Source: Nostoc sp. PCC 7107
GTDB lineage: Bacteria > Cyanobacteriota > Cyanobacteriia > Cyanobacteriales > Nostocaceae
Reading direction: 5' to 3'
Length of the DNA: 64,000 bases
Assembly (NCBI RefSeq): GCF_000316625.1
Contig: NC_019676.1
Span: 2,512,501 to 2,576,500, forward strand
Made by a program: the position numbers and the translations under genes. The notes under the pieces were generated by a model. That model was given only the letters and a program-made list of their open reading frames with translations. It did no database searches and was not told the origin of the DNA. Positions 1 to 64,000 of this stretch are shown one piece after another. Position 1 is the first letter of the stretch; the number at the start of each line of letters is the position of its first letter.

Positions 1-1
1 A

Positions 2-1963
2 GCCTTAGAATACGAAGCGCTACAAGTGCGGGCGAGTTTGACTAAGTTAGAATCACAGGGAATTCCTTGGATTGCTCATTGGCAAGGCAACCATTATATA
101 GTAGTTTGGCAAGTCAAAGGCGATCGCATTTTAATTGCTGATCCGGCGATGGGACAAAAATGGCTGTCGCGTTCCGATTTTGCAGCTAGTTGGACAGGAT
201 ATGCTCTTTTATTAAACCCTACAGCAGATTTTCACGCCCTCAACAGCGAAAAGCTTTCTTTGAGTCATTACTGGCAGACATTACAGCCTTACCAACAACT
301 AATTCAACATATTATTCTCGTCTCCATAGTTATCCAAATATTTGGGTTAGCGACTCCCTTACTTACTCAGGCTATCCTCGACCAAATATTATTGCTGAAA
401 AATTTTTCCACATTGAATGCTTTTGCACTTGGCTTTTTGTGCTTGGGTGTGTGGCGCATTGTTTTAACAACACAGCGACAATATCTCCTCGACTATTTTG
501 CCAATCGCATCGATATTAATTTAATTGGTGGTTTCGTTAAACATATTTTGCAGCTACCATTGCAGTTTTTTACTTCCCGCCGCGTTGAAGATATTCTCAG
601 CCTTGTGCAAGAAAACCGCAAAATTCAACAATTCCTCACCCGTCGCGCCATCATCGGCATAGTAGATGCTTTGATGATCATTGTCTATCTAGGTGTGATG
701 GTTTATTTCCACCTGCGACTGACTTTGTTGGTGATGTGTGGAATTGTCCCTGTTGTACTTTTGACTTTGGTGGCAAATTCTTTCCTTAAACAAATATCGC
801 GGGAAATTTCGCAAACATCAGCCAGCCAAAATTCTGCCACAGCGGAAATTATAACTGGAATTGTCACAGTCAAAACCGCCGCCGCTGAACGTGCAGTGCA
901 GACATATTGGCAAGAGGGTTTGCTGAAAATGCTCAAAGTGCAGTTACGGGGACAGAAGTTAACCAATGTCTTACAAATGCTGCGGAATTTAATTAGTCAC
1001 GTTGCAACAACAGTTGTGTTGTGGTGTGGGTTGCAACTGGTGGTTACTGGGGATATGTCACTGGGTAAATTTGTCGCATTCAATATGCTAATTAGTAATG
1101 TGACAAATCCTGTGTTGGCCTTGGTGGGTTTATGGGATGAATTACCCGCAGTACTCATGGCGGCAGAGCAAGTTAATCATGTATTAGACTCTCAGCCAGA
1201 AGAAAATTTACAGGTAATGCCGACAATTCGCGGTGAAGTGCGGTTTGAGAATGTATTTTTCCGCTATCATCCTCATGATCAGCATCATGTTTTGCAAAAT
1301 GTCTCTTTTCGGGTGAGACCACGACAAACTATCGGGATTATTGGTCAGAGTGGTTGTGGTAAAAGTACTTTAGTCAATTTGTTGGCTGGTTTATATCGTC
1401 CCGAAAGTGGGAAAATTTTAATTGATGGAGTAGATATTGCAGCGGTATCTCCGTCATCGTTACGCAGTCAGATAGGATTTATCGCCCAGGATAATTTTCT
1501 GTTTTCGGGAACGATTTTAGAAAATATCACCCTTTACAATCAAGATTTTAACCATGAACAGGCGATCGCCGCCGCTAAATTAGCCGAAGCCCACAGTTTT
1601 ATCCGTGAACTGCCTTTAGGATATAATACCCCTGTGGGAGAGAGGGGTTTGCGGCTTTCTGGTGGTCAAAGACAAAAAATTGCGATCGCTCGTGCATTGA
1701 TTACCCACCCGAAAATTTTAATTTTAGACGAAGCCACAAGCGCTCTAGACCCTGAATCTGAGCGTTGTCTGTACCAAAAATTAGCTCGATTAAATCAATA
1801 TCACACCACTTTTATCATCTCCCATCGTCTTTCAAGTGTGCGCCATACCGACCACATCCTCGTGCTTGACCAAGGTATTTTGGTTGAACAAGGCACACAT
1901 AAAAAACTTATGGAAACAAAGGGTCTTTACTACTCTCTAGCTAAACTGCAATTACAACTGTAA
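2..1963 (+). CDS. hetC: HetC, C39-peptidase ABC exporter (5' truncated)
   Basis: The frame is open from base 2, so the N-terminus lies outside the window. The visible part starts inside a C39 peptidase domain: the catalytic His is in HWQGNHYIVV and the Asp in IADPAMG, while the catalytic Cys would be upstream. A six-helix ABC membrane domain follows, then the nucleotide-binding domain with Walker A GQSGCGKST, signature LSGGQRQ, Walker B ILILDEATSALD and H-loop ISHR. C39 exporters cleave double-glycine leaders and export the peptide across the inner membrane. The name HetC rests on gene order: in Anabaena PCC 7120 hetC lies directly upstream of hetP and is needed for heterocyst commitment. The gene ends in a strong hairpin at 2009-2041. 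The family call is firm; the hetC name is inferred from the hetP neighbour. The complete paralogue at 7092 shows what the missing N-terminus probably looks like. Confidence 0.85.
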   Translation, partial: ALEYEALQVRASLTKLESQGIPWIAHWQGNHYIVVWQVKGDRILIADPAMGQKWLSRSDFAASWTGYALLLNPTADFHALNSEKLSLSHYWQTLQPYQQLIQHIILVSIVIQIFGLATPLLTQAILDQILLLKNFSTLNAFALGFLCLGVWRIVLTTQRQYLLDYFANRIDINLIGGFVKHILQLPLQFFTSRRVEDILSLVQENRKIQQFLTRRAIIGIVDALMIIVYLGVMVYFHLRLTLLVMCGIVPVVLLTLVANSFLKQISREISQTSASQNSATAEIITGIVTVKTAAAERAVQTYWQEGLLKMLKVQLRGQKLTNVLQMLRNLISHVATTVVLWCGLQLVVTGDMSLGKFVAFNMLISNVTNPVLALVGLWDELPAVLMAAEQVNHVLDSQPEENLQVMPTIRGEVRFENVFFRYHPHDQHHVLQNVSFRVRPRQTIGIIGQSGCGKSTLVNLLAGLYRPESGKILIDGVDIAAVSPSSLRSQIGFIAQDNFLFSGTILENITLYNQDFNHEQAIAAAKLAEAHSFIRELPLGYNTPVGERGLRLSGGQRQKIAIARALITHPKILILDEATSALDPESERCLYQKLARLNQYHTTFIISHRLSSVRHTDHILVLDQGILVEQGTHKKLMETKGLYYSLAKLQLQL

Positions 1964-2008
1964 TTTTGCTCATCTTACTTTTCTACCTATACCCAAGTTA
2001 GTAGACTC

Positions 2009-2041
2009 AGAAACCCGACTTCTTTGAGAAGTCGGGTTTCT
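2009..2041 (+). terminator. Hairpin downstream of hetC
   Basis: Perfect 15-bp inverted repeat AGAAACCCGACTTCT / AGAAGTCGGGTTTCT with the loop TTG, 46 bp after the hetC stop. There is no long T tract, but position and strength fit a terminator. It belongs to a family with relatives at 18099, 39682 and 42101. Confidence 0.65.
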
Positions 2042-2205
2042 ATGTATTAACTGATATCCCATCCTCTGTAAAGGCAAAATAACAAGGAACAGAACCAGAA
2101 AAATCAGCTTATCTGAACTGGATTGATTTATCGTCTGTATGGATTATCCGTTATACCTCGTTACATCTAACATTAAAAATCGACACGATATTAAATTTGT
2201 ATTTA

Positions 2206-2235
2206 TCCGGATGAAATTTAGATTTTTTTTAAATA
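2206..2235 (+). promoter_or_regulatory. Candidate DIF+ (TCCGGA-type) promoter of hetP
   Basis: TCCGGA occurs at 2206-2211, followed after 17 bp by TTAAAT at 2229-2234 (or TAAATA at 2230-2235). TCCGGA in the -35 position is the motif described for promoters induced in differentiating cells of Anabaena PCC 7120. The site lies about 810 bp upstream of the hetP start, which fits the long hetP leader known in that species. A hexamer alone is weak evidence; location is the main support. Confidence 0.4.
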
Positions 2236-2381
2236 TTTTTAACAGCGCAAATTACATAAAATTACTTTGTTTTTATTAATGCTATTGAAATTACTAAATT
2301 TAGTGATTGTTTATTGGACAAGTTAATGGTAAATTTCTATATGAATTTACACCAAATAAAAGTTTCAAATGAACAATGAAT

Positions 2382-2398
2382 GAGGGGTCAAACCCCTC
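2382..2398. promoter_or_regulatory. HetR-binding palindrome upstream of hetP
   Basis: GAGGGGTCAAACCCCTC is a 17-bp palindrome with perfect 7-bp arms (GAGGGGT/ACCCCTC). It differs at one central base from the HetR target upstream of hetP in Anabaena PCC 7120, GAGGGGTCTAACCCCTC. It lies 622 bp before the hetP start, in the hetC-hetP intergenic region. HetR is the master regulator of heterocyst differentiation. Confidence 0.9.
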
Positions 2399-3020
2399 AG
2401 CAAACAGCGAATCCGTGACAATACCAAAAGTTGTAGAATTCAAATAGAGACATCAAGAAAATTCAGTAAATTCAACTGTTAAAGTTTTAATTGAGAAGAT
2501 GACATTTAGAAAAAAACGTAGTATAAATACTAAAGTAGCTATTGTTTCTTTTGCTCAATGACTTTGATGTTCTCAGTGAGAATAATAGCTTTTCTCCTAA
2601 CTTTTGCCATGAAAATTAAGGCAAAAGATTATACGATAAAATTATCAGGGCAGTTGATTAAACTAAGTATTTAGAACATGAACAGAGGATAAAACTGCAT
2701 CTACCACGAGCCAAACCAGATTTTTATAGTCATTGAAATGACATTATGAAAGGTTGAAAAGTAACTAATTACTGGATTAAATACCGTCAACTTTCTACTC
2801 AAAGGTCAAGCTCATGGACATCATCATCAGAACACATGCAGTTCTAAGCTCCATACCAGGAATGATACGGCTCTTACAGCAATATTTAGTCATTCCCCAC
2901 AGGTTTATCGCTAAAACTAAAAATAAATTTAGAGAGTAGTTGTGAAAGTTTGCAACTACAACAGCTATTAATTCAGCATTGACGACTTGTAACACCTAAT
3001 TTTCTAGTAAAATTAACACT

Positions 3021-3476
3021 ATGAATCACAACATGACTAGCATCAGTAACTTTAATAAAGGTATCAACCCTCAACAATTTGACCAAATTGTTGAGGCAAT
3101 TCTGGCAGGTAAGTATTCTTGGGCATGTGTGTTAATGCTACGTGTCGCTGGTTATAATCCATTGCATTACATTCCTTATCGCACTTATAACAGATTGCTC
3201 AAAGAAAATTCTTCAACAAGTAGAGTGCAGCAACAAGAGCGTGAGACCATAACAATTAAGTCATCATCTACGGATAAGTCTGTAGCGACTAGCTGTTTAG
3301 GTAAAATTAAAGACTTAAATTATCTTGAGGTAGTTGGTAAGCAAAAAGCAGAAATTCGTGGTGGGAATATGGAGCAATGCTTAACACAAGAAATTTCCGA
3401 ATATCAAACCCTGAAATATGAACCAAACAGCGACAACACTCAAGATTTTTCCTTAAATATTTGTGAAACTAATTAA
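3021..3476 (+). CDS. hetP: HetP-family heterocyst differentiation protein
   Basis: 151 residues. Residues about 18-62 carry the HetP core, including [16 protein letters not shown] and [20 protein letters not shown]; the rest is low-complexity and variable, as is usual in HetP. HetP acts downstream of HetR in committing cells to become heterocysts, in a network with several HetP homologues that modulate timing. Its place after hetC, the HetR palindrome and the long leader all match the hetP locus of Anabaena PCC 7120, which separates it from the other HetP-like paralogues. Start ATG at 3021. An imperfect long inverted repeat lies 48 bp after the stop. The biochemical activity of the family is not known to me. 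Confidence 0.9.
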
Positions 3477-3523
3477 ATTGTCTATTGCATTAATAGATAT
3501 TTCTACAGGATTGAACGAGTAGG

Positions 3524-3579
3524 GTGGGCATTTTCAGTAAAAGTCTCAATCTACCTAGAATATTTTAGTGAATGCCCAC
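3524..3579. other. Long imperfect inverted repeat after hetP
   Basis: GTGGGCATT at 3524-3532 pairs with AATGCCCAC at 3571-3579, and the pairing continues inward (CAGTAAAA against TTTTAGTG). There is no T tract. It could stabilise the 3' end of the hetP mRNA or be a mobile repeat remnant. Confidence 0.5.
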
Positions 3580-4402
3580 TTGAAAGATATGCAGGTATCT
3601 ATGTGTTTTCAAAAATCTAATATGAGTTCTGTAGCCTATCATGCGATCGCAACTCTCAGATATGATAGGTTATCAGTCACTCGTTAAACCAGATAAAATG
3701 CAATTCTAATTTTACACGCAGCTAATAGCTTGATGTTATTAATTATTCCAATTGATGTAAAAATATCACATTAACTATCTTGATGCCAATCGAATTATCT
3801 ACCTTTTAGGAAATCTCTCAAGGTGGTTTTTGTGCTTGTATCTCTGGCATTATCAGGTGTAGAGCTTAAAATTGAGAACTGCTATAAAGAGTCAAGGTAG
3901 AGAAAAAATTTAATTTCAAAATGTGCCAAAATGGCAAATTTGAACGATCAATATCCTTTAAATTATACATAGAGGTGATTAACCAACATACTCATCAACA
4001 ATGATAAAATCATTGAATATCTGACTATGAAATACATTTAACTGATTGTTTTTGCTGAAGCAGTCAGTATCCCAAAGAGTACATAACTCTTAAACCAAGA
4101 TAGACAATCTAACTGTTGCTATTGGTAGTTCTGTTTTCCAGGAAGCCTGAGTAAAAAAGTTAGAGAGGTGGATTCCCCCTATTTCAACTTTACATACCCT
4201 CTAGTTAGTTTCTCAATGGTGGGAGAAACTTGATAGAGTCTTCCATACTTCTGTAGTAAGGAAAATAGACAAACTAACAGTTAACGGTTTTTGTTGCTGA
4301 TAGAGCATATAGCTACTACGCTTTTGTTTTAATGCTCTTAATCCTCGTTCTACCAAACAGGATGATCTCTGCTGTAATAACATCGAATGGATACAGCAAC
4401 CG

Positions 4403-4440
4403 CTGGAAGCTAAAAACTTAAATAGCTTCCAGTTTTTTAT
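4403..4440 (+). terminator. Orphan intrinsic terminator, possible sRNA end
   Basis: Perfect 10-bp stem CTGGAAGCTA / TAGCTTCCAG with a 10-base loop, followed by TTTTTTATTT. It is a textbook Rho-independent terminator on the plus strand. The nearest upstream coding sequence (hetP) ends 926 bp earlier. A transcript ending here would be a small RNA from about 4200-4440 or a very long hetP 3' UTR. The interval 3477-4557 otherwise holds a CCTATCAT/ATGATAGG inverted repeat near 3636-3669 and no convincing gene. Confidence 0.75.
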
Positions 4441-4452
4441 TTATAAATAAAT

Positions 4453-4466
4453 GGGGAATGGGGAAT
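4453..4466. repeat. Heptamer STRR, GGGGAAT x2
   Basis: Two adjacent GGGGAAT heptamers followed by a degenerate third, between the orphan terminator and the next gene. Short tandemly repeated heptamers are characteristic of Nostoc-type genomes. Confidence 0.6.
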
Positions 4467-4557
4467 AGAATAATTTTTATTGCCTTTTGCGAAAAATAAC
4501 CCTTTTTCTTTACTTTAAGCTGGTTTATCTGTAAAAAACTAAAAAGTATCAATACCC

Positions 4558-5307
4558 ATGAGTGAGTTTGCCAAAGTTTTGATTGAATCGGAGGAAGTTG
4601 TTAAATTTCTCAAAAAAGACTTGAAGTTAAAGGAAGTATATCAAAAAATTTTAGCTCACAAAGTCATTTTGCAAACCGCTGAGATTAGAGGTATTACCAT
4701 CACCCAGGAAGAAATTGAAGCGGAAGCGGAAAATCAGCGCCGGGAAAGACATTTGGAAAGAGCCGCCGATACACTAGAATGGTTAGCAGATCAATTAATT
4801 ACACCCTCTGATTGGGAAATGGGAATTTGCGATCGCCTATTATCTCACAAACTATCACAAGTATTATTTGCCGATGAAGTAGAGAATTTTTTTACTCAGA
4901 ATCGCTCAGAATTTGATCAAGTTATTTTGTATCAAATCATCATTGACTCAGCAACTTTAGCACAAGAGTTATACTTTCAAATAGAAGATGGTGAAATCAG
5001 CTTTTATCATGCAGCTAGAATTTATGATATTGATATTCATCGTCGGCGTAAATGTGGATATGAAGGTATAGTTTATCGTTGTGCAATTCAACCAGATATA
5101 GCCACCGTTGTATTTAGATCATCACCGCAAAAGGTTACAGTACCTTACAAAACAGAGCAAGGTTATCATCTTTTTTTAGTTGAAGAATTTATCCCTGCTG
5201 AATTAACAAAAGAAAGATATCAAGAAATTATCCATAAAATGTTTCAGCATTGGTTAAGTACTGAAATACAGTGTTTGCTAAATTCAGAATTACTGAGTGA
5301 CTCATAG
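4558..5307 (+). CDS. PpiC/SurA-like peptidyl-prolyl isomerase family protein
   Basis: 249 residues with no signal peptide. The N-terminal half is helical (about 1-125) and resembles the chaperone domain of SurA/PrsA foldases. The C-terminal part (about 130-235) resembles a parvulin domain: segments like SATLAQELYFQIEDGEISFYHAA and VPYKTEQGYHLF parallel those in the better preserved paralogue at 12007. Such cytoplasmic PpiC-like proteins often accompany C39-peptidase exporters and HlyD adaptors in cyanobacterial secretion clusters, where a precursor-handling role is suspected. Compared with the 12007 copy, the parvulin part looks degenerate (DIDIHRRRKCGYEG where the partner has ENPEIRRAGGYQG), so isomerase activity is doubtful. 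ATG at 4558 gives the natural start; no strong ribosome-binding site is seen. Confidence 0.7.
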   Translation: MSEFAKVLIESEEVVKFLKKDLKLKEVYQKILAHKVILQTAEIRGITITQEEIEAEAENQRRERHLERAADTLEWLADQLITPSDWEMGICDRLLSHKLSQVLFADEVENFFTQNRSEFDQVILYQIIIDSATLAQELYFQIEDGEISFYHAARIYDIDIHRRRKCGYEGIVYRCAIQPDIATVVFRSSPQKVTVPYKTEQGYHLFLVEEFIPAELTKERYQEIIHKMFQHWLSTEIQCLLNSELLSDS

Positions 5308-6063
5308 AATACTTACAGAGAATTCTGAATTAAATAAATATTGAGTAGTGACGTGTCAAGGCTTTAACCTAACGCACCGCCATATCAAAAAGTGTGTTAG
5401 ATACTGAGATTAGATTTTTTTGAACGACTATCTCGAAATAAGCGCTTAACACACTATCAAGGAATTTTATTTTTCCTGAGTGATTAGATAAAATTTCTCT
5501 CTATTTATTTTAACACTGATTTATGTGTATTTTTCTGTTATGAAGATACATAGAATAAAGTCTGAAACGCATATTTATAATTAGATATTTTCATCCTATA
5601 GATAGATAATTATTGGGTAAATATATTAAAAAAACTAATTTTTGAATTTCTATTTTGTCCGCCAAAATTAATTATTTTATTTTTAAAAAACTTAATTATA
5701 AAAATATGGTAAAGATAATATATACTTTATGTGAAGTTCATCTTTTTTTTCATAAAATCTATTGACTATATTTAGAAAAATTCTTAAAAGAATAACAGTT
5801 ACGCTAACTTAACAAAGTGAGGAACTACCGCTTTTCAGTAAAACGTCTCTTCTAGATAACTTTCCTATACTCATCAGGTAATTTTGTGAAACTAATACCA
5901 GCGTTACACCAAACTATAGGAAAGTCTGCCCAATTATTCAGTGTTACTAGTTCATAGTTTATTGTTTTGAGGTGTTTACCAGAAACTGCTGTTCATTGAG
6001 GTAAACAACAGCTATGCTGGCTAAATATTTTGTCAGATTTACATACTACTACTGCTCAATTAT

Positions 6064-6092
6064 CTGCGCTCACGCTTTGGAGCGCAGTTTTT
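6064..6092 (+). terminator. Orphan intrinsic terminator, possible sRNA end
   Basis: Perfect stem CTGCGCT / AGCGCAG (6064-6070 / 6081-6087) followed by TTTTT on the plus strand. The nearest plus-strand coding sequence ends about 750 bp upstream. Possible RNA lies between about 5840 and 6092; it contains a tiny frame at 5886-5957 (23 codons, GTG start, AGGT upstream). The AT-rich stretch 5308-5840 has only a GTGTTAG...TTAACAC inverted repeat (about 5391-5454) and no gene that I can support. Confidence 0.65.
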
Positions 6093-6267
6093 AACACAAT
6101 TTTTCTCTTTGCGTAGAATAGTTGGTGCTAGAAATACTTGTAATTTTATGATTCTAGGACTAACTATTAACACCGAATTTTAGACTGCCAAAACAGATGG
6201 AATATGAAAATTCCCCCCGATTCTTTATAAAAATTAGGGGGTAAACATTCAGCGTCTGACAAATTTA

Positions 6268-6302
6268 TCAGACTCCAGAAATCAGAAGTCAGAATTCAAA
6301 AT
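6268..6302. repeat. Heptamer STRR, TCAGAAN x5
   Basis: Five consecutive 7-mers TCAGACT, CCAGAAA, TCAGAAG, TCAGAAT, TCAAAAT. It is the reverse complement of the ATTCTGA family seen at 37997 and 39406. Confidence 0.65.
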
Positions 6303-6396
6303 TAACAAGGGTTAACTAGTGAAATAATCTCTGCATTATTTAAGAATTCTGACTTGCTAATTAACACTTGACTGTCAACAATAACTGGTAGTAATT

Positions 6397-6996
6397 ATGT
6401 CAAACTATTCTAGCCAATATCAAGGTTTGGAAAATTACGATCCGCAAGATAGCAAATTTCTCACACCTTTTCAAAGAAAAGCTTTGTTGAAAAACTTGCA
6501 AAGCAATTTACAGCCAGAATATCTCCGGCGAATTGAAATTATGTTGCTGGCAGATATGGGTAAATCTCAAACTCAAATTTGTGAGATTGTTGGTTGTTCT
6601 CAAGAAATGGCGCGCTACTGGATTGGCATTGCAGAAGCGGGTTTTGCACATAAATGGAATGAGCGCCCAATAGGTAGACCAAAAATTGTCAATGCTCAAT
6701 ATATCGACAGATTGAAAGAATTGGTAAGTCACAGTCCGCGTGATTATGGCTATGCGTTTACTCACTGGACAGCCCAATGGTTAAGCAAACATTTAGCAAA
6801 TGAATTGGGTATTTCGATTAGCGATCGCCATGTTAATCGCTTACTCAAACAAATGGGACTTTCGACTAAACCTAAAAGTTCCAAACAAGAAGCAACAGAA
6901 GAGACAAAAGATAACAATATTACAATTGGTGACTTAAAAACTCACAGCGAACCGACTTTCCCTTGGTCGTTTAATTTAATGCAGACAAATCAATAG
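6397..6996 (+). CDS. Stand-alone IS630-type helix-turn-helix protein
   Basis: 199 residues. Residues about 40-85 form one helix-turn-helix (IEIMLLADMGKSQTQICEIV, then GCSQEMARYWI). Residues about 105-165 form a winged helix-turn-helix with GRPKIVNAQYIDRLKELV and ISDRHVNRLLKQMGLS, the bipartite DNA-binding arrangement found at the N-terminus of IS630-family transposases. The DDE catalytic domain is absent: the protein ends after a polar linker. No terminal inverted repeats or target duplication were seen. It is therefore either a domesticated transposase domain or a true regulator. It lies 95 bp before the exporter gene and reads the same way, so it could regulate that locus (inference). The last base of its stop codon starts a heptamer repeat. 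Confidence 0.7.
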   Translation: MSNYSSQYQGLENYDPQDSKFLTPFQRKALLKNLQSNLQPEYLRRIEIMLLADMGKSQTQICEIVGCSQEMARYWIGIAEAGFAHKWNERPIGRPKIVNAQYIDRLKELVSHSPRDYGYAFTHWTAQWLSKHLANELGISISDRHVNRLLKQMGLSTKPKSSKQEATEETKDNNITIGDLKTHSEPTFPWSFNLMQTNQ

Positions 6997-7016
6997 GAGG
7001 CAGAGGGCAGGAGGCA
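6996..7016. repeat. Heptamer STRR, GGAGGCA x3
   Basis: Three heptamers GGAGGCA, GAGGGCA, GGAGGCA immediately after the HTH gene. The same G-rich family occurs inside the downstream exporter gene at 7842. Confidence 0.65.
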
Positions 7017-7091
7017 GAAGTTTTAATAATCAATCGCTCCTAGCCCCGAATTTTTTTGATTATCGAATTCCCAATAGATGAAGGTGAAAAT

Positions 7092-10000
7092 ATGCCATTA
7101 GAATTTTCTCAAGAACAGTTAATACAACAAATTATCCAAGCTTTGGGTGAAGCGTTGTCAAGTCAAGATATAGAAAAATGTTTGGCAGGAGTAGAAATTG
7201 TCGAACCACCTGTAGCTAAACAATTTTGGCAAGCGACAACAGCAATTCCGGGAATTTATATTATTCTCACAGGTAAAGTGAGACTGCTAGATAGTGTGAA
7301 TAACTTAATCACCACCCTGACAACTGGGGGATCATTTGGTGAATCAACTTTGTTCCCTGAAGAAGAGTTTTGTTCTTACGTGGCGAGGGCTTCTGTTAAT
7401 CTCAAACTGTGCTATTTGCCGCAAGCACTGTTGCAAGAGATTTTACAGCAATATCCTAGTATGAGCGATCGCCTGCAAAAACAGGCAGAACTTTGGAATT
7501 TGCTGTTGTTATGTTGTCAAAGTGCGCCCATCACTCTGAATGGTTCTGTAGAACAGATGCTTCAGGCTTTATCTTTATTTCGCCGACACAATTTAGAAAG
7601 TGGCGCACCCCCAGCTAAATTATTTCACGATACGAGACTCTGGCTATTGCGTCGTGGCAAACTGCTCCACGCCGACGGGCGCATCTTAACATCAGGCAAC
7701 ATTTATATATATCCCCAAGAAGGCAGTTGGCAAGCTACACAACCAACAATTGTCTACAGTCTACATAATACTGATTGGCAAACAGCTGTGGCGCATTGGC
7801 CACAATTGGCTGATTTAGCTGATGTTGGGAGGGAAGAAGAAGGCAGGGGGCAGGGGGCAGGGGGCAGAGGAGAAGGAATTTCTCAGTCCCTAGTGCCGCC
7901 AAAGCGCAAGAAGCCGCGTCAAGCTTACTTTCCTAACCCGACGGTGAGGGCAACTCATCTGTGGGGACGTTTGACGAAGCGATATCCTTTTTTTGAACAA
8001 CAAAGCGCCGCAGATTGTGGTGCAGCTTGCTTGGTGATGGTAAGTCGCTATTGGGGTAAGCGTTTGAGTATCAATCGACTGCGAGAGTTAGCTAATGTCA
8101 GTCGTGGTGGGGCTTCTTTGCGAGGTTTGACAACCGCCGCCGAGAGTGTTGGTTTTGCGACGCGTCCAGTAAAAGCCAGCTTGGATAAATTAGCACAGCA
8201 AACTCTACCTGCGATCGCACATTGGGAAGGTAAACATTATGTTGTCGTCTATGAAATTAGCAAAAAACGCATAATTATTGGTGATCCGGCGATTGGACAA
8301 CGTAATCTCTCTGTAGGCGAATTCAAAGCAGGTTGGACTGGTTACGCCTTATTATTACAACCTACAACCTTACTCAAAGAAACTGAAGCAGAAAATATTC
8401 AATTTTGGCAGTTTTTTGATTTAGTGAAACCTCACTGGCAAGTACTATTGGAGGTTTTTACTGCTTCGGTATTTATTCAACTATTTGGATTAGTTACACC
8501 TTTATTTACGCAGTTACTTTTAGACAGAGTAATTGTCCAAGGTAGTACCCTCACTTTAAACGCCGTAGGTTTAGGCTTGCTGATTTTTGGATTGTTTCGC
8601 GTTGCTATTAATGGACTACGGCAATATCTTTTAGATCACACAGCCAATCGCATTAGCTTATCTTTATTGGTAGGTTTTATCAAACATACCTTTCGTTTAC
8701 CTTTGGCATTTTTTGAATCGCGTTACGTCGGTGATATTGTTTCGCGTGTCCAAGAAAATCAAAAAATTCAGCGTTTTCTGACTGGTGAGGCACTATCAAT
8801 CATCTTAGATTTGCTAACGGTGTTTATTTATGTCGGGTTGATGTTTTGGTATAGCCCATCAATGGCTTTACTCAGCTTATGTATTGTGCCGCCGTTTATG
8901 CTGTTGGCACTTGTGGCTACGCCATTTTTAAGGCGCATTAGTCGTGAGGTATTTAATGCCACCGCCAACGAAAATAGTTATTTAATTCAATCTTTAACGG
9001 GTATTCGTTCGATTCGTTCAATGGCGATTGAACAAACAGTGCGTTGGCATTGGGAAGAACTGCTGAATAATTTGATTAAAAAAACATTTAGTGGTCAAAT
9101 TGTCGGGAATCAACTACAAATTTTCAGCGCCACGATTGAATCAGTTGTAAGTACAGGATTACTGTGGTATGGGGCTTGGTTGGTCATTCAAAACCAACTA
9201 ACCATCGGACAACTTGTAGCTTTTAATATGCTTTTGGGTAATATTATTCGCCCCTTCCAGCGGCTGGTTGTGCTGTGGAATCAAGTGCAGGAAGTGATGA
9301 TTGCCACTGAACGGATTAATGATATTTTAGAAGCAGAACCAGAAGAAGACTTACAACATCAACCCCGGCAGATTTTACCCAGGCTACAGGGACATATTAA
9401 GTTTGAAAATGTCACCTTTCGCTATCGCCCAGACAGTGATATTAATGTCTTAGAAAATCTCAGTTTTGAAATTAAACCTCAGCAAACTGTGGCTGTAGTA
9501 GGGCGGAGTGGTTCAGGCAAAACTACCTTATCTAAATTGATTTTGGGGCTATATCTGCCGACAGATGGCAAAGTTTTAATTGACGCTCACGATGTGACTA
9601 GTATATCTTTGCGATCGCTGCGTTCTCAAATAGGAGTGGTTGATCAAGACACCTTCTTATTCGGCGGGACAATCCGCGAAAATATCAGCATTGCTCACCC
9701 TGAAGCCACCTCAGAAGAGATTATTGACGCGGCGCGTTTAGCAGGAGCCGATGACTTCATCAAACAATTACCAATGGGGTACGAAACTCAAATTGGTGAA
9801 GGTGGAGGAATGTTATCTGGCGGACAGCGCCAACGTTTAGCGATCGCTCGTGCATTATTAGGCAATCCGCGTTTATTATTATTAGATGAAGCCACCAGTC
9901 ACCTTGACGCTGAATCTGAACGCATCATTCAAAATAACCTGACAACCATTCTCAAAGGACGCACCAGTTTAATCATTGCTCATCGCCTGTCCACAGTGCG

Positions 10001-10127
10001 TCACGCAGACTTAATTCTGGTATTAGATCGGGGGTTATTAGTCGAAAGCGGTACCCACGACGAATTAATTTCCAGAAAAGGTCATTATTTTTATCTCAAC
10101 CAGCAACAACTGGCGCAAACAAATTGA
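7092..10127 (+). CDS. HetC-like peptidase ABC exporter with cNMP-binding domain
   Basis: 1011 residues from the ATG at 7092, chosen over an in-frame TTG at 7056 because AAGGTGAAA lies just upstream. Domains in order: cyclic-nucleotide-binding-like barrel (about 40-150, with GIYIILTGKVRLLD and GGSFGES), a variable linker, C39 peptidase (Cys about 309 in ADCGAACL, His about 382 in EGKHYVVV, Asp about 398 in IGDPAIG), ABC membrane domain (about 440-720), and nucleotide-binding domain (GRSGSGKTT, LSGGQRQ, LLLLDEATSHLD, IIAHRLS). It should cleave double-glycine leaders and export the peptide. It is a close paralogue of the hetC fragment at the window start. The linker contains a G-rich heptamer repeat encoding a Gly/Arg/Glu run. 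The HlyD gene follows after 59 bp, suggesting an operon. No leader-peptide gene was recognised nearby. Confidence 0.92.
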   Translation: MPLEFSQEQLIQQIIQALGEALSSQDIEKCLAGVEIVEPPVAKQFWQATTAIPGIYIILTGKVRLLDSVNNLITTLTTGGSFGESTLFPEEEFCSYVARASVNLKLCYLPQALLQEILQQYPSMSDRLQKQAELWNLLLLCCQSAPITLNGSVEQMLQALSLFRRHNLESGAPPAKLFHDTRLWLLRRGKLLHADGRILTSGNIYIYPQEGSWQATQPTIVYSLHNTDWQTAVAHWPQLADLADVGREEEGRGQGAGGRGEGISQSLVPPKRKKPRQAYFPNPTVRATHLWGRLTKRYPFFEQQSAADCGAACLVMVSRYWGKRLSINRLRELANVSRGGASLRGLTTAAESVGFATRPVKASLDKLAQQTLPAIAHWEGKHYVVVYEISKKRIIIGDPAIGQRNLSVGEFKAGWTGYALLLQPTTLLKETEAENIQFWQFFDLVKPHWQVLLEVFTASVFIQLFGLVTPLFTQLLLDRVIVQGSTLTLNAVGLGLLIFGLFRVAINGLRQYLLDHTANRISLSLLVGFIKHTFRLPLAFFESRYVGDIVSRVQENQKIQRFLTGEALSIILDLLTVFIYVGLMFWYSPSMALLSLCIVPPFMLLALVATPFLRRISREVFNATANENSYLIQSLTGIRSIRSMAIEQTVRWHWEELLNNLIKKTFSGQIVGNQLQIFSATIESVVSTGLLWYGAWLVIQNQLTIGQLVAFNMLLGNIIRPFQRLVVLWNQVQEVMIATERINDILEAEPEEDLQHQPRQILPRLQGHIKFENVTFRYRPDSDINVLENLSFEIKPQQTVAVVGRSGSGKTTLSKLILGLYLPTDGKVLIDAHDVTSISLRSLRSQIGVVDQDTFLFGGTIRENISIAHPEATSEEIIDAARLAGADDFIKQLPMGYETQIGEGGGMLSGGQRQRLAIARALLGNPRLLLLDEATSHLDAESERIIQNNLTTILKGRTSLIIAHRLSTVRHADLILVLDRGLLVESGTHDELISRKGHYFYLNQQQLAQTN
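7842..7869. repeat. Heptamer STRR GGCAGGG x4 inside the exporter gene
   Basis: Units GGCAGGG, GGCAGGG, GGCAGGG, GGCAGAG run back to back and are followed by GAGAAGG. The reading frame is preserved; the repeat codes for a Gly/Arg/Gln run between the cNMP-like and C39 domains. Confidence 0.85.
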
Positions 10128-10150
10128 GCATCTGGGAAATTTGCATAAAA

Positions 10151-10178
10151 ACAGTTAACAGTCAACAGTAAACTGTTG
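10151..10178. repeat. Heptamer STRR, ACAGTNA x4
   Basis: ACAGTTA, ACAGTCA, ACAGTAA, ACTGTTG fill most of the gap between the exporter and hlyD-like genes. The outer units can also pair (CAACAGT/ACTGTTG). Confidence 0.65.
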
Positions 10179-10186
10179 AATTACCT

Positions 10187-11734
10187 ATGCCAAACTCTTA
10201 TCCCAATTCCTCATCCGTACTAACTCAACAGCAGGATGAACTTCGCCAGTTTGATAACTCTGATGTAGTTGTCGATGACCCAATACAGGTAGCCCAAATC
10301 AATGATTGGTATTACGGTACAGAAGAACTTCTAGACGCTTTACCTAAGCTCTGGACGCGTTCAATGCTGTATTTGCTCATCGCCTTTGCAGCCATTGTTA
10401 TCCCTTGGACAATGCTGACCAAAGTAGACGAAACAGGCTCCGCCAGAGGGCGTTTAGAACCCAAAGGTGCAACGCAAAAATTGGGCGTTCCGGTTACAGG
10501 TGCAGTCAAAGCCGTCAATGTCCAAGAAGGCGCAACTGTAAAAGCAGGACAGGTTTTAATGCAGTTAGACTCTGATGTGTTGCAAACAGACTTGCAACAA
10601 ACACAGACTAAGCTCGAAGGCTCAATCAATCGGCTATCCCAGTTGGAATTACTCAAAAATCAACTGATGTTAGCGATTAACATTCAAGAACAACAAAACC
10701 AAGCTCAAGCCTTAGAAAAAGTTGCCCAAGTTAACCAAGCACAACAAAACCTCGATGCCAAAATCAGCAGCTATAACCTGCAAAGATTAGAAAAACTCGC
10801 CACTGTTGAACAGGCGAGACAGAAAATTAATTCCACACACATTGACCAAAAATTAGCGCGAAGTCGTTTCAGTCGAGACTTAGCGGAAGTTAACCGCTAT
10901 CGTCAACTTTTAAACGAAGGTGCGATCGCTCAAGTTAAAGTAGTGGAATTAGAAAAGACTGCCGAAGAAAGTCAACGCTTGCAAGAACAAGCAAGCGCCG
11001 AACTCACACAATCAAAATTAAGTTTAAAGGAGGAAGTGAGCCGTTATCAATCCATCATGAGTCAGGCCTGGGCAGATATTCAGCAAGCTAAACTCCGCCT
11101 AGAAGAACAGCAAAGTAGCTATCAAGGCGTAGTGCAAGCCGGGAGACTGGCGTTGCTGAAAAGTCAAGAACAACTCAAAGATATGCAGAATCAAATCACT
11201 ACTCTGCAATCAGAAATCGCCCAAACCAAGAGTCAGATTACCTCATTCAAACTGCAATTACAGCAGCGCGTAGTGCGATCGCCAATTGATGGCACAATCT
11301 TTGAATTACCTGTGACAAAACCAGGCCCAGTAGTCGAAGCCGGACAAATCGTCGCGCAAATTGCACCTAAAAATAGTGAATTGATTATCAAAGCCCAAAT
11401 CCCCAGTCAACAAAGTGGCTTCTTGAAAGTCGGTATGCCTGTCAAAGTTAAATTTGATGCGTATCCTTTCCAAGATTATGGAGTTGTGCAAGGGCGCGTC
11501 CATTGGATTTCACCTAGCTCGAAAGTCCAAACTGATAGCGAAGGCAAAGCCACTATCGAAACTTATGAATTGGATATTGTTTTAGATAAAAATTATATCC
11601 AAGCAGGTGATAAAAGCATTGTCTTAACACCTGGTCAAACAGCAAATGCTGAAGTAATTATTCGTCAGCGTCGTGTCATTGACTTTATCTTAGATCCATT
11701 TAAGAAATTGCAAAAAGGCGGACTAGAACTGTAA
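10187..11734 (+). CDS. HlyD-family periplasmic adaptor
   Basis: 515 residues. A cytoplasmic N-terminus (1-59) is followed by one membrane helix (about 60-77, YLLIAFAAIVIPW), a first half lipoyl motif (VPVTGAVKAVNVQEGATVKAGQVLM), a long coiled coil (about 125-355), the second lipoyl half (VRSPIDGTIFELPV) and a beta-barrel region (SGFLKVGMPVKVKFDAYPF). Such adaptors link an inner-membrane ABC exporter to an outer-membrane TolC-type channel. It sits 59 bp after the peptidase exporter, its likely partner; no outer-membrane factor is encoded in the window. An 8-10 bp stem with a T-rich tail follows at 11786. Confidence 0.93.
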   Translation: MPNSYPNSSSVLTQQQDELRQFDNSDVVVDDPIQVAQINDWYYGTEELLDALPKLWTRSMLYLLIAFAAIVIPWTMLTKVDETGSARGRLEPKGATQKLGVPVTGAVKAVNVQEGATVKAGQVLMQLDSDVLQTDLQQTQTKLEGSINRLSQLELLKNQLMLAINIQEQQNQAQALEKVAQVNQAQQNLDAKISSYNLQRLEKLATVEQARQKINSTHIDQKLARSRFSRDLAEVNRYRQLLNEGAIAQVKVVELEKTAEESQRLQEQASAELTQSKLSLKEEVSRYQSIMSQAWADIQQAKLRLEEQQSSYQGVVQAGRLALLKSQEQLKDMQNQITTLQSEIAQTKSQITSFKLQLQQRVVRSPIDGTIFELPVTKPGPVVEAGQIVAQIAPKNSELIIKAQIPSQQSGFLKVGMPVKVKFDAYPFQDYGVVQGRVHWISPSSKVQTDSEGKATIETYELDIVLDKNYIQAGDKSIVLTPGQTANAEVIIRQRRVIDFILDPFKKLQKGGLEL

Positions 11735-11785
11735 TTATTATTTCTGCTTAGTTTTGAAACATAATCATGTATCTTGATTTTTCAT

Positions 11786-11820
11786 AGGGTAGGCTTTTAT
11801 AGTCTGCCCTGATTTTACTT
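11786..11820 (+). terminator. Terminator after the exporter-HlyD pair
   Basis: AGGGTAGGCT (11786-11795) pairs with AGTCTGCCCT (11801-11810), with wobble pairs, and is followed by GATTTTACTTTTAATTTT. It separates the exporter operon from the downstream PpiC-like gene. Confidence 0.7.
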
Positions 11821-12006
11821 TTAATTTTATTCATGATACTTAGATGCAATCTGAAATTTTATGTCTAACAAAACATATTAATTATTCAACGAAACTTCCA
11901 CTAGATAGAGATAAGAAAAACTCTCTCAAGCCAACATATATAAACATGCGGCTCACTTCGATACTGACTACAAAACACTAATCAGAATTAGTGGAGGGGA
12001 ATAATT

Positions 12007-12783
12007 ATGTCCAAGCCGTTAAATATTGCTATTGAAGACATTATTTACTACATCAAACTCTCTTGCCAGATGCCTAGTATATTGAATGCGATCGCCACAC
12101 AAAAAATTATGGCGGAGACAGTTGAAAAAGTCGGCATTATCATCGAACTAGAAGAACTACAACAAGCCGCAGATAATTTACGTTTTGCTAACAAACTCCT
12201 GAGAGCAGAAGACACTTGGGACTGGCTAGAAAAACATCATCTTTCGCTAGATGATTTTGAAGAAATAGCTAAAACTAACATCTTATCTACTAAATTAGCC
12301 AAGCATTTATTTGCTGAGAAAGTTGAACCATATTTTTATGCTCGGCAATTTGAATATTATGGAGCCGCTACTTATGAAGTTATCTTAGATGATGAAGACT
12401 TGGCTTTAGAGCTATTTTATGCTTTGCAAGAAGGCGAAATTAGTTTTCAAGAAATTGCCCGTCAATACATCGAAAATCCCGAAATTCGTCGCGCTGGTGG
12501 CTATCAAGGAATCCGCCACCGTGCCGACTTTAGACCAGAGATTGCCGCAGCCGTTTTTGCTGCTACTCCACCGCAAATTCTTAAACCAATTGTCACACCT
12601 AAAGGAGTACATATAATTGCGGTTGAGGAAATCATTAAACCAGAATTAAACGAGCAATTACATCTGCAAATTATGGGAGACTTTTTTAATAATTGGTTAC
12701 AACAACAAATTGCCAATTTAGAAATTGTGACAAAACTACCCAATAATTCTTTATCATCACAAAATTTACCCAAACCTGCTTAA
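12007..12783 (+). CDS. PpiC/SurA-like peptidyl-prolyl isomerase
   Basis: 258 residues, no signal peptide. Start ATG at 12007 has a strong ribosome-binding site (GTGGAGGGG about 6 bp upstream). The N-terminal helical region (1-125) is SurA-like. The C-terminal parvulin-like region carries ALQEGEISFQEIARQY, RRAGGYQGIRHRADFRPEI and KPIVTPKGVHIIAVEE, matching the canonical parvulin pattern better than the paralogue at 4558. Proteins of this type are regularly encoded with C39 exporters and HlyD adaptors in cyanobacteria and may act on the exported precursor. It has its own leader after the terminator at 11786, so it is probably a separate transcript. Confidence 0.8.
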   Translation: MSKPLNIAIEDIIYYIKLSCQMPSILNAIATQKIMAETVEKVGIIIELEELQQAADNLRFANKLLRAEDTWDWLEKHHLSLDDFEEIAKTNILSTKLAKHLFAEKVEPYFYARQFEYYGAATYEVILDDEDLALELFYALQEGEISFQEIARQYIENPEIRRAGGYQGIRHRADFRPEIAAAVFAATPPQILKPIVTPKGVHIIAVEEIIKPELNEQLHLQIMGDFFNNWLQQQIANLEIVTKLPNNSLSSQNLPKPA

Positions 12784-12936
12784 TTAACACTTTTGGAGTT
12801 TGCCAGCATATTGCAGGAATATGACAATTTATTCGCCAGATTCTGAATACTAATTGAGTGAGATATACGGCATTATCAACTTGCGGCTTCCGCGTTAAAG
12901 AGAATAACTCATTGAGAAACTAACAACATAACCAAA

Positions 12937-13009
12937 TGGAGAATAGGGAACTCGAATCCCTGACCTCTGCGGTGCGATCGCAGCGCTCTACCAACTGAGC
13001 TAATTCCCC
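12937..13009 (-). tRNA. tRNA-Ala (anticodon CGC)
   Basis: A complete cloverleaf reads on the minus strand. The acceptor stem GGGGAAT pairs with ATTCTCC and includes the G3-U70 wobble that is the alanine identity element; the discriminator is A73. D-arm GCTC-AGTTGGTA-GAGC, anticodon stem CTGCG/CGCAG with loop ATCGCAC (anticodon CGC), T-arm AGGGA-TTCGAGT-TCCCT. All stems pair fully apart from the G-U. CCA is not encoded. The 3' half of the anticodon stem and loop contain the HIP1 octamer GCGATCGC. Confidence 0.93.
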
Positions 13010-13079
13010 CTAGAATAGTATTGAGTGCTGAGTTAAGAAGATATCACATTCAATCAACGCTCTACCACTATATGAGATT

Positions 13080-13808
13080 TTAACACTCACTTACGCTTGG
13101 CTGCGGTTCTTTGCCAGAAAACACATTTTGGACTCGTTCGAGTTCTAAGTCACTCAGATAGTCTACAGTCCAGTTACAACAGCGCTGAAGCATGTGGAAA
13201 GGGTAGGTATTCGCTACACCGACAACCTTCATCTGTGATTGTTTGGCTGCTTGGATACCTGCGAAGGTATCTTCAATTGCTAAACATTCTTGCGGTTGCA
13301 GATTTAATTCGGGATATTTTTGGTTAAAGCGTTCAACTGCTAAAAGATAACCCTCTGGGTGGGGTTTACTTGTGGTGATATCGTCACCTGCGACAATCAC
13401 TTTAAAATATTCTGTTAGTTTGGTGCGTTGGAGTACAAATTCTATTTCTTTGCTGAGTGCGCCACTGACTAAGCCTAAATTGATATTTTGCGAACGCACC
13501 TGATATATTAAATCTTCTACACCTGCATATATGGGCAGTTTTTCTAATTTTTCCAATTCTAGCAAGTATGCTTCAGCTTTGCGGCTAAGTAGTTGATTGA
13601 GAGACTCTTCTGTTAAAACTCTACCGCGATTTGCCAGCAGTTCTTGAAAACAAGCGCGATCGCTCCTTCCCAAACAAGTCTGACGTTCTTGCAGTTTTTG
13701 GGGTTGGAGATTTTCTTGAATGAGAATCTCATCTATTAGTTGCAGGTGGATATGCTCATCGTTAATGATGACACCATTAAAATCAAACAGTATTGCCTTT
13801 ACACTCAT
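13080..13808 (-). CDS. HAD-family hydrolase, beta-phosphoglucomutase-like
   Basis: 242 residues with the haloacid dehalogenase fold and a helical cap (about 16-85). Motif I is DFNGV (Asp9 nucleophile), motif II LVSGA, the motif III Lys lies in SKPHPEGY, and motif IV is IEDTFAGI. Relatives are sugar-phosphate phosphatases and beta-phosphoglucomutases acting in the cytoplasm. The second acidic residue of motif I, normally Asp in phosphatases and mutases (DxD), is Asn11 here, so the activity may differ. The substrate cannot be inferred. The gene stands alone, convergent with nothing and divergent from the small membrane-protein gene at 14141. Confidence 0.85.
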   Translation of the reverse strand: MSVKAILFDFNGVIINDEHIHLQLIDEILIQENLQPQKLQERQTCLGRSDRACFQELLANRGRVLTEESLNQLLSRKAEAYLLELEKLEKLPIYAGVEDLIYQVRSQNINLGLVSGALSKEIEFVLQRTKLTEYFKVIVAGDDITTSKPHPEGYLLAVERFNQKYPELNLQPQECLAIEDTFAGIQAAKQSQMKVVGVANTYPFHMLQRCCNWTVDYLSDLELERVQNVFSGKEPQPSVSEC

Positions 13809-14140
13809 GCTGTTATGCCAAAAACTGGAGATCCGAAACCCTCCAAATCATTATTATCTATTGTGCTGTCTATTGATCCCTCACTATATAGCGGTAGTCA
13901 GAATGTTAGGACAATTTGAAAGCTTGAAAGCCAGGAATAGTAAAACTTTTTCTCCGGCCTCTCCGCAGTCGCTACAACGGGGGGAACTCCCGCAACGCGC
14001 TGCTCTCTGCCCCCTGCCTCCTGGTGACTTTTTGCTCTAGATAGTTGAAATTGTGCAAGCATTTATGCTTAAAATTGCTGAATAGGTCAATCAAGCTTGA
14101 AAAAAGGCCAAGATGACCATTTGCAGGACGCACCCAAGCT
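13809..14140. other. Intergenic region with G/C-rich STRR
   Basis: A 332-bp divergent intergenic region. It holds heptamers CTGCTCT, CTGCCCC, CTGCCTC, CTGGTGA at 14000-14027, the same family (opposite strand) as at 6996 and 7842. No gene is supported; promoters for both flanking genes must lie here but are not obvious. Confidence 0.5.
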
Positions 14141-14527
14141 ATGCTGACTGATATATTGCCTTTCTCTTTTGAAGTAGATACTGTTGCGATCGCTGGCGCT
14201 AGTCTGTGGTCTTTAGCGCTGTACTTAGGTTTTTTCCCGTGTAGTGAATGGGTAATTGAGCAATTAAACCGTTGGTTTAACTTTGCCGAGCGATCGCTTT
14301 ATATTAGCCAGACTGAATTTGAGAAGACTCGCAAAGCCAGAGAATCCCAAAACGCTTTTTATGCCTCATTATTTAGCATCCTACCATTTTTAGCGATAGG
14401 TACTTTATTGAACTGGGGCGTAGAAATCAGTTTAGGTCGCAGTTGGGCAGTTAGTATGGGGATACTTGCCTGTATTGGTTCTGGCATTTATGAACTGGGG
14501 CGACGAGATGGTCAATCTTCAGATTAA
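14141..14527 (+). CDS. Small membrane protein, conserved in cyanobacteria
   Basis: 128 residues with two or three hydrophobic segments (about 16-34, 75-92 and 101-116) around a charged central stretch (FEKTRKARESQNAF). I do not recognise a functional family; similar short membrane proteins occur in cyanobacteria. The frame has normal codon use and a HIP1 octamer inside. ATG at 14141 is the only convenient start. Confidence 0.6.
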   Translation: MLTDILPFSFEVDTVAIAGASLWSLALYLGFFPCSEWVIEQLNRWFNFAERSLYISQTEFEKTRKARESQNAFYASLFSILPFLAIGTLLNWGVEISLGRSWAVSMGILACIGSGIYELGRRDGQSSD

Positions 14528-14718
14528 GGAAGATTCAGAGAGAAAAGAATTTCTGGCGTTGCTAAAAAGCTTAATTCATCCCTCATTTATACGCCGAATT
14601 TCTTTTTGAGCTTTTCGGCTGAGTAAGAATTATGTATGTGCATTAAGACCTGGTTAATGCCAAAAATTAGGTTAGTTTATTACAATATTGAGGAAAGCAA
14701 TTTCTTAAAAAGAAAATT

Positions 14719-15288
14719 ATGAAAAAAGCTTTATTGAGCTTGACATTATTGTTAGTGAGTTTTTGTGCCATACCATCTGTAACTGCTTTATCAGATCGTT
14801 GTTTAATTCAAAATCAACGTAGTAACATTCCTCCAGAAATACTCAAAAAATTCTTTCCTGAAGAAAATAATCGTTTGAATATATTTCAAAAACGTCCACT
14901 AATTTCAGCTTCAGAGCAGGAGATTAGACAAGCTGCCGTTAACTATACCCTTGCTCATTCTTGTCAATACAAGATTATAAGCGGCACTCCTGAAGCAATT
15001 TTTGACCGTCCAATCAAAGCTGCTGAAATTCCTGCTACTGGTTTCGGGGAGTTTGACTTTAGCGGTGAAGAGCCACCAATGATGTTAGTAGTAGTTAAAG
15101 GAAACTTTGACCTTAGTGGTTCTATCTCTCCTTCACATCCTCGTCGTTTAACAAAGTACACTGCGTATATTTTTGACCTCCAGGCTGGTACACCGATTTT
15201 TTCGGCAGTTGGACTAACTGGAGAGTATTTCCGTAATGCCCTTAGTGACCCAACTTTACCAGATGATTTAGAATCTGTTGGTCTTTAA
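14719..15288 (+). CDS. Secreted protein of unknown function
   Basis: 189 residues. A clear Sec signal peptide (MKKALLSLTLLLVSFC, with a cleavage site near VTALS) is followed by a globular region with a short Lys/Pro-rich start. One distinct patch reads EFDFSGEEPPMMLVVVKGNFDL. Two cysteines in the mature part (C28, C81) could form a disulfide. No family recognised. It converges on the downstream minus-strand gene, with the stops 3 bp apart. AAAAAGAAAATT precedes the ATG and no clear Shine-Dalgarno sequence is seen. Confidence 0.7.
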   Translation: MKKALLSLTLLLVSFCAIPSVTALSDRCLIQNQRSNIPPEILKKFFPEENNRLNIFQKRPLISASEQEIRQAAVNYTLAHSCQYKIISGTPEAIFDRPIKAAEIPATGFGEFDFSGEEPPMMLVVVKGNFDLSGSISPSHPRRLTKYTAYIFDLQAGTPIFSAVGLTGEYFRNALSDPTLPDDLESVGL

Positions 15289-15291
15289 TTT

Positions 15292-16557
15292 TTACCTAAT
15301 TTCCTCACAAACAATCTGCGCTATTTTTTGCGCTGCACCGCTTTCACCACGAACGCGTCTAAGATTAGTACGCATTTCTTCTAATTTTTCTGGGTGCGCT
15401 AACAAGTCTAATACCATTTCACCAATTTCTTGCGGTTGCAATTGACCTACAAGTTCTGGGACTATTTCTGATTGCGCCCAGATATTTGGCCATGCTAATA
15501 AACCCTTGCGTCGCAGAAATAGCCAGTTAATTAATTTGGCAAATGTTGTCCCCACTCCTGGCAAATTTGCGAATAATCCTGGTAGACCATCCCAAGAACG
15601 CATAGCATCAAGCTGTTGAGTTGGTAGTAACACAATCATCGGTACGCCTAAAGATCCAAGTTCGGCTGTGTTTGCGCCGACTGTCGTTAAGCAGATACTA
15701 CATTGCGATAAGATACTATATGCAGGATTTTCTTGATGTAGTTCGATGTTTAATCCTTGCTCTGTTTTCAGTAACGGGTACTCATGATTTTGTTCTGGCA
15801 TCACTAAAGAAGCACCAGAGAATTTAAAAGTTTGGGTAAAAGGGTTTTTCTGCGGGTCAGCAAAGCTGACTAAGGTTGGTAAATCCAAAGTTGGCGCTAC
15901 GGGAATGACAAACTTGATTTGCGGTTGTTTGGAGTGGATGTATTCAGCAATAGCTAAAGTTAAGGGGATTCCTTGGGTGAGTTTTGCCGCTTTTGAACCG
16001 GGGAGAATGCCTATAAGTGCGGTTAGCAGTAGCGGGGCGTTCAGCCCGTGCTGAGTGGGGAGTGCTGAGTTTTGGGCTTCTAGCATTAAGTCGCCGACAA
16101 CTGTAAATTTATGAGCGTATTTTTGGGAAACTTTTTCAGCGACTTTTGGTTTCATTACAGCAAAGCGATTGATTAAGTTATGCCAGCGGGCTTCCCATTC
16201 GGCGTAAACCACGGTGCGATATCCGAGTTTTTTGCCAATGATTACTGGGAAAATTTGATCGCCACCCAGGAAAACTACAACGCCATTATTTCTCCAATCC
16301 CAATTTTCAGAGGTTTTTCCCCAAAGTAAAAATTGCCAAAAATGTTCTGATTCCTGAACTCTATCAACTTCTGGGTAAGAAAGAGCGATCGCCGCTTCTT
16401 TACCACTAGCATTTGGGCAAGGTGATAATACTACAGAAATTCTGACTAAAGAACGGTCATCTCCCAGTCTTTCGCGTAATGCTTGGACAACTGGACGCAC
16501 CCAAGTTGTGATTTCTCCAGGGCCATTGGAGAGAATGAGAATATCTACTGGAGTCAT
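15292..16557 (-). CDS. Lipid-A-disaccharide-synthase-related glycosyltransferase
   Basis: 421 residues, a GT-B-fold protein of the cyanobacterial family related to LpxB. The start (DILILSNGPGEITTWVRPVV) parallels the LpxB N-terminus, and the C-terminal donor-binding half includes TTVGANTAELGSLGVPMIVLLP. The family is widespread in cyanobacteria, and its substrate is not established; lipid or envelope glycan synthesis is an inference. A heptamer repeat at 16048-16075 lies in frame and encodes part of the segment QNSALPTQHGLNAPL, about residues 161-175, probably a surface loop. The gene is upstream of nothing on its strand and converges with the secreted-protein gene. Confidence 0.82.
   Translation of the reverse strand: MTPVDILILSNGPGEITTWVRPVVQALRERLGDDRSLVRISVVLSPCPNASGKEAAIALSYPEVDRVQESEHFWQFLLWGKTSENWDWRNNGVVVFLGGDQIFPVIIGKKLGYRTVVYAEWEARWHNLINRFAVMKPKVAEKVSQKYAHKFTVVGDLMLEAQNSALPTQHGLNAPLLLTALIGILPGSKAAKLTQGIPLTLAIAEYIHSKQPQIKFVIPVAPTLDLPTLVSFADPQKNPFTQTFKFSGASLVMPEQNHEYPLLKTEQGLNIELHQENPAYSILSQCSICLTTVGANTAELGSLGVPMIVLLPTQQLDAMRSWDGLPGLFANLPGVGTTFAKLINWLFLRRKGLLAWPNIWAQSEIVPELVGQLQPQEIGEMVLDLLAHPEKLEEMRTNLRRVRGESGAAQKIAQIVCEEIR
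16048..16075. repeat. Heptamer STRR inside the LpxB-like gene
   Basis: Units GTGCTGA, GTGGGGA, GTGCTGA, GTTTTGG run in tandem. On the coding strand they read CCAAAAC-TCAGCAC-TCCCCAC-TCAGCAC and stay in frame. Confidence 0.75.
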
Positions 16558-16564
16558 GAGTTAT

Positions 16565-16585
16565 GGCAAAAGGCAAAAGGCAAAA
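16565..16585. repeat. Heptamer STRR, GGCAAAA x3
   Basis: Three perfect GGCAAAA units in the 82-bp gap upstream of the LpxB-like gene and downstream of the MATE gene. Confidence 0.8.
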
Positions 16586-16639
16586 GTAAGAATTGTTTTT
16601 AATATTAGTGGTATACGTGCGTGTAATTTTCTACTTCAA

Positions 16640-17998
16640 CTAACTAGATGGTAGTGGTTGCTGATTTTCTAGGGTTTGGCTACCAAATGTGCGGGGTATT
16701 TGTACGGCCAATACTGTTAAATTAACTGCCATATAAGCTACCAGCGACATCCAAAGTATTTGGTTATTGTGAAGATAGGAGGCTGTAATTGCTACAGGCA
16801 AAAAGCCCAATCCAAAGGCAATTAAGACTGCATTACGTAGAGTTGCACCTTCTTTTAAGCCAATGAAATAACCTTCCAACATAAAGGCAATGGCGGTTAA
16901 TCCTAGTAGTGGCAGCAACCAAATTGTATAAGTACTAATATGTTTGTTAACTTCAGCGTGATTAGTTAACAGCCCAAATACTGCATCAGGAAACAGTACA
17001 GACACGGCGGCAAAACCTAATGCAATTACCAAACTAGTTAATATCGAGACAGTCAGTAGTGGACTCATCTGTTCTTTAGCACCTTTGCTATAAAAGTTTC
17101 CAGTGAGTGTTTGAGTTGTCATCCCCACACCTTGGACTGTGAACTGACTTAGCAAAGCAATCTGTAATAACAATCCATTCTCTGCTAATATTTCTGTTCC
17201 CATTGCTGCGCTCAAGTTGGTGAAGATGGCATAAGTAGAAATCAGAACGACAAAGCGGATGAGAATGTTACTTTTGAGCGCCACCGTATCTTTAAGAGCT
17301 ACCCAATCAAATACTTCTTGTAAAGCAGCGGGTAATGTTTGCCAGGGAATAGTAAAGCAGGCATATATCATACCCGTTACGAGCGCCAGATATTGACTAA
17401 TGGCTGTGGCTAGTCCGGCTCCCATACTTTCCCAACCCCACAGTGAAATCATCAAATAGTCCAGTACCACATTAGAACCATTACCAATTACAGACATGAG
17501 CAAGACTACGCTATTCTTTTCTTGCCCCATAAACCAGCCAATTAAGACAAAATTCAGCAACACGGCTGGCGCTCCCCAAATTCTGGCTTGGAAATAATCA
17601 GCCCCAGCGATTTCAATTTCTGGGGAACCGCTGAGAATTGTAAAGCCAAGTTTTTGTAATGGGTATTGTAACAACAGAATTAATAAGCCAATTCCCAAAG
17701 CAATTAAGCCACTGCGTATCCCTGCTAAGAGTACGGCTTTGTGGTCATCGAGTCCCACAGCTTGTGCAGTCAGCGCATTCACACTAGAACGCAGAAATTT
17801 CAATACCCGATAAAGGTAGTCAAAAATAATCGTTGCTAAAATCACTCCCGCCAAATGGCGGATATCTGCCAAGTGTCCCAAAAAGGCAATATCCACCAAA
17901 CCTGCTAGGGGAACCATCATGTTGGATAGCATACTAATGCTGGCCAATTTGTAAAAGCGAGGCAAGAAGTTGTACTTGGGTGATACCGCAATTGTCAT
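16640..17998 (-). CDS. MATE-family efflux transporter
   Basis: 452 residues with 12 predicted membrane helices in two homologous halves. Typical MATE segments are MLSNMMVPLAGLVDIAFLGH near the N-terminus and a repeated counterpart at about residues 245-300. MATE proteins exchange Na+ or H+ for organic cations, drugs or natural products at the inner membrane. The length is normal (440-460). The substrate cannot be told from sequence. The gene lies downstream of the metalloprotease on the same strand, but a strong hairpin at 18099 separates them. Confidence 0.9.
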   Translation of the reverse strand: MTIAVSPKYNFLPRFYKLASISMLSNMMVPLAGLVDIAFLGHLADIRHLAGVILATIIFDYLYRVLKFLRSSVNALTAQAVGLDDHKAVLLAGIRSGLIALGIGLLILLLQYPLQKLGFTILSGSPEIEIAGADYFQARIWGAPAVLLNFVLIGWFMGQEKNSVVLLMSVIGNGSNVVLDYLMISLWGWESMGAGLATAISQYLALVTGMIYACFTIPWQTLPAALQEVFDWVALKDTVALKSNILIRFVVLISTYAIFTNLSAAMGTEILAENGLLLQIALLSQFTVQGVGMTTQTLTGNFYSKGAKEQMSPLLTVSILTSLVIALGFAAVSVLFPDAVFGLLTNHAEVNKHISTYTIWLLPLLGLTAIAFMLEGYFIGLKEGATLRNAVLIAFGLGFLPVAITASYLHNNQILWMSLVAYMAVNLTVLAVQIPRTFGSQTLENQQPLPSS

Positions 17999-18098
17999 AG
18001 ATTGTTGTCTGTACTGGAATTTATCTTCCAGTCTGAACTATTTCATGGGGAAATGACATACGGTAATCCGATTTGATTTGTGAAAATCGTACTTGTTT

Positions 18099-18131
18099 AG
18101 ATACCCGAATTCTGAAAGAAGTCGGGTATCT
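18099..18131. terminator. Dispersed-family hairpin after the metalloprotease gene
   Basis: AGATACCCGA pairs with TCGGGTATCT, with a further TTCT/AGAA pairing inside. Same family as 2009, 39682 and 42101. It lies 22 bp after the metalloprotease stop on the minus strand. Confidence 0.6.
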
Positions 18132-18152
18132 TGAGCTTGTGTAATTTCTAAT

Positions 18153-21089
18153 TTAATTTCCTTGTAATTGTGCATTCAAGGCTTTGGAAATGCGATCGCG
18201 TGTTTCGAGAATATGAGCTTTGCTATATTCATCGTTAGAACTGACTTGAGCCAGTTTTTCATCTAATTGCTTGAGTTTGTACCAAGCTAAAGTCCGCGCA
18301 TCTTCTGGGACGGATTCTTTACGCAACACCATGCCAATGAGAAGATCCAGGTATTCTCGCTGCAAACCTCGCCGCATACTGGAGATTTGCAAAGCTGACT
18401 TTTGAGGTTTGATTACTTCTGTCCAAATGCCTGATTGGAGTGTGTCAAATAATTCTGGCAGTGTCAGTGCTTGCCCTGATTGGGCTTTGAGTTCTAAATC
18501 TTTGAGACGGTTGAGGCGATCGCCTGAGAGTAAATCGCGCAACACTGCACTCTGCAAGAACAAAACCAACTCGTGAATTGGATAATCTAAACGTCCCACG
18601 CGGGGATAGCTGCCCCAGTGCCGCCAACGAGAAGGTGCTAATTTATTCAATAAATCTGGGGAAAATTTTAAGGCATCTTCCGCAAACACATATTTTTGCA
18701 GAGTTTTTAAAGCTTGGCGTTGTTCTTCTACGGGGACTGGTTGAAATGGTAAACGATTTTGTCCGCCCTGTTTACTAGAGTCAACATCACCACCTTTGAT
18801 GCGGTAAAAAGACTGTCCGCCAATATATTTACTCACATAATAAATTTGCTGGAAATAATTACCCAGAACCGTACTAAAGCGTTCACTAACATCGCTGTAG
18901 CTTTCCCCGGCTGTGGGATAACCTTTGTTCAGACGATCCCACATCACCCGTGAATTATCTAATTGCCATTGGGAATAAACCAGCACGTTGTTACTATTGT
19001 CCCAAGCATCGGCTGTGGGATCGAGATCGTAAACATCCTCGTCTGTGGAATAACTTAACTCTGGCTTATAAGATTGGTTGGCAATTTCCTGCAACAATGG
19101 TTTTTCGGCAATGGGAGATGTCGCCTGGGTGGAGATATAACCATATTGAATTGCCCAATCATCATAAGCCCCCACCGCATTCGGAAAATAATCGCCCTGC
19201 TTTGTGCCTTGGGGTGCAATATTTGGGGGAATGTAATCCATTACAGAAGCAGTCAAACCTTTATTGTGGGTGACATCTTTATTGTTCATCTCCTGGGGTG
19301 GCAATAAAGTACTACCCCGGAAGTTATGCCGCAAACCAAGGGTATGACCGACTTCGTGGGCAATAATTAACCGTAAATATTGATTAATATATTCTTTTAC
19401 TTGGTCTTGGCTGGGTGTAGTGTCTTTTAACAGTGTCATTGCCAAGGAACCAAAGGCAAATTGATTAGCGGCTTCCATGCCATAACACAAGTCATACTCC
19501 CCAGCTAGTTTGGATAAGTTTCGCAATAACCCGTTTTGTTCTGGCTGGGGAGAATTTTGGTCTTTGGCTGCTTCCCCGCCGCAAAGAAAGCGATTTTGCA
19601 TCCATGCTGATAGGGAGGTGCGATTTTGCTTGGCGTTAGGTTGGACAATTTTGCGATACTCACTTTTCAACGCACGCACAAAACTCGCATCAACTAAAAT
19701 GTCTGCATCTAAAATTTCTCCGGTGAGGGGGTTAACGCGGGATGGCCCCATTGCAAAATAACCATCAACTGTGTTTATCCAGCGAATTGTGTTGTAGCGA
19801 ATATCCGCCGGATCCCAGGTGGCGTTATCTGGCATTTGTTTGGCTTCAATCGCATCTTTAAATCCGGCTTTGAGGAAGGCTTTGTTCCACATTAAGATGC
19901 CTTCTTTGATAGCATCACGATATTCTAAAGGAACTGCATTATCAATCCAGAAAACAATTGGTTTTTTGGGACGGGAAATAGCAGCTTTGGGGTCTGCTTT
20001 TTCTAAATTCCAGCGATTGATATAACGAACAAAGGGATCTCCACTATCTTTAGTTAAGTCTTGGTAAGCGGTGATGAAATAACCCACTCGTTCGTCGGCT
20101 AGACGTGGGCGGTAATTATTATTGGGTAATTGTGAAAGACTGTAGTGGACGCGTAAAGTAAAGCCCCGGTCGTCAGCGAGGGAGGCGAAACTCATCTGTT
20201 GATTATCTCGATTTTTAATACTACCACTAGAAAAATTTAAGACCGATTCAATTTCGACGTTATGGGGAAAAGCTTTCGCGTCACCGAAGTATGATTGGTC
20301 TGCGGTGGCTGTCACACCTAAATTTGCAGATAATCCGGCTAAGTCGGAAAGGAGTAAATCGCTGAGGTCAACGAGGATAGTTTTGCGTTGGGGATGAACA
20401 CTTTTGATCGGTAACATATAGAGAATTGAATCGCTAAATGACCGGGCAAGCGATCGCGCTTGTGGATCTCCATCCCGCGTGCGAAAATTAACGTTACGGA
20501 CAACAAAGTGTAATTTGTCGCCTACCCGCTGCCAATAAAACAAAAAATCTTGCAAAGGTATACCGCTATAAATACCTCGTTCGCCAATTCCCGATTCTAA
20601 TGTGGCAGTTGCTAAATAATTATTATTTAACTGTTCTGGTTTAATTTCTAGGTAAACTTTATTCTTTTTAGAATTGCGATAGAGGGTAAATAGTCCCTCT
20701 TTTTTTTCAGCATCTTTAATTACTTCATCAAATGCTTCTAAATCATCTTTAGCTATAGGTTTCGCTGGCGTATTTGGCTTTTTCTCCGGCTTATTGCTGG
20801 GTTTACCCACTTCTAAAAATGGTTGTTTTTCTGATTGCTTGATATTTTTGACAACCCAAATAAACGGCTGACTTTGAACTTGTTTATCTTGATTAATTAC
20901 CCAAACTTGCGGCGATGGTAATTTTTTCCAGGCAGGTGCTTGACTATTTTTGCTGCTTCTAACTTGTGCAATCTGGTTAATATCTAAAGCTTTATTGTCT
21001 TTGTTAGTCCTTAGCGACTCAGCATTAGCAGTTCCTATTCCTAATAATAAACCTTGCAACAAAATTACATAAAAAGTTACTTTATTCAT
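18153..21089 (-). CDS. Secreted zinc-dependent metalloprotease
   Basis: 978 residues with an N-terminal signal peptide (VTFYVILLQGLLLGIGTANA). The N-terminal and central regions resemble the DUF5118/DUF5117 domains that precede this metzincin type. The catalytic zinc site is HEVGHTLGLRHNF at about residues 578-590, with a Met-turn SVMDY about 30 residues later. It should be exported to the periplasm or outside the cell, where it would degrade proteins; the physiological substrate is unknown. A Lys/Pro-rich linker (residues about 85-115, KPSNKPEKKPNTPAKPIAKD) follows the signal region. Length agrees with cyanobacterial relatives (about 800-1000). It stands alone with a 587-bp upstream gap. Confidence 0.9.
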   Translation of the reverse strand: MNKVTFYVILLQGLLLGIGTANAESLRTNKDNKALDINQIAQVRSSKNSQAPAWKKLPSPQVWVINQDKQVQSQPFIWVVKNIKQSEKQPFLEVGKPSNKPEKKPNTPAKPIAKDDLEAFDEVIKDAEKKEGLFTLYRNSKKNKVYLEIKPEQLNNNYLATATLESGIGERGIYSGIPLQDFLFYWQRVGDKLHFVVRNVNFRTRDGDPQARSLARSFSDSILYMLPIKSVHPQRKTILVDLSDLLLSDLAGLSANLGVTATADQSYFGDAKAFPHNVEIESVLNFSSGSIKNRDNQQMSFASLADDRGFTLRVHYSLSQLPNNNYRPRLADERVGYFITAYQDLTKDSGDPFVRYINRWNLEKADPKAAISRPKKPIVFWIDNAVPLEYRDAIKEGILMWNKAFLKAGFKDAIEAKQMPDNATWDPADIRYNTIRWINTVDGYFAMGPSRVNPLTGEILDADILVDASFVRALKSEYRKIVQPNAKQNRTSLSAWMQNRFLCGGEAAKDQNSPQPEQNGLLRNLSKLAGEYDLCYGMEAANQFAFGSLAMTLLKDTTPSQDQVKEYINQYLRLIIAHEVGHTLGLRHNFRGSTLLPPQEMNNKDVTHNKGLTASVMDYIPPNIAPQGTKQGDYFPNAVGAYDDWAIQYGYISTQATSPIAEKPLLQEIANQSYKPELSYSTDEDVYDLDPTADAWDNSNNVLVYSQWQLDNSRVMWDRLNKGYPTAGESYSDVSERFSTVLGNYFQQIYYVSKYIGGQSFYRIKGGDVDSSKQGGQNRLPFQPVPVEEQRQALKTLQKYVFAEDALKFSPDLLNKLAPSRWRHWGSYPRVGRLDYPIHELVLFLQSAVLRDLLSGDRLNRLKDLELKAQSGQALTLPELFDTLQSGIWTEVIKPQKSALQISSMRRGLQREYLDLLIGMVLRKESVPEDARTLAWYKLKQLDEKLAQVSSNDEYSKAHILETRDRISKALNAQLQGN

Positions 21090-21676
21090 TCACTTTAGCC
21101 CTGATAAAGATTAAGAGTTAATTTTTAATTTTTACCAATAAAATTTTTGGCTGCCATCAGTAGAAGCAACCTAAAAATTCCTGAAGTTGTCTGATATTCT
21201 CTGGCAGACTTTTGGCTTCAGTTTTGAGAGATATTATGCAGTTGTGTATTATTTTTGCTCACAATTCCTTAGCGAATAAATAGTAAGTATGATTGTGTCA
21301 CCCGCTGAGTAAAGATAATGGTAAAAAATACACAATTTCGGCAAAAACTTTTAAAAAAATATAAATTTCCTGATAAATAATTAACTTTGAAAGCTAAAAT
21401 TTAAGTCTATCCTCAATATATAGTTCCTCACTGTCAGAAATTTAGCTGTTACTCAGTACTTTCGTCAATAAGATATACATACTACTTTATACTTCTATCT
21501 TTTGGCATCTCAAAACTAGACTCGACAATCAAAAATTAATCAATTTTTAAGATAAAGATTGGTCAATGGTCATAAAAGATACAATAACTGGTAATAAATG
21601 TTAATTATTGCTGGTGTTGTAGCGAAAGAGATTTTCTAGCGTGCATAAACAGCCAGAGCTTTGATACCATAGCTGC
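21090..21676. other. Divergent intergenic region
   Basis: 587 bp, AT-rich, between the divergent metalloprotease and EamA genes. It must hold both promoters, but no operator or gene stands out except the hairpin over the EamA start (21653-21699). Confidence 0.4.
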
Positions 21677-21699
21677 ATGTCACTACATCAAAACTCTGG
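21653..21699 (+). promoter_or_regulatory. Hairpin enclosing the EamA start codon
   Basis: CCAGAGCTTTGAT (21653-21665) pairs with ATCAAAACTCTGG (21687-21699) over 13 positions with one mismatch. The 21-base loop contains the ATG at 21677, and the right arm lies in codons 4-8. No Shine-Dalgarno sequence is visible. This could be translational control or a chance inverted repeat. Confidence 0.4.
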
Positions 21700-22600
21700 C
21701 CGCTGGCGTTTAGGGCTGGCATTATCTCTATTAACTGTTTTCTTGTGGGGAATTTTACCAATTGCGTTGGCGGTAATCTTGCAAGCGCTTGATGTCTATA
21801 CGGTGATTTGGTTTCGCTTTTTGGTATCGTTTATACTACTGAGTGTATATTTAGGGGTGCGTGGTGAGTTACCAAAGTTAAAACAATTACCTGCCGTTGC
21901 TTGGAAGTTGTTAGCGATCGCTACACTGATGTTAGGAGCTAATTATTTCTTTTTCATGCAGGGTTTAGCGTTGACATCTCCTGCAAATGCAGAAGTACTG
22001 ATTCAATTAGCAACTTTGTTATTAGGCTTTGGTGGGTTAGTTATTTTTCACGAACGTTACACACTCCGTCAATGGGTTGGTGTGGGTGTGCTGATTTGTG
22101 GGTATGTGATATTTTTTCGTGACCAACTCAGCAACTTAATTACCGCACATGGCACATATATTTTTGGTAGTGGTTTGGTAGCCGTAGGTGCATCTGTTTG
22201 GGCTATTTACGCTTTAGCACAAAAGCAGTTGTTACAATCTTTATCGTCGTCTAATATCATGATGCTAATTTATGGAGGTGCGGCTTTATTATTTACACCT
22301 TTAGCAAGACCAGACACTATTTTAAAACTGAATCATTTGCAATTGGGGATGTTAATTTTTTGTGCTTTAAATACGTTAATTGCTTATGGTGCTTTTGCAG
22401 AATCATTAGAACATTGGGAAGCATCCCGCGTCAGTGCGGTGCTAACTTTAGCACCAATTGTGACATTAATATCTGTTGAGTTAGTAGCAATATTAGTACC
22501 TACCTTAATCCCTGCCGAAAATATTACAATTACTGGGATAATTGGAGCTATTTTAGTAGTAGCTGGTTCGATGGCGATCGCTTTGGGTAAAAAAAAGTGA
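21677..22600 (+). CDS. EamA-family (DMT superfamily) transporter
   Basis: 307 residues with 10 predicted membrane helices made of two EamA repeats (about 14-143 and 160-303). Features are LTVFLWGILPIALAVIL near the start and FMQGLALTSPANAEVLIQL in the first repeat. DMT transporters move small metabolites such as amino acids across the inner membrane; this one's substrate is unknown. Length is typical. It converges with the CHAT gene with 29 bp between the stops. Its start codon sits in the loop of an imperfect hairpin. Confidence 0.9.
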   Translation: MSLHQNSGRWRLGLALSLLTVFLWGILPIALAVILQALDVYTVIWFRFLVSFILLSVYLGVRGELPKLKQLPAVAWKLLAIATLMLGANYFFFMQGLALTSPANAEVLIQLATLLLGFGGLVIFHERYTLRQWVGVGVLICGYVIFFRDQLSNLITAHGTYIFGSGLVAVGASVWAIYALAQKQLLQSLSSSNIMMLIYGGAALLFTPLARPDTILKLNHLQLGMLIFCALNTLIAYGAFAESLEHWEASRVSAVLTLAPIVTLISVELVAILVPTLIPAENITITGIIGAILVVAGSMAIALGKKK

Positions 22601-22629
22601 ATTGCCAATGCTGGCAATATTGATTTTAA

Positions 22630-25600
22630 TTACAACCCATTACCAATTAAAATAAACGGCGACCAGTAATAAGGGTGAGAATAATCACTTGTTGTAGTAG
22701 CAGGTTTACTACGTAGTAAACTTAATTGTGCTTGGCGTAAGGCTTCAGCTTTTGTGGGTTGATTTTTATTAGCGAGATTCGTGTAAAATTGCTGCATAAG
22801 TACACTGGTGCTGCGATCGTCAACTAACCAAAGAGAAGCTATTACTGATTTTGCACCTCGATTCAGAAAAGAATATGCAACACTCGCAATTTCTACCCCA
22901 TCTTGACGAGATCCGGCAAGGGCTGTTTGACAAGCAGATAAAACCACTAAATGAATATTGTTTAACCCTGTTAAAGTTTGAATTTGGGGAATCGCCAGTT
23001 TTTCGCCATTTCCTAACAACAAATACGAAGCATCTTTGCTATCAGGAACAAATTCACCATGCGTAGCAAGGTGTAAAATTTTATTACCTGTGAGATTGTC
23101 TCGTAAATTCCGAAAATCAAAAGCATTATTGAGAAACTCTTTCCCTGGATATATACCTTGTTGATTATTCTTAGTTTTCACAATTGCATTCAACTCTGTA
23201 GGGACATTTTCTAGGGCGGGGAAATCACCTACCGCTTGCGAAACTCCCATTGCTAAAACTGAAGTATTTTGTGTCCCTGCGGGTAAAGTAGTAGAAGTAT
23301 CTGTTAAGTCTGCGGATAAAACATTGTAGACAGTGTAATTCTCAATTAAATATTGCTTTCCGTCAAACAAAGTACTCATAGGGACATAACGTGTTACCCT
23401 ATCAAGCGCAAACACGAGATTTTTTACTTTATTTTCTTTTAGTTCTGGTTCTAATGGTTTAATCAACCAGGAATAAAGTTTTTGACTAACTGACTGAATC
23501 TGCGAAATATCTTTAGCAGCACAATCAATATTTTGACATCGTCCGATTAACCGCCGAAATTCCTGGACTGTATTTCCTAATTCTTCTCGTCCAATTTTGA
23601 CTTCAAACTTTTTAGCAGCATCACCAGAATACAGTAATAGCCAAAGTTTATCTTCTAGCACTAAGGGGTAAATCATCACTGTACCCGGTTGTGATTTGAC
23701 TATTTCTAAAACTTTCGGACTGTCAGGACGAAATGCACCAGGATCTTTTGCTAAACGTTCTCTAATTTCTGTGTCGATTTTATTTAATTCTTGATTAAAC
23801 TCAGCAACTAAGTTTGTTAGTTTATCGTTTAGTTTAGTTTTATCTTTACAGTTAGTTTGTTCGCACTCACTAATTTGTTTTGCTAAAGCAATAATTGATT
23901 GATTGGGTGCAGCAATTTTTGTTTCTTCCGGATTTAAAGTAACTTTTGGTTTGTCTGTTGGCGAAATGTTAGTAGTGGCAAAATCTTTGATTTCTTGAAT
24001 CTTCAAAAGTTCTAAAATTTGTGTTGCTTCTTTTTCTCTACCTTGAGATAGTAATAAATTTGCCAGTTGACGATAAATATCAGAGGTGGTTACTTTGCCA
24101 AAATCAATCTTTGTTTGCAAAAAAGAAGCTTGTAACTGTGGTGGTAATCCTTCAATATTACGGCGGATTTGTTCAATCCCATTAATAGCTTGTTTGTAGT
24201 AAGTAATTGCTACATTTGGTTGATTTAAATCAGCGTAAGTACGACCTAAACCAGCATAAATACCCCAAGCACTACCTGTAATTTCTGTAGGAGTAGGAAT
24301 TGTTAACGCCTGTTGATAGGCTGTAATTGCTTGCTGTTTTCTACCAAACTGACGATGTAAATCACCTAAAACATTGAGTGCATCTTTTTCATAAACTGGG
24401 TTCTGCACTTTTCTCGCAAATGCTAAAACTGTTTGTATTTCCGCAATTGCTTGCTTTTCATTACCCAATTCACCGTAGGCTAGGCTTAATGTCCGATGTG
24501 GTATTATCTCCCAAGCTGGTTTTTTAGTTTGTTTTAAAATAGCTAAACTTTGTTGGGCAAAGTCTACAGTTTTTCGGGCTTCTCCGGTATTGTAGTAATT
24601 ACCTGCGATCGCCAATAAAGCAAATGCTTCTCCATTACGATTTTTTAGTTGTCGCTGTTTGGCTACGAGTTGCTGATAAAACTCATTGCTTTTTTGATAC
24701 GCACCCAAATTACTGTAAATATCACCAAGACTTGCTAATGATAATACTTCAGATGTAGGGCTTTTGATGTATTGAGCAATTTGTAAACTTTGCTGAGATA
24801 ATTCTAAAGCTTTGGGATAATCTTTGAGATTTCTGTAAACATTCCCCAGATAAGCCAGTGCTTGAGACTCTAAAGGACGTTCTTTAATTTCTTTTGTAAT
24901 TGCTAAACTTTGCTCTGCTAATTCCTTACTTTTTTGATAATTACCAATGTTGGTATAAACACTACTTAAATCAAGTAACCCTTGGGCTTCTAGAGGACGA
25001 TTGTTAGATTTTTTTGCAGATAACAATCCTGGTTCTGCTACAGCAATGACTTTGTTATATTCTCCCAATGAATCATAGGCTTGACTCAGGTTAAGTGAAG
25101 CAACTGCTACACCTAAGAAATTTTGAGATTTTTGGGCTATGAGCAAACTTTTTTGAGCTAATTGTATTGCTTGCTCATATTCTCCTTTTATAATGTATGC
25201 TTTACTGAGTCTTGCTAAAGGTATCATTTCCAATTCGGGTGCTTTTAATTGTCTGGCTATTGTTAATGCTTGATTTGCTACTTCAATAGCTTTTTGTGTA
25301 TCTCCTAATAAAATATAAATATTACTTAAACTACTCAAAGCTATGATTTCATAAGTACGTTGGTTAGTTTTTTGAAAAATTTCTAATTGTTGTTGACTGA
25401 GTTCTAAGGCTTTTTGATAATTACCTTGTTTTTGATAACTATCACTCATGACATTTAAAGCATCCGCTTCTAATTTCGGGTTTTGCAAGCGTTTAGCAAT
25501 TACCAACATTTGTTGTGCTAACTCAATAGCAGAGTTATAATTTCCCTGGCGTATGTAAATTCCACTAAGTTGCTTTAAAGCATTTGCTTCTAGTTGAGGT

Positions 25601-27231
25601 TCTGTAAATTGGCGAGTAATAATTAATGCTTTCTGAGTTAATTCCAGGGCTTTAGGTAAGTCTTGTAAATACTGATATAAATAACCTAAATCAATTAGTG
25701 CATCAGCCTCTAAACTTGGTTGACGAAGATTTTGAACTACACTTAGGCGTTGTTTAGCAAAATCTAAGGCTTGTTCGTATTTTCCCAGATTAAGATGAAT
25801 CAAACTCAAGCCTTGTAGCGCATTCGCTGGAAACCTAAGAGCAGAATCTTGCTTGATAGGTGGTAATTCAGCAATTTTGATGGTTTGAGCTTTAAATAAA
25901 GCTTGTTGACAAGCATCTATGGCTTTTTGATACTCTGCTAAGACATTGTATTCACTGCAAATAGTTATTAACGTACTAACTTCGCTAGTGGTATCTTTCT
26001 GTTCTCTAGCAATTTCTACTTGACGTTTCCTTATCTCAATTGTTTTGCGAGTTTCTCCCTGGTTATTATAAATTTCTGCTAGTACAGACAGATAAGCATT
26101 TTCTGTATCTATTGCTTTGAGTTGTTGAGCAATCTTAATAGCTTGCTGTAATAACCCTATGGCTTTTTGATTCTCTCCTAAATATTGATAAGCACTTCCT
26201 AATGCTCCTAATGCACTTGCTTCTTCTTCAGCCTGATTCAGTTTTTTAGCAAGAATTAAGGCTTCTTCAGCAAACTTAATTAGTTGAGTAGATACTTCTT
26301 TAACTTGAGAATTTAATCCTCTGAAATTAGCATTAGATGCTACTAATTGATATTGATAAATGATTGAGTTTAAGGTTCTAAGTTGGAAAATTTTATCTTT
26401 AATTTCGCGGTTAACTGCTAATGATTGAAGGTAGAAATCTAAAGCTCGCTCATTTTGATTCTGCTGAGTATAATTCAGCCCAATCACATAAAGAGTTCTA
26501 GCTTCAAATGCACGATTGCCAACTTCGCGGCTGATAGCTAAAGCTTTGTCGAAAAACTCTAAAGCGCGATTAATATTGGACATATTATCGTAAACTATAC
26601 CTATTCTAAATAGTGTATATTCTTCTTGAAATTTATCTCCTAAATCTCGATGTATTTTTAATGCTTGCTGTAAAAAATCCAAACCTTTTGCTTCTTGTTT
26701 TAAATAAGAATAAGTGTAGCCAATTCGGCTGAGAGTAACACCTTCTCCGGCTTTATCTTTTACTTCACGGCGAATTACCAAAGCTTGTTGTAATATTTTA
26801 AATGATTGCTCATACTGATTTAAATTGAAGTAAATCCCGCCGATATTATCTAGAGTTTCTCCTTCACCTATACGGTCTTTAACTGATTGGCGAATTACTA
26901 AAGCTTGTTGCAAAGTTTCTAATGCTTTATTGTATTGAAATGACAAGTTATAAACTTGTCCTAAATTGTTTAGCGTTTGCCCAATTCCCTGTTTATCATC
27001 CAGTTGACGATAAATATTTAAGGCTTGTTCATAGGTTTTTATCGCATCCTCATAATATCCACGTCGATACTGTTGTACGCCTTTTTGATAGAGTTTATCT
27101 GCTTCTGCTTTGCGGTTAGGTTGAGTAACTGTTTGTGCTAATGTCTCTTTGATTAACAGATGATTTGCTGAGATGGCTACAGTACAAAACAGGGAAAGTA
27201 TGAGGGTAATGCTTTGTAGATGGTGACGCAT
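22630..27231 (-). CDS. TPR-CHAT protein, caspase-like
   Basis: 1533 residues. A signal peptide or membrane anchor (SITLILSLFCTVAISANHLL) is followed by a very long array of tetratricopeptide repeats (about 45-1080; units such as ALETLQQALVIRQSVKDRIG recur about every 40 residues). A C-terminal CHAT domain (about 1200-1530) has the caspase-type His in LHLATHGEF (about 1389) and the Cys in VVLSACQTALAG (about 1434). CHAT domains are cysteine peptidases; TPR arrays serve as recognition scaffolds. Such proteins are abundant in filamentous cyanobacteria and their targets are mostly unknown. Both catalytic residues are present, so activity is expected. The TPR count is unusually high. It is monocistronic, 187 bp downstream of msrB on the same strand with a hairpin between. 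Confidence 0.92.
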   Translation of the reverse strand: MRHHLQSITLILSLFCTVAISANHLLIKETLAQTVTQPNRKAEADKLYQKGVQQYRRGYYEDAIKTYEQALNIYRQLDDKQGIGQTLNNLGQVYNLSFQYNKALETLQQALVIRQSVKDRIGEGETLDNIGGIYFNLNQYEQSFKILQQALVIRREVKDKAGEGVTLSRIGYTYSYLKQEAKGLDFLQQALKIHRDLGDKFQEEYTLFRIGIVYDNMSNINRALEFFDKALAISREVGNRAFEARTLYVIGLNYTQQNQNERALDFYLQSLAVNREIKDKIFQLRTLNSIIYQYQLVASNANFRGLNSQVKEVSTQLIKFAEEALILAKKLNQAEEEASALGALGSAYQYLGENQKAIGLLQQAIKIAQQLKAIDTENAYLSVLAEIYNNQGETRKTIEIRKRQVEIAREQKDTTSEVSTLITICSEYNVLAEYQKAIDACQQALFKAQTIKIAELPPIKQDSALRFPANALQGLSLIHLNLGKYEQALDFAKQRLSVVQNLRQPSLEADALIDLGYLYQYLQDLPKALELTQKALIITRQFTEPQLEANALKQLSGIYIRQGNYNSAIELAQQMLVIAKRLQNPKLEADALNVMSDSYQKQGNYQKALELSQQQLEIFQKTNQRTYEIIALSSLSNIYILLGDTQKAIEVANQALTIARQLKAPELEMIPLARLSKAYIIKGEYEQAIQLAQKSLLIAQKSQNFLGVAVASLNLSQAYDSLGEYNKVIAVAEPGLLSAKKSNNRPLEAQGLLDLSSVYTNIGNYQKSKELAEQSLAITKEIKERPLESQALAYLGNVYRNLKDYPKALELSQQSLQIAQYIKSPTSEVLSLASLGDIYSNLGAYQKSNEFYQQLVAKQRQLKNRNGEAFALLAIAGNYYNTGEARKTVDFAQQSLAILKQTKKPAWEIIPHRTLSLAYGELGNEKQAIAEIQTVLAFARKVQNPVYEKDALNVLGDLHRQFGRKQQAITAYQQALTIPTPTEITGSAWGIYAGLGRTYADLNQPNVAITYYKQAINGIEQIRRNIEGLPPQLQASFLQTKIDFGKVTTSDIYRQLANLLLSQGREKEATQILELLKIQEIKDFATTNISPTDKPKVTLNPEETKIAAPNQSIIALAKQISECEQTNCKDKTKLNDKLTNLVAEFNQELNKIDTEIRERLAKDPGAFRPDSPKVLEIVKSQPGTVMIYPLVLEDKLWLLLYSGDAAKKFEVKIGREELGNTVQEFRRLIGRCQNIDCAAKDISQIQSVSQKLYSWLIKPLEPELKENKVKNLVFALDRVTRYVPMSTLFDGKQYLIENYTVYNVLSADLTDTSTTLPAGTQNTSVLAMGVSQAVGDFPALENVPTELNAIVKTKNNQQGIYPGKEFLNNAFDFRNLRDNLTGNKILHLATHGEFVPDSKDASYLLLGNGEKLAIPQIQTLTGLNNIHLVVLSACQTALAGSRQDGVEIASVAYSFLNRGAKSVIASLWLVDDRSTSVLMQQFYTNLANKNQPTKAEALRQAQLSLLRSKPATTTSDYSHPYYWSPFILIGNGL

Positions 27232-27328
27232 TTAACTGATGTTTTGCATGTTATTAGACAGAAATACAATACGTAAGTATAGTTTTATAAAAAAAACAGC
27301 CATTTTTAACAATTCGCAAGAAAGGAGA

Positions 27329-27366
27329 AGCCCAGCTTCTGATAAGACTGGGCTTTTAGGTTTTTT
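27329..27366. terminator. Hairpin between msrB and the CHAT gene
   Basis: AAGCCCAG (27329-27336) pairs with CTGGGCTT (27348-27355). The plus-strand side is followed by TTAGGTTTTTT, the minus-strand side by CTCCTTTCTT. It probably ends the msrB transcript and may work both ways. Confidence 0.6.
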
Positions 27367-27418
27367 AGTAATCCAAACGATCGCCCTACACTAAAACACA
27401 AGAGCGATCGCACCTTAA

Positions 27419-27913
27419 TTAAGCAGGGATAAACTTTAACGACACGCCATTCATACAATAACGCTGACCTGTGGGTGCAGGGCCATCAGCAAATACATGG
27501 CCTAAATGTCCACCACAACGGCGACAATGAACTTCTGTACGCGTCATGAACAACGACCGATCTACAGTAGTAGCGATCGCACCTTCAATTGGTTTAAAGA
27601 AACTGGGCCAGCCAGTACCACTGTTAAATTTGGTATCAGATTTAAACAGTGGTAATTCACAAGCCGCACACACATAAGTACCTTGTGCATACTCCTTATC
27701 AAGCGGGCTGGTGAAAGCGCGTTCGGTTCCATGTTTACGCAAAACATAAAACTGTTCTTTTGTTAATATCTTGCTCCATTCATCTTCAGATTTGGTAACT
27801 TCAAACTCAGTATTAGAACTTGCCACGATTTCTCCCCTTGGATTAATAAACTGTGATAATAAGGCTGCACCTGTTAATACGGCACCGGCCTCTAAAAAAT
27901 AGCGTTTTTTCAT
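27419..27913 (-). CDS. msrB: Peptide-methionine (R)-S-oxide reductase MsrB
   Basis: 164 residues from the ATG giving MKKRYFLEAG; an in-frame ATG six codons earlier (27931) is possible. An N-terminal hydrophobic segment (AGAVLTGAALLSQF) suggests export or membrane anchoring. The MsrB domain (about 45-163) has two zinc CxxC pairs (CAAC and CRRC), SGTGWPSF, GGHLGHVF and the catalytic Cys in RYCMNGVSLKF. It reduces methionine-R-sulfoxide in proteins; the presequence suggests a periplasmic or thylakoid-lumen role. Key residues are complete. Monocistronic. Confidence 0.93.
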   Translation of the reverse strand: MKKRYFLEAGAVLTGAALLSQFINPRGEIVASSNTEFEVTKSEDEWSKILTKEQFYVLRKHGTERAFTSPLDKEYAQGTYVCAACELPLFKSDTKFNSGTGWPSFFKPIEGAIATTVDRSLFMTRTEVHCRRCGGHLGHVFADGPAPTGQRYCMNGVSLKFIPA

Positions 27914-27931
27914 ATAGCAATTACCAATCAA

Positions 27932-28428
27932 ATTAGGTATATATTCCCCAGCCTTTAATCTCTGACATTAAAGAAAATGTACACTACTAAAATGAGAAAC
28001 GCTATATATCTATTATGAGTTTTTGCTTAATTGCATTTCAAGATATGAGGAATCTGGTTTGATTACTGAACATACTTGTGTAGGTCAGAAACAGAATAGC
28101 ACGTTTTGTGGTGGTGACTTATTATTTTACTTAAAAAAGCACCCACCTAATGATAGATATTTTAAATTAAGATGTCGCCCCGTTAGTCGGAGGACAGATA
28201 GTGCTGCACTTTTTATAATCAGGACAAAGCTGGGAACCGGAGGTAATTAGAGTGTGAATCTACAAATCTATGAATTAAAAGAAACTGCGACTCAATTACT
28301 AGTCGCTATGCTATCTAACCCCCACATTTACCCATGTTTAGGTAAGTGGTCTTTTACTGCATCTGGTAATTAATCAATTTGTTGATAGGGCATAAAATTA
28401 TTACCCCGCTATTTTAAATGGATGATAT
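27932..28428. other. Intergenic region with possible small genes
   Basis: About 500 bp. It contains a plus-strand open frame from a TTG (28023-28250, 75 codons, unrecognised) and next to it the short frame at 28254 with a good ribosome-binding site. Neither matches a family I know; it may be a decayed gene region. Confidence 0.35.
28254..28373 (+). CDS. Possible small protein, or 5' fragment of a lost gene
   Basis: 39 codons starting at GTG, with GGAGG 9 bp upstream. The start NLQIYELKETATQLLVAML looks like an amphipathic, protein-like helix; the last residues (KWSFTASGN) look random, as if a longer gene had been cut. I do not recognise it. Its ribosome-binding site overlaps the end of the preceding unrecognised frame. 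Confidence 0.3.
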   Translation: MNLQIYELKETATQLLVAMLSNPHIYPCLGKWSFTASGN

Positions 28429-28875
28429 TCAAGACAAGTTTATATGTTGGGGATGATAGCTAGAACGACTATCCCAATAATCAGCTTGTTTAATACTGAC
28501 TTTGAGTAAAGCCAAATCTGGTTCATTTAATCCCTGAGAAAACCAAGTTTGTAATTCTGGTTTCCATAATTCTGTCATTTTTTGACGGTCTTGTACCAGT
28601 TGTGCTGTGCCAGAGATAGAAATATAACGCTGATTTTGGGATGATGTAAAGCTAACATTCACTTGCTGATTATGTTCAATTTCACTAACTCTATGAGAGT
28701 TAGCGCTAGTAAAAAACCAGAGTGTCCCATCTTTATCTAATTCATCAATAGAGTGCATTGGACAACTGTGCAAACTACCATCATCATTGACTGTAGTCAA
28801 CATCCCATAGTCAATACCTTGAATTAAAGTTTGCAGTTTTTGAATTTGGCGATCGCTGTTTGTGGAAATTGCCAT
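28429..28875 (-). CDS. PPOX-fold (general stress protein 26-like) protein
   Basis: 148 residues of the split-barrel flavin-binding fold of the pyridoxamine-5'-phosphate oxidase superfamily. Matching segments are YGMLTTVNDDGSLHSCPM, GTLWFFTSANSHRVSEIE, VNVSFTSSQNQRYISISG and a WxP-type end (ELWKPELQTWF). Members bind FMN, FAD or F420; the general stress branch has no established substrate. Length is typical. It is divergent from the small membrane-protein gene at 29003 and is monocistronic. Confidence 0.85.
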   Translation of the reverse strand: MAISTNSDRQIQKLQTLIQGIDYGMLTTVNDDGSLHSCPMHSIDELDKDGTLWFFTSANSHRVSEIEHNQQVNVSFTSSQNQRYISISGTAQLVQDRQKMTELWKPELQTWFSQGLNEPDLALLKVSIKQADYWDSRSSYHPQHINLS

Positions 28876-29002
28876 AATACCTTTTTTCTCTTAATTTATT
28901 TACCTAGATTTTATGGATTACAACCAATAGTTTATTTTGGTATAATCTATTTTTATTCATAACATTTACTTACGCTCATTACTTGAGTCTAAAGACATAA
29001 TT

Positions 29003-29242
29003 TTGCTGCATAGACTAATAGACGATTTTAATGCCGATGTTTATAAAATGACTAACAGTGCCGCTGATTTGCGGTTGATAGTACCTTTATGTCTTGGTTT
29101 ATTTACTCTTACTCAGTTAATCAAACAAGGATTTAAGTTTGAAGATACACCTTTGTATATATTAGTCTGGTTTGCCTTTAATAGTTTAATAAAACTTAAC
29201 ATTACTGAAGAATCAGAGCGCGTAAATGTAAATAAAAATTAA
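29003..29242 (+). CDS. Small membrane protein beside a P-type ATPase
   Basis: 79 residues if the TTG at 29003 is used; an ATG at 29048 gives 64. The core (LRLIVPLCLGLFTLTQLIK ... FEDTPLYILVWFAFNSLIKL) resembles the C-terminal part of small proteins that accompany HMA/P-type ATPase genes in cyanobacteria. Here the usual N-terminal heavy-metal-associated domain is missing. It contains one or two membrane segments. It precedes the ATPase gene by 150 bp in the same direction and may form a unit with it. No strong ribosome-binding site supports either start. Confidence 0.5.
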   Translation: MLHRLIDDFNADVYKMTNSAADLRLIVPLCLGLFTLTQLIKQGFKFEDTPLYILVWFAFNSLIKLNITEESERVNVNKN

Positions 29243-29392
29243 TCAATTGCGCCTAATTAAGTAAGGGCTAGACTTTGAAAGTCTTAACATTACTGTGAAC
29301 AGTAATGAGAGCTTCATACTCTATAATTTGACAATGGAGATACATTTTAAGATTGCAGTTTTGCAATAGCAAAAACGGGGGCAAAAATTGCA

Positions 29393-32300
29393 GTGATTCA
29401 AGCAATACATACTAAAGTTAAAGGCAGGGCTAGATATAAAGTAGAAGAGCTTCACAATTCAGCAGCACTCAAAAATTATCTGGAGCGATCGCTGGAAATT
29501 TATCCAGAAATAAATTATGTTTCTGCTAATCCCTTAACGAGCAAAATTTTAGTTTATTTCCCTCAAGAAAAAAGCTATCAAGACATAGCAGGGATAATTG
29601 AAAAAGTTTTATTAACTTATAAAGAAAAAAGTAAGTTAATATCAGCGGATCAAAGCAAAAATAAATTAAAAACCAATAAAATAACTGTTACTCATTCTCA
29701 GCAACAACAGGGAGAAGACTGGTGTTTACTACCAGCCGATAAAGTTCTCCACAAATTAAATACATCTCAAACATTGGGATTATCTGGTGAATCAGCTAGG
29801 GCAAATCTGCAAAAATATGGGGCTAATGTCCTCGCGCACACAGAAAAACGCTCCAATTTAGGCATTATTATTGAGCAATTTCAATCTCTGCCAGTGGCAT
29901 TACTCGGAGTAGCGGCGGGGGTGTCAATTTTCACAGGTGGAGTGATTGATGCGGCGGTAATTTTAGGCGTAGTCATTCTCAATGCGGCCATTGGTTACAC
30001 CACAGAAAGTCAATCAGAAAAAATTATTCACTCCCTAAAAAATCGAGAACCCGCATCAACTTGGGTAATTAGAGATAGTAACCTGCAAGAAATACCCACA
30101 GAAAATGTAGTTTTAGGTGATATTTTAGCTCTCAAACCTGGCAGTTATGTCGCCGCAGATGCGCGATTAATTGCAGCAGAGAACCTGAGTATTGATGAAT
30201 CTGCTTTAACTGGGGAGAGTCTGCCTGTAACGAAAACTTATGATTTGCTTATAGGTGAAGATATCCCATTAGGCGATCGCGTGAACATGGCCTATAAAGG
30301 AACTTTTGTTACAGGCGGTCAAGGACTGGCGGTTGTTGTCGCCACAGGTCAACATACTGAAATGGGACATATTCAACAACTTGTGGGTGAAGCCACCGCA
30401 ATGGAAACCCCCCTCGCCAAACAACTAGACCAAGTAGGTAGCCAGTTAGTATTAATCAGCATGGGTATTTGCGGCTTAGTCTTTGGTTTGGGCGTATGGC
30501 GGGGCTACGGCTTAGTGCAGATGTTGAAATCATCCATTTCCCTCGCCGTGGCCGCGGTTCCCGAAGGCTTACCCACCGTAGCAACTACCACCCTCGCCCT
30601 GGGTATCCGCGATATGCGCCGCAACCGTGTTCTAGTGCGTAGTTTGAGTGCAGTTGAAGCCTTGGGTTCAGTCCAAACAATTTGTATGGATAAAACCGGG
30701 ACATTGACAGAAAATAAAATGTCAGTTGTGGAAATTCAAAGCAACACCCACAACATCAAAGTTGCGGATGGGGAATTTATCATCGGGGAACAAAAAATTA
30801 ATCCCTATCGCAACGATGAACTATTAAAACTAATTCATGTCTCAGTTCTCTGCAACGAAAGCCAAGTCAGCCGCGAGGGAAATGGTAAGTATGAAGTTAT
30901 CGGTTCAGCCACCGAAAACGCCCTAATTTACATGGCCATTAGTTCCGGGGTAGATATCATCGACCTCAAACAAAAATATTCCCTAGTGCAAACCAACTTG
31001 CGTTCAGAAAATCGTAATCTGATGAGTACAATTCATCAGACTCATGATGGTCAAAAGTTGGTCGCTGTCAAAGGTAGCCCCGCTGAAGTGGTGGAACTTT
31101 GCCAAACATGGGTAAAACATGGGGAAATAGTAGAATTAACTCAAGCAGATAAAAGAGCGATCGCTATAGAAAATGATCGCATGGCCGGGAAAGCATTACG
31201 AGTATTAGGTGTAGCTTACAACCAGATTGACGAGTGTCAAAGCAACAATAACCACGAATCAGACTTAATTTGGTTAGGCTTAGTTGGGATGGCTGACCCC
31301 ATTAGGAAAGGTGCAAAAGAACTAATTAACGACTTTCATCAAGCCGGTATCGCCACCGTGATGATTACCGGCGACCAAAGCCCAACAGCTTATGCGATCG
31401 CCAAAGAATTAGAATTAAGTCAAGAACAACAATTAGAAATCCTCGATTCCAGCAATATTAATAACCTCACCCCCGCAGCCTTAGCCGCCCTCAGCGACAA
31501 AGTAGATGTCTTCGCCCGCATTAGTCCCAGTAATAAACTGCAAATTGTTCAAGCCTTACAAGCAGCCGGAAAAGTCGTCGCCATGACAGGCGATGGAATT
31601 AACGATGCACCCGCCTTAAAAGCCGCCCAAGTTGGTGTCGCAATGGGGAAAGGCGGTACAGATGTCGCCAGAGAAGTTGCAGATATCGTCCTTGAAGACG
31701 ACCGCCTCGAAACCATGATTGTCGCCGTCAGTCGCGGACGCACAATATATAACAACATCCGCAAATCTGTGCATTTCCTCCTCGCCACCAACCTCAGCGA
31801 AATCATGGTGATGACCACCGCCACCGCCGTAGGTATTGGTGAACCCTTAAATGCGATTCAATTACTCTGGCTAAATTTAGTTACCGACATCTTCCCCGGT
31901 TTATCCTTAGCGATGGAAGCCCCAGAACCAGAAGTATTGAGTCAGCCACCCCGCAACCCCGACGAACCAATCATTAAAAAATCCGACTTTGGGCGAATCG
32001 TCTTTGAGTCTGCGGGTTTATCTGTGAGTACCTTAGTTGCTTACGCCTACGCCATCCGCAGATATGGTTTTAGTCCCCAAGCCAGTACCGTAGCCTTTTT
32101 CACCTTAACCTCAGCCCAACTGCTGCATACATTTACTTGTCGTTCCGAACATCACAGCCTATTTAGCGAAGAAAAACTGCCACGTAACGGCTATTTAAAC
32201 GCTGCCCTTATCGGTTCCTTTACTATCCAAATTTTAGCGATCGCCCTGCCACCTTTGCGAAACCTCTTAAAAATTACCCCACTTAATTTTGTCGATACTG

Positions 32301-32404
32301 CCGTCATTATTGGTAGTGCATTGTGGCCTTTACTGTTAAATGAATCAACAAAAAATATTCAGCCACAAAATCCCTCTTTACCTTTACTTCCAATAGATAG
32401 ATAA
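29393..32404 (+). CDS. P2-type cation-transporting ATPase with N-terminal HMA-like domain
   Basis: 1003 residues. Residues 1-85 look like a heavy-metal-associated ferredoxin-like domain (IQAIHTKVKGRARYKVEEL ... SKILVYF) but lack a CxxC metal motif. A P-type ATPase follows: cation ATPase N-terminal segment (about 115-165), TGES actuator loop (about 271), PEGLP in helix M4 (about 389), phosphorylation motif DKTGTLT (about 432) and hinge GDGINDAPAL (about 732). PEGL in M4 is the signature of Ca2+/Na+-type P2 ATPases rather than P1B heavy-metal pumps. The likely cargo is Ca2+, Mn2+ or Na+ (inference). GTG start at 29393. Confidence 0.9.
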   Translation: MIQAIHTKVKGRARYKVEELHNSAALKNYLERSLEIYPEINYVSANPLTSKILVYFPQEKSYQDIAGIIEKVLLTYKEKSKLISADQSKNKLKTNKITVTHSQQQQGEDWCLLPADKVLHKLNTSQTLGLSGESARANLQKYGANVLAHTEKRSNLGIIIEQFQSLPVALLGVAAGVSIFTGGVIDAAVILGVVILNAAIGYTTESQSEKIIHSLKNREPASTWVIRDSNLQEIPTENVVLGDILALKPGSYVAADARLIAAENLSIDESALTGESLPVTKTYDLLIGEDIPLGDRVNMAYKGTFVTGGQGLAVVVATGQHTEMGHIQQLVGEATAMETPLAKQLDQVGSQLVLISMGICGLVFGLGVWRGYGLVQMLKSSISLAVAAVPEGLPTVATTTLALGIRDMRRNRVLVRSLSAVEALGSVQTICMDKTGTLTENKMSVVEIQSNTHNIKVADGEFIIGEQKINPYRNDELLKLIHVSVLCNESQVSREGNGKYEVIGSATENALIYMAISSGVDIIDLKQKYSLVQTNLRSENRNLMSTIHQTHDGQKLVAVKGSPAEVVELCQTWVKHGEIVELTQADKRAIAIENDRMAGKALRVLGVAYNQIDECQSNNNHESDLIWLGLVGMADPIRKGAKELINDFHQAGIATVMITGDQSPTAYAIAKELELSQEQQLEILDSSNINNLTPAALAALSDKVDVFARISPSNKLQIVQALQAAGKVVAMTGDGINDAPALKAAQVGVAMGKGGTDVAREVADIVLEDDRLETMIVAVSRGRTIYNNIRKSVHFLLATNLSEIMVMTTATAVGIGEPLNAIQLLWLNLVTDIFPGLSLAMEAPEPEVLSQPPRNPDEPIIKKSDFGRIVFESAGLSVSTLVAYAYAIRRYGFSPQASTVAFFTLTSAQLLHTFTCRSEHHSLFSEEKLPRNGYLNAALIGSFTIQILAIALPPLRNLLKITPLNFVDTAVIIGSALWPLLLNESTKNIQPQNPSLPLLPIDR

Positions 32405-32475
32405 ACATTTCTTTCTTCTCTCCGCGTCCTTCTCTACGAGACGCTACGCGAAGGCGTTTTTAGCGGTTCGATATT

Positions 32476-32592
32476 ATGAAAAAAGACTTCATGTTCACAT
32501 CAGAATCAGTCACCGAAGGACATCCTGATAAATTGTGCGATCAAATCAGCGATGCCATAGTAGAAAAACAGATAAAGTTGACATATTTTTAG
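32476..32592 (+). pseudogene. metK: metK 5' fragment (S-adenosylmethionine synthetase remnant)
   Basis: The frame starts [19 protein letters not shown] and continues [10 protein letters not shown], the invariant N-terminus of S-adenosylmethionine synthetase. After about 29 matching codons it turns into unrelated sequence (EKQIKLTYF) and stops. A full enzyme has about 400-420 residues, so more than 90 percent is missing. An 89-bp inverted-repeat element starts 8 bp after the stop. A full metK elsewhere in the genome is expected because the gene is essential. Confidence 0.85.
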
Positions 32593-32599
32593 ATTCATC

Positions 32600-32688
32600 G
32601 GACTTACGCACTCGTGACGAAAAATCAGCCTTTGCGATTACTTCGCTTTGCTCGTAATGACGTAAAATCGTAGTCTTTGCGTAAGTCC
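32600..32688. repeat. 89-bp element with GGACTTACGCA terminal inverted repeats, copy 1
   Basis: GGACTTACGCA at 32600-32610 and its exact complement TGCGTAAGTCC at 32678-32688. No coding capacity. Resembles a MITE-like or REP-like element. Confidence 0.65.
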
Positions 32689-32883
32689 TGATTCATTCTA
32701 AAAACTTGGCCGCTTACCAAAATAGAAAAATAACAAAATAGCTGATATAGTTTTTTATGTAACTGTATATCTCGTAAGTAAGATTAGGCTCTCTCTCATC
32801 AGCAGGATGGAATAATTCAGAAAGTTCATCACCTTATAAGAGTAATTTTCTGAACACAAGTTCGTCCTCAAAAGGTCTAAATA

Positions 32884-33996
32884 ATGACGGGTACAAACAA
32901 AATTCGTTACGCAGTTGTTGGTTTAGGTTGGTTTGCTCAAGAAGCGGCTTTACCTGCATTTACTAACACCGATAACTCTGAATTAGTTGCTTTAGTTTCT
33001 GATGATGCGACAAAACTGCAAGAAATTAGCCAAAAGTATGACATTCAACATACTTACTCTTATGAGGAATATGAAGACTGTTTGACCAGTGGTGAGATTG
33101 ATGCTGTTTATATCGCTTTACCCAATCACTTACATCGAGAATATACTGTACGTGCAGCTAATCAAGCAATTCATGTGCTGTGTGAAAAGCCAATGGCTGT
33201 AACTGAAGAAGAATGTGAAGCCATGATTAAGGCTGCAAAAGATAACGATGTTAAGCTGATGATTGCTTATCGATTACACTTAGAACCAGCCAACTTGCAG
33301 GCTGTAGAAATTGTGCGATCGCAGCAAATCGGTGAAGCACGTGTTTTCAACTCTGTTTTTACTCAACAAGTCGAAGGCGGTAATATTCGTTTACGCAATG
33401 TTACAGGTGGCGGAACCATCTATGACATTGGTATTTACTGCATTAACGCTGCACGTTATCTATTTCAAGATGAACCAACAGAAGTATTTGCTGTAGCTGC
33501 GAGTAAAGGTGAAAAACGCTTCAGCGAGGTAGAAGAAATGGCCAGCGTCATCTTACGCTTTCCCAACGAACGACTGGCGACCTTTACCTGTAGTTTTGGA
33601 GCCGCCAAGGTTTCAACTTATCAAGTTGTAGGAACTAAAGGCGATTTACGTGTAGAATCCGCCTATACATGGCACGGAGAACTCAAGCACTACCTCACTA
33701 TTAATGGTGAAACCCAAGAGCAGACTTTTGCACAACATGATCAGTTAGCGGCTGAATTCAAATATTTCTCAGATTGCATTCTCCAAGACCAAGACCCAGA
33801 GCCATCGGGAATCGAAGGATTGAACGATGTTTGCATCATTGAGGCAATCTACCAATCTATTGAAACAGGTCAACCAGTGCCAGTGCAAACTCGCGATCGC
33901 TCTCAACGTCCTACATCAGATCAAACAATTAAACGTCCAACCAACGAAGATCAGCCAGAACTAATCCGTGCTGCTGCACCTGCCGGTAATTCTTAA
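32884..33996 (+). CDS. Gfo/Idh/MocA-family NAD(P)-dependent oxidoreductase
   Basis: 370 residues. An N-terminal Rossmann domain (1-125) carries YAVVGLGWFAQEAALPAF and the family Lys in CEKPMAV (about residue 100). The C-terminal domain (about 130-330) carries GGTIYDIGIYCINAARYLF. It is similar to glucose-fructose oxidoreductase-type enzymes that oxidise sugars, but the substrate is not certain. There is no Tat signal, so it is cytoplasmic. The C-terminal tail (about 335-370) is low complexity, rich in Pro, Thr and Gln. ATG at 32884 is preceded by AAAGGTCTAA. A good terminator follows at 34023. Two inverted-repeat elements flank the gene. Confidence 0.88.
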   Translation: MTGTNKIRYAVVGLGWFAQEAALPAFTNTDNSELVALVSDDATKLQEISQKYDIQHTYSYEEYEDCLTSGEIDAVYIALPNHLHREYTVRAANQAIHVLCEKPMAVTEEECEAMIKAAKDNDVKLMIAYRLHLEPANLQAVEIVRSQQIGEARVFNSVFTQQVEGGNIRLRNVTGGGTIYDIGIYCINAARYLFQDEPTEVFAVAASKGEKRFSEVEEMASVILRFPNERLATFTCSFGAAKVSTYQVVGTKGDLRVESAYTWHGELKHYLTINGETQEQTFAQHDQLAAEFKYFSDCILQDQDPEPSGIEGLNDVCIIEAIYQSIETGQPVPVQTRDRSQRPTSDQTIKRPTNEDQPELIRAAAPAGNS

Positions 33997-34022
33997 AGCA
34001 GCCTGAGTTGTCAATATCCAGT

Positions 34023-34065
34023 AAAACCAACTGCCAGCCCAAACAGCAAGCAGTTGGTTTTGCTA
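34023..34065 (+). terminator. Terminator after the oxidoreductase gene
   Basis: AAAACCAACTGC (34023-34034) pairs perfectly with GCAGTTGGTTTT (34050-34061). The T-rich right arm gives an intrinsic terminator 27 bp after the stop. Confidence 0.75.
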
Positions 34066-34137
34066 TAGTAAGTAGCTACGCAAAATTAATTGCATAATGT
34101 TATTGCGAATGCAGAGACATTGTGTAACTAATTATTA

Positions 34138-34226
34138 GGACTTACGCAAAACACCTCTCAAACTCTCATTTCTCCGTGACCTCTGCGTCTCTGTGGTTCG
34201 ATTTTCCGTAGCCTGTGCATAAGTCC
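34138..34226. repeat. 89-bp element with GGACTTACGCA terminal inverted repeats, copy 2
   Basis: GGACTTACGCA at 34138-34148 and TGCATAAGTCC at 34216-34226 (one mismatch). It spans exactly the same length as copy 1 but the inner sequence is different. The rest of 33997-34595 shows no gene. Confidence 0.55.
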
Positions 34227-34595
34227 TGATTATATTTAACTAGTTAATCTGATTTGATACCAGGTAGAGATAACGTGGATGCTCCCCTTGCATGACCACT
34301 AGGCATCACTATTTTCTCCACAGTGATATTCTAGAGATTCACACTCCCAACCTAGACTGACTAACTGTACATCAGACACTATCAGAAGACTTAAATCTCA
34401 GTTAGATGAATACTGATGTCTCTGTCGGAAGATAGCAAATTGGTGAGTGCCTAGTTACCTTGATGCCATATTTGCAACCTCAGTTTTGGGACTGAATCAT
34501 TGATTTGAATAAAACTTACAAATCAACACACACTGATTCAATTTCATTTGCTTGAATAGCTATATTGATAGAATTGAAATTCATGCTTCTGGACT

Positions 34596-34841
34596 ATGGC
34601 AAGTAAATATATAGACGTGCAGGAATACACGGTGAGAGCGCATAAAAGACAAATTCACACTAGGGTCTTTCACTTTGTCTGCAAAGAATGTAATCAGACA
34701 ACCAAACGCGAGACTTATGGCCCTCGTCCTTTATATTGCGAAAGCTGCCGTCCTCCACAACCTCCGCGCAAATCCTCACAGTCATCTCAAAAAGCCAAAC
34801 CAAGACCGATGACTTACACAAGTGACACCACTTTGGGTTGA
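34596..34841 (+). CDS. Small zinc-ribbon-like protein
   Basis: 81 residues. Two Cys pairs, CKEC and CESC (about residues 29-32 and 49-52), spaced as in a zinc ribbon, sit between a basic N-terminus ([19 protein letters not shown]) and a Pro/Ser/Lys-rich tail. It probably binds zinc and perhaps nucleic acid (inference); no named family recognised. The gene lies 11 bp before the next one in the same direction, so the two are probably cotranscribed. Confidence 0.7.
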
Positions 34842-34852
34842 TTTAACACTCT

Positions 34853-35830
34853 ATGAAACCGCAATTGGAACCCCCTCCCCAAACCTTAATCTCGCCGTTG
34901 TTGGAATTACGAGACTACTATGCTCGTCTTGTAGAAGAATACGGAACCCTATATAATCAAGCGCGATCGCAACTCAACAATGTAGAAGGTTTATTATCTA
35001 GCTGGTCTTCACCATCAGAAGCTGGTAATAAGCTGCTAACAGTTGAAGTCATGAACGAAATGCTCTCTGCTTCTAAAGAAGACTTACTTCTATCTCCGTC
35101 TGACAGTGAATTAGAGGCGCATCCAGATTCACCACAGCCAGACTCAGAAGAATTAGAACTGGATAATTCTGCTGCAACGACAAACATCAACGATTCCACA
35201 GCTACAGAGACTATTAACTCGCTGAATAATGTTGATATTGCTATGTTGAGCGAGTATCAATCTTTAACTCGGATGGAAGCCATTAAACAGCTATTGGAAC
35301 AACATCTGGGTACAGTTTGCCACATAGATTTTATTGTGCGATCGCTTTATGGTGACTTAGAACCCCATGTGTTTAAGGTGGTCAAAGGTAGAGTTCAATC
35401 TTCACTTACCCAAGGTAGAGAAAGACAAGCTTGGTTTGGCATCCCCAGTGAGCCTGGTTGTTATACCCTAGATTTGGGTTTGGTGAACACCAATCAAACC
35501 AACAATAATCCTAAAACTGGCAAAAGCAAGAAAAAGCCTGTGATAGTTCCCCAAACAAAAGTTGTTCCTATGCTCAAAACTTTTGAAGGACAATTTTTGA
35601 TTGATGCTTTGACCATTTTCTTTCGGCAAAATCCAGGGAAAGTTTTTGGTGTGGCTGAAGTTATTGCCGGCATTTATGGCAATCTAGATGCGGAAGAAGT
35701 CAGAGAAGTAAAAAGCAAGGTACTAAATGAACTATCACGAGGTTATCGGACAGGACGATTTGCGAGAATACCCGATACAGTTGGCTTTTATACCTTGGAT
35801 ACTAAGTTAGTCCGCAAGGCTTCAGGCTGA
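34853..35830 (+). CDS. Protein with two repeated winged-helix-like domains
   Basis: 325 residues. A helical N-terminus (1-60) and an acidic, Ser-rich linker (about 70-120) precede two related domains. Repeat 1 (about 138-210) has HIDFIVRSLYGDLEPHVFKV and ends GIPSEPGCYTLDLGLV. Repeat 2 (about 245-320) has FGVAEVIAGIYGNLDAEEV and ends RIPDTVGFYTLDTKLV. The shared pattern (xxVIxxLYGDL, then FxRIPxxxGxYTLDxxLV) shows internal duplication. The layout resembles DNA-binding winged-helix domains, but I do not recognise a named family. With the zinc-ribbon partner it could be a nucleic-acid-associated pair (inference). Confidence 0.65.
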   Translation: MKPQLEPPPQTLISPLLELRDYYARLVEEYGTLYNQARSQLNNVEGLLSSWSSPSEAGNKLLTVEVMNEMLSASKEDLLLSPSDSELEAHPDSPQPDSEELELDNSAATTNINDSTATETINSLNNVDIAMLSEYQSLTRMEAIKQLLEQHLGTVCHIDFIVRSLYGDLEPHVFKVVKGRVQSSLTQGRERQAWFGIPSEPGCYTLDLGLVNTNQTNNNPKTGKSKKKPVIVPQTKVVPMLKTFEGQFLIDALTIFFRQNPGKVFGVAEVIAGIYGNLDAEEVREVKSKVLNELSRGYRTGRFARIPDTVGFYTLDTKLVRKASG

Positions 35831-35861
35831 AATTATGGCGGGAGGCAGAAGTTAAAATATT

Positions 35862-37376
35862 TTACTCTGCCCAATCCAAGCTACGCTTAACTGCTTTTTG
35901 CCAAGTGGCAAAGTTGGCTAAGGCGTTATTCCTCGCTTGATTAGGTTCAAAGATGCGGTCTATTTGCCGTTGACTAACTAGTGTTGTGTAGCTGTCCCAA
36001 AATCCAGCTGCTAAACCAGCGGCAAATGCTGCACCTTGTACTGTTGTATCGCGCATTTTTGGCCGTTCTACGGGAATGCCCAAAACATCAGCTTGGAACT
36101 GCATGAGAAAGTTGTTTTCACAAGCGCCGCCATCGACAATTAACCGCTTCATTGGCGTGGGAGAACAAGCATTAATGGCTTGCACAACTTCAAAAACTTG
36201 GTAAGCGATCGCTTCTAAAACAGCCCGCACTAAATGTTGGGGTTGGACGCTGGCGGTAATCCCAAAAAAGGCTCCTCTAGCATTCATATCCCAATAAGGC
36301 GCACCCAGCCCACTAAAGGCAGGGACAAAGTACACGCCGCCGTTATCGGCAACTTGGTTAGCCATTGTTTCTGTTTCTGCCGCAGTCTTAATCAGTTTGA
36401 TGCCATCCCGTAACCATTGGATACAGGCACCACTAGTAAACATACTGCCTTCTAAAGCATAGCCAATCTCTAAATTACCGCTGTGGTTTTGCGTCCAAGC
36501 CAAAGTGGAAATCAGTTGATGTGGCGATCGCACAATTTCTGATCCAGTATGGGCTACCAAAAAGCTCCCAGTACCATAAGTACATTTCATTAAACCAGGG
36601 CGATCACAGCCATGACCAAATAATGCTGCTTGTTGGTCGCCTAAAATAGCTGTGATGGGAATTTCTACACCCAACAAGGTTTTATCTGTCACACCAAATT
36701 TGCCTAAGCTGGGTTGAATCTGCGGCAAAATCTGAGCCGGAATTTGCAAGATTTCGAGTAATATTTCATCCCAGGCGCAGGTTTTTAGGTTCATTAACAT
36801 GGTGCGGCTGGCGTTACTGTGGTCGGTTGCATGAACTTTTCCCGCAGTTAATTTCCACAATACCCAAGTATCAATCGTACCTGCCAAAACATTGTTTAAA
36901 TCAACGCCTGTAACTTTGTCTAATAACCATCTCAACTTTGTCGCCGAAAAATAAGCATCAATCACCAAACCAGTGCGATCGTAAATTTCTACTGCATAAC
37001 CTTGTGTTTGTAATTGATGACAAAGAGGTGCAGTGCGGCGGTCTTGCCAAACAATAGCTTTATGTAGGGGTTTACCAGTGGTTTTATCCCAAATTAAGCA
37101 AGTTTCCCGCTGTACAGTCAATCCCAAGGCGGCTATTTGTGATGGCGAAATTTGCGCTTGGGCGATCGCATTTTCCATTACCCAGCAGGTATCTCGCCAA
37201 ATTTCTTCGGGATCATGTTCTAACCAGCCCGGTTGGGGATAATACTGTGTGAGTTCTTTATATGCTTGCCCAACAATTTGACCTGCTTTGTTAAATACAA
37301 AAGCACGGTTGCCTGTTGTACCCAAGTCCAAAGCCAAGATATAGCCTGATGATGGAGATGTACTTTCCACGGTCAC
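35862..37376 (-). CDS. glpK: Glycerol kinase
   Basis: 504 residues, the normal GlpK length. FGGY-kinase motifs: N-terminal phosphate-binding ILALDLGTTGNRAFVF, LTVQRETCLIWDKTTGKPL, VWQDRRTAPLC, and the C-terminal LIVDGGACENNFLMQFQADV with VQGAAFAAGLAAGFW. The Arg-Glu pair in QRET and the catalytic Asp region (GDQQAALFGHGC) agree with glycerol kinases rather than other FGGY sugars. It makes sn-glycerol-3-phosphate from glycerol and ATP in the cytoplasm. It lies 79 bp downstream of the GNAT gene on the same strand, possibly cotranscribed. Confidence 0.94.
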   Translation of the reverse strand: MTVESTSPSSGYILALDLGTTGNRAFVFNKAGQIVGQAYKELTQYYPQPGWLEHDPEEIWRDTCWVMENAIAQAQISPSQIAALGLTVQRETCLIWDKTTGKPLHKAIVWQDRRTAPLCHQLQTQGYAVEIYDRTGLVIDAYFSATKLRWLLDKVTGVDLNNVLAGTIDTWVLWKLTAGKVHATDHSNASRTMLMNLKTCAWDEILLEILQIPAQILPQIQPSLGKFGVTDKTLLGVEIPITAILGDQQAALFGHGCDRPGLMKCTYGTGSFLVAHTGSEIVRSPHQLISTLAWTQNHSGNLEIGYALEGSMFTSGACIQWLRDGIKLIKTAAETETMANQVADNGGVYFVPAFSGLGAPYWDMNARGAFFGITASVQPQHLVRAVLEAIAYQVFEVVQAINACSPTPMKRLIVDGGACENNFLMQFQADVLGIPVERPKMRDTTVQGAAFAAGLAAGFWDSYTTLVSQRQIDRIFEPNQARNNALANFATWQKAVKRSLDWAE

Positions 37377-37455
37377 TGATTAAGTATGAAGTCTGAACTC
37401 CTGTTTGGGTAACGATATCACAAAGTATTGGCGGGAGATCATACCTATGATATTT

Positions 37456-37977
37456 CTACATTTTTTGCCAGTCTTCTCGACTCAGACCGTAGACTAACAC
37501 CTCAGTTCCGAAGATTTCTGTTGTCCCTTGCAGTTTTTCGCCTAACTTCTGGGCTACACGCACAGAAGCAACATTTTGAGGATGAATCAAGCTAATAATC
37601 TGCGATCGCTGTAATTGGTTAAAAGCATAATTCATTGCTGCTGTTGCTGCTTCTGTCGCAAAGCCATATCCCCAATAATCCCGGCGCAACGACCAACCAA
37701 TCTCTAACCCAGGCCAGCCTTCTGGTTGCCAACAACCAATCCGACCAATCATTTCACTAGTTTGGCTTTCTTCAACAGCCCACAATCCATAGCCTCGTAA
37801 TTGCCAATGACCAATTATCATCGCCATATTTCGCCACGATTCCCCACGAGATAAAGGTTGACCCATACCGACATAACGCATCACCTCTGGATGGGCGCAC
37901 ATATCAGCGTAAACATCCAAATCTTCTTCACAAAAGCCTCGTAGGGTAAGGCGTTGAGTTTTCAGTTGAGGAATCAT
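37456..37977 (-). CDS. GNAT-family acetyltransferase (RimJ/RimL type)
   Basis: 173 residues covering one GNAT domain. RimJ/L-type features: LKTQRLTLRGFCEEDLDVYA at the start, GRIGCWQPEGWPGLEIGW, and the acetyl-CoA loop RRDYWGYGFATEAATAAMNY. The substrate (ribosomal protein N-terminus, amino acid or antibiotic) cannot be deduced. It starts 17 bp after the PAS-Crp regulator stop on the same strand, so the two genes are probably cotranscribed. Confidence 0.88.
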   Translation of the reverse strand: MIPQLKTQRLTLRGFCEEDLDVYADMCAHPEVMRYVGMGQPLSRGESWRNMAMIIGHWQLRGYGLWAVEESQTSEMIGRIGCWQPEGWPGLEIGWSLRRDYWGYGFATEAATAAMNYAFNQLQRSQIISLIHPQNVASVRVAQKLGEKLQGTTEIFGTEVLVYGLSREDWQKM

Positions 37978-37994
37978 AGTAATTGGTAATTGAT

Positions 37995-39185
37995 TTATTC
38001 TGAATCCTGAATTCTGACTTCTGAATTCTTCAAAATTATGTGTTTTTTGGCATCAAATGTAATTAAACCTTGTTGTTGTAATTTGCCGAACAATCGTGTA
38101 ATTGTGACTCTGGTAGTACCGCAAGCACTTGCTATATCTTCATGAGTAAAGCGCACACTGAAGCGAGTCCCACTTTCTATCTGTTCACCTACTTCCTGTT
38201 TCAAAAGCTCTAATAAATAGTGCAAACGGTCTTCTACTAATTGCTTTTTAGAAATAACTAAAAATGATTCTATCTGCCGTAACCGCTGACTGATTTTGGG
38301 TAACAAAATATGACTAAGTGTTGGGGTTACTAATATTTCTGACGCATAAATTGGTACTAACTCAACATCTGATAAAGCTATGGCTTGATAAATGGATAGA
38401 GAAGTCATACTAGAACCAAATACCATTTGTGTTTTTGCCAACCCTAGCAAGACTTCTTCGCCAGTTTCACTAAAGGTGCTGAGTTTGACCAAACCTCGAT
38501 AAATATACCAAACAACAGAGTTACTAATAGGGATAGTTTCGCCTTTAGAATGTTTGTATCTAGGGCGATTATGAATAAAATCTTTGTAATTCTCTGCTGA
38601 TGGTAATTCTGTTGGCTGGCGATCGCCAATATTCCGGATTAACCATAGTAAATATATGGCGCGGCCTTCTTGGTTTCGTACTACCTTGACTGTGAAGGCT
38701 GCGTCAAAGTATTCGCCATGACGTTGTTGCAAACGGATGACTAACTCTTTGGTTCTATCTGTATGATGTAGCTGATTGAGTTGGTGGCGGAAGTGCTGTT
38801 GTTCTTCTAAACAAACAAAGTTAATCATTGCTTTGCCAATCAGAAACTGTCTGGAAATATTCAGCAGTTCAGCGGTAGTTAAGTTAGCGTTTTCAATAAT
38901 CCCTTCGGGATTAGTGACTAAATAGCCATCTGGTGCATACTCGAATAAATCTTGGTAATGTTGGTGTTCTGTTTCTAGTGAATTTTGTGTTTCTTTTAAA
39001 GTTTCATTTTGCTGATATAGTTCTTCTGCTGCTAACTGTACCATCCTAGAAGTGCTATAAAGTTCTTGAAAAGCCTGTGGTAGCATATCGGGAGGAATCC
39101 AAGGCAAAATACTAGCAGTTTGGTACAAATCTGCTATGGGTTTATGCAAGGCTTCTAAACGTTGGATAAATAGTTTTATATTCAT
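37995..39185 (-). CDS. PAS-Crp/Fnr fusion transcription regulator
   Basis: 396 residues. Order: N-terminal helical region with coiled coil (1-75), PAS domain (about 80-185; LFEYAPDGYLVTNPEGIIENANLTTAELL), Crp/Fnr-type effector barrel (about 215-310; ETIPISNSVVWYIYRGLVKLS), dimer helix, and Crp helix-turn-helix (about 340-385; HEDIASACGTTRVTITRLFGKL). The barrel lacks the cAMP phosphate-binding signature, as in NtcA and Fnr, so the signal is probably not cAMP. Adding a PAS sensor to a Crp regulator is uncommon. The last codons (SEVRIQDSE and stop) are made by a heptamer repeat at 37997, so the original C-terminus may have been altered. Possible first gene of an operon with the GNAT and glpK genes. 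Confidence 0.85.
   Translation of the reverse strand: MNIKLFIQRLEALHKPIADLYQTASILPWIPPDMLPQAFQELYSTSRMVQLAAEELYQQNETLKETQNSLETEHQHYQDLFEYAPDGYLVTNPEGIIENANLTTAELLNISRQFLIGKAMINFVCLEEQQHFRHQLNQLHHTDRTKELVIRLQQRHGEYFDAAFTVKVVRNQEGRAIYLLWLIRNIGDRQPTELPSAENYKDFIHNRPRYKHSKGETIPISNSVVWYIYRGLVKLSTFSETGEEVLLGLAKTQMVFGSSMTSLSIYQAIALSDVELVPIYASEILVTPTLSHILLPKISQRLRQIESFLVISKKQLVEDRLHYLLELLKQEVGEQIESGTRFSVRFTHEDIASACGTTRVTITRLFGKLQQQGLITFDAKKHIILKNSEVRIQDSE
37997..38024. repeat. Heptamer STRR overlapping the regulator C-terminus
   Basis: ATTCTGA, ATCCTGA, ATTCTGA, CTTCTGA. It supplies the last about 9 codons and part of the stop codon of the PAS-Crp gene. Confidence 0.75.
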
Positions 39186-39405
39186 CTTTAATTCCCGCTA
39201 CTTACTTGCAGAGATTCAGCGAAAACCACAAATATTGAAATTATATAATTATATAAAGCATAGAAAATTTTTAACTAAAAATAACCTATACTTTATATTA
39301 GTAATAATTACTAATATATGAATTTTCAATATGTTATTAATTATATTTTGTTTTAGTTTGGTCAAAATCTTATACCAATAGTTACTGATAGCAGTCAAAG
39401 TATTG

Positions 39406-39440
39406 ATTCTGACTCCTGAATTTTGACTTTTGAATTCTTA
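39406..39440. repeat. Heptamer STRR, ATTCTGA family x5
   Basis: ATTCTGA, CTCCTGA, ATTTTGA, CTTTTGA, ATTCTTA in tandem; same family as 6268 and 37997. Confidence 0.7.
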
Positions 39441-39681
39441 TTTAATCACACAGACTCAGCCCATAATCATCTTACCGCTTACTGGTATACGTTAAGTGCA
39501 AATTTGTGACAAAAGTTTAGCATTTAACAAAACCTCTGATGATTTAGGCTGCACCGAGTTGGCGATCGCTCGGCGATTTCTGCAAAAATTTATCAATATC
39601 AATATTTTATTCTCCACTTAATTTATTCCAATTTTGATTCATCTATAGTACTCATTTGTGAATTTAAAAATTGATAGCGTG

Positions 39682-39714
39682 AGATACCCAACTTTTTTGA
39701 GCAGTTGGGTATCT
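39682..39714. terminator. Dispersed-family hairpin
   Basis: AGATACCCAACT pairs perfectly with AGTTGGGTATCT. It lies about 144 bp beyond the 3' end of the minus-strand gene at 39858. Confidence 0.5.
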
Positions 39715-39857
39715 TGTGGTTCACGAATAATTTAAGATTGCTATAGCTTAACAATAGATGTTAATTTTTGCTTTAGCTTCTATCAAAAGAATAAAGCCAC
39801 TACTACCGCAGGTATAACCTGAACTGTCGTTAGAAAAGCGGAATTACTAAATTTTTA

Positions 39858-41126
39858 CTAACGTAAACCATCATTATCAATAGCACTGTAGCCATCATTG
39901 GGTAAAAGTCCCAGCCAAGGGTCAGAACTAGGAGTCAAAAAAAGTTGCGCGTAAACTTTATCATTTAATTCAGCTAAGTTACTAGTTTGAGCATCTTGCA
40001 TAAACCATTGATGAATTTGGCTGTGCAGCATATATTCATTTCTGACAGTATCTAAAGCCATCAAAGTTTCAAATTTGTTGACTATTTTCGGCAAATTTGC
40101 GGCGGTGGTTTTGGGAGATGCAAATTTTTTTGCACCTATTAAAGCGATGCTATTTTGATCTAGTTTGGCATCAGTGGCATAAAGTTGAGCAATTTTCTGC
40201 CAAGCTTCTTGATCTGTAATTTCTGCTAAAGTCTGACGATTTGCTTCAGCATCAGAACGCAGAACATTCAGCATTGGGTTTTCTACAGCCATTTTAGTTA
40301 CAGCCAGAGAACCTGCAATTGCTGCTGTTGGTGATGGGTTTTCTACTAGTCTTGGAGGGGATTGAATACCTAAGCGGGATAAATCAGCAGTCCATCGAGT
40401 TTGGATTGCATTCAGGCGATCACTATGATATTTCTGTAAGAAAGCCTGACGCTGGGTGCTAGGAAGTTTGCTGTATTGTTTCGCTGCAACTTCAGCCTGT
40501 TGTAGCTGGCGCAAAAAAGCTTTAGGGCCGTAGAGTCCAGGAATCGCATCAATCGGACGACCAGAAGTATCTAATACATAGTGAATGCTGTTCCCTGTGA
40601 TTGTGCGCTCTAGTTTGCGACCATCCCCAAAATCAATTGTAACTTTGGGTACAGGGCGAACTGACTGCCAGTGTAAAATAAAGCGGTTTTGTAAAGCTTG
40701 AGCAATTGCTGTATTGGGATACAGCGCTACCCGAAAAAACCGACTATTAGCACAACTTAAATCTTGATCTAGTCTACCTAACAAACGCAGAGATAAAATT
40801 GGTTTACCACTAGCTTTCGCTGCTGCTTTAGCTGCTTCTAAATCAGTGTACCAGTACAACCGCGAAGCATAACAGTCTCGCTGTTGACACAGTTCATCTA
40901 AGGATGCACGAATTTGCGGATTTGGGATAACTGTATGAAAATTGAGTTCATTTTTGTGGGAATCCAAGAATTTTTGCAATCCCTGATTTCCTTGTTTGCG
41001 TAACACAGCAACTTCTTGAGATAGTGAAGAAATTTCATTTACGGGAGTTTGCGCTTTCGCTGTTGGCGAAAAATTTAAAATTACCAAGGTAACAACAAAG
41101 GTATTTGTAAAGTTTTTCAATGTCAT
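39858..41126 (-). CDS. Secreted protein with thioredoxin-like domain
   Basis: 422 residues. Signal peptide (FTNTFVVTLVILNFSPTAKA, cut before QTPVNE). Residues about 95-215 look like a thioredoxin-fold domain: KAAKASGKPILSLRLLGRL resembles the start of DUF255-type thioredoxin domains, and YVLDTSGRPIDAIPGLYGPK resembles their C-terminal half. There is no CxxC; the cysteines present (C79, C85 and C127) are not paired as a redox site. The C-terminal half is helical and unrecognised. It is probably a periplasmic non-redox thioredoxin-like protein. Monocistronic. Confidence 0.7.
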   Translation of the reverse strand: MTLKNFTNTFVVTLVILNFSPTAKAQTPVNEISSLSQEVAVLRKQGNQGLQKFLDSHKNELNFHTVIPNPQIRASLDELCQQRDCYASRLYWYTDLEAAKAAAKASGKPILSLRLLGRLDQDLSCANSRFFRVALYPNTAIAQALQNRFILHWQSVRPVPKVTIDFGDGRKLERTITGNSIHYVLDTSGRPIDAIPGLYGPKAFLRQLQQAEVAAKQYSKLPSTQRQAFLQKYHSDRLNAIQTRWTADLSRLGIQSPPRLVENPSPTAAIAGSLAVTKMAVENPMLNVLRSDAEANRQTLAEITDQEAWQKIAQLYATDAKLDQNSIALIGAKKFASPKTTAANLPKIVNKFETLMALDTVRNEYMLHSQIHQWFMQDAQTSNLAELNDKVYAQLFLTPSSDPWLGLLPNDGYSAIDNDGLR

Positions 41127-41745
41127 ATATTTTCCAGAAAGAGAAGTTGTAGATGGTAAAAAACATCTATTTTTGAGTCTACATCAGCAGATTCAGATGT
41201 TATTTTTATAGCTCAACTATAGCTGCGATCGCCAAATACTCAGTTTCGTAAGTAATCCCGAAATATAAAGACTTAATAGATACTTTTAAAGTTTCTGCTG
41301 GCAACAAAATTCTATACAGCTAATATCCGTCTATTTATCTAAACTTAGTGAAGTTTCGATATAGGAAACATAATTGAAATAAATGTTGATAAAAAATTCA
41401 TATATTTAAGCAATATATCTCCTTAAATATGCGAGTAAAGCATCTTTCGCTAAAGGTTCGCAACCGCAATAAAATCAGTACTTTTGCTCTTTAAATACTA
41501 TCTATTTTTCTTTTAATATTGCTGATAGTTGCGTTATCTTGCTTCCTAAACAAGTCTCATAATTATTATATTAGTGTGCATCTATCGGTTGAAGTTTTAG
41601 TTGCTTTTTAGATGAGTTTTATTAAGTAATTGCTTTGAAAATAGCGACATGGTGATGTATTTATCATGAAAATAAAACTCAGAATTTTGGCTCATAGCAT
41701 AACGCAACGTACACCAGCTTTAAGTTCCAACACTACACCACTGCA
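41127..41745. other. Divergent intergenic region
   Basis: 619 bp, AT-rich, between the minus-strand secreted-protein gene and the small secreted-protein gene at 41746. No repeat, RNA structure or gene recognised. Confidence 0.4.
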
Positions 41746-42066
41746 ATGAACCAATATAGTTGTCCTCTCCTAGCGCTACTGTTAAGTGTAGTCTCTAGTT
41801 TCATCTGCATTCCATGTCATGCTCAAGTTACTACAGAAGCAAAATCTGAGTTAGATAACAATAATCCACCAGAGAAAACATCATTTAATAACAAAGAGGT
41901 ATTACCTGTAAACAATGCAGATGACTCTGCAACTGTCAAATCAACTGTTATCTCCGATAATTCGGAAACTACAGCTGCTGTAACTGGTAATCAAGCTAAT
42001 TCTCAACCGACATTTCGCGTTCCTATCAACAGTAGAATTTTTGCTTCACCTTCGATGCAACAGTAA
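41746..42066 (+). CDS. Small secreted, low-complexity protein
   Basis: 106 residues. A signal peptide (LLALLLSVVSSFICIPCHAQ) is followed by an unstructured Asn/Ser/Thr-rich mature part (TTEAKSELDNNNPPEKTSFN) ending RVPINSRIFASPSMQQ. No cysteines in the mature part and no known domain. A dispersed-family hairpin 34 bp after the stop can end the transcript. It may be a true small exported protein; weak sequence constraint leaves some doubt. Confidence 0.55.
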   Translation: MNQYSCPLLALLLSVVSSFICIPCHAQVTTEAKSELDNNNPPEKTSFNNKEVLPVNNADDSATVKSTVISDNSETTAAVTGNQANSQPTFRVPINSRIFASPSMQQ

Positions 42067-42100
42067 AATCAGCTTTTATTTTCTTAAAATTGAAAAACTC

Positions 42101-42133
42101 AGATCCCTGAATTCTTTGAGAAGTCGGGGATCT
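42101..42133. terminator. Dispersed-family hairpin between convergent genes
   Basis: AGATCCCTGAATTCT / AGAAGTCGGGGATCT with loop TTG; 15 positions, one mismatch and one wobble. It sits between the small secreted-protein gene and the convergent glycosyltransferase and can serve both. Confidence 0.6.
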
Positions 42134-42150
42134 ATTTATTTACGAATTAT

Positions 42151-43383
42151 TTATGAATGCTGTAGCAGAACTTGTTCATAACGTTTTCCTGCAATATCCC
42201 ATGTAAATTCTGTTTCGACTAATTGTCTACCGTAATCAGACAATTCTGAACGCAGTTGAGGGTTATCAAACAGCTTGCTAATTGCTGTGACATACTCTGC
42301 TGGTGTATTGGCTCTAAAAGCGCGTAATGGTTGTTCTACAATATCTACAGCTAATCCTTCCAAACCGCGATCGCTCGCTACTACGGGTATACCAGCGGCC
42401 ATTGCTTCTAAGGTTTTATTTTTAATCCCAAAACCAGTTCTCAGCGGGACTACACAAACCGTAGACTGATGCAAATATTCTGACATTGAAGCCACACGAC
42501 CGGTCACAATCACGCCGGGAAGATTTTTCAACTCTAAAACTTCTGGTGTGGGTCTAGCACCAACAATACTAAATGTGGTGTCTGGATAATGGGTTTGTAA
42601 TTTTGGTAAAACTTCCACAGCAAAAAAACGTGCTGCATCTATATTATGTGAAGCATCCATCGCACCGACAAAGATTAGTTTATGTCCACCTGGATCTTGA
42701 TGACGACAGGGAAACAATTCTAAATCGACACCGTTGGGAATAACTTTGATTTCTAATTCAGGACGCAGTTTGAGAAATTCTTGGCGATCGTCTTCTGTAG
42801 TCACCACAATATTAGAAAATTTATTGCAGTAACGCTGTTCGTAGCGTTTGAGAACCAGAGACAAATAAAGGCGATCACGCAGTGCATTTTGCGCCGCACC
42901 CATTTCTAAATGATCCCGAATCCATCCATATACGGAACTGTGGACATCAACCACCGTATTTACACGGTGACGGTACTCTGGCTGAATATAAATTTCATTG
43001 ACACTATGTTCACAAGTAATCACATCACACTTACCAGCGCGGACATATTCATCGACACAAGCTTGAATCTCTGGAGAATAGCGATGAAGAACATTTGGCG
43101 GTGTGGCTTTGAGTACTGATTCCAGAAAGCGCACCGTCTTACCAAATAAACGAGCGATCGCATGTTTTTCTTGGGGTTGTGGTGGTAAAGGAAAAACAAG
43201 CAATTCACCTACATATTTCCGTAATTCCTCTATCTCGGCTAATGTTGTTTCCTTGTTATTCTGTGTAATCAACGTTACGTCGTGGTTATATTGAAGATAT
43301 CTCAGTAAATTAAAAGTTCTAATTTCTGTTCCTCCACGACTGGGCGGATATGGAAATGTAGACGATAGCATTAATATCCGCAT
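42151..43383 (-). CDS. Family 4 glycosyltransferase
   Basis: 410 residues from the ATG of MRILMLSSTFPYPPSRGGTE; an ATG four codons upstream (43395) abuts AGGAG and is less likely. GT-B fold: the N-terminal acceptor domain is followed by the GT1/GT4 donor domain with VIPNGVDLELF, LIFVGAMDASHNIDAARFF and the E-x7-E region NKTLEAMAAGIPVVASDRGLEG. It transfers a nucleotide-activated sugar, probably for exopolysaccharide or envelope glycan. It is divergent from another glycosyltransferase at 43542, a small glycan pair. Confidence 0.88.
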   Translation of the reverse strand: MRILMLSSTFPYPPSRGGTEIRTFNLLRYLQYNHDVTLITQNNKETTLAEIEELRKYVGELLVFPLPPQPQEKHAIARLFGKTVRFLESVLKATPPNVLHRYSPEIQACVDEYVRAGKCDVITCEHSVNEIYIQPEYRHRVNTVVDVHSSVYGWIRDHLEMGAAQNALRDRLYLSLVLKRYEQRYCNKFSNIVVTTEDDRQEFLKLRPELEIKVIPNGVDLELFPCRHQDPGGHKLIFVGAMDASHNIDAARFFAVEVLPKLQTHYPDTTFSIVGARPTPEVLELKNLPGVIVTGRVASMSEYLHQSTVCVVPLRTGFGIKNKTLEAMAAGIPVVASDRGLEGLAVDIVEQPLRAFRANTPAEYVTAISKLFDNPQLRSELSDYGRQLVETEFTWDIAGKRYEQVLLQHS

Positions 43384-43541
43384 ATAATTTTGCATCTCCT
43401 TTTCTTAGTAAATATTGTTATGCAATTATTCCGTTAATCGATAATACTTTAACTTTTATTTTGTTAAATGTAAGCTGATTCTCATCAAGTTATTATCCTA
43501 ATTTATTCAACTAATATTCTGCAAATCTATCAGCAAAAAAT

Positions 43542-44495
43542 ATGAGTAACAAACCGCTTCTGTCTATTATTACTCCTACCTTGGGTAAATTTTCTGACTA
43601 TTGGCTAGAAAATCTTTTAAACGTGGCAGGTTCTGTCCAATTTATTTTAGTTTATCCACCTAAAGTTAAAACCAGAGCAATCAATGATCCCAGAGTTACA
43701 GAAATAATTAGTCCCTACAAAGGCGAGATGCCACAGAGGTTTGTCGGTTTACTCAATGCTCAAGGAGACTATATTTTAGCCTTGGATGACGATGATTATG
43801 TGCATCCCCAAGTGTGTGAATTATTAGCTAAATATTTTCAACGTTTCCCTGAAAGTTGGATTCTGCGTTTACAAAAACTGAATATTGATATTAATGATGA
43901 AAAACGTATCCAACAACCGTGGGCAGAAATTCCTGATATAGAACAACTGGAAGTATGCAAAAAAACTCCTGAAAATCCTTATCCTTATCAAAAAGGTAAC
44001 TATAAAGGTTTATTAGAAGTTCCCATTGCTCCCTTAGATAAAAATTTTGATTGGCGTTATCTTTTCTGGCCATTTTTAACTAGAAAAGATAACGAAGGTT
44101 ATCATGTAGAAAATTTTAACAACGTTGTTTGGAGAAATGATTTAATTCAGCAAGCGCTTCCTGAACTTTCACACGCCACAAAAGTTATGGGAGCCGTGAC
44201 GTGGATACCCTCAAGTGGATTTGATAGATTATCTGGTTTATTTGTCCAAGCTAACTTTTTTGAGAAAGATGCTATTATCGGTCACTGGATACCAAAACCA
44301 GAACAAATTAGATATATAGATAAAGATCCAGCTTTAAAGCCACCAAGATTTCATGTGATTTCTGATGCCTTGTTAATTAAACACTTTCCCCAATATGGTT
44401 ATTTGTGGAATCTTGTGTTTAGCAAGTTATATGCTGTTCCCAGAACAGCGGGGAAATTAATCAGGTTGAAGTTAGTAAAAAAGGCACAGAAGTAG
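43542..44495 (+). CDS. Family 2-like glycosyltransferase
   Basis: 317 residues. GT-A fold: SIITPTLGKFSDYWLENLL at the start and the metal-binding acidic motif LALDDDDYVHP at about residues 78-88. The C-terminal half (about 120-317) is family-specific, rich in aromatic residues, with no membrane helix. The sugar and acceptor are unknown. It is the divergent neighbour of the GT4 gene and probably part of the same glycan function. Confidence 0.8.
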   Translation: MSNKPLLSIITPTLGKFSDYWLENLLNVAGSVQFILVYPPKVKTRAINDPRVTEIISPYKGEMPQRFVGLLNAQGDYILALDDDDYVHPQVCELLAKYFQRFPESWILRLQKLNIDINDEKRIQQPWAEIPDIEQLEVCKKTPENPYPYQKGNYKGLLEVPIAPLDKNFDWRYLFWPFLTRKDNEGYHVENFNNVVWRNDLIQQALPELSHATKVMGAVTWIPSSGFDRLSGLFVQANFFEKDAIIGHWIPKPEQIRYIDKDPALKPPRFHVISDALLIKHFPQYGYLWNLVFSKLYAVPRTAGKLIRLKLVKKAQK

Positions 44496-44550
44496 ACGTA
44501 GGGTGGGGATTTTTAGTTCAACTTTTATTAATAGTTTCAGATAACCACAA

Positions 44551-44620
44551 GAAAAAAGCCGCCGCAACTCAGCGTTGCAGCGCTTTCGGTGTGGTATGAG
44601 GAGCTTAACTACATATCATG
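44551..44620 (-). ncRNA. Yfr1-like sRNA candidate, copy B
   Basis: Minus strand: AGTTAAGCTCCTCATACCAC, then a GC-rich 13-bp hairpin (arms near GCGCTGCAAC and GTTGCGGCGGC, one bulge) and TTTTTTC. Same layout and sequence as copy A. The core CTCCTCATAC has one change from the Yfr1 core. Ends are approximate. Confidence 0.55.
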
Positions 44621-44720
44621 ATACAGTAGCTGACTAGTTTGCTACATCCTCGTAACAATTTTGGTAACAGAAATTTTTAGCAAGCACAGCCATAACTCCC
44701 AGTTGTAATCTTTTCAGACA

Positions 44721-44797
44721 AAATAAAAACCGTAGAAAAATATAATTTCTACGGTTTTATAGTGTGGTGTGAGGAGACTTAACTAATCTCATCATAT
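44721..44797 (-). ncRNA. Yfr1-like sRNA candidate, copy A
   Basis: Minus strand: AGTTAAGTCTCCTCACACCA is followed by a perfect 13-bp hairpin (AAAACCGTAGAAA / TTTCTACGGTTTT, loop of 7) and TTTTTATTT. CTCCTCACAC matches 10 of the 11 bases of the conserved Yfr1 core ACUCCUCACAC, which in cyanobacteria is single-stranded and lies before the terminator stem, as here. It lies downstream of arsS. The 5' end is not defined by the sequence. Confidence 0.6.
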
Positions 44798-44906
44798 AAC
44801 CCCTAGAAAGATTATTGACCCACTCTTAATAAAATTTGCAGCAAGATTATCGTTTGATGACATAACTCTAAATTATTGGGTATTTAATTTTTTCTAGAGT
44901 TAATTT

Positions 44907-45896
44907 TTAGATTAAAGCACCACCACAACTAGAACCACTCCCTGCGGTACAACCGTAGCAATAGGGGGCTGTTTGTACCTCCGAAACTAAGTCTAAATTA
45001 CTAGCTGCCAACAACTGAGTAACTGTTAAGTTTTCACCATTGGTGTTTTTTGCTGGTAGATTCATCATTTGGTTAAAATCGCAATCATAAACATTACCTA
45101 AATAATCAATCGAAAGTTCATTACGACACATTAAATGCTCAATGGTGCTGGCATTAAAATGGGATTCTAAAAACTGTAGATAGGGAATGTATAGTTTTTT
45201 ATACTCTAAATACATCTTAGTTCTACCAACTGGTAAATTTGTAATGGTAAACAAATTATTAAAATCAACATTAAACTTGTCTTTTAAAAACCTTTTATAA
45301 TCCTGCTCTAAATTATTTTGTTCAGGAGCTAAAGCAAATTTTTTATCTGTGGGTAATTGGGGATTATAAACTAAATCTAAAATTAAATTTAGGTCTTGAG
45401 CATAACCAAATTTGTTGAGCAATTGCAAAGCTTTAATAGAATCATCAAAAACCCCAGCACCGCGCATTTTATCTACGTTATCTGCTAAATAACAGGGTAG
45501 AGAGGCAACTATTCTGACTTGATTTTGCGCGAAATATTCTGGTAAATCTCCAAAACCATCTACAAAATAAATAGTCAAATTAGAGCGAACAATTACCTGT
45601 TTATTAGTTGCTCTCGCTGCTTCTACGAGTGGTTTAAAGCCATAATTCATTTCTGGTGCGCCACCAGTCAAATCAACAATCTCAATTTCGGGAAATTTAT
45701 GAATTAATTCAATCAATTGTTTGCAAATTTCAGGAGAAAGTTCTTCTGTACGTTTTGGGCTGGCTTCAACATGACAATGACTACAAGCAAGGTTGCAGCG
45801 TTTACCCAGATTAATTTGCAAGATAGTAATTTTCTTTTTGGTTAAAGGTGTATTTAATTTATGATTGAAGTTAGTAACTATTGAGGTAGTTTGCAT
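44907..45896 (-). CDS. arsS: Arsenosugar biosynthesis radical SAM protein ArsS
   Basis: 329 residues. Radical SAM motif CNLACSHC (about residues 34-41), TGGAPEMNYGFKPL, and the ArsS C-terminal region with the cysteines of VYDCDFNQMMNLP and APYCYGCTAGSGSSCGG. In cyanobacteria ArsS adds a 5'-deoxyadenosyl group to dimethylarsenite made by ArsM, giving arsenosugar precursors. The gene is the third of arsM-PiT-arsS, all on the minus strand with short gaps, so the call is strongly supported by context. Confidence 0.9.
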   Translation of the reverse strand: MQTTSIVTNFNHKLNTPLTKKKITILQINLGKRCNLACSHCHVEASPKRTEELSPEICKQLIELIHKFPEIEIVDLTGGAPEMNYGFKPLVEAARATNKQVIVRSNLTIYFVDGFGDLPEYFAQNQVRIVASLPCYLADNVDKMRGAGVFDDSIKALQLLNKFGYAQDLNLILDLVYNPQLPTDKKFALAPEQNNLEQDYKRFLKDKFNVDFNNLFTITNLPVGRTKMYLEYKKLYIPYLQFLESHFNASTIEHLMCRNELSIDYLGNVYDCDFNQMMNLPAKNTNGENLTVTQLLAASNLDLVSEVQTAPYCYGCTAGSGSSCGGALI

Positions 45897-45947
45897 AAGT
45901 TTATTTTCCGAATTTTAAATAAACACAATACAGGCAGAGATAAATCT

Positions 45948-46907
45948 CTAACCTTGTAATAATCTATAGGCTATACCACTAATAATTGCAGCTGTGGGTA
46001 AAGTAAAAATCCAGGCAATAATTATTTGCAAGAAAACACGTAAATTAACTTTTCTTTCAGTGAGTCCGACACCAACAATAGAACTAGCTGCAACATGAGT
46101 TGTGGAAATAGGTAGACCAAAACAAGTAGCGGCGATCGCTAAAAAGCCAGTCACCATATTGGCAGATAAACCTTGAGTAGAATCTATAGTGGTAATTCTT
46201 GTACTCATCGTTTCAGCAATTCTTTGGGAGTTGAGTAAGCCCCCTAATCCCATTGCCATTGCGATGGTTAACATTCCACCTTGAATGGAGAAATATTCAA
46301 TAATCAGAATAATAGAAACTAGCTTAGGTGTTTGATTTATACCTCTGGCAAAACTGACTACGCCTGCACTGATAAAATGCAGAGTATCTAGAACTTTTTG
46401 ATTGGTAAACCAGTTAAATTGAAAATTAAAATATGCAATTAACTTATAAAGACCTGCTGCTAGAAAAATGGCAATTAGGGGACTAAAGAATAAAGGGAGA
46501 ATAAAAGACTTTATTAATACGGTAAAATTAACCTTGAGACCGATCGCCACTAATCCCGCCCCTAGTAAACCACCTGTTAAACTGTGAGTTGTGGAAATCG
46601 GGAATCCGGTCAAAGCAGCCATCAACACCGTTACACCAGTTGCGATCGCTACTGCTAAATGAATTTCTGGTACATTAGCAATTTCATCTGGAAAAATACC
46701 CTGTCCAGAAAATTTTTGTACTAATGTACCAGCCATAAATATTGAGGCAACTGCACCAGCAAAGGTCATAATAGTTGCCCATAAAATCGCTGTTTGGTAG
46801 CTAGTTATCCCACTACCAAATAGCGTTGCTACACCTTTAAAGTTGTCATTCGCTCCGTGAGAGTAAGCCAAAAATAACGTAGCCAAAAATAAGCTAATAA
46901 TTAACAT
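45948..46907 (-). CDS. PiT-family inorganic phosphate transporter
   Basis: 319 residues with about 9-10 membrane helices. The two PiT signatures are present: SHGANDNFKGVATLFGSG in the first repeat and STTHSLTGG / STTHVAASSIVG in the repeats. PiT permeases import phosphate with H+ or Na+. It is shorter than E. coli PitA (499), as is common in this branch. Set between arsM and arsS, it may keep phosphate supply up under arsenate stress or may carry arsenate; neither is shown by sequence. Confidence 0.9.
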   Translation of the reverse strand: MLIISLFLATLFLAYSHGANDNFKGVATLFGSGITSYQTAILWATIMTFAGAVASIFMAGTLVQKFSGQGIFPDEIANVPEIHLAVAIATGVTVLMAALTGFPISTTHSLTGGLLGAGLVAIGLKVNFTVLIKSFILPLFFSPLIAIFLAAGLYKLIAYFNFQFNWFTNQKVLDTLHFISAGVVSFARGINQTPKLVSIILIIEYFSIQGGMLTIAMAMGLGGLLNSQRIAETMSTRITTIDSTQGLSANMVTGFLAIAATCFGLPISTTHVAASSIVGVGLTERKVNLRVFLQIIIAWIFTLPTAAIISGIAYRLLQG

Positions 46908-46922
46908 TTTGGGGTTTAATTT

Positions 46923-47891
46923 TTAACAGCAACCACCACCGTTGTAGTGCCAAGTTGAATCAGTACTTATGATTTTTTCTGGCTCTAAAGCTGCCAGTTT
47001 AGCAGCAGTTTTATCACAAACCGCTGCGGGAATACCACGCTGAAGTAGATGTCCGGCTCCGTCATCAAACAAAGATTCTGCACCACAATAAATAGCAGTC
47101 TTGCCAGTAAAAATACAAGCGCCATCTTCGGGAATTGCCACTTTAAAAGAAACCGAATCCAGACTTTCTAAAAGTAGGTTTTCTTCTAAGTTGTAAGTTT
47201 GAGCATCGAGTAACCGATAAGGACGACGGGCGCGAATTTCAATTTGACCAAAACCAGCATCAATAATGCGCTGAGTATATTCTTGATAGGTAAATGCGCC
47301 TGACAAACACATAGCGCGTAGTCGCTCATCTTGTTGAAGATGGACAGGAATTGGACGTGTCGCAATGGGATCACTCATCTGCAAGCGTCCACCTGGTTTC
47401 AGCACACGATATGCTTCTTTTAAAGCTCTGGTTAAATCTTCTGGTTCAAAAATGTTGAACAGGCAATTCTGCGCGACAATATCCACAGAAGCATCAGCTA
47501 CAGGCAAATTAAAAGCATCACCTGTGCAAATCTCCACAAAATTTGGCTCAAACCAGGAGTTTTCTGTGGCCGCAATTTCTAGGTTGCGTGTAGCAGCCTC
47601 TCGCATAGCGGCAACTGGTTCAACAGCAATCACAGCACCAGCACGGCGAGAAAAATAAGCGAATTGCAACGCCTCTAACCCACCACCAACACCAACATAA
47701 AGTACCGTGGGTTGGTTATTAAGTTCTGTAGGGTGAACTGTTGTACCACAACCGTAGTTCATTTCTTGCATAGACACAGGAATTTTCAAGCCTGGGAATT
47801 GCAAGGGTGAACTTTGGACACAGCAAAGTCCTAATTGGGGTGTTTCTGCAACTTCGCGGTAAAATTCCGCCGCTGTTTCTAGATAAGTCAT
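46923..47891 (-). CDS. arsM: Arsenite methyltransferase ArsM, arsenosugar type
   Basis: 322 residues from the ATG giving MTYLETAAEFYREVAE; an ATG 15 codons upstream (47936) is possible. SAM-dependent methyltransferase core: YVGVGGGLEALQFA, the acidic VEPVAAM and DIVAQNCLFNIFEPEDL. Cysteines for arsenite include the pair GLCCVQ near the N-terminus, YGCGT, and the C-terminal GGGCC. It methylates arsenite to dimethylarsenite. First gene of the arsM-PiT-arsS unit (16 bp to PiT), so regulated together. Confidence 0.9.
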   Translation of the reverse strand: MTYLETAAEFYREVAETPQLGLCCVQSSPLQFPGLKIPVSMQEMNYGCGTTVHPTELNNQPTVLYVGVGGGLEALQFAYFSRRAGAVIAVEPVAAMREAATRNLEIAATENSWFEPNFVEICTGDAFNLPVADASVDIVAQNCLFNIFEPEDLTRALKEAYRVLKPGGRLQMSDPIATRPIPVHLQQDERLRAMCLSGAFTYQEYTQRIIDAGFGQIEIRARRPYRLLDAQTYNLEENLLLESLDSVSFKVAIPEDGACIFTGKTAIYCGAESLFDDGAGHLLQRGIPAAVCDKTAAKLAALEPEKIISTDSTWHYNGGGCC

Positions 47892-48003
47892 TACAGTCTT
47901 GATATTAGGTTTTTGTGAATACTCAATTCTGTGCATTTTAATATAACTGACTATTGCCTAAATGAATTTCTCCTGAGAGGGAGAAGCAACGGGAAATTGA
48001 GTT

Positions 48004-48281
48004 TTAAATTTCAATGACAATTTTACCGAAGTGGGCGGCGGTTTTGAGGTATCGATCAGCTTCTGAGACTGCGGTAAAGGGAAAAACTAAATCAATTATA
48101 GGGAAGATTTGATGGTGAGATATTGCTTGATTCATGTTTTCAAACATTTCTCGATTACCTACATAAATCCCTTGTATTGTCAGGCTTTTGCCTAATATGG
48201 GCAGTACTTCCTTTGCCTGTCAGCACCCCAATTAAGCTCACACACCCCATTTTGACGGCTTGGAGTGATTGCGGTAAAGTT
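48004..48281 (-). pseudogene. Zinc-type alcohol dehydrogenase remnant
   Basis: The minus strand gives SLTIQGIYVGNREMFENMN and, further on, DLVFPFTAVSEADRYLKTAA ending HFGKIVIEI stop, the C-terminal part of a medium-chain zinc alcohol dehydrogenase. The upstream part LPQSLQAVKMG, followed by SLIGVLTGKGSTA, is in another frame, so a frameshift lies near 48205. The remaining N-terminal about 250 residues are absent. A TTGGGT(T/G)AAAG inverted repeat (about 48296-48339) replaces the 5' end. Confidence 0.8.
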
Positions 48282-48371
48282 TTGCTAAAAAAATGTTGGG
48301 TTAAAGCCAAATATATATTCTGCGCCTTCACCCAACCTAATTTGAATATATTTTTGAGTTGAAAAAATACC

Positions 48372-49010
48372 TTAAGTTCCAGGTAAATTTCGCAATTGTT
48401 CACCTAAATGAGAACGATCTGCTAAAGAGCGCAACAATGGCCCGTGGGAAGTAAATTCTACAACACTCACAGAACCGACGGGGCAATCCAAGCGATAACG
48501 AAAACGTCCCACATCAATTCCTAGCAAACTGCACAACATAATTCTAATAGTGGCTTTATGGGCGACAACTAAAACATTGCCACTTTGGTGAAAATGCTTG
48601 ATTTCTTCAATCACTCCCATTGCGCGGGAAGCAATTGTGATAGCCATTTCTCCACCTGTTGGTGCATACCAAGCTGGGTCAGCAGACCAACGTAGAAAAT
48701 CATCGTGATATTCTTGACTGATAAATTCTGGGGTTTTACCTTCCCATTGGCCGTAGTTAATTTCTTTTAAACCCTCACGCAGTTGTGGTTCTATCCCAAT
48801 AGCTGTACACAAAGGTTTAGCTGTGGCTATTGTGCGCCGCATCGGACTACAAAAAATATCTGCCCAATCCAGAGACTGGTATGCAGATGCAAAAGCCTCA
48901 GCCATATCCAAACCTTCAGGAGTCAGTTCTGAGTCTATAGAACCACAAAAAGCATTATTACGACTGTATTCTGTTTGTCCGTGACGAAGAAAGTAAATAT
49001 GTAAGTTCAC
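48372..49010 (-). CDS. Histidine phosphatase family protein (phosphoglycerate-mutase fold)
   Basis: 212 residues. Catalytic RHG motif FLRHGQTEYSRNNAFCGSID near residue 8, second His in VVAHKATIRIML (about residue 155), and the acid Glu in INYGQWEGKTPEFI. It may be an alpha-ribazole or sugar phosphatase or a phosphoglycerate-mutase-like enzyme; the family is diverse and the substrate is not clear. Length is typical. It is divergent from the large kinase gene and adjoins the alcohol dehydrogenase remnant. Confidence 0.87.
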   Translation of the reverse strand: MNLHIYFLRHGQTEYSRNNAFCGSIDSELTPEGLDMAEAFASAYQSLDWADIFCSPMRRTIATAKPLCTAIGIEPQLREGLKEINYGQWEGKTPEFISQEYHDDFLRWSADPAWYAPTGGEMAITIASRAMGVIEEIKHFHQSGNVLVVAHKATIRIMLCSLLGIDVGRFRYRLDCPVGSVSVVEFTSHGPLLRSLADRSHLGEQLRNLPGT

Positions 49011-49231
49011 GGTAAATTCTCGCTAAGGTTTAAAGAGTATTAAATAATGCTTAGTTTATGAATTGTTTAAGGGCATAATACCATAGCCATTCAAATCCCT
49101 ACAGAAGCAACGCTATTTATACTAATGGCAGTGGGGAGTAGGAATATTCCTTCTAAGAAGAAGTATGAAAATATACTTATTTTAAATATTCTTGTTATCT
49201 AATACTTAATAAACGGGAATAATAACTTTTG

Positions 49232-49257
49232 ATGTATATAGATGAATCTATATACAT
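49232..49257. promoter_or_regulatory. Perfect 12-bp palindrome upstream of the first HstK-like kinase
   Basis: ATGTATATAGAT - GA - ATCTATATACAT is a perfect 12-bp inverted repeat 35 bp before the start codon. Its position suits an operator overlapping the leader; a hairpin is equally possible. Confidence 0.5.
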
Positions 49258-49291
49258 AAACAAAATTCAACTGACATTGAGGCATGTATAA

Positions 49292-52200
49292 ATGGATGCT
49301 AAAGTTTGCACTCCCATAATTCTTGGATATCAAATTAGGGAAGTACTATACACAGGCTCCCGAACTAGAGTATATCGAGCTATCCGCCAGTTTGATCAAC
49401 TACCAGTAGTTATCAAGCTTTTGACTTCAGAATGTCCCAGTTTCTCAGAATTATTACAATTTCGCAATCAATATAGCATTAGTAAAAATCTTCCCATTCC
49501 TGGAATTATCCATCCCTTAGCATTAGAAACCTACGGTAATGGTTATATTTTGGTGATGGCGGATAGTGGGGGAATCGCATTACGAGAATACATCAAAGCT
49601 AAGATTCTCAGCCTCGACGAATTTTTAGCGATCGCCATCCAACTAGCTAATATTCTTCAAGATTTACACCAAAATCGCGTTATTCATAAAGATATCAAAC
49701 CTGCAAATATTCTGATTAATCCTCAAACAAAACAAGTTCAAATCATTGACTTTAGTATTGCTTCCTTGTTACCTAGAGAAACTCAAGAAATCAAAAGTCC
49801 AAATGTTTTAGAAGGAACACTCGCTTATATTTCTCCAGAACAAACTGGGAGAATGAATCGAGGTATAGATTACCGGAGTGATTTTTATTCTTTGGGCGTG
49901 ACATTTTATGAAATATTGACTGGGAATTTACCCTTTATTTGTAGCGACCCAATGGAGTTGCTGCATTGTCATATTGCTAAACAACCAGATGAACTCAACA
50001 GTACAGAAATCCCCCAGGTAATTGCAGAGATTGTCATGAAGCTGATGGCGAAAAACGCTGAAGACCGGTATCAAAGTGCATTAGGTTTAAAATTTGATTT
50101 AGAAAAATGCCTGTCTCAATCTCAATTAACTGGCAAAGTTGAATATTTTGCCATTGGTGAGAAAGATAGTTGCGATCGCTTCCTCATCCCAGAAAAACTC
50201 TACGGACGGGAAACTGAAGTCCAAACTCTATTAAATGCTTTTAAGCGTGTCACAGTCGGTGCTTCAGAATTAATGTTAGTTGCTGGATCTTCTGGGATTG
50301 GCAAAACTGCGATTGTCAATGAAGTGCATAAACCGATTGTCCAACAACGCGGCTATTTTATTAAAGGTAAATTTGACCAATTCAATCGCAACATTCCGTT
50401 TTCAGCATTTGTGCAAGCCTTCCGCGACTTGATGGGACAGTTGCTGTCAGAATCTGACACACAACTCCAGCAATGGAAAACTCAGATTTTAGCAGTTGTA
50501 GGCGAAAACGCACAAGTTCTGATTGAAGTCATTCCCGAACTAGAAATAATTATTGGAAAACAACCACCCGCACCTGAATTATTGGGTAGTGCGGCGCAGA
50601 ATCGCTTTAATTTGTTATTTCAAAAATTTATTCAAATATTTACCACTGTAGAACATCCATTAGTCATATTTTTAGATGATTTACAGTGGGCTGATTCAGC
50701 TTCCTTTGAGTTGATTAAACTACTAATGCAAAACAGTCATTATCTGTTGGTATTAGGTGCATATCGAGATAATGAAGTGTCACCTATCCACCCATTTATC
50801 TTGATGTTAGAAGAACTCAAGCAAGTAAAAACGATTGTTACTACAATTACTCTTCCACCTCTGACTTGTGATGATACCAATCATTTGGTTGCAGACACGT
50901 TGAATTGTTCTCTAGAATTTACCAAACTCCTGACCGAATTAATTCAGCGAAAAACTCAAGGTAATCCATTTTTTACCACCCAGTTTCTCAAAGCATTACA
51001 CGAAGAAAAATATATTATCTTTAATTGCGATCGCCATTATTGGGAATGTGATTTGCTCAAAGTAAATGAACTATCACTCACTGATGATGTAGTGGAATTT
51101 ATGGCATTGCAATTACAGAAATTACCAGCCGCAACCCAAAAGATTTTAAAATTAGCCGCCTGTGTCGGTAACACGTTTGATTTAGCAACAGTAATGCTGA
51201 TCTCAGAACAATCGCCAACTGATACATCCACAGCATTATGGAAAGCTTTGCAAGAAGGCTTGATTATTCCTACAAGCCAAGTTTACAAATTCTTTCAATT
51301 AGAAGATACGGCACATTCTCAAGCAGAACACACCATCAATCCAACATATCGATTTCTACACGATCGCATTCAACAAGCCGCCTATTCTTTAATACCTGAT
51401 GACCAAAAACAAGTCACGCATTATCAGATCGGGCAACAATTATTAAGTCATCTCTCGGAGGAAAAACAGCGGGAAAGTATTTTTGATATCGTCAATCATT
51501 TAAATATGGGGAGCGAGTTGATTACCACACAAAGACAAAGAAATCAATTAGCAAAGTTAAACCTTATGGCTGGAGAAAAAGCCCTGGCAGCAACGGCATA
51601 CTCTGCTGCTGCTAAATATTTTGATAGTGGAGTTAAGTTTCTACATGCCGATAGCTGGCAAAGCGAGTATAGGCTGACATTATCTCTTTATGAATCTGCA
51701 ATTGAGGCAGAATATCTTAACATCAACTTTGCTCATGCTCAATCCTTAGCTAATTTTGTTTTAGAGCGCACGACTAGCCTACTTGATCGCGTCAAATTTT
51801 ATGAACTGCAAATTCAAATGTATATGGCTCAGTCAGAAACGCCAAAAGCACTGGCCATAGGTATGTCGGCTTTAGAACTTTTAGGAGTAGATTTAAACAA
51901 TGCTCCCGCATCTTCAGCAATTTATCTGCCACAACTAGCCACAATAGAATCATTGCCAGTTATGCAAGATGCTCATCAAATTGCTGTTATGCGTATACTC
52001 ATGGCAATTTTTTCTCCAGCCTACACCACAAAACCAGAACTTTTGTCCCCGATTGTTTTGACAATGATTAATCTAAGTTTAAAACAGGGACACACATCGC
52101 TGACTGCCTTTGCCTATGTATTTTATGGCATAATGCTGTGTGGATTTGAGAAGGATTTAGATAAGGGATATTACTCTGGATTACTGGCTTTGAAAGTATT

Positions 52201-55075
52201 AGAGCAGTTCTCAGCCAGAGAATTAGAGTGTAAAGTTAGCAATTTATTTAATGTTTTTATTAGACCTTGGAAAGAACCTCTAATTCAAACTATAGAACCA
52301 TTAGGTAGGGCTAGTCAAATAGGTTTTGAAATGGGGGATATTGAGTATGCTAGTTATGCCACTGCTCATCGCTGTACCTATCGATTTCTAGCTGGAGAAA
52401 ATCTTGTAGACTTACAAGAAAAACAAAAGATAGCGCTTGAAGTTTTGCAGCCAATTAAACAACATCATTCTCTGGTTAATGCTCAAATTTGGCAGCAACT
52501 CGTCTCCAATTTGTTGGGAGATGTTACTGATATAAAAAAATTATCCGGTGAGCATTTTGATGAAACTGAGCTTATACCCATTTTGTGTGCCGGAAATGAT
52601 CGATCACTGTCGTTTACAGCTTATTTGGCTAAGTGTATTCTCAGTTATTTATTTGCCGATTATCCGGTGGCTGTAACATCAGCAGTTCAGGCAGCAAATT
52701 ATGCAGATGCAGCTATTGGAGTGACTGTTGCACTCCACAACTTTTATTACTCTCTTGCGCTGCTGTCTCAATCTGAAGACAGTGGCACACCAAATATAAA
52801 CAAAAATTATCAATCTCTGCTAGGCCAAATAGAAGTTAATCAAAAATTATTGAAAGTATGGGCTGTTCATGCGCCAAAAAACTTTGAACATAAATACAAT
52901 TTGGTAGAAGCAGAAAAATGTCGAGTATTAGGCAAAAAAACAGCAGCCATTGAACTATATGATCGTGCTATTGGTGGAGCTATAAAAAATAATTATATCC
53001 AAGAAGCAGCACTCAGCAATGAGTTGGCGGCCAAATTTTACCTCGACTGGGGTAAAGAGAAAATTGCCCAAGTTTATATGCAGGAAGCTTACTATGGCTA
53101 TGCTAATTGGGGTGCAGCAGCGAAAACTGAAGATTTAGAATATCGTTACCCTAACTTATTACTGCCCATTCTCCAAAAAATAAATCCTATTCTGAACATC
53201 TGGGATACTCTCGAAACTTTGGTTGTCCCTAATTTATCAATTCATTCTTCCACAAAAGTCAACGGTTCTTCTAGCTCTAGCATCAATAATGCACTAGATT
53301 TTACCGCCATCCTCAAAGCCTCTCAAGCATTATCCATGACAATTGTTCTGGATGAACTATTACAAAAACTCACGCAGATTGTTTTGCAAAATTCTGGGGG
53401 CGATTACTGTGCCTTAATTCTGCCCGATAGTGATGGTAACTGGCACCTCAAAGCCATTGCTACACTTGAAAGTACAGAACTTGTTTCTGAACCTCTGGAG
53501 GGGAATTTCCTGCTACCCGTTAAGCTGATACAGTACGTCAAAAATACCCAAGCAATTGTAGCCTTCGATAATCTAAAAACTGATCTACCCGTAATTGGGG
53601 AATATTTAACGAAGCACCAACCAAAAAGCGTAGTTTGCTTACCAATTCTGAATCAAGGAAATTTGATTGGGATTGTGTATTTAAAGAATCAGTCTACTAG
53701 TCAAGTATTTACAAATGAGCGCATTCTCATTCTGAATTTCCTGTGTACTCAAGCTGCTATTTCTCTAGAAAATGCTAGACTCCATGCCCAAGAACGGGCA
53801 AAATCCTATCGTTTAGAGCAATCTCAACAAAGATTACAAATTATCATTCAACAAACACCAGTAGCTGTCCTAGAGTGGAATACTCAGTTTGAGTTTCAAA
53901 ATTGGAATCCAGCTGCGGAAAAATTATTTGGCTATACACAATCAGAAATATTAGGTAAACATTTTCGTACTATTATTCCTGAAGAGTATCACGCTTACAC
54001 AGATGATATTGCCACTTCAATTTTAGCTGAAAATGGTGGTTCTCACGCTATTAATGAAAACATTACTAAAGATGGTCGACGGATTGTTTGTGAATGGTTT
54101 AATGCCGCACTACTTGATGCTAATGGAGAGATTTATGGTGGCGTTTCAATGGGGTTAGATATTAGCGATCGCCAACGGGCAGAAGCCGCCATTCAGAAAA
54201 AATCACAGGAACTAGAAATGGCTTTAAAAGCCCTACAGCAAGCACAATTACAAATTATTCAAAGTGAGAAAATGTCCGCTTTGGGTAACTTAGTTGCTGG
54301 TATCGCCCACGAAATGAATAATCCCTTGGGCTTTATTGCCGCTACTCTCAAACAAGCTAAACCCACCTTTGCTGATATTATTGAACACTTGAAAATCTAT
54401 CAAGAAACTTTACCTGATAAGAGTGAAGAAATCCTCGATCACGAGTCAGAAATTGATTTGGAATATAGCTTAGAGGATTTACCAAAAATGCTCGATTCCA
54501 TGACAATGGCTTGCGATAGATTAAAAAATATCAGCACTTCTCTACGCACATTCTCCCGTGCTGATAGAGATTATAAAGTGCCATTTAATCTTCATGAAGG
54601 CATTGATAGTACAATCTTAATTCTCAAGCATCGTCTCAAAGCCAACGAACAGCGTCCCGCGATTGAAGTAATAACTAGCTACGGTAATTTACCACAAATA
54701 GAATGTTTTCCTGGGCAATTAAATCAGGTATTTATGAATATTTTAGCAAATGCCATTGACGCATTGGAAGAATCAAATCATGGACGGAGTTTTGAGCAAA
54801 TTCAAGCTCATCCTAACCTGATTACAATTACCACATCAATGACGGATAAATATGCAAAAATCTCCATTACTGACAACGGTAAAGGCATGAGCGAAGAGGT
54901 AAAATGCAAAATCTTTGACCATTTATTTACTACTAAAGCTGTAGATAAAGGTACGGGTTTAGGTTTGGCGATCGCTCTGCAAATTGTCGAGGAAAAACAT
55001 AACGGTCAAATCGCAGTTAATTCTGTTATGGGAGAGGGAACAGAATTTCTTATTTCCCTTCCCATTAAGGCTTAA
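49292..55075 (+). CDS. Ser/Thr kinase - ATPase - GAF - PAS - histidine kinase (HstK type)
   Basis: 1927 residues. Order: Ser/Thr kinase domain (about 10-275; HKDIKPANILI near 131, DFS instead of DFG near 150, APE region SPEQTGRM), AAA-type ATPase (Walker A GSSGIGKTA near 331, Walker B LVIFLDDLQWAD near 457), a long helical TPR-like middle (about 700-1330), GAF (about 1345-1505), PAS (about 1515-1640), HisKA (GIAHEMNNP, His about 1673) and HATPase (QVFMNILANAIDAL, DNGKGMS, GTGLGLAIA). This is the HstK-type hybrid family of heterocystous cyanobacteria, which couples Ser/Thr and His phosphorylation. No response regulator is beside it. The DFS motif may weaken metal binding. A terminator follows at 55111. 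Confidence 0.92.
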   Translation: MDAKVCTPIILGYQIREVLYTGSRTRVYRAIRQFDQLPVVIKLLTSECPSFSELLQFRNQYSISKNLPIPGIIHPLALETYGNGYILVMADSGGIALREYIKAKILSLDEFLAIAIQLANILQDLHQNRVIHKDIKPANILINPQTKQVQIIDFSIASLLPRETQEIKSPNVLEGTLAYISPEQTGRMNRGIDYRSDFYSLGVTFYEILTGNLPFICSDPMELLHCHIAKQPDELNSTEIPQVIAEIVMKLMAKNAEDRYQSALGLKFDLEKCLSQSQLTGKVEYFAIGEKDSCDRFLIPEKLYGRETEVQTLLNAFKRVTVGASELMLVAGSSGIGKTAIVNEVHKPIVQQRGYFIKGKFDQFNRNIPFSAFVQAFRDLMGQLLSESDTQLQQWKTQILAVVGENAQVLIEVIPELEIIIGKQPPAPELLGSAAQNRFNLLFQKFIQIFTTVEHPLVIFLDDLQWADSASFELIKLLMQNSHYLLVLGAYRDNEVSPIHPFILMLEELKQVKTIVTTITLPPLTCDDTNHLVADTLNCSLEFTKLLTELIQRKTQGNPFFTTQFLKALHEEKYIIFNCDRHYWECDLLKVNELSLTDDVVEFMALQLQKLPAATQKILKLAACVGNTFDLATVMLISEQSPTDTSTALWKALQEGLIIPTSQVYKFFQLEDTAHSQAEHTINPTYRFLHDRIQQAAYSLIPDDQKQVTHYQIGQQLLSHLSEEKQRESIFDIVNHLNMGSELITTQRQRNQLAKLNLMAGEKALAATAYSAAAKYFDSGVKFLHADSWQSEYRLTLSLYESAIEAEYLNINFAHAQSLANFVLERTTSLLDRVKFYELQIQMYMAQSETPKALAIGMSALELLGVDLNNAPASSAIYLPQLATIESLPVMQDAHQIAVMRILMAIFSPAYTTKPELLSPIVLTMINLSLKQGHTSLTAFAYVFYGIMLCGFEKDLDKGYYSGLLALKVLEQFSARELECKVSNLFNVFIRPWKEPLIQTIEPLGRASQIGFEMGDIEYASYATAHRCTYRFLAGENLVDLQEKQKIALEVLQPIKQHHSLVNAQIWQQLVSNLLGDVTDIKKLSGEHFDETELIPILCAGNDRSLSFTAYLAKCILSYLFADYPVAVTSAVQAANYADAAIGVTVALHNFYYSLALLSQSEDSGTPNINKNYQSLLGQIEVNQKLLKVWAVHAPKNFEHKYNLVEAEKCRVLGKKTAAIELYDRAIGGAIKNNYIQEAALSNELAAKFYLDWGKEKIAQVYMQEAYYGYANWGAAAKTEDLEYRYPNLLLPILQKINPILNIWDTLETLVVPNLSIHSSTKVNGSSSSSINNALDFTAILKASQALSMTIVLDELLQKLTQIVLQNSGGDYCALILPDSDGNWHLKAIATLESTELVSEPLEGNFLLPVKLIQYVKNTQAIVAFDNLKTDLPVIGEYLTKHQPKSVVCLPILNQGNLIGIVYLKNQSTSQVFTNERILILNFLCTQAAISLENARLHAQERAKSYRLEQSQQRLQIIIQQTPVAVLEWNTQFEFQNWNPAAEKLFGYTQSEILGKHFRTIIPEEYHAYTDDIATSILAENGGSHAINENITKDGRRIVCEWFNAALLDANGEIYGGVSMGLDISDRQRAEAAIQKKSQELEMALKALQQAQLQIIQSEKMSALGNLVAGIAHEMNNPLGFIAATLKQAKPTFADIIEHLKIYQETLPDKSEEILDHESEIDLEYSLEDLPKMLDSMTMACDRLKNISTSLRTFSRADRDYKVPFNLHEGIDSTILILKHRLKANEQRPAIEVITSYGNLPQIECFPGQLNQVFMNILANAIDALEESNHGRSFEQIQAHPNLITITTSMTDKYAKISITDNGKGMSEEVKCKIFDHLFTTKAVDKGTGLGLAIALQIVEEKHNGQIAVNSVMGEGTEFLISLPIKA

Positions 55076-55110
55076 TTTGGGAACTTTGATTTAAAAATTG
55101 CAATTCAATT

Positions 55111-55150
55111 CAGGTAGGTAATGCGGAAAAGTCGCTGCCTACCTGATTTT
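55111..55150 (+). terminator. Terminator between the two large kinases
   Basis: CAGGTAGG (55111-55118) pairs with CCTACCTG (55138-55145), followed by ATTTTTATG. The two kinases are probably separate transcripts. Confidence 0.65.
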
Positions 55151-55366
55151 TATGTTTGGACATTACCCACCCTAGGATGATAGAGAATAATACTTTTTTG
55201 AAGTTGCAATTGGACACTTACTTAAGTAATAAAAGTGTTTAATTACACATATTTATTTGTTAGTAAATATCTCATCAATGGGAATACTAAGCTTATCTAA
55301 ACTTGCTGCGCGTGGTTTCATCCATGTAGAGAAGCAAAGGCCAAAAAAAGCTAGAGGTGTATATAA

Positions 55367-58300
55367 ATGGCTACTGAGTTTCCTACCCCCGTCATTCCTG
55401 GATATCAAATTAGCTTTCAACTGTATGCAGGTTCTAGAACCAGAGTATATCGTGCTATCCGCCAAGTCGATCAACTGCCAGTAGTCATCAAACTCTTGAC
55501 CTCAGAATATCCCAGTTTTCAAGAATTATTGCAATTTCGCAACCAATATACGATTAGTAAAAATCTCCAAATTCCGGGGATTATTCATCCCTTGTCATTA
55601 GAAACATATCGCAATGGTTATATTTTGGTGATGGCGGATACAGGCGCGATCGCTCTACGGGAATACATCAAAACTAGCACTCTTTCCTTAGCAGAATTTT
55701 TAGCGATCGCCATTCAATTAAGCAATATTCTCCAAGATTTGCATCAACATCGCGTTATCCACAAAGATATCAAACCTGCTAATATCCTGATTCATCCCTA
55801 CACTAAACAAGTACAACTGATTGACTTTAGTATTGCTTCCTTGTTACCTAGAGAAACTCAAGAAATCAAAAGTCCCAACGTTTTAGAAGGAACACTAGCT
55901 TACATTTCCCCAGAACAAACTGGGAGAATGAATCGGGGTATAGATTACCGGAGTGATTTTTATTCTTTAGGTGTGACATTTTACGAACTCTTGACTGGGA
56001 ATTTACCATTTATTTGTAATGACCCAATGGAGTTAGTTCATTGCCATATAGCTAAAACGCTAACTATATTGGGAAACATATCAGATATACCGCCGGTGAT
56101 TGCGGATATTGTCAAGAAATTGATGGCGAAAAATGCCGAAGATAGATATCAAAGTGCTTTGGGATTAAAGTTTGATTTAGAAACTTGTTATGAGCAGTTG
56201 CAAGATACTGGCAAAGTTGAATATTTTGCCATTGGTAGACGGGATATTTGCGATCGCTTCCTCATCCCTGAAAAACTCTACGGACGAGACGTAGAAGTTA
56301 CCAGCATAGTGCAAGCTTTTGAGCGCGTCGCCAACGGTAAAACCGAAATGATGCTAGTAGCAGGATTTTCCGGGATTGGTAAAACCGCCGTCATCAATGA
56401 GGTTCACAAACCCATTACCCGACAACAAGGCTATTTCATCAAAGGTAAATTTGACCAGTTTAATCGTAATCTTCCCTTATTAGCTTTTGTCCAAGCTTTG
56501 CGAGATTTAATCGGGCAGTTATTATCCGAATCAGACACCCAATTAAACCAATGGCGCAGCAAAATTCTCACAGCTTTGGGTGATAATGGACAAGTTTTAA
56601 TTGAAGTGATGCCAGAACTCGAAAGAGTGATTGGTAAACAACCTGCCGCACCAGAACTTTCGGGAACCGCCGCCCAAAATCGTTTTAACTTATTATTCCA
56701 GAAATTTATTGCTGTTTTTACCACAGCAGAACACCCATTAGTCATGTTTCTTGATGACTTGCAATGGGCAGATTTAGCTTCTTTGCAATTGATTAAACTG
56801 CTGATGGCAGATAAAAATTATCTGTTATTGTTGGGAGCTTATCGAGACAATGAAGTATCGCAGACACACCCATTAATTTTGACAGTTGAGGAACTCCAGC
56901 AAGTTGGCAAAACAGTTAATACAATTACCCTTGCGCCTCTAATGTTAAGTGATGTCAATCAGTTAGTTGCAGATACGCTGCATTGTACAACAGAGCGATC
57001 GCTTCCCCTGACAGAATTAATTGTCCGCAAGACCCAAGGTAATCCCTTTTTCATTACTCAGTTTCTCAAAGCATTATACGAAGATGGCGAAATTAAATTT
57101 AATTGTGAACAGGGATATTGGGAATGTGATATTGTCCAAATTAATGCCTTATCTCTCACAGATGATGTGGTGGAGTTTATGGCACAACAATTGCAGAAGT
57201 TACCTGATGAAACACAACAAATAGTCAAATTAGCTGCTTGTATCGGTAATCAATTTGATTTAGCCACCTTAGCGATTGTTTCTGAACAATTACAGATGGA
57301 AGCAGCAACAGCTTTATGGAAGGCTTTACAAGAAGGCTTAATTCTCCCTCAAAGTGAAGTTTATAAATTTTATCTCAACCATGAACAAACAGATACAAAT
57401 ACTCACAACATTGAAAATTTAACCTATCGCTTTCTCCACGATCGCGTCCAACAAGCTGCTTACTCTTTAATTCCCGATCGCCAAAAACAAGCCACTCACC
57501 TCAAAATTGGCCAATTACTCTGGAGTAATACCCTAGAGCAAGAGTTAGAAACACGCATTTTTGATATTGTCAATCAGCTAAATATCGGCATTGAATTAAT
57601 TACAGAACCATCCCAAAAAGAACAATTAGCCCAGTTAAACTTACGGGCTGGACATAAAGCTAAAGTTGCGACAGCCTACTCTGCGGCTGTGAGTTACTTA
57701 AATACAGGTTTAACACTTTTAACAGCAAATAGTTGGCAAAGTCAGTATGATTTAACTCTACAGTTTTATGCAGCTTTAGCAGAATCAGAATATTTAAACA
57801 CTAATTTTTCTCAATCTAAATACTTCATTGAGCAAACGCTTTTATCGGCTCGCAACTCACTAGATAAAATCAAAGTTTATGAAATCCAGATTTTATCTTA
57901 CACTGCTCAAAACAAACTGATAGAAGCTATAAATACAGGGAGAGAAGCTTTAGACTTGCTAGGTGTAGATTTTCCTGAAGATTGTGATTTTGAGACAATG
58001 ATTACCCAACATCAACAACTCAAAATTATTTTAGGCGATCGCCCCATAGAAACTCTTGCAGATTTACCAATTCTCCAAGACTCTCATCAATTAGCGGCGA
58101 TGCGAATCTTAGTTGGTTTATTTGCATCTGTGTATTTAGCTAAACCACAGTTATTACCTTTAAAGATATTCACAATGGTGAAAATCTGCATTCAAAAGGG
58201 TAACTCTCCTCAAGCAGCTATAGCCTATAGTTTGTATGGCTTATTTTTGTGCGCTACCGGAGAAATTGAGCGCGGCTATCAATTTGGTCAACTAGCAACT

Positions 58301-60754
58301 ATTGTCTTAGAACAATTGCAAGCTAAAGAGTTAACTAGTAAAGTTAATCTCACCTTTGCTTTATTTATTAAACATTGGCAAGATTCTCTGCGTTCTACAT
58401 TACCTGTGTTTTTATCAGGTCTAACCAGTGGGCTAGAACACGGTGATTTAGAATATGTTGGTTATTGTGCTAATTGTTATTGCCAATTTCTATTTTGGAC
58501 AGGTGAACATCTCGAAATTGCCGAAGCTGAAGCTGATAAATACTGTTTGCTGATTGAAGATATTAAGCAAGAAGCTTCTTTAATTTGGGCAAATACATGG
58601 CGACAAACAGTAATGAATTTGCGTGGTAAGGCTGAAAATGCCAAAATGCTGATTGGTTCTAGCTTTAGTGAAACTCTGACTCTGCCATCTTTGATTCAAA
58701 GTCGTAATGTGAATGGAATTTGCTATGTTTATCTAGCAAAACTCTTACTATGTTATTTATTTGGTGATGTGGAAATTGCCAAAGATTATGCTAGTAAATT
58801 TGAAGAATATGAACAAGGAGCAGCGGGATTATTGATTATTCCGCTGAAGAATTTTTATCAATCTTTGAGTTTGTTGTCATCATATTCTAGTTCAGATACA
58901 GAACAAGTAACTGTAGATTTAGAGAAGATTGCAAACAATCAAAAATCAATGAAGATATGGGCAGATCATGCTCCTATGAACTACCTACACAAGTTTCAAT
59001 TAGTAGAAGCTGAAATTCATCGAGTATTAGGCAAATACTATGAAGCTGGTGATTTGTACGATCGCGCGATCGCTCTGGCTCAAACTAACGGCTATCTGCA
59101 AGAAGCAGCCCTCGCCCATGAATTAGCAGCAAAGTTTTACCTAGCTTGGGGTAAAGATAAAATCGCCACAGCTTATATGCAGCAAGCTTATTATGGTTAT
59201 GCTCATTGGGGTGCAAAAGCCAAAACTGACGATTTAGAAAGCCGCTATCCCGATTTACTGCGTCCCATTTTCCAGCAGACAACACCAATTCTCAACCCAT
59301 TGGAAACCTTGGCTGCTATTACTAACTCCCATGTCTCGATTCATAACGCAACAAACACTAACACCTCTAATACAAGTCTGAATATTGCTTTAGATTTTGC
59401 TGCTATTCTCAAAGCCTCTCAGAGTCTATCTAGCACAATTCAACTAGATGAACTATTACATCAACTAACTCAGATTATTCTACAAAACTCTGGGGGCGAT
59501 CGCTGCGCTTTAATCTTGCCAAATAGTTATGGAATATGGGAGGTGAGAGCCATTACCACATCCGAAACCACAGAACTTTGTCGCCAACCCTTGGAAGGTA
59601 ATTCCATCCTCCCCGTCAAACTGATTCAATACGTCAAAAACAACCGAGAAGTTGTAGTAATTAACGAACTCAAAACAGATTTACCTGTAATTGATGAGTA
59701 TTTACATCAGCGCCAACCAAAAAGTCTGTTATGCTTACCAATCATCTATCAGGGAAGCTTGATTGGGATTTTGTATTTGAAGAATCGCTTTACTAGTGGA
59801 GTGTTTACAGGCGATCGCATCCTTATTCTCAACTTCCTTTGTAGTCAAGCTGCTATTTCTCTAGAAAATGCTCGCCTTTATCAGCAAGCTCAAGCTTATG
59901 CTCAACAGTTGGAACAATCTCAACTCCAGATAGTACAAAATGAAAAAATGGCATCTTTGGGTAACTTAGTCGCTGGTGTTGCTCATGAAGTTAATAACCC
60001 CATTGGTTTTCTTTACGGTAGTATCAGTAACGCTCAAGAATACACTCAGGATTTAATCAGACATCTAGAACTTTATCAGCAATACTACTCTGAACCTGTT
60101 GCACCAATTCAAAATAATGCCAAGAATATCGATTTGGACTTTTTAATTGCAGATTTACCCAAGTTACTGCATTCCATGACTGAAGCAACTGAGCGTATTA
60201 AATCGATTAGCACCAGTCTGCGTACCTTTTCCCGTGCAGATACGATTAATCAAGTGATGGCTAACATTCATGATGGTATTGATAGCACCTTGTTAATTTT
60301 AAAATACCGCCTCAAAGCCAACGAACATCGTCCTGCCATTAATATTCAGCAAGAATACGGTGATATACCTTTAATTGAATGCTTTCCTGGTCAGTTAAAC
60401 CAAGTATTTATGAATATCTTGGCTAATGCCATTGATATGTTTGATGATATGGCACAAGAACGCACATTTGCCGAATTGCAAACTCATCCTCAAGAAATTA
60501 CTATCCGCACTCAAGCAATTGCCAACCAAGTTTACATCCATATTCAAGATAACGGTAAAGGGATGAGTGCCGAAGTTCAAGCAAAAATTTTTGACCATTT
60601 ATTTACTACCAAAGCAGTTGGTAAAGGTACTGGTTTGGGAATGGCGATCGCTCGTCAAATTGTGGAAGAAAAACACAACGGTAAAATCGAAGTTAATTCA
60701 ATTTTGGGAAAAGGCACAGAATTCATCATTTCCTTGGCTATTAAGACTGCTTGA
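55367..60754 (+). CDS. Ser/Thr kinase - ATPase - GAF - histidine kinase (HstK type), paralogue
   Basis: 1795 residues, a close tandem paralogue of the preceding gene. Same kinase (HKDIKPANILI, again DFS), AAA ATPase (GFSGIGKTA, FLDDLQWADL), TPR-like middle and GAF, then directly HisKA (GVAHEVNNP, His about 1540) and HATPase (NILANAIDMF, NGKGMS, GTGLGMAIA). It lacks the PAS domain, which accounts for the 132-residue difference. The kinase domains are almost identical, so duplication is recent, while the middle parts diverge more. No response regulator nearby. The decayed H-NOX gene lies 278 bp downstream, and H-NOX proteins often act with such kinases. Confidence 0.92.
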   Translation: MATEFPTPVIPGYQISFQLYAGSRTRVYRAIRQVDQLPVVIKLLTSEYPSFQELLQFRNQYTISKNLQIPGIIHPLSLETYRNGYILVMADTGAIALREYIKTSTLSLAEFLAIAIQLSNILQDLHQHRVIHKDIKPANILIHPYTKQVQLIDFSIASLLPRETQEIKSPNVLEGTLAYISPEQTGRMNRGIDYRSDFYSLGVTFYELLTGNLPFICNDPMELVHCHIAKTLTILGNISDIPPVIADIVKKLMAKNAEDRYQSALGLKFDLETCYEQLQDTGKVEYFAIGRRDICDRFLIPEKLYGRDVEVTSIVQAFERVANGKTEMMLVAGFSGIGKTAVINEVHKPITRQQGYFIKGKFDQFNRNLPLLAFVQALRDLIGQLLSESDTQLNQWRSKILTALGDNGQVLIEVMPELERVIGKQPAAPELSGTAAQNRFNLLFQKFIAVFTTAEHPLVMFLDDLQWADLASLQLIKLLMADKNYLLLLGAYRDNEVSQTHPLILTVEELQQVGKTVNTITLAPLMLSDVNQLVADTLHCTTERSLPLTELIVRKTQGNPFFITQFLKALYEDGEIKFNCEQGYWECDIVQINALSLTDDVVEFMAQQLQKLPDETQQIVKLAACIGNQFDLATLAIVSEQLQMEAATALWKALQEGLILPQSEVYKFYLNHEQTDTNTHNIENLTYRFLHDRVQQAAYSLIPDRQKQATHLKIGQLLWSNTLEQELETRIFDIVNQLNIGIELITEPSQKEQLAQLNLRAGHKAKVATAYSAAVSYLNTGLTLLTANSWQSQYDLTLQFYAALAESEYLNTNFSQSKYFIEQTLLSARNSLDKIKVYEIQILSYTAQNKLIEAINTGREALDLLGVDFPEDCDFETMITQHQQLKIILGDRPIETLADLPILQDSHQLAAMRILVGLFASVYLAKPQLLPLKIFTMVKICIQKGNSPQAAIAYSLYGLFLCATGEIERGYQFGQLATIVLEQLQAKELTSKVNLTFALFIKHWQDSLRSTLPVFLSGLTSGLEHGDLEYVGYCANCYCQFLFWTGEHLEIAEAEADKYCLLIEDIKQEASLIWANTWRQTVMNLRGKAENAKMLIGSSFSETLTLPSLIQSRNVNGICYVYLAKLLLCYLFGDVEIAKDYASKFEEYEQGAAGLLIIPLKNFYQSLSLLSSYSSSDTEQVTVDLEKIANNQKSMKIWADHAPMNYLHKFQLVEAEIHRVLGKYYEAGDLYDRAIALAQTNGYLQEAALAHELAAKFYLAWGKDKIATAYMQQAYYGYAHWGAKAKTDDLESRYPDLLRPIFQQTTPILNPLETLAAITNSHVSIHNATNTNTSNTSLNIALDFAAILKASQSLSSTIQLDELLHQLTQIILQNSGGDRCALILPNSYGIWEVRAITTSETTELCRQPLEGNSILPVKLIQYVKNNREVVVINELKTDLPVIDEYLHQRQPKSLLCLPIIYQGSLIGILYLKNRFTSGVFTGDRILILNFLCSQAAISLENARLYQQAQAYAQQLEQSQLQIVQNEKMASLGNLVAGVAHEVNNPIGFLYGSISNAQEYTQDLIRHLELYQQYYSEPVAPIQNNAKNIDLDFLIADLPKLLHSMTEATERIKSISTSLRTFSRADTINQVMANIHDGIDSTLLILKYRLKANEHRPAINIQQEYGDIPLIECFPGQLNQVFMNILANAIDMFDDMAQERTFAELQTHPQEITIRTQAIANQVYIHIQDNGKGMSAEVQAKIFDHLFTTKAVGKGTGLGMAIARQIVEEKHNGKIEVNSILGKGTEFIISLAIKTA

Positions 60755-61032
60755 GTCTGGGTAATGCTGTGTATACCTAAAAACCTTGTCAGGGCTGGGT
60801 GTAGGGGATTTTGTTATGTGTTCAGTCTTTTTATTTTATGATTAATTCTTTCCCTCACACCTCTACACCCATTCGTAGCAAAATTTTCCCCTTTTCTTAG
60901 TGCCATTCACCTCTCTCTGTGCAGAAACAGCAAAATACTCTCCCCAGCCACCTTAATGATACGTCTTTATACTTGTAACAGCAAAGAAGTGACTAAGTAA
61001 TTCCACATTATATTATACAAAGTAGGTAAAAA

Positions 61033-61182
61033 ATGTACTGTCTAGTAAACAAAGCCGTTCAAGATATGATTTGTGAGTGCCACAGAGAAGATTCGTGGAA
61101 AACTATTAAAGAGTCATCACAAAATACGTCGGTAAAATCTATTTCTACGACTCCTGGCGACAGGGAATATAGCTATTGCTAG
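61033..61182 (+). pseudogene. H-NOX (heme-NO-binding) gene remnant
   Basis: 49 codons: MYCLVNKAVQDMICE, then DSWKTIKES, line up with the H-NOX start typified by MYGLVNKAIQDM and the following EDTW-x-IK segment. After about 30 residues the match is lost (TSVKSISTTPGDREYSYC) and a stop follows. A functional H-NOX has about 180-190 residues and a heme-ligand His near position 100, both absent here. The rest of 60755-61233 shows no gene. Confidence 0.7.
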
Positions 61183-61239
61183 ATGCGGACATCTTTAAAA
61201 ACACTATAATCTACATCTGTTGAACAGAGAGATTTGCTT

Positions 61240-62574
61240 GTGGATGTCATAGTAAAACGATCGCAAACACTTAAACAAGCCTTGGTTGATTTTGTCCTAG
61301 ATGCGGAAGGCGAACTCGCACAAGCACTAGAAATTTATGCAGCCGCACAGTCGCGTCGAGGAAGTGGCGATAATACCCAACAAGGTTTAATTATTGATAG
61401 CTTTATTACAGAGGGAAAAGTTGGGGATAATTCACCTATAGAGTTATTTATTGCCAGCAATGCAGACTTATCAGAGAGCGATCGCCATTTACTCAATAGT
61501 TGGCATCGTACCTTTATGGGTTTATTTACCATCACCCAGATTCTACCTGATGGCTTGGAAATGATGAACTGGCTGACAGCTAAAAATTACATTGTCACGT
61601 CTAATAGTCCTGAAAAACAACGAGATATTTCTCGTTTCCAGATAGGAGATATATTGCTTACCCGTATTTCACCCCTGACTGAAAATGAGTGGATATTTTC
61701 TGGGACTCACACTTTTATGGGTAAACTCGGTAAGCCAAAACTCGCTGTTGCAATTGGTAATTTTAAAGATAATTATAAAAGTCATCTTTACAGTGATGCC
61801 CCCGAATTACTCGAAGAAGCATGGCAGTCAGTAGAACAATATCATCAGCAGTTTGTTGACTTTTTTGGTAGTGATGAAGTTACTTTACCAGGATACCAAT
61901 TAAACAAAAAAATAGTTGAATTTCAAGAAATTATCAGTAACAAATATCTCCAAGCAGCCGGACTAGATACTTCCAAATCTTTGGATGAGATAGCAGCAGA
62001 AGCAGGTATTAGTGAAGAAGAAATTACCGCAGCTGCTAAAGAAGTTGGCGTTGACTCTAATGCAGTTTCGCAAATGCTAAATGGAAAAAATGGCAAGCAA
62101 AAAATGGTTGCACCAAAGGTAGACTTACCTGCTGAATTACGAAAAGCTGAACAAGCCACAGCAATTTCTCATCCGCGTTGGGGGCTAATGTTTTTACCAA
62201 CATATACTAAGTTTACAACTATTTTATTAGCTGATGATTGGCAAAGTATTGCAGGTGCAGAAAAACTAATTCGTCACTACTTAGAAAATAAAAGCATTAA
62301 TGCTTATGTTTGGCATCAGTTAGCAAAAAAATATCCGAATCAACTAGAAAAAGTCTTGCAAGATTTCTTGCAGAGTCATGAGTTTAGCCTGAGTAATGAC
62401 TTGGATAAACTCTTGCAAGAGTTTGGTAAACCTACTGAACCAGAATTACCCGAAATTGCCAGTGTGCCTTTACATCTGCATAATTTATTTCAAGAAGCAC
62501 TGGCAGAAGTTAATAAATCTAAACCCAAAGCTAAGGCGCAAAAACAAGCCGCAAAAGGTTTTCAAAGAGGTTAG
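61240..62574 (+). CDS. Conserved cyanobacterial protein of unknown function
   Basis: 444 residues from the GTG at 61240, preferred to a TTG at 61234 because AGAGAG lies 8 bp upstream. It is largely soluble with two blocks. The N-terminal block (about 1-215) has WHRTFMGLFTITQILPDGLE and FQIGDILLTRISPLTENEW; the C-terminal block (about 290-420) has HPRWGLMFLPTYTKF. A low-complexity Ala/Glu linker (AAEAGISEEEITAAAKEVGV) joins them. A basic tail (KPKAKAQKQAAKGFQRG) ends it and could bind nucleic acid. No domain recognised. Convergent with the Uma2 gene; stops are 1 bp apart. Confidence 0.7.
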   Translation: MDVIVKRSQTLKQALVDFVLDAEGELAQALEIYAAAQSRRGSGDNTQQGLIIDSFITEGKVGDNSPIELFIASNADLSESDRHLLNSWHRTFMGLFTITQILPDGLEMMNWLTAKNYIVTSNSPEKQRDISRFQIGDILLTRISPLTENEWIFSGTHTFMGKLGKPKLAVAIGNFKDNYKSHLYSDAPELLEEAWQSVEQYHQQFVDFFGSDEVTLPGYQLNKKIVEFQEIISNKYLQAAGLDTSKSLDEIAAEAGISEEEITAAAKEVGVDSNAVSQMLNGKNGKQKMVAPKVDLPAELRKAEQATAISHPRWGLMFLPTYTKFTTILLADDWQSIAGAEKLIRHYLENKSINAYVWHQLAKKYPNQLEKVLQDFLQSHEFSLSNDLDKLLQEFGKPTEPELPEIASVPLHLHNLFQEALAEVNKSKPKAKAQKQAAKGFQRG

Positions 62575-62575
62575 G

Positions 62576-63142
62576 CTAATTCAAGTGCAACTCAAATCCA
62601 GGTAATACATCTTCCCCAGACAGAATTGCTGGAATTTGGATTACTTCGACAGAATTTTCTTGTCGATAAATTTCTACTTTGCCATCTTGATAATTAATCA
62701 GCCATCCTAAACGCAAACCATTTTCTATATATTCCTGCATTTTTTCTTGCAAAGATTTGAGCCTATCTGTTTCAGAACGCAGTTCAATGGCGAAATCTGG
62801 TACGAGTTGCGGGAATTTTTTGCGTTGTTCTAGCGTTAAAGCTTCCCACCTTGCCAGTTTTACCCAAGCTGCATCAGGAGAACGTTTTGCACCATTTGGC
62901 AGGATAAAGATAGTTGAAGAACTAAAAACTTTGCCTAATTTAGCTTGACGATTCCAATTATTCAAATCTGTAATTAAGTCTGCTTCTTGATTTCCGCTTT
63001 CTCCTCCTACTGGTGGCATAATAATTAATTCTCCTGCTGCGTTCATTTCCAAGTTTAAATCACGATTGGCAATACACAATTGATAAAATTGCTCATCACT
63101 TAAATGCGCGATGGGTTCTAGATTGAGAACTACAGTATTCAT
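62576..63142 (-). CDS. Uma2-family (DUF820) PD-(D/E)XK nuclease-like protein
   Basis: 188 residues, typical length. The DUF820/Uma2 restriction-endonuclease-like fold shows LIIMPPVGGESGNQEADLIT, the Asp of RSPDAAWVKLARWEAL, and PDFAIELRS with the following Lys region; these form the D-(D/E)-K site. Uma2 genes are numerous in cyanobacteria and function is not known; many are thought to be mobile or toxin-related. Nothing in the neighbourhood adds detail. Start ATG at 63142. Confidence 0.85.
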   Translation of the reverse strand: MNTVVLNLEPIAHLSDEQFYQLCIANRDLNLEMNAAGELIIMPPVGGESGNQEADLITDLNNWNRQAKLGKVFSSSTIFILPNGAKRSPDAAWVKLARWEALTLEQRKKFPQLVPDFAIELRSETDRLKSLQEKMQEYIENGLRLGWLINYQDGKVEIYRQENSVEVIQIPAILSGEDVLPGFELHLN

Positions 63143-63369
63143 TTAACTTGTCCTCGTGGCTTTTTTGCTAACTTCAGTTACTTTTGATTAAATTTTAACA
63201 GTGGAGTATCAGAGATGGTTTATCACATAAACCAGAAATTGTAGTGGCGTAGCCAGCCTAATTATTGATGAACGGGAAATTCCCAACTTTTTAAAGCAGC
63301 CTGGGGAGTTTCATCTGTAAAACTTAATTTTATATTGTATAACTTGGTATAAGTTCTCAGGGTAAGAAT

Positions 63370-63984
63370 ATGGCTACCTTAAATCGCGTTCTGTTTATTC
63401 AAGATACAGTTCTTAAACAAGAACCAGTACAATCCAGTCAATTACCTAGCACTAAGCAACAAAGTATTCCCATTGGTACGCTGCTTGTACTTAAGTCTTA
63501 TGAACTCCCAATCAATAACTCTGACCACTATAAATTATTTTTAGAAGATATTCAGTTTAAAGGTTTTAGTAGTAACTGGTTTGCTTTTGGGAAACACGCC
63601 AAAATTATCCAAGAGGAAATCACTCCTGTTACGAATATTAGCGCGATCGCCACTAAGCAACAATCTAAGGATAGTGTAAAAGTTACTGTAGATCGTCAGT
63701 CGGTCGGGAATCAACAAGGTTTTCTCAAGCTGGTGTTTAACGCAGAGACGATAATTAAGCGCCAACCTGTTGATTCTAAGGTGCTGAATGATCAATCTAA
63801 ACAGATAATTCCCGCAGGTACAGAATTAATTTTATCAACAGATAAGCCGGATACTAATAATAGTGTGAAATTCTCCATTCAGGATAATCATCTCAGATTT
63901 AACCTGAAGGATGTTGAATTTAAAGGTTTCTCGAAAGATTGGTATGTCTTTACGCAACACGTCGGTATTCAACGCGTTGATTAG
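63370..63984 (+). CDS. Protein with two repeated beta-rich domains
   Basis: 204 residues, no signal peptide. Repeat 1 (about 4-80) has LFIQDTVLKQEPVQSSQLPS and ends EDIQFKGFSSNWFAFGKHAKI. Repeat 2 (about 115-204) has LVFNAETIIKRQPVDSKVL and ends KDVEFKGFSKDWYVFTQHVGI. The shared spacing (KxxPVxSxxLxxxxKQxIPxGTxLxL) suggests small beta-barrel or SH3-like modules. I do not recognise a family; length and composition look like a small structural protein. The gene is complete inside the window (stop at 63982-63984). AGGGTAAG precedes the ATG. Confidence 0.65.
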   Translation: MATLNRVLFIQDTVLKQEPVQSSQLPSTKQQSIPIGTLLVLKSYELPINNSDHYKLFLEDIQFKGFSSNWFAFGKHAKIIQEEITPVTNISAIATKQQSKDSVKVTVDRQSVGNQQGFLKLVFNAETIIKRQPVDSKVLNDQSKQIIPAGTELILSTDKPDTNNSVKFSIQDNHLRFNLKDVEFKGFSKDWYVFTQHVGIQRVD

Positions 63985-64000
63985 ATATTTCCCAAAAAAA

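Follow-up and report, generated by a model that had tools for sequence, protein, structure and literature searches.

Two units on the minus strand downstream of arsS in Nostoc sp. PCC 7107 share the block AGTTAAG(T)CTCCTCA(C/T)ACCACAC, each closed by an intrinsic terminator, and judged by their sequence they are predicted small RNAs of the Yfr1-motif (‘Yfr10-like’) kind. This kind is already known; new are the conservation of a tandem pair, how widely it occurs, the promoter-like elements that go with it and a C-to-U pattern in its core. Taken as a whole, the units are likely to be two separately promoted, duplicated, trans-acting small RNAs that would repress envelope genes. The features are listed in Table 1 with their coordinates in the window, i.e., the whole 64,000-nt stretch that was analysed (contig NC_019676.1, positions 2,512,501 to 2,576,500).

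Table 1. Predicted features of the two units and their immediate context (positions in the window)
Feature	Position	Strand	Basis
sRNA gene copy A, predicted transcript of ~67 nt	44718..44785	-	Extent inferred from conserved block and terminator; alignment, model R1, fold
Copy A core CTCCTCACACCACAC	44762..44776	-	Exact core site; no change at positions 1-5 and 7-10 among 41 A units
Copy A intrinsic terminator	44726..44758	-	Terminator scan; covariation
Copy A -10-like element TATGAT	44791..44796	-	-10-like hexamer in 40/41 A units
sRNA gene copy B, predicted transcript of ~60-65 nt	44547..44611	-	Alignment, model R2, fold
Copy B core CTCCTCATACCACAC, T in place of C at position 8	44589..44603	-	Exact core site; variant in 7/41 B units
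Copy B intrinsic terminator	44560..44582	-	Terminator scan; covariation
Copy B -10-like element TATCAT	44618..44623	-	-10-like hexamer in 41/41 B units
GTTACCAAAATTGTTAC box ahead of copy B, putative site for a regulator	44652..44668	-	At most 2 mismatches in 41/41 B and 13/41 A units
arsS, upstream neighbour, context only	44907..45896	-	TIGR04167, 414 bits (cutoff 300)

Two conserved units with a common core and covarying terminators

The pattern AGTTAAGN{0,1}CTCCTCAYACCACAC occurs at exactly two sites in the window, 44589-44610 (copy B) and 44762-44784 (copy A), both on the minus strand, a number reached by none of 100 dinucleotide shuffles of the window. A search of the whole window for the 15-nt core with up to two mismatches likewise returned two sites only, both exact (0.10 expected; two sites in 1 of 100 shuffles). 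Across the whole genome CTCCTCAYACCAC has 3 sites, against 0 for the reversed control, and when sites are summed over this genome (G000) and 59 relatives the count is 126 against 12. The original prediction of paired minus-strand units with a common core block and terminators is thus borne out.

Only two terminator-like sites lie in 44500-44900, both 3’ of the cores (0.1 expected). Their stems had been called unrelated, which does not hold, since in many relatives those of A and B both read approximately GCCGTG(G/A)AA...TT(C/T)CACGGC, and R2, a covariance model built from B units, gives copy A 59.3 bits. In the alignment of A units (A1, 37 units; L015, L040, L073 and L083 of the 41 left out), 97.0% of terminator cells are paired and 5 of 10 pairs show two-sided changes; the corresponding values for B units (A2, 40 units; L054 of the 41 left out) are 92.2% and 7 of 10. 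None of 500 shuffles reached the covariation score of either alignment, and the number of pairs with two-sided changes was reached in 0/500 (A) and 3/500 (B), the number of further pair types in the A alignment being not above shuffles (345/500). Conservation and covariation therefore back the view that these are tandem sRNA genes whose Yfr1 core was kept while the terminators changed.

The core is predicted to be open only when the RNA begins near AGTTAAG, the putative start suggested by the conserved block and the -10-like element, and the copy A core pairs when a longer 5’ end is given. The proposed order of a single-stranded core followed by a terminator consequently stands for a start near AGTTAAG but not for a longer 5’ end of copy A.

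Promoter-like elements and a box ahead of copy B

Nearly all units have a -10-like hexamer some 20 nt ahead of the core (Table 1), the pattern being lenient and applied without a control, and a sigma-70 scan of 44500-44900 gave 0 promoters against 1.6 in shuffles. About 65 nt before the core, the GTTACNAAAANTGTTAC box is found with at most two mismatches in 41/41 B and 13/41 A units, as opposed to 32 of 5323 control windows from the same loci, which may take in the partner copy’s own box; the strict form GTTAC-N7-GTTAC is present in 37 B and 15 A units. Genome-wide, the sole exact box site is the one before copy B. Copy A of this genome and 27 others among the 41 A units lack the box at up to two mismatches. 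Control of the two genes may thus differ, copy B possibly answering to a factor that binds the GTTAC box. A one-mismatch box, an inverted repeat of the form GTTAC-N7-GTAAC, was also seen upstream of a serpin gene (PF00079) at L229 (G000:C1:4886618).

Distribution of the units among relatives

Downstream of arsS, 81 loci (the window and 80 kept from 273 confirmed ones) were searched on the arsS strand over 2600 nt. A followed by B is found in 26, A only in 15, B only in 15 and neither in 25; fewer than 1400 nt follow arsS in 7 of the 80 loci, three of which (L027, L042 and L052) are among the 25, so that some absences may correspond to contig ends. Units were gathered by likeness to the core (at most 3 changes), which hides more diverged ones; two that the automatic terminator filter had missed (L015 B and L064 A) were added by hand, a chance match 1995 nt downstream in L092 was taken out by hand, and the first units of L067 and L082 were assigned to class A by hand. 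The two classes are told apart by the signature before the core (AAGT in A, AAG in B), and pairs, with a core-to-core spacing of 135 to 1248 nt, occur in records of Nostoc, Cylindrospermum, Komarekiella, Scytonema and Brasilonema.

The covariance models R1 (A units) and R2 give 86.2 bits to copy A and 75.2 bits to copy B, respectively, each copy being itself a training row. In the family of the window, 106 of 118 sampled genomes, from 53 of its 56 sampled genera, have a match to R2 at E up to 1e-5, a model by which A units are also scored. Among 194 genomes drawn from the class, 17 have a match at E up to 1e-3, and matches better than 1e-7 come from the family and from one genome of the order (G049); the weaker ones that carry the Yfr1 5’ hairpin sequence (L257, L258 and L261, the remaining weak matches having been partly read) are canonical Yfr1. 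The original prediction was to be abandoned if relatives shared nothing beyond the core, and the similarity found there is strong. Overall, the Yfr1-motif pair looks like an old, duplicated side-family present in many relatives.

A third class of Yfr1-motif unit, without the AGTTAAG signature, was noticed at L168 (1501), L182 (1501), L225 (2866) and L116 (1501), in a Fischerella record and other genomes. Three of these units read attaaatttgCTCCTCACACCacacc..., followed by what by eye is a terminator-like hairpin, and L225, L182 and L116 have no Rfam match up to E 0.1.

The arsenic genes are neighbours, not a requirement

The description of the pair as lying downstream of an arsenosugar operon is correct here, where arsM (NF038099, 574 bits), a PHO4-type permease gene and arsS precede it on the same strand—with a family 2 glycosyltransferase gene beyond them on the opposite strand—but it does not extend to all relatives. 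In 12 stretches of 7.5-8 kb each, picked from model matches, a B-model unit is present in 12/12, whereas ArsS is found over at least 300 residues in four (L283, L290, L292 and L293) and was not found in seven (L284 to L289 and L291). In the remaining stretch (L282, G122:C3) only ArsS residues 270-310 and ArsM residues 16-80 are matched, around a whole permease gene and next to a well-kept B-type unit; here the sRNA seems to have outlasted arsenic genes that are in decay. The B units of L286 and L287 (G113:C1:634773 and 3479683), neither beside arsS, do not differ at all within 1 kb around the unit, and the genome is listed with 6% contamination; they may therefore not be independent, and they represent either a duplication or an assembly artefact. 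In G139, A adjoins arsS (L128) and B lies about 92 kb away.

The persistence of B in stretches without arsS makes the link to arsenic a positional one, and these stretches together with G139 indicate that the arsenic genes are not needed to retain the sRNA. A function in arsenic metabolism was set aside, position alone speaking for it; a literature search found no paper containing both Yfr1 and arsenic words.

Core changes and candidate targets

Within the first 12 positions of the core, the 82 units (41 of each class) show C-to-T departures only, save one C-to-A, and U2, C3, C4, U5, A7, A9 and A12 are invariant. On a quick ArsS protein tree, the fewest changes required are 4 in A and 13 in B, at least 17 in total, and the T at position 8, the change seen in copy B, takes 2. 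Of the 11 genomes from the genus, 8 carry a CTCCTCATACCAC site. Since a U in place of C still pairs with G by wobble, the pattern fits a core read against GGUGUGAGGAG, an argument weakened by C-to-T being a common mutation anyway and by the units having been gathered by core likeness. The change in copy B, which it had been suggested could alter target choice, is wobble-compatible and need not redirect the RNA.

Genome-wide, the target pattern GTRTGAGGA-N3..15-ATG has 14 sites against 12 for reversed controls, i.e., there is no overall enrichment of targets in the genome. Copy B and Yfr1 themselves, read as their complements, account for two of these sites, and six precede an ORF of at least 100 aa, three of these being genes for OprB/SLH porins with complementary sites of 9-11 nt (G000:C1:4546438, 4572554 and 5948073). 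For the best porin leader the predicted duplexes reach -24.3 (A), -21.0 (B) and -22.7 (Yfr1) kcal/mol, and none of 300 mononucleotide shuffles is as good; for the other two, 27 and 21 of 300 shuffles are as good with copy B, and 1 and 9 with copy A. For these two porins the predicted pairing thus exceeds shuffles by a modest margin only, especially for copy B. In Nostoc PCC 7120, the targets predicted for Yfr1 include OprB-like porins (PMC6974561).

The leader of an HTH_25 gene, which we label RodZ-like, carries GGTATGAGGAG, the exact complement of the copy B variant core (L270, G000:C1:260904), with predicted duplexes of -26.2 (B), -20.4 (A) and -17.7 (Yfr1). Among readable RodZ-like leaders, and for a site picked post hoc, GTATGRGGAG is present in 6 of 7 U-variant genomes of the genus (G000, G004, G005, G006, G008 and G009, not G010), in neither of two C-variant genomes (G002 and G003) and in none of 10 more distant ones; G001 is unresolved and G007 is without a full-length ortholog. 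Co-evolution of the copy B U with this leader was set aside, the genomes being too few and non-independent.

Relation to Yfr1 and alternative explanations

The units had been taken for a tandem Yfr1, and copy A is indeed identical to canonical Yfr1 over the 15 nt of CTCCTCACACCACAC, which in both is predicted to be single-stranded and followed by a terminator; the pairing target, GGUGUGAGGAG, is probably also the same. Nevertheless, RF01116 (Yfr1) has no match in the whole window at the gathering threshold (38 bits), nor in 44400-45000 even at E up to 10, and a separate canonical Yfr1—which the original prediction itself had listed among the findings that would speak against it—lies at C1:3104481-3104545 (RF01116, 61.8 bits), upstream of a thioredoxin-like ORF with a WCGPC motif. 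The canonical RNA is predicted to fold into a hairpin, an open core and a terminator hairpin; the predicted A and B transcripts, given their inferred 5’ ends, have an open 5’ end and the 3’ terminator hairpin only, and thus differ from the two stem-loops 16-20 unpaired nt apart of Yfr1. Neither copy carries the ultraconserved Yfr1 element ACUCCUCACAC (PMC2190773) unchanged: the proposed match of 10/11 bases applies to copy A, while copy B has 9/11, departing at the first base and by the C-to-T. R1 and R2 each score canonical Yfr1 at just 17.9 bits, and the pair further differs in being duplicated, in a core that tolerates C-to-U changes and in its promoter region. Tandem copies of Yfr1 proper were therefore rejected, on the canonical copy elsewhere in the genome and the missing 5’ stem, and we regard this reading as very improbable.

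It is also quite unlikely that the units are mere terminators or the 3’ UTR of the arsM-pit-arsS operon, with any RNA a processed 3’ end. The shared strand, the 130 nt that separate copy A from the arsS stop, two terminators in succession and the lack of a consensus promoter in 44500-44900 all agree with such a reading, but the core is more conserved than the stem, a -10-like element precedes each copy, the B core lies as far as 1381 nt from arsS (81 loci), and, above all, B persists without arsS or beside its remnant. Rather unlikely, too, is a role of the RNAs as decoys or partners in a Yfr1/Yfr2 circuit, for example soaking up Yfr2 and so freeing Yfr1, instead of as repressors: in Prochlorococcus, the Yfr1/Yfr10 motif is a pairing site for Yfr2 (PMC6778093), and Nostoc EMSAs showed Yfr2 bound to Yfr1 (PMC6974561), but a conserved core would also serve direct targets.

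Discussion

The reading that we prefer is that copies A and B are two separately promoted sRNA genes which would stem from an old tandem duplication. Each would yield an RNA of about 60-70 nt, with an unstructured 5’ end presenting the Yfr1 core ahead of the terminator hairpin; CUCCUYAYACC would pair in trans with GGUGUGAGGAG-like Shine-Dalgarno stretches of mRNAs, blocking ribosome binding and shutting off translation of envelope genes such as those for OprB/SLH porins. From sequence, then, the pair probably helps to switch off outer-membrane and cell-wall genes. The known behaviour of the motif is in line with this, Yfr1 acting via its core on 5’ UTRs in work on PCC 7120 (PMC6974561) and neither Yfr1 nor Yfr10 binding ppa in vitro once UCCU was mutated (PMC6778093).

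Small RNAs with the Yfr1 motif beside Yfr1 were described by Lambrecht et al. 2019, including TSS 2515196r and TSS 3750139f of Nostoc PCC 7120 (PMC6778093), and the present pair is the same in having the motif, with one or two changes, in predicted non-Yfr1 sRNAs of a genome that also has Yfr1; the terms Yfr10 and paralog are absent from the main text of PMC6974561. Synteny, structure and sequence outside the motif are poorly conserved among Yfr10-like sRNAs (PMC6778093), whereas here conservation across a family extends to the sequence that surrounds the core and partly to synteny; the motif of Prochlorococcus Yfr10 lies in a stem loop, as opposed to a predicted unpaired 5’ end here, given a start near AGTTAAG. 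In PCC 7120, alr3095 lies presumably at about 3.7 Mb, as estimated by gene number from genome size and gene count. This gene is arsM (PMC5258700), and TSS 3750139f, on the forward strand, probably has its ortholog in one of the two copies described here, with strand and approximate position in agreement. Tandemly repeated sRNA genes are also known in heterocystous cyanobacteria from the NsiR1 array of Nostoc, a likeness of layout for which no common motif is claimed.

In Nostoc, Yfr1 has been characterized as nearly constitutive, and how its effect might be modulated has been posed as a question (PMC6974561). Output from A and B would add to or tune that of Yfr1. It is possible, if on balance doubtful, that most of the family, including Desmonostoc, Calothrix and Fischerella, has a further branch of the Yfr1 network with a control of its own. 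This branch would be a duplicated pair whose core drift is nearly all pairing-preserving C-to-U, copy B answering to a separate GTTAC-box regulator and being retuned within the genus to other targets, e.g., the RodZ-like HTH gene with GGTATGAGGAG. With the same core and promoters of its own, the pair could give a regulated output at Yfr1 target sites, and it might confound experiments that rely on Yfr1 overexpression or antisense sponges.
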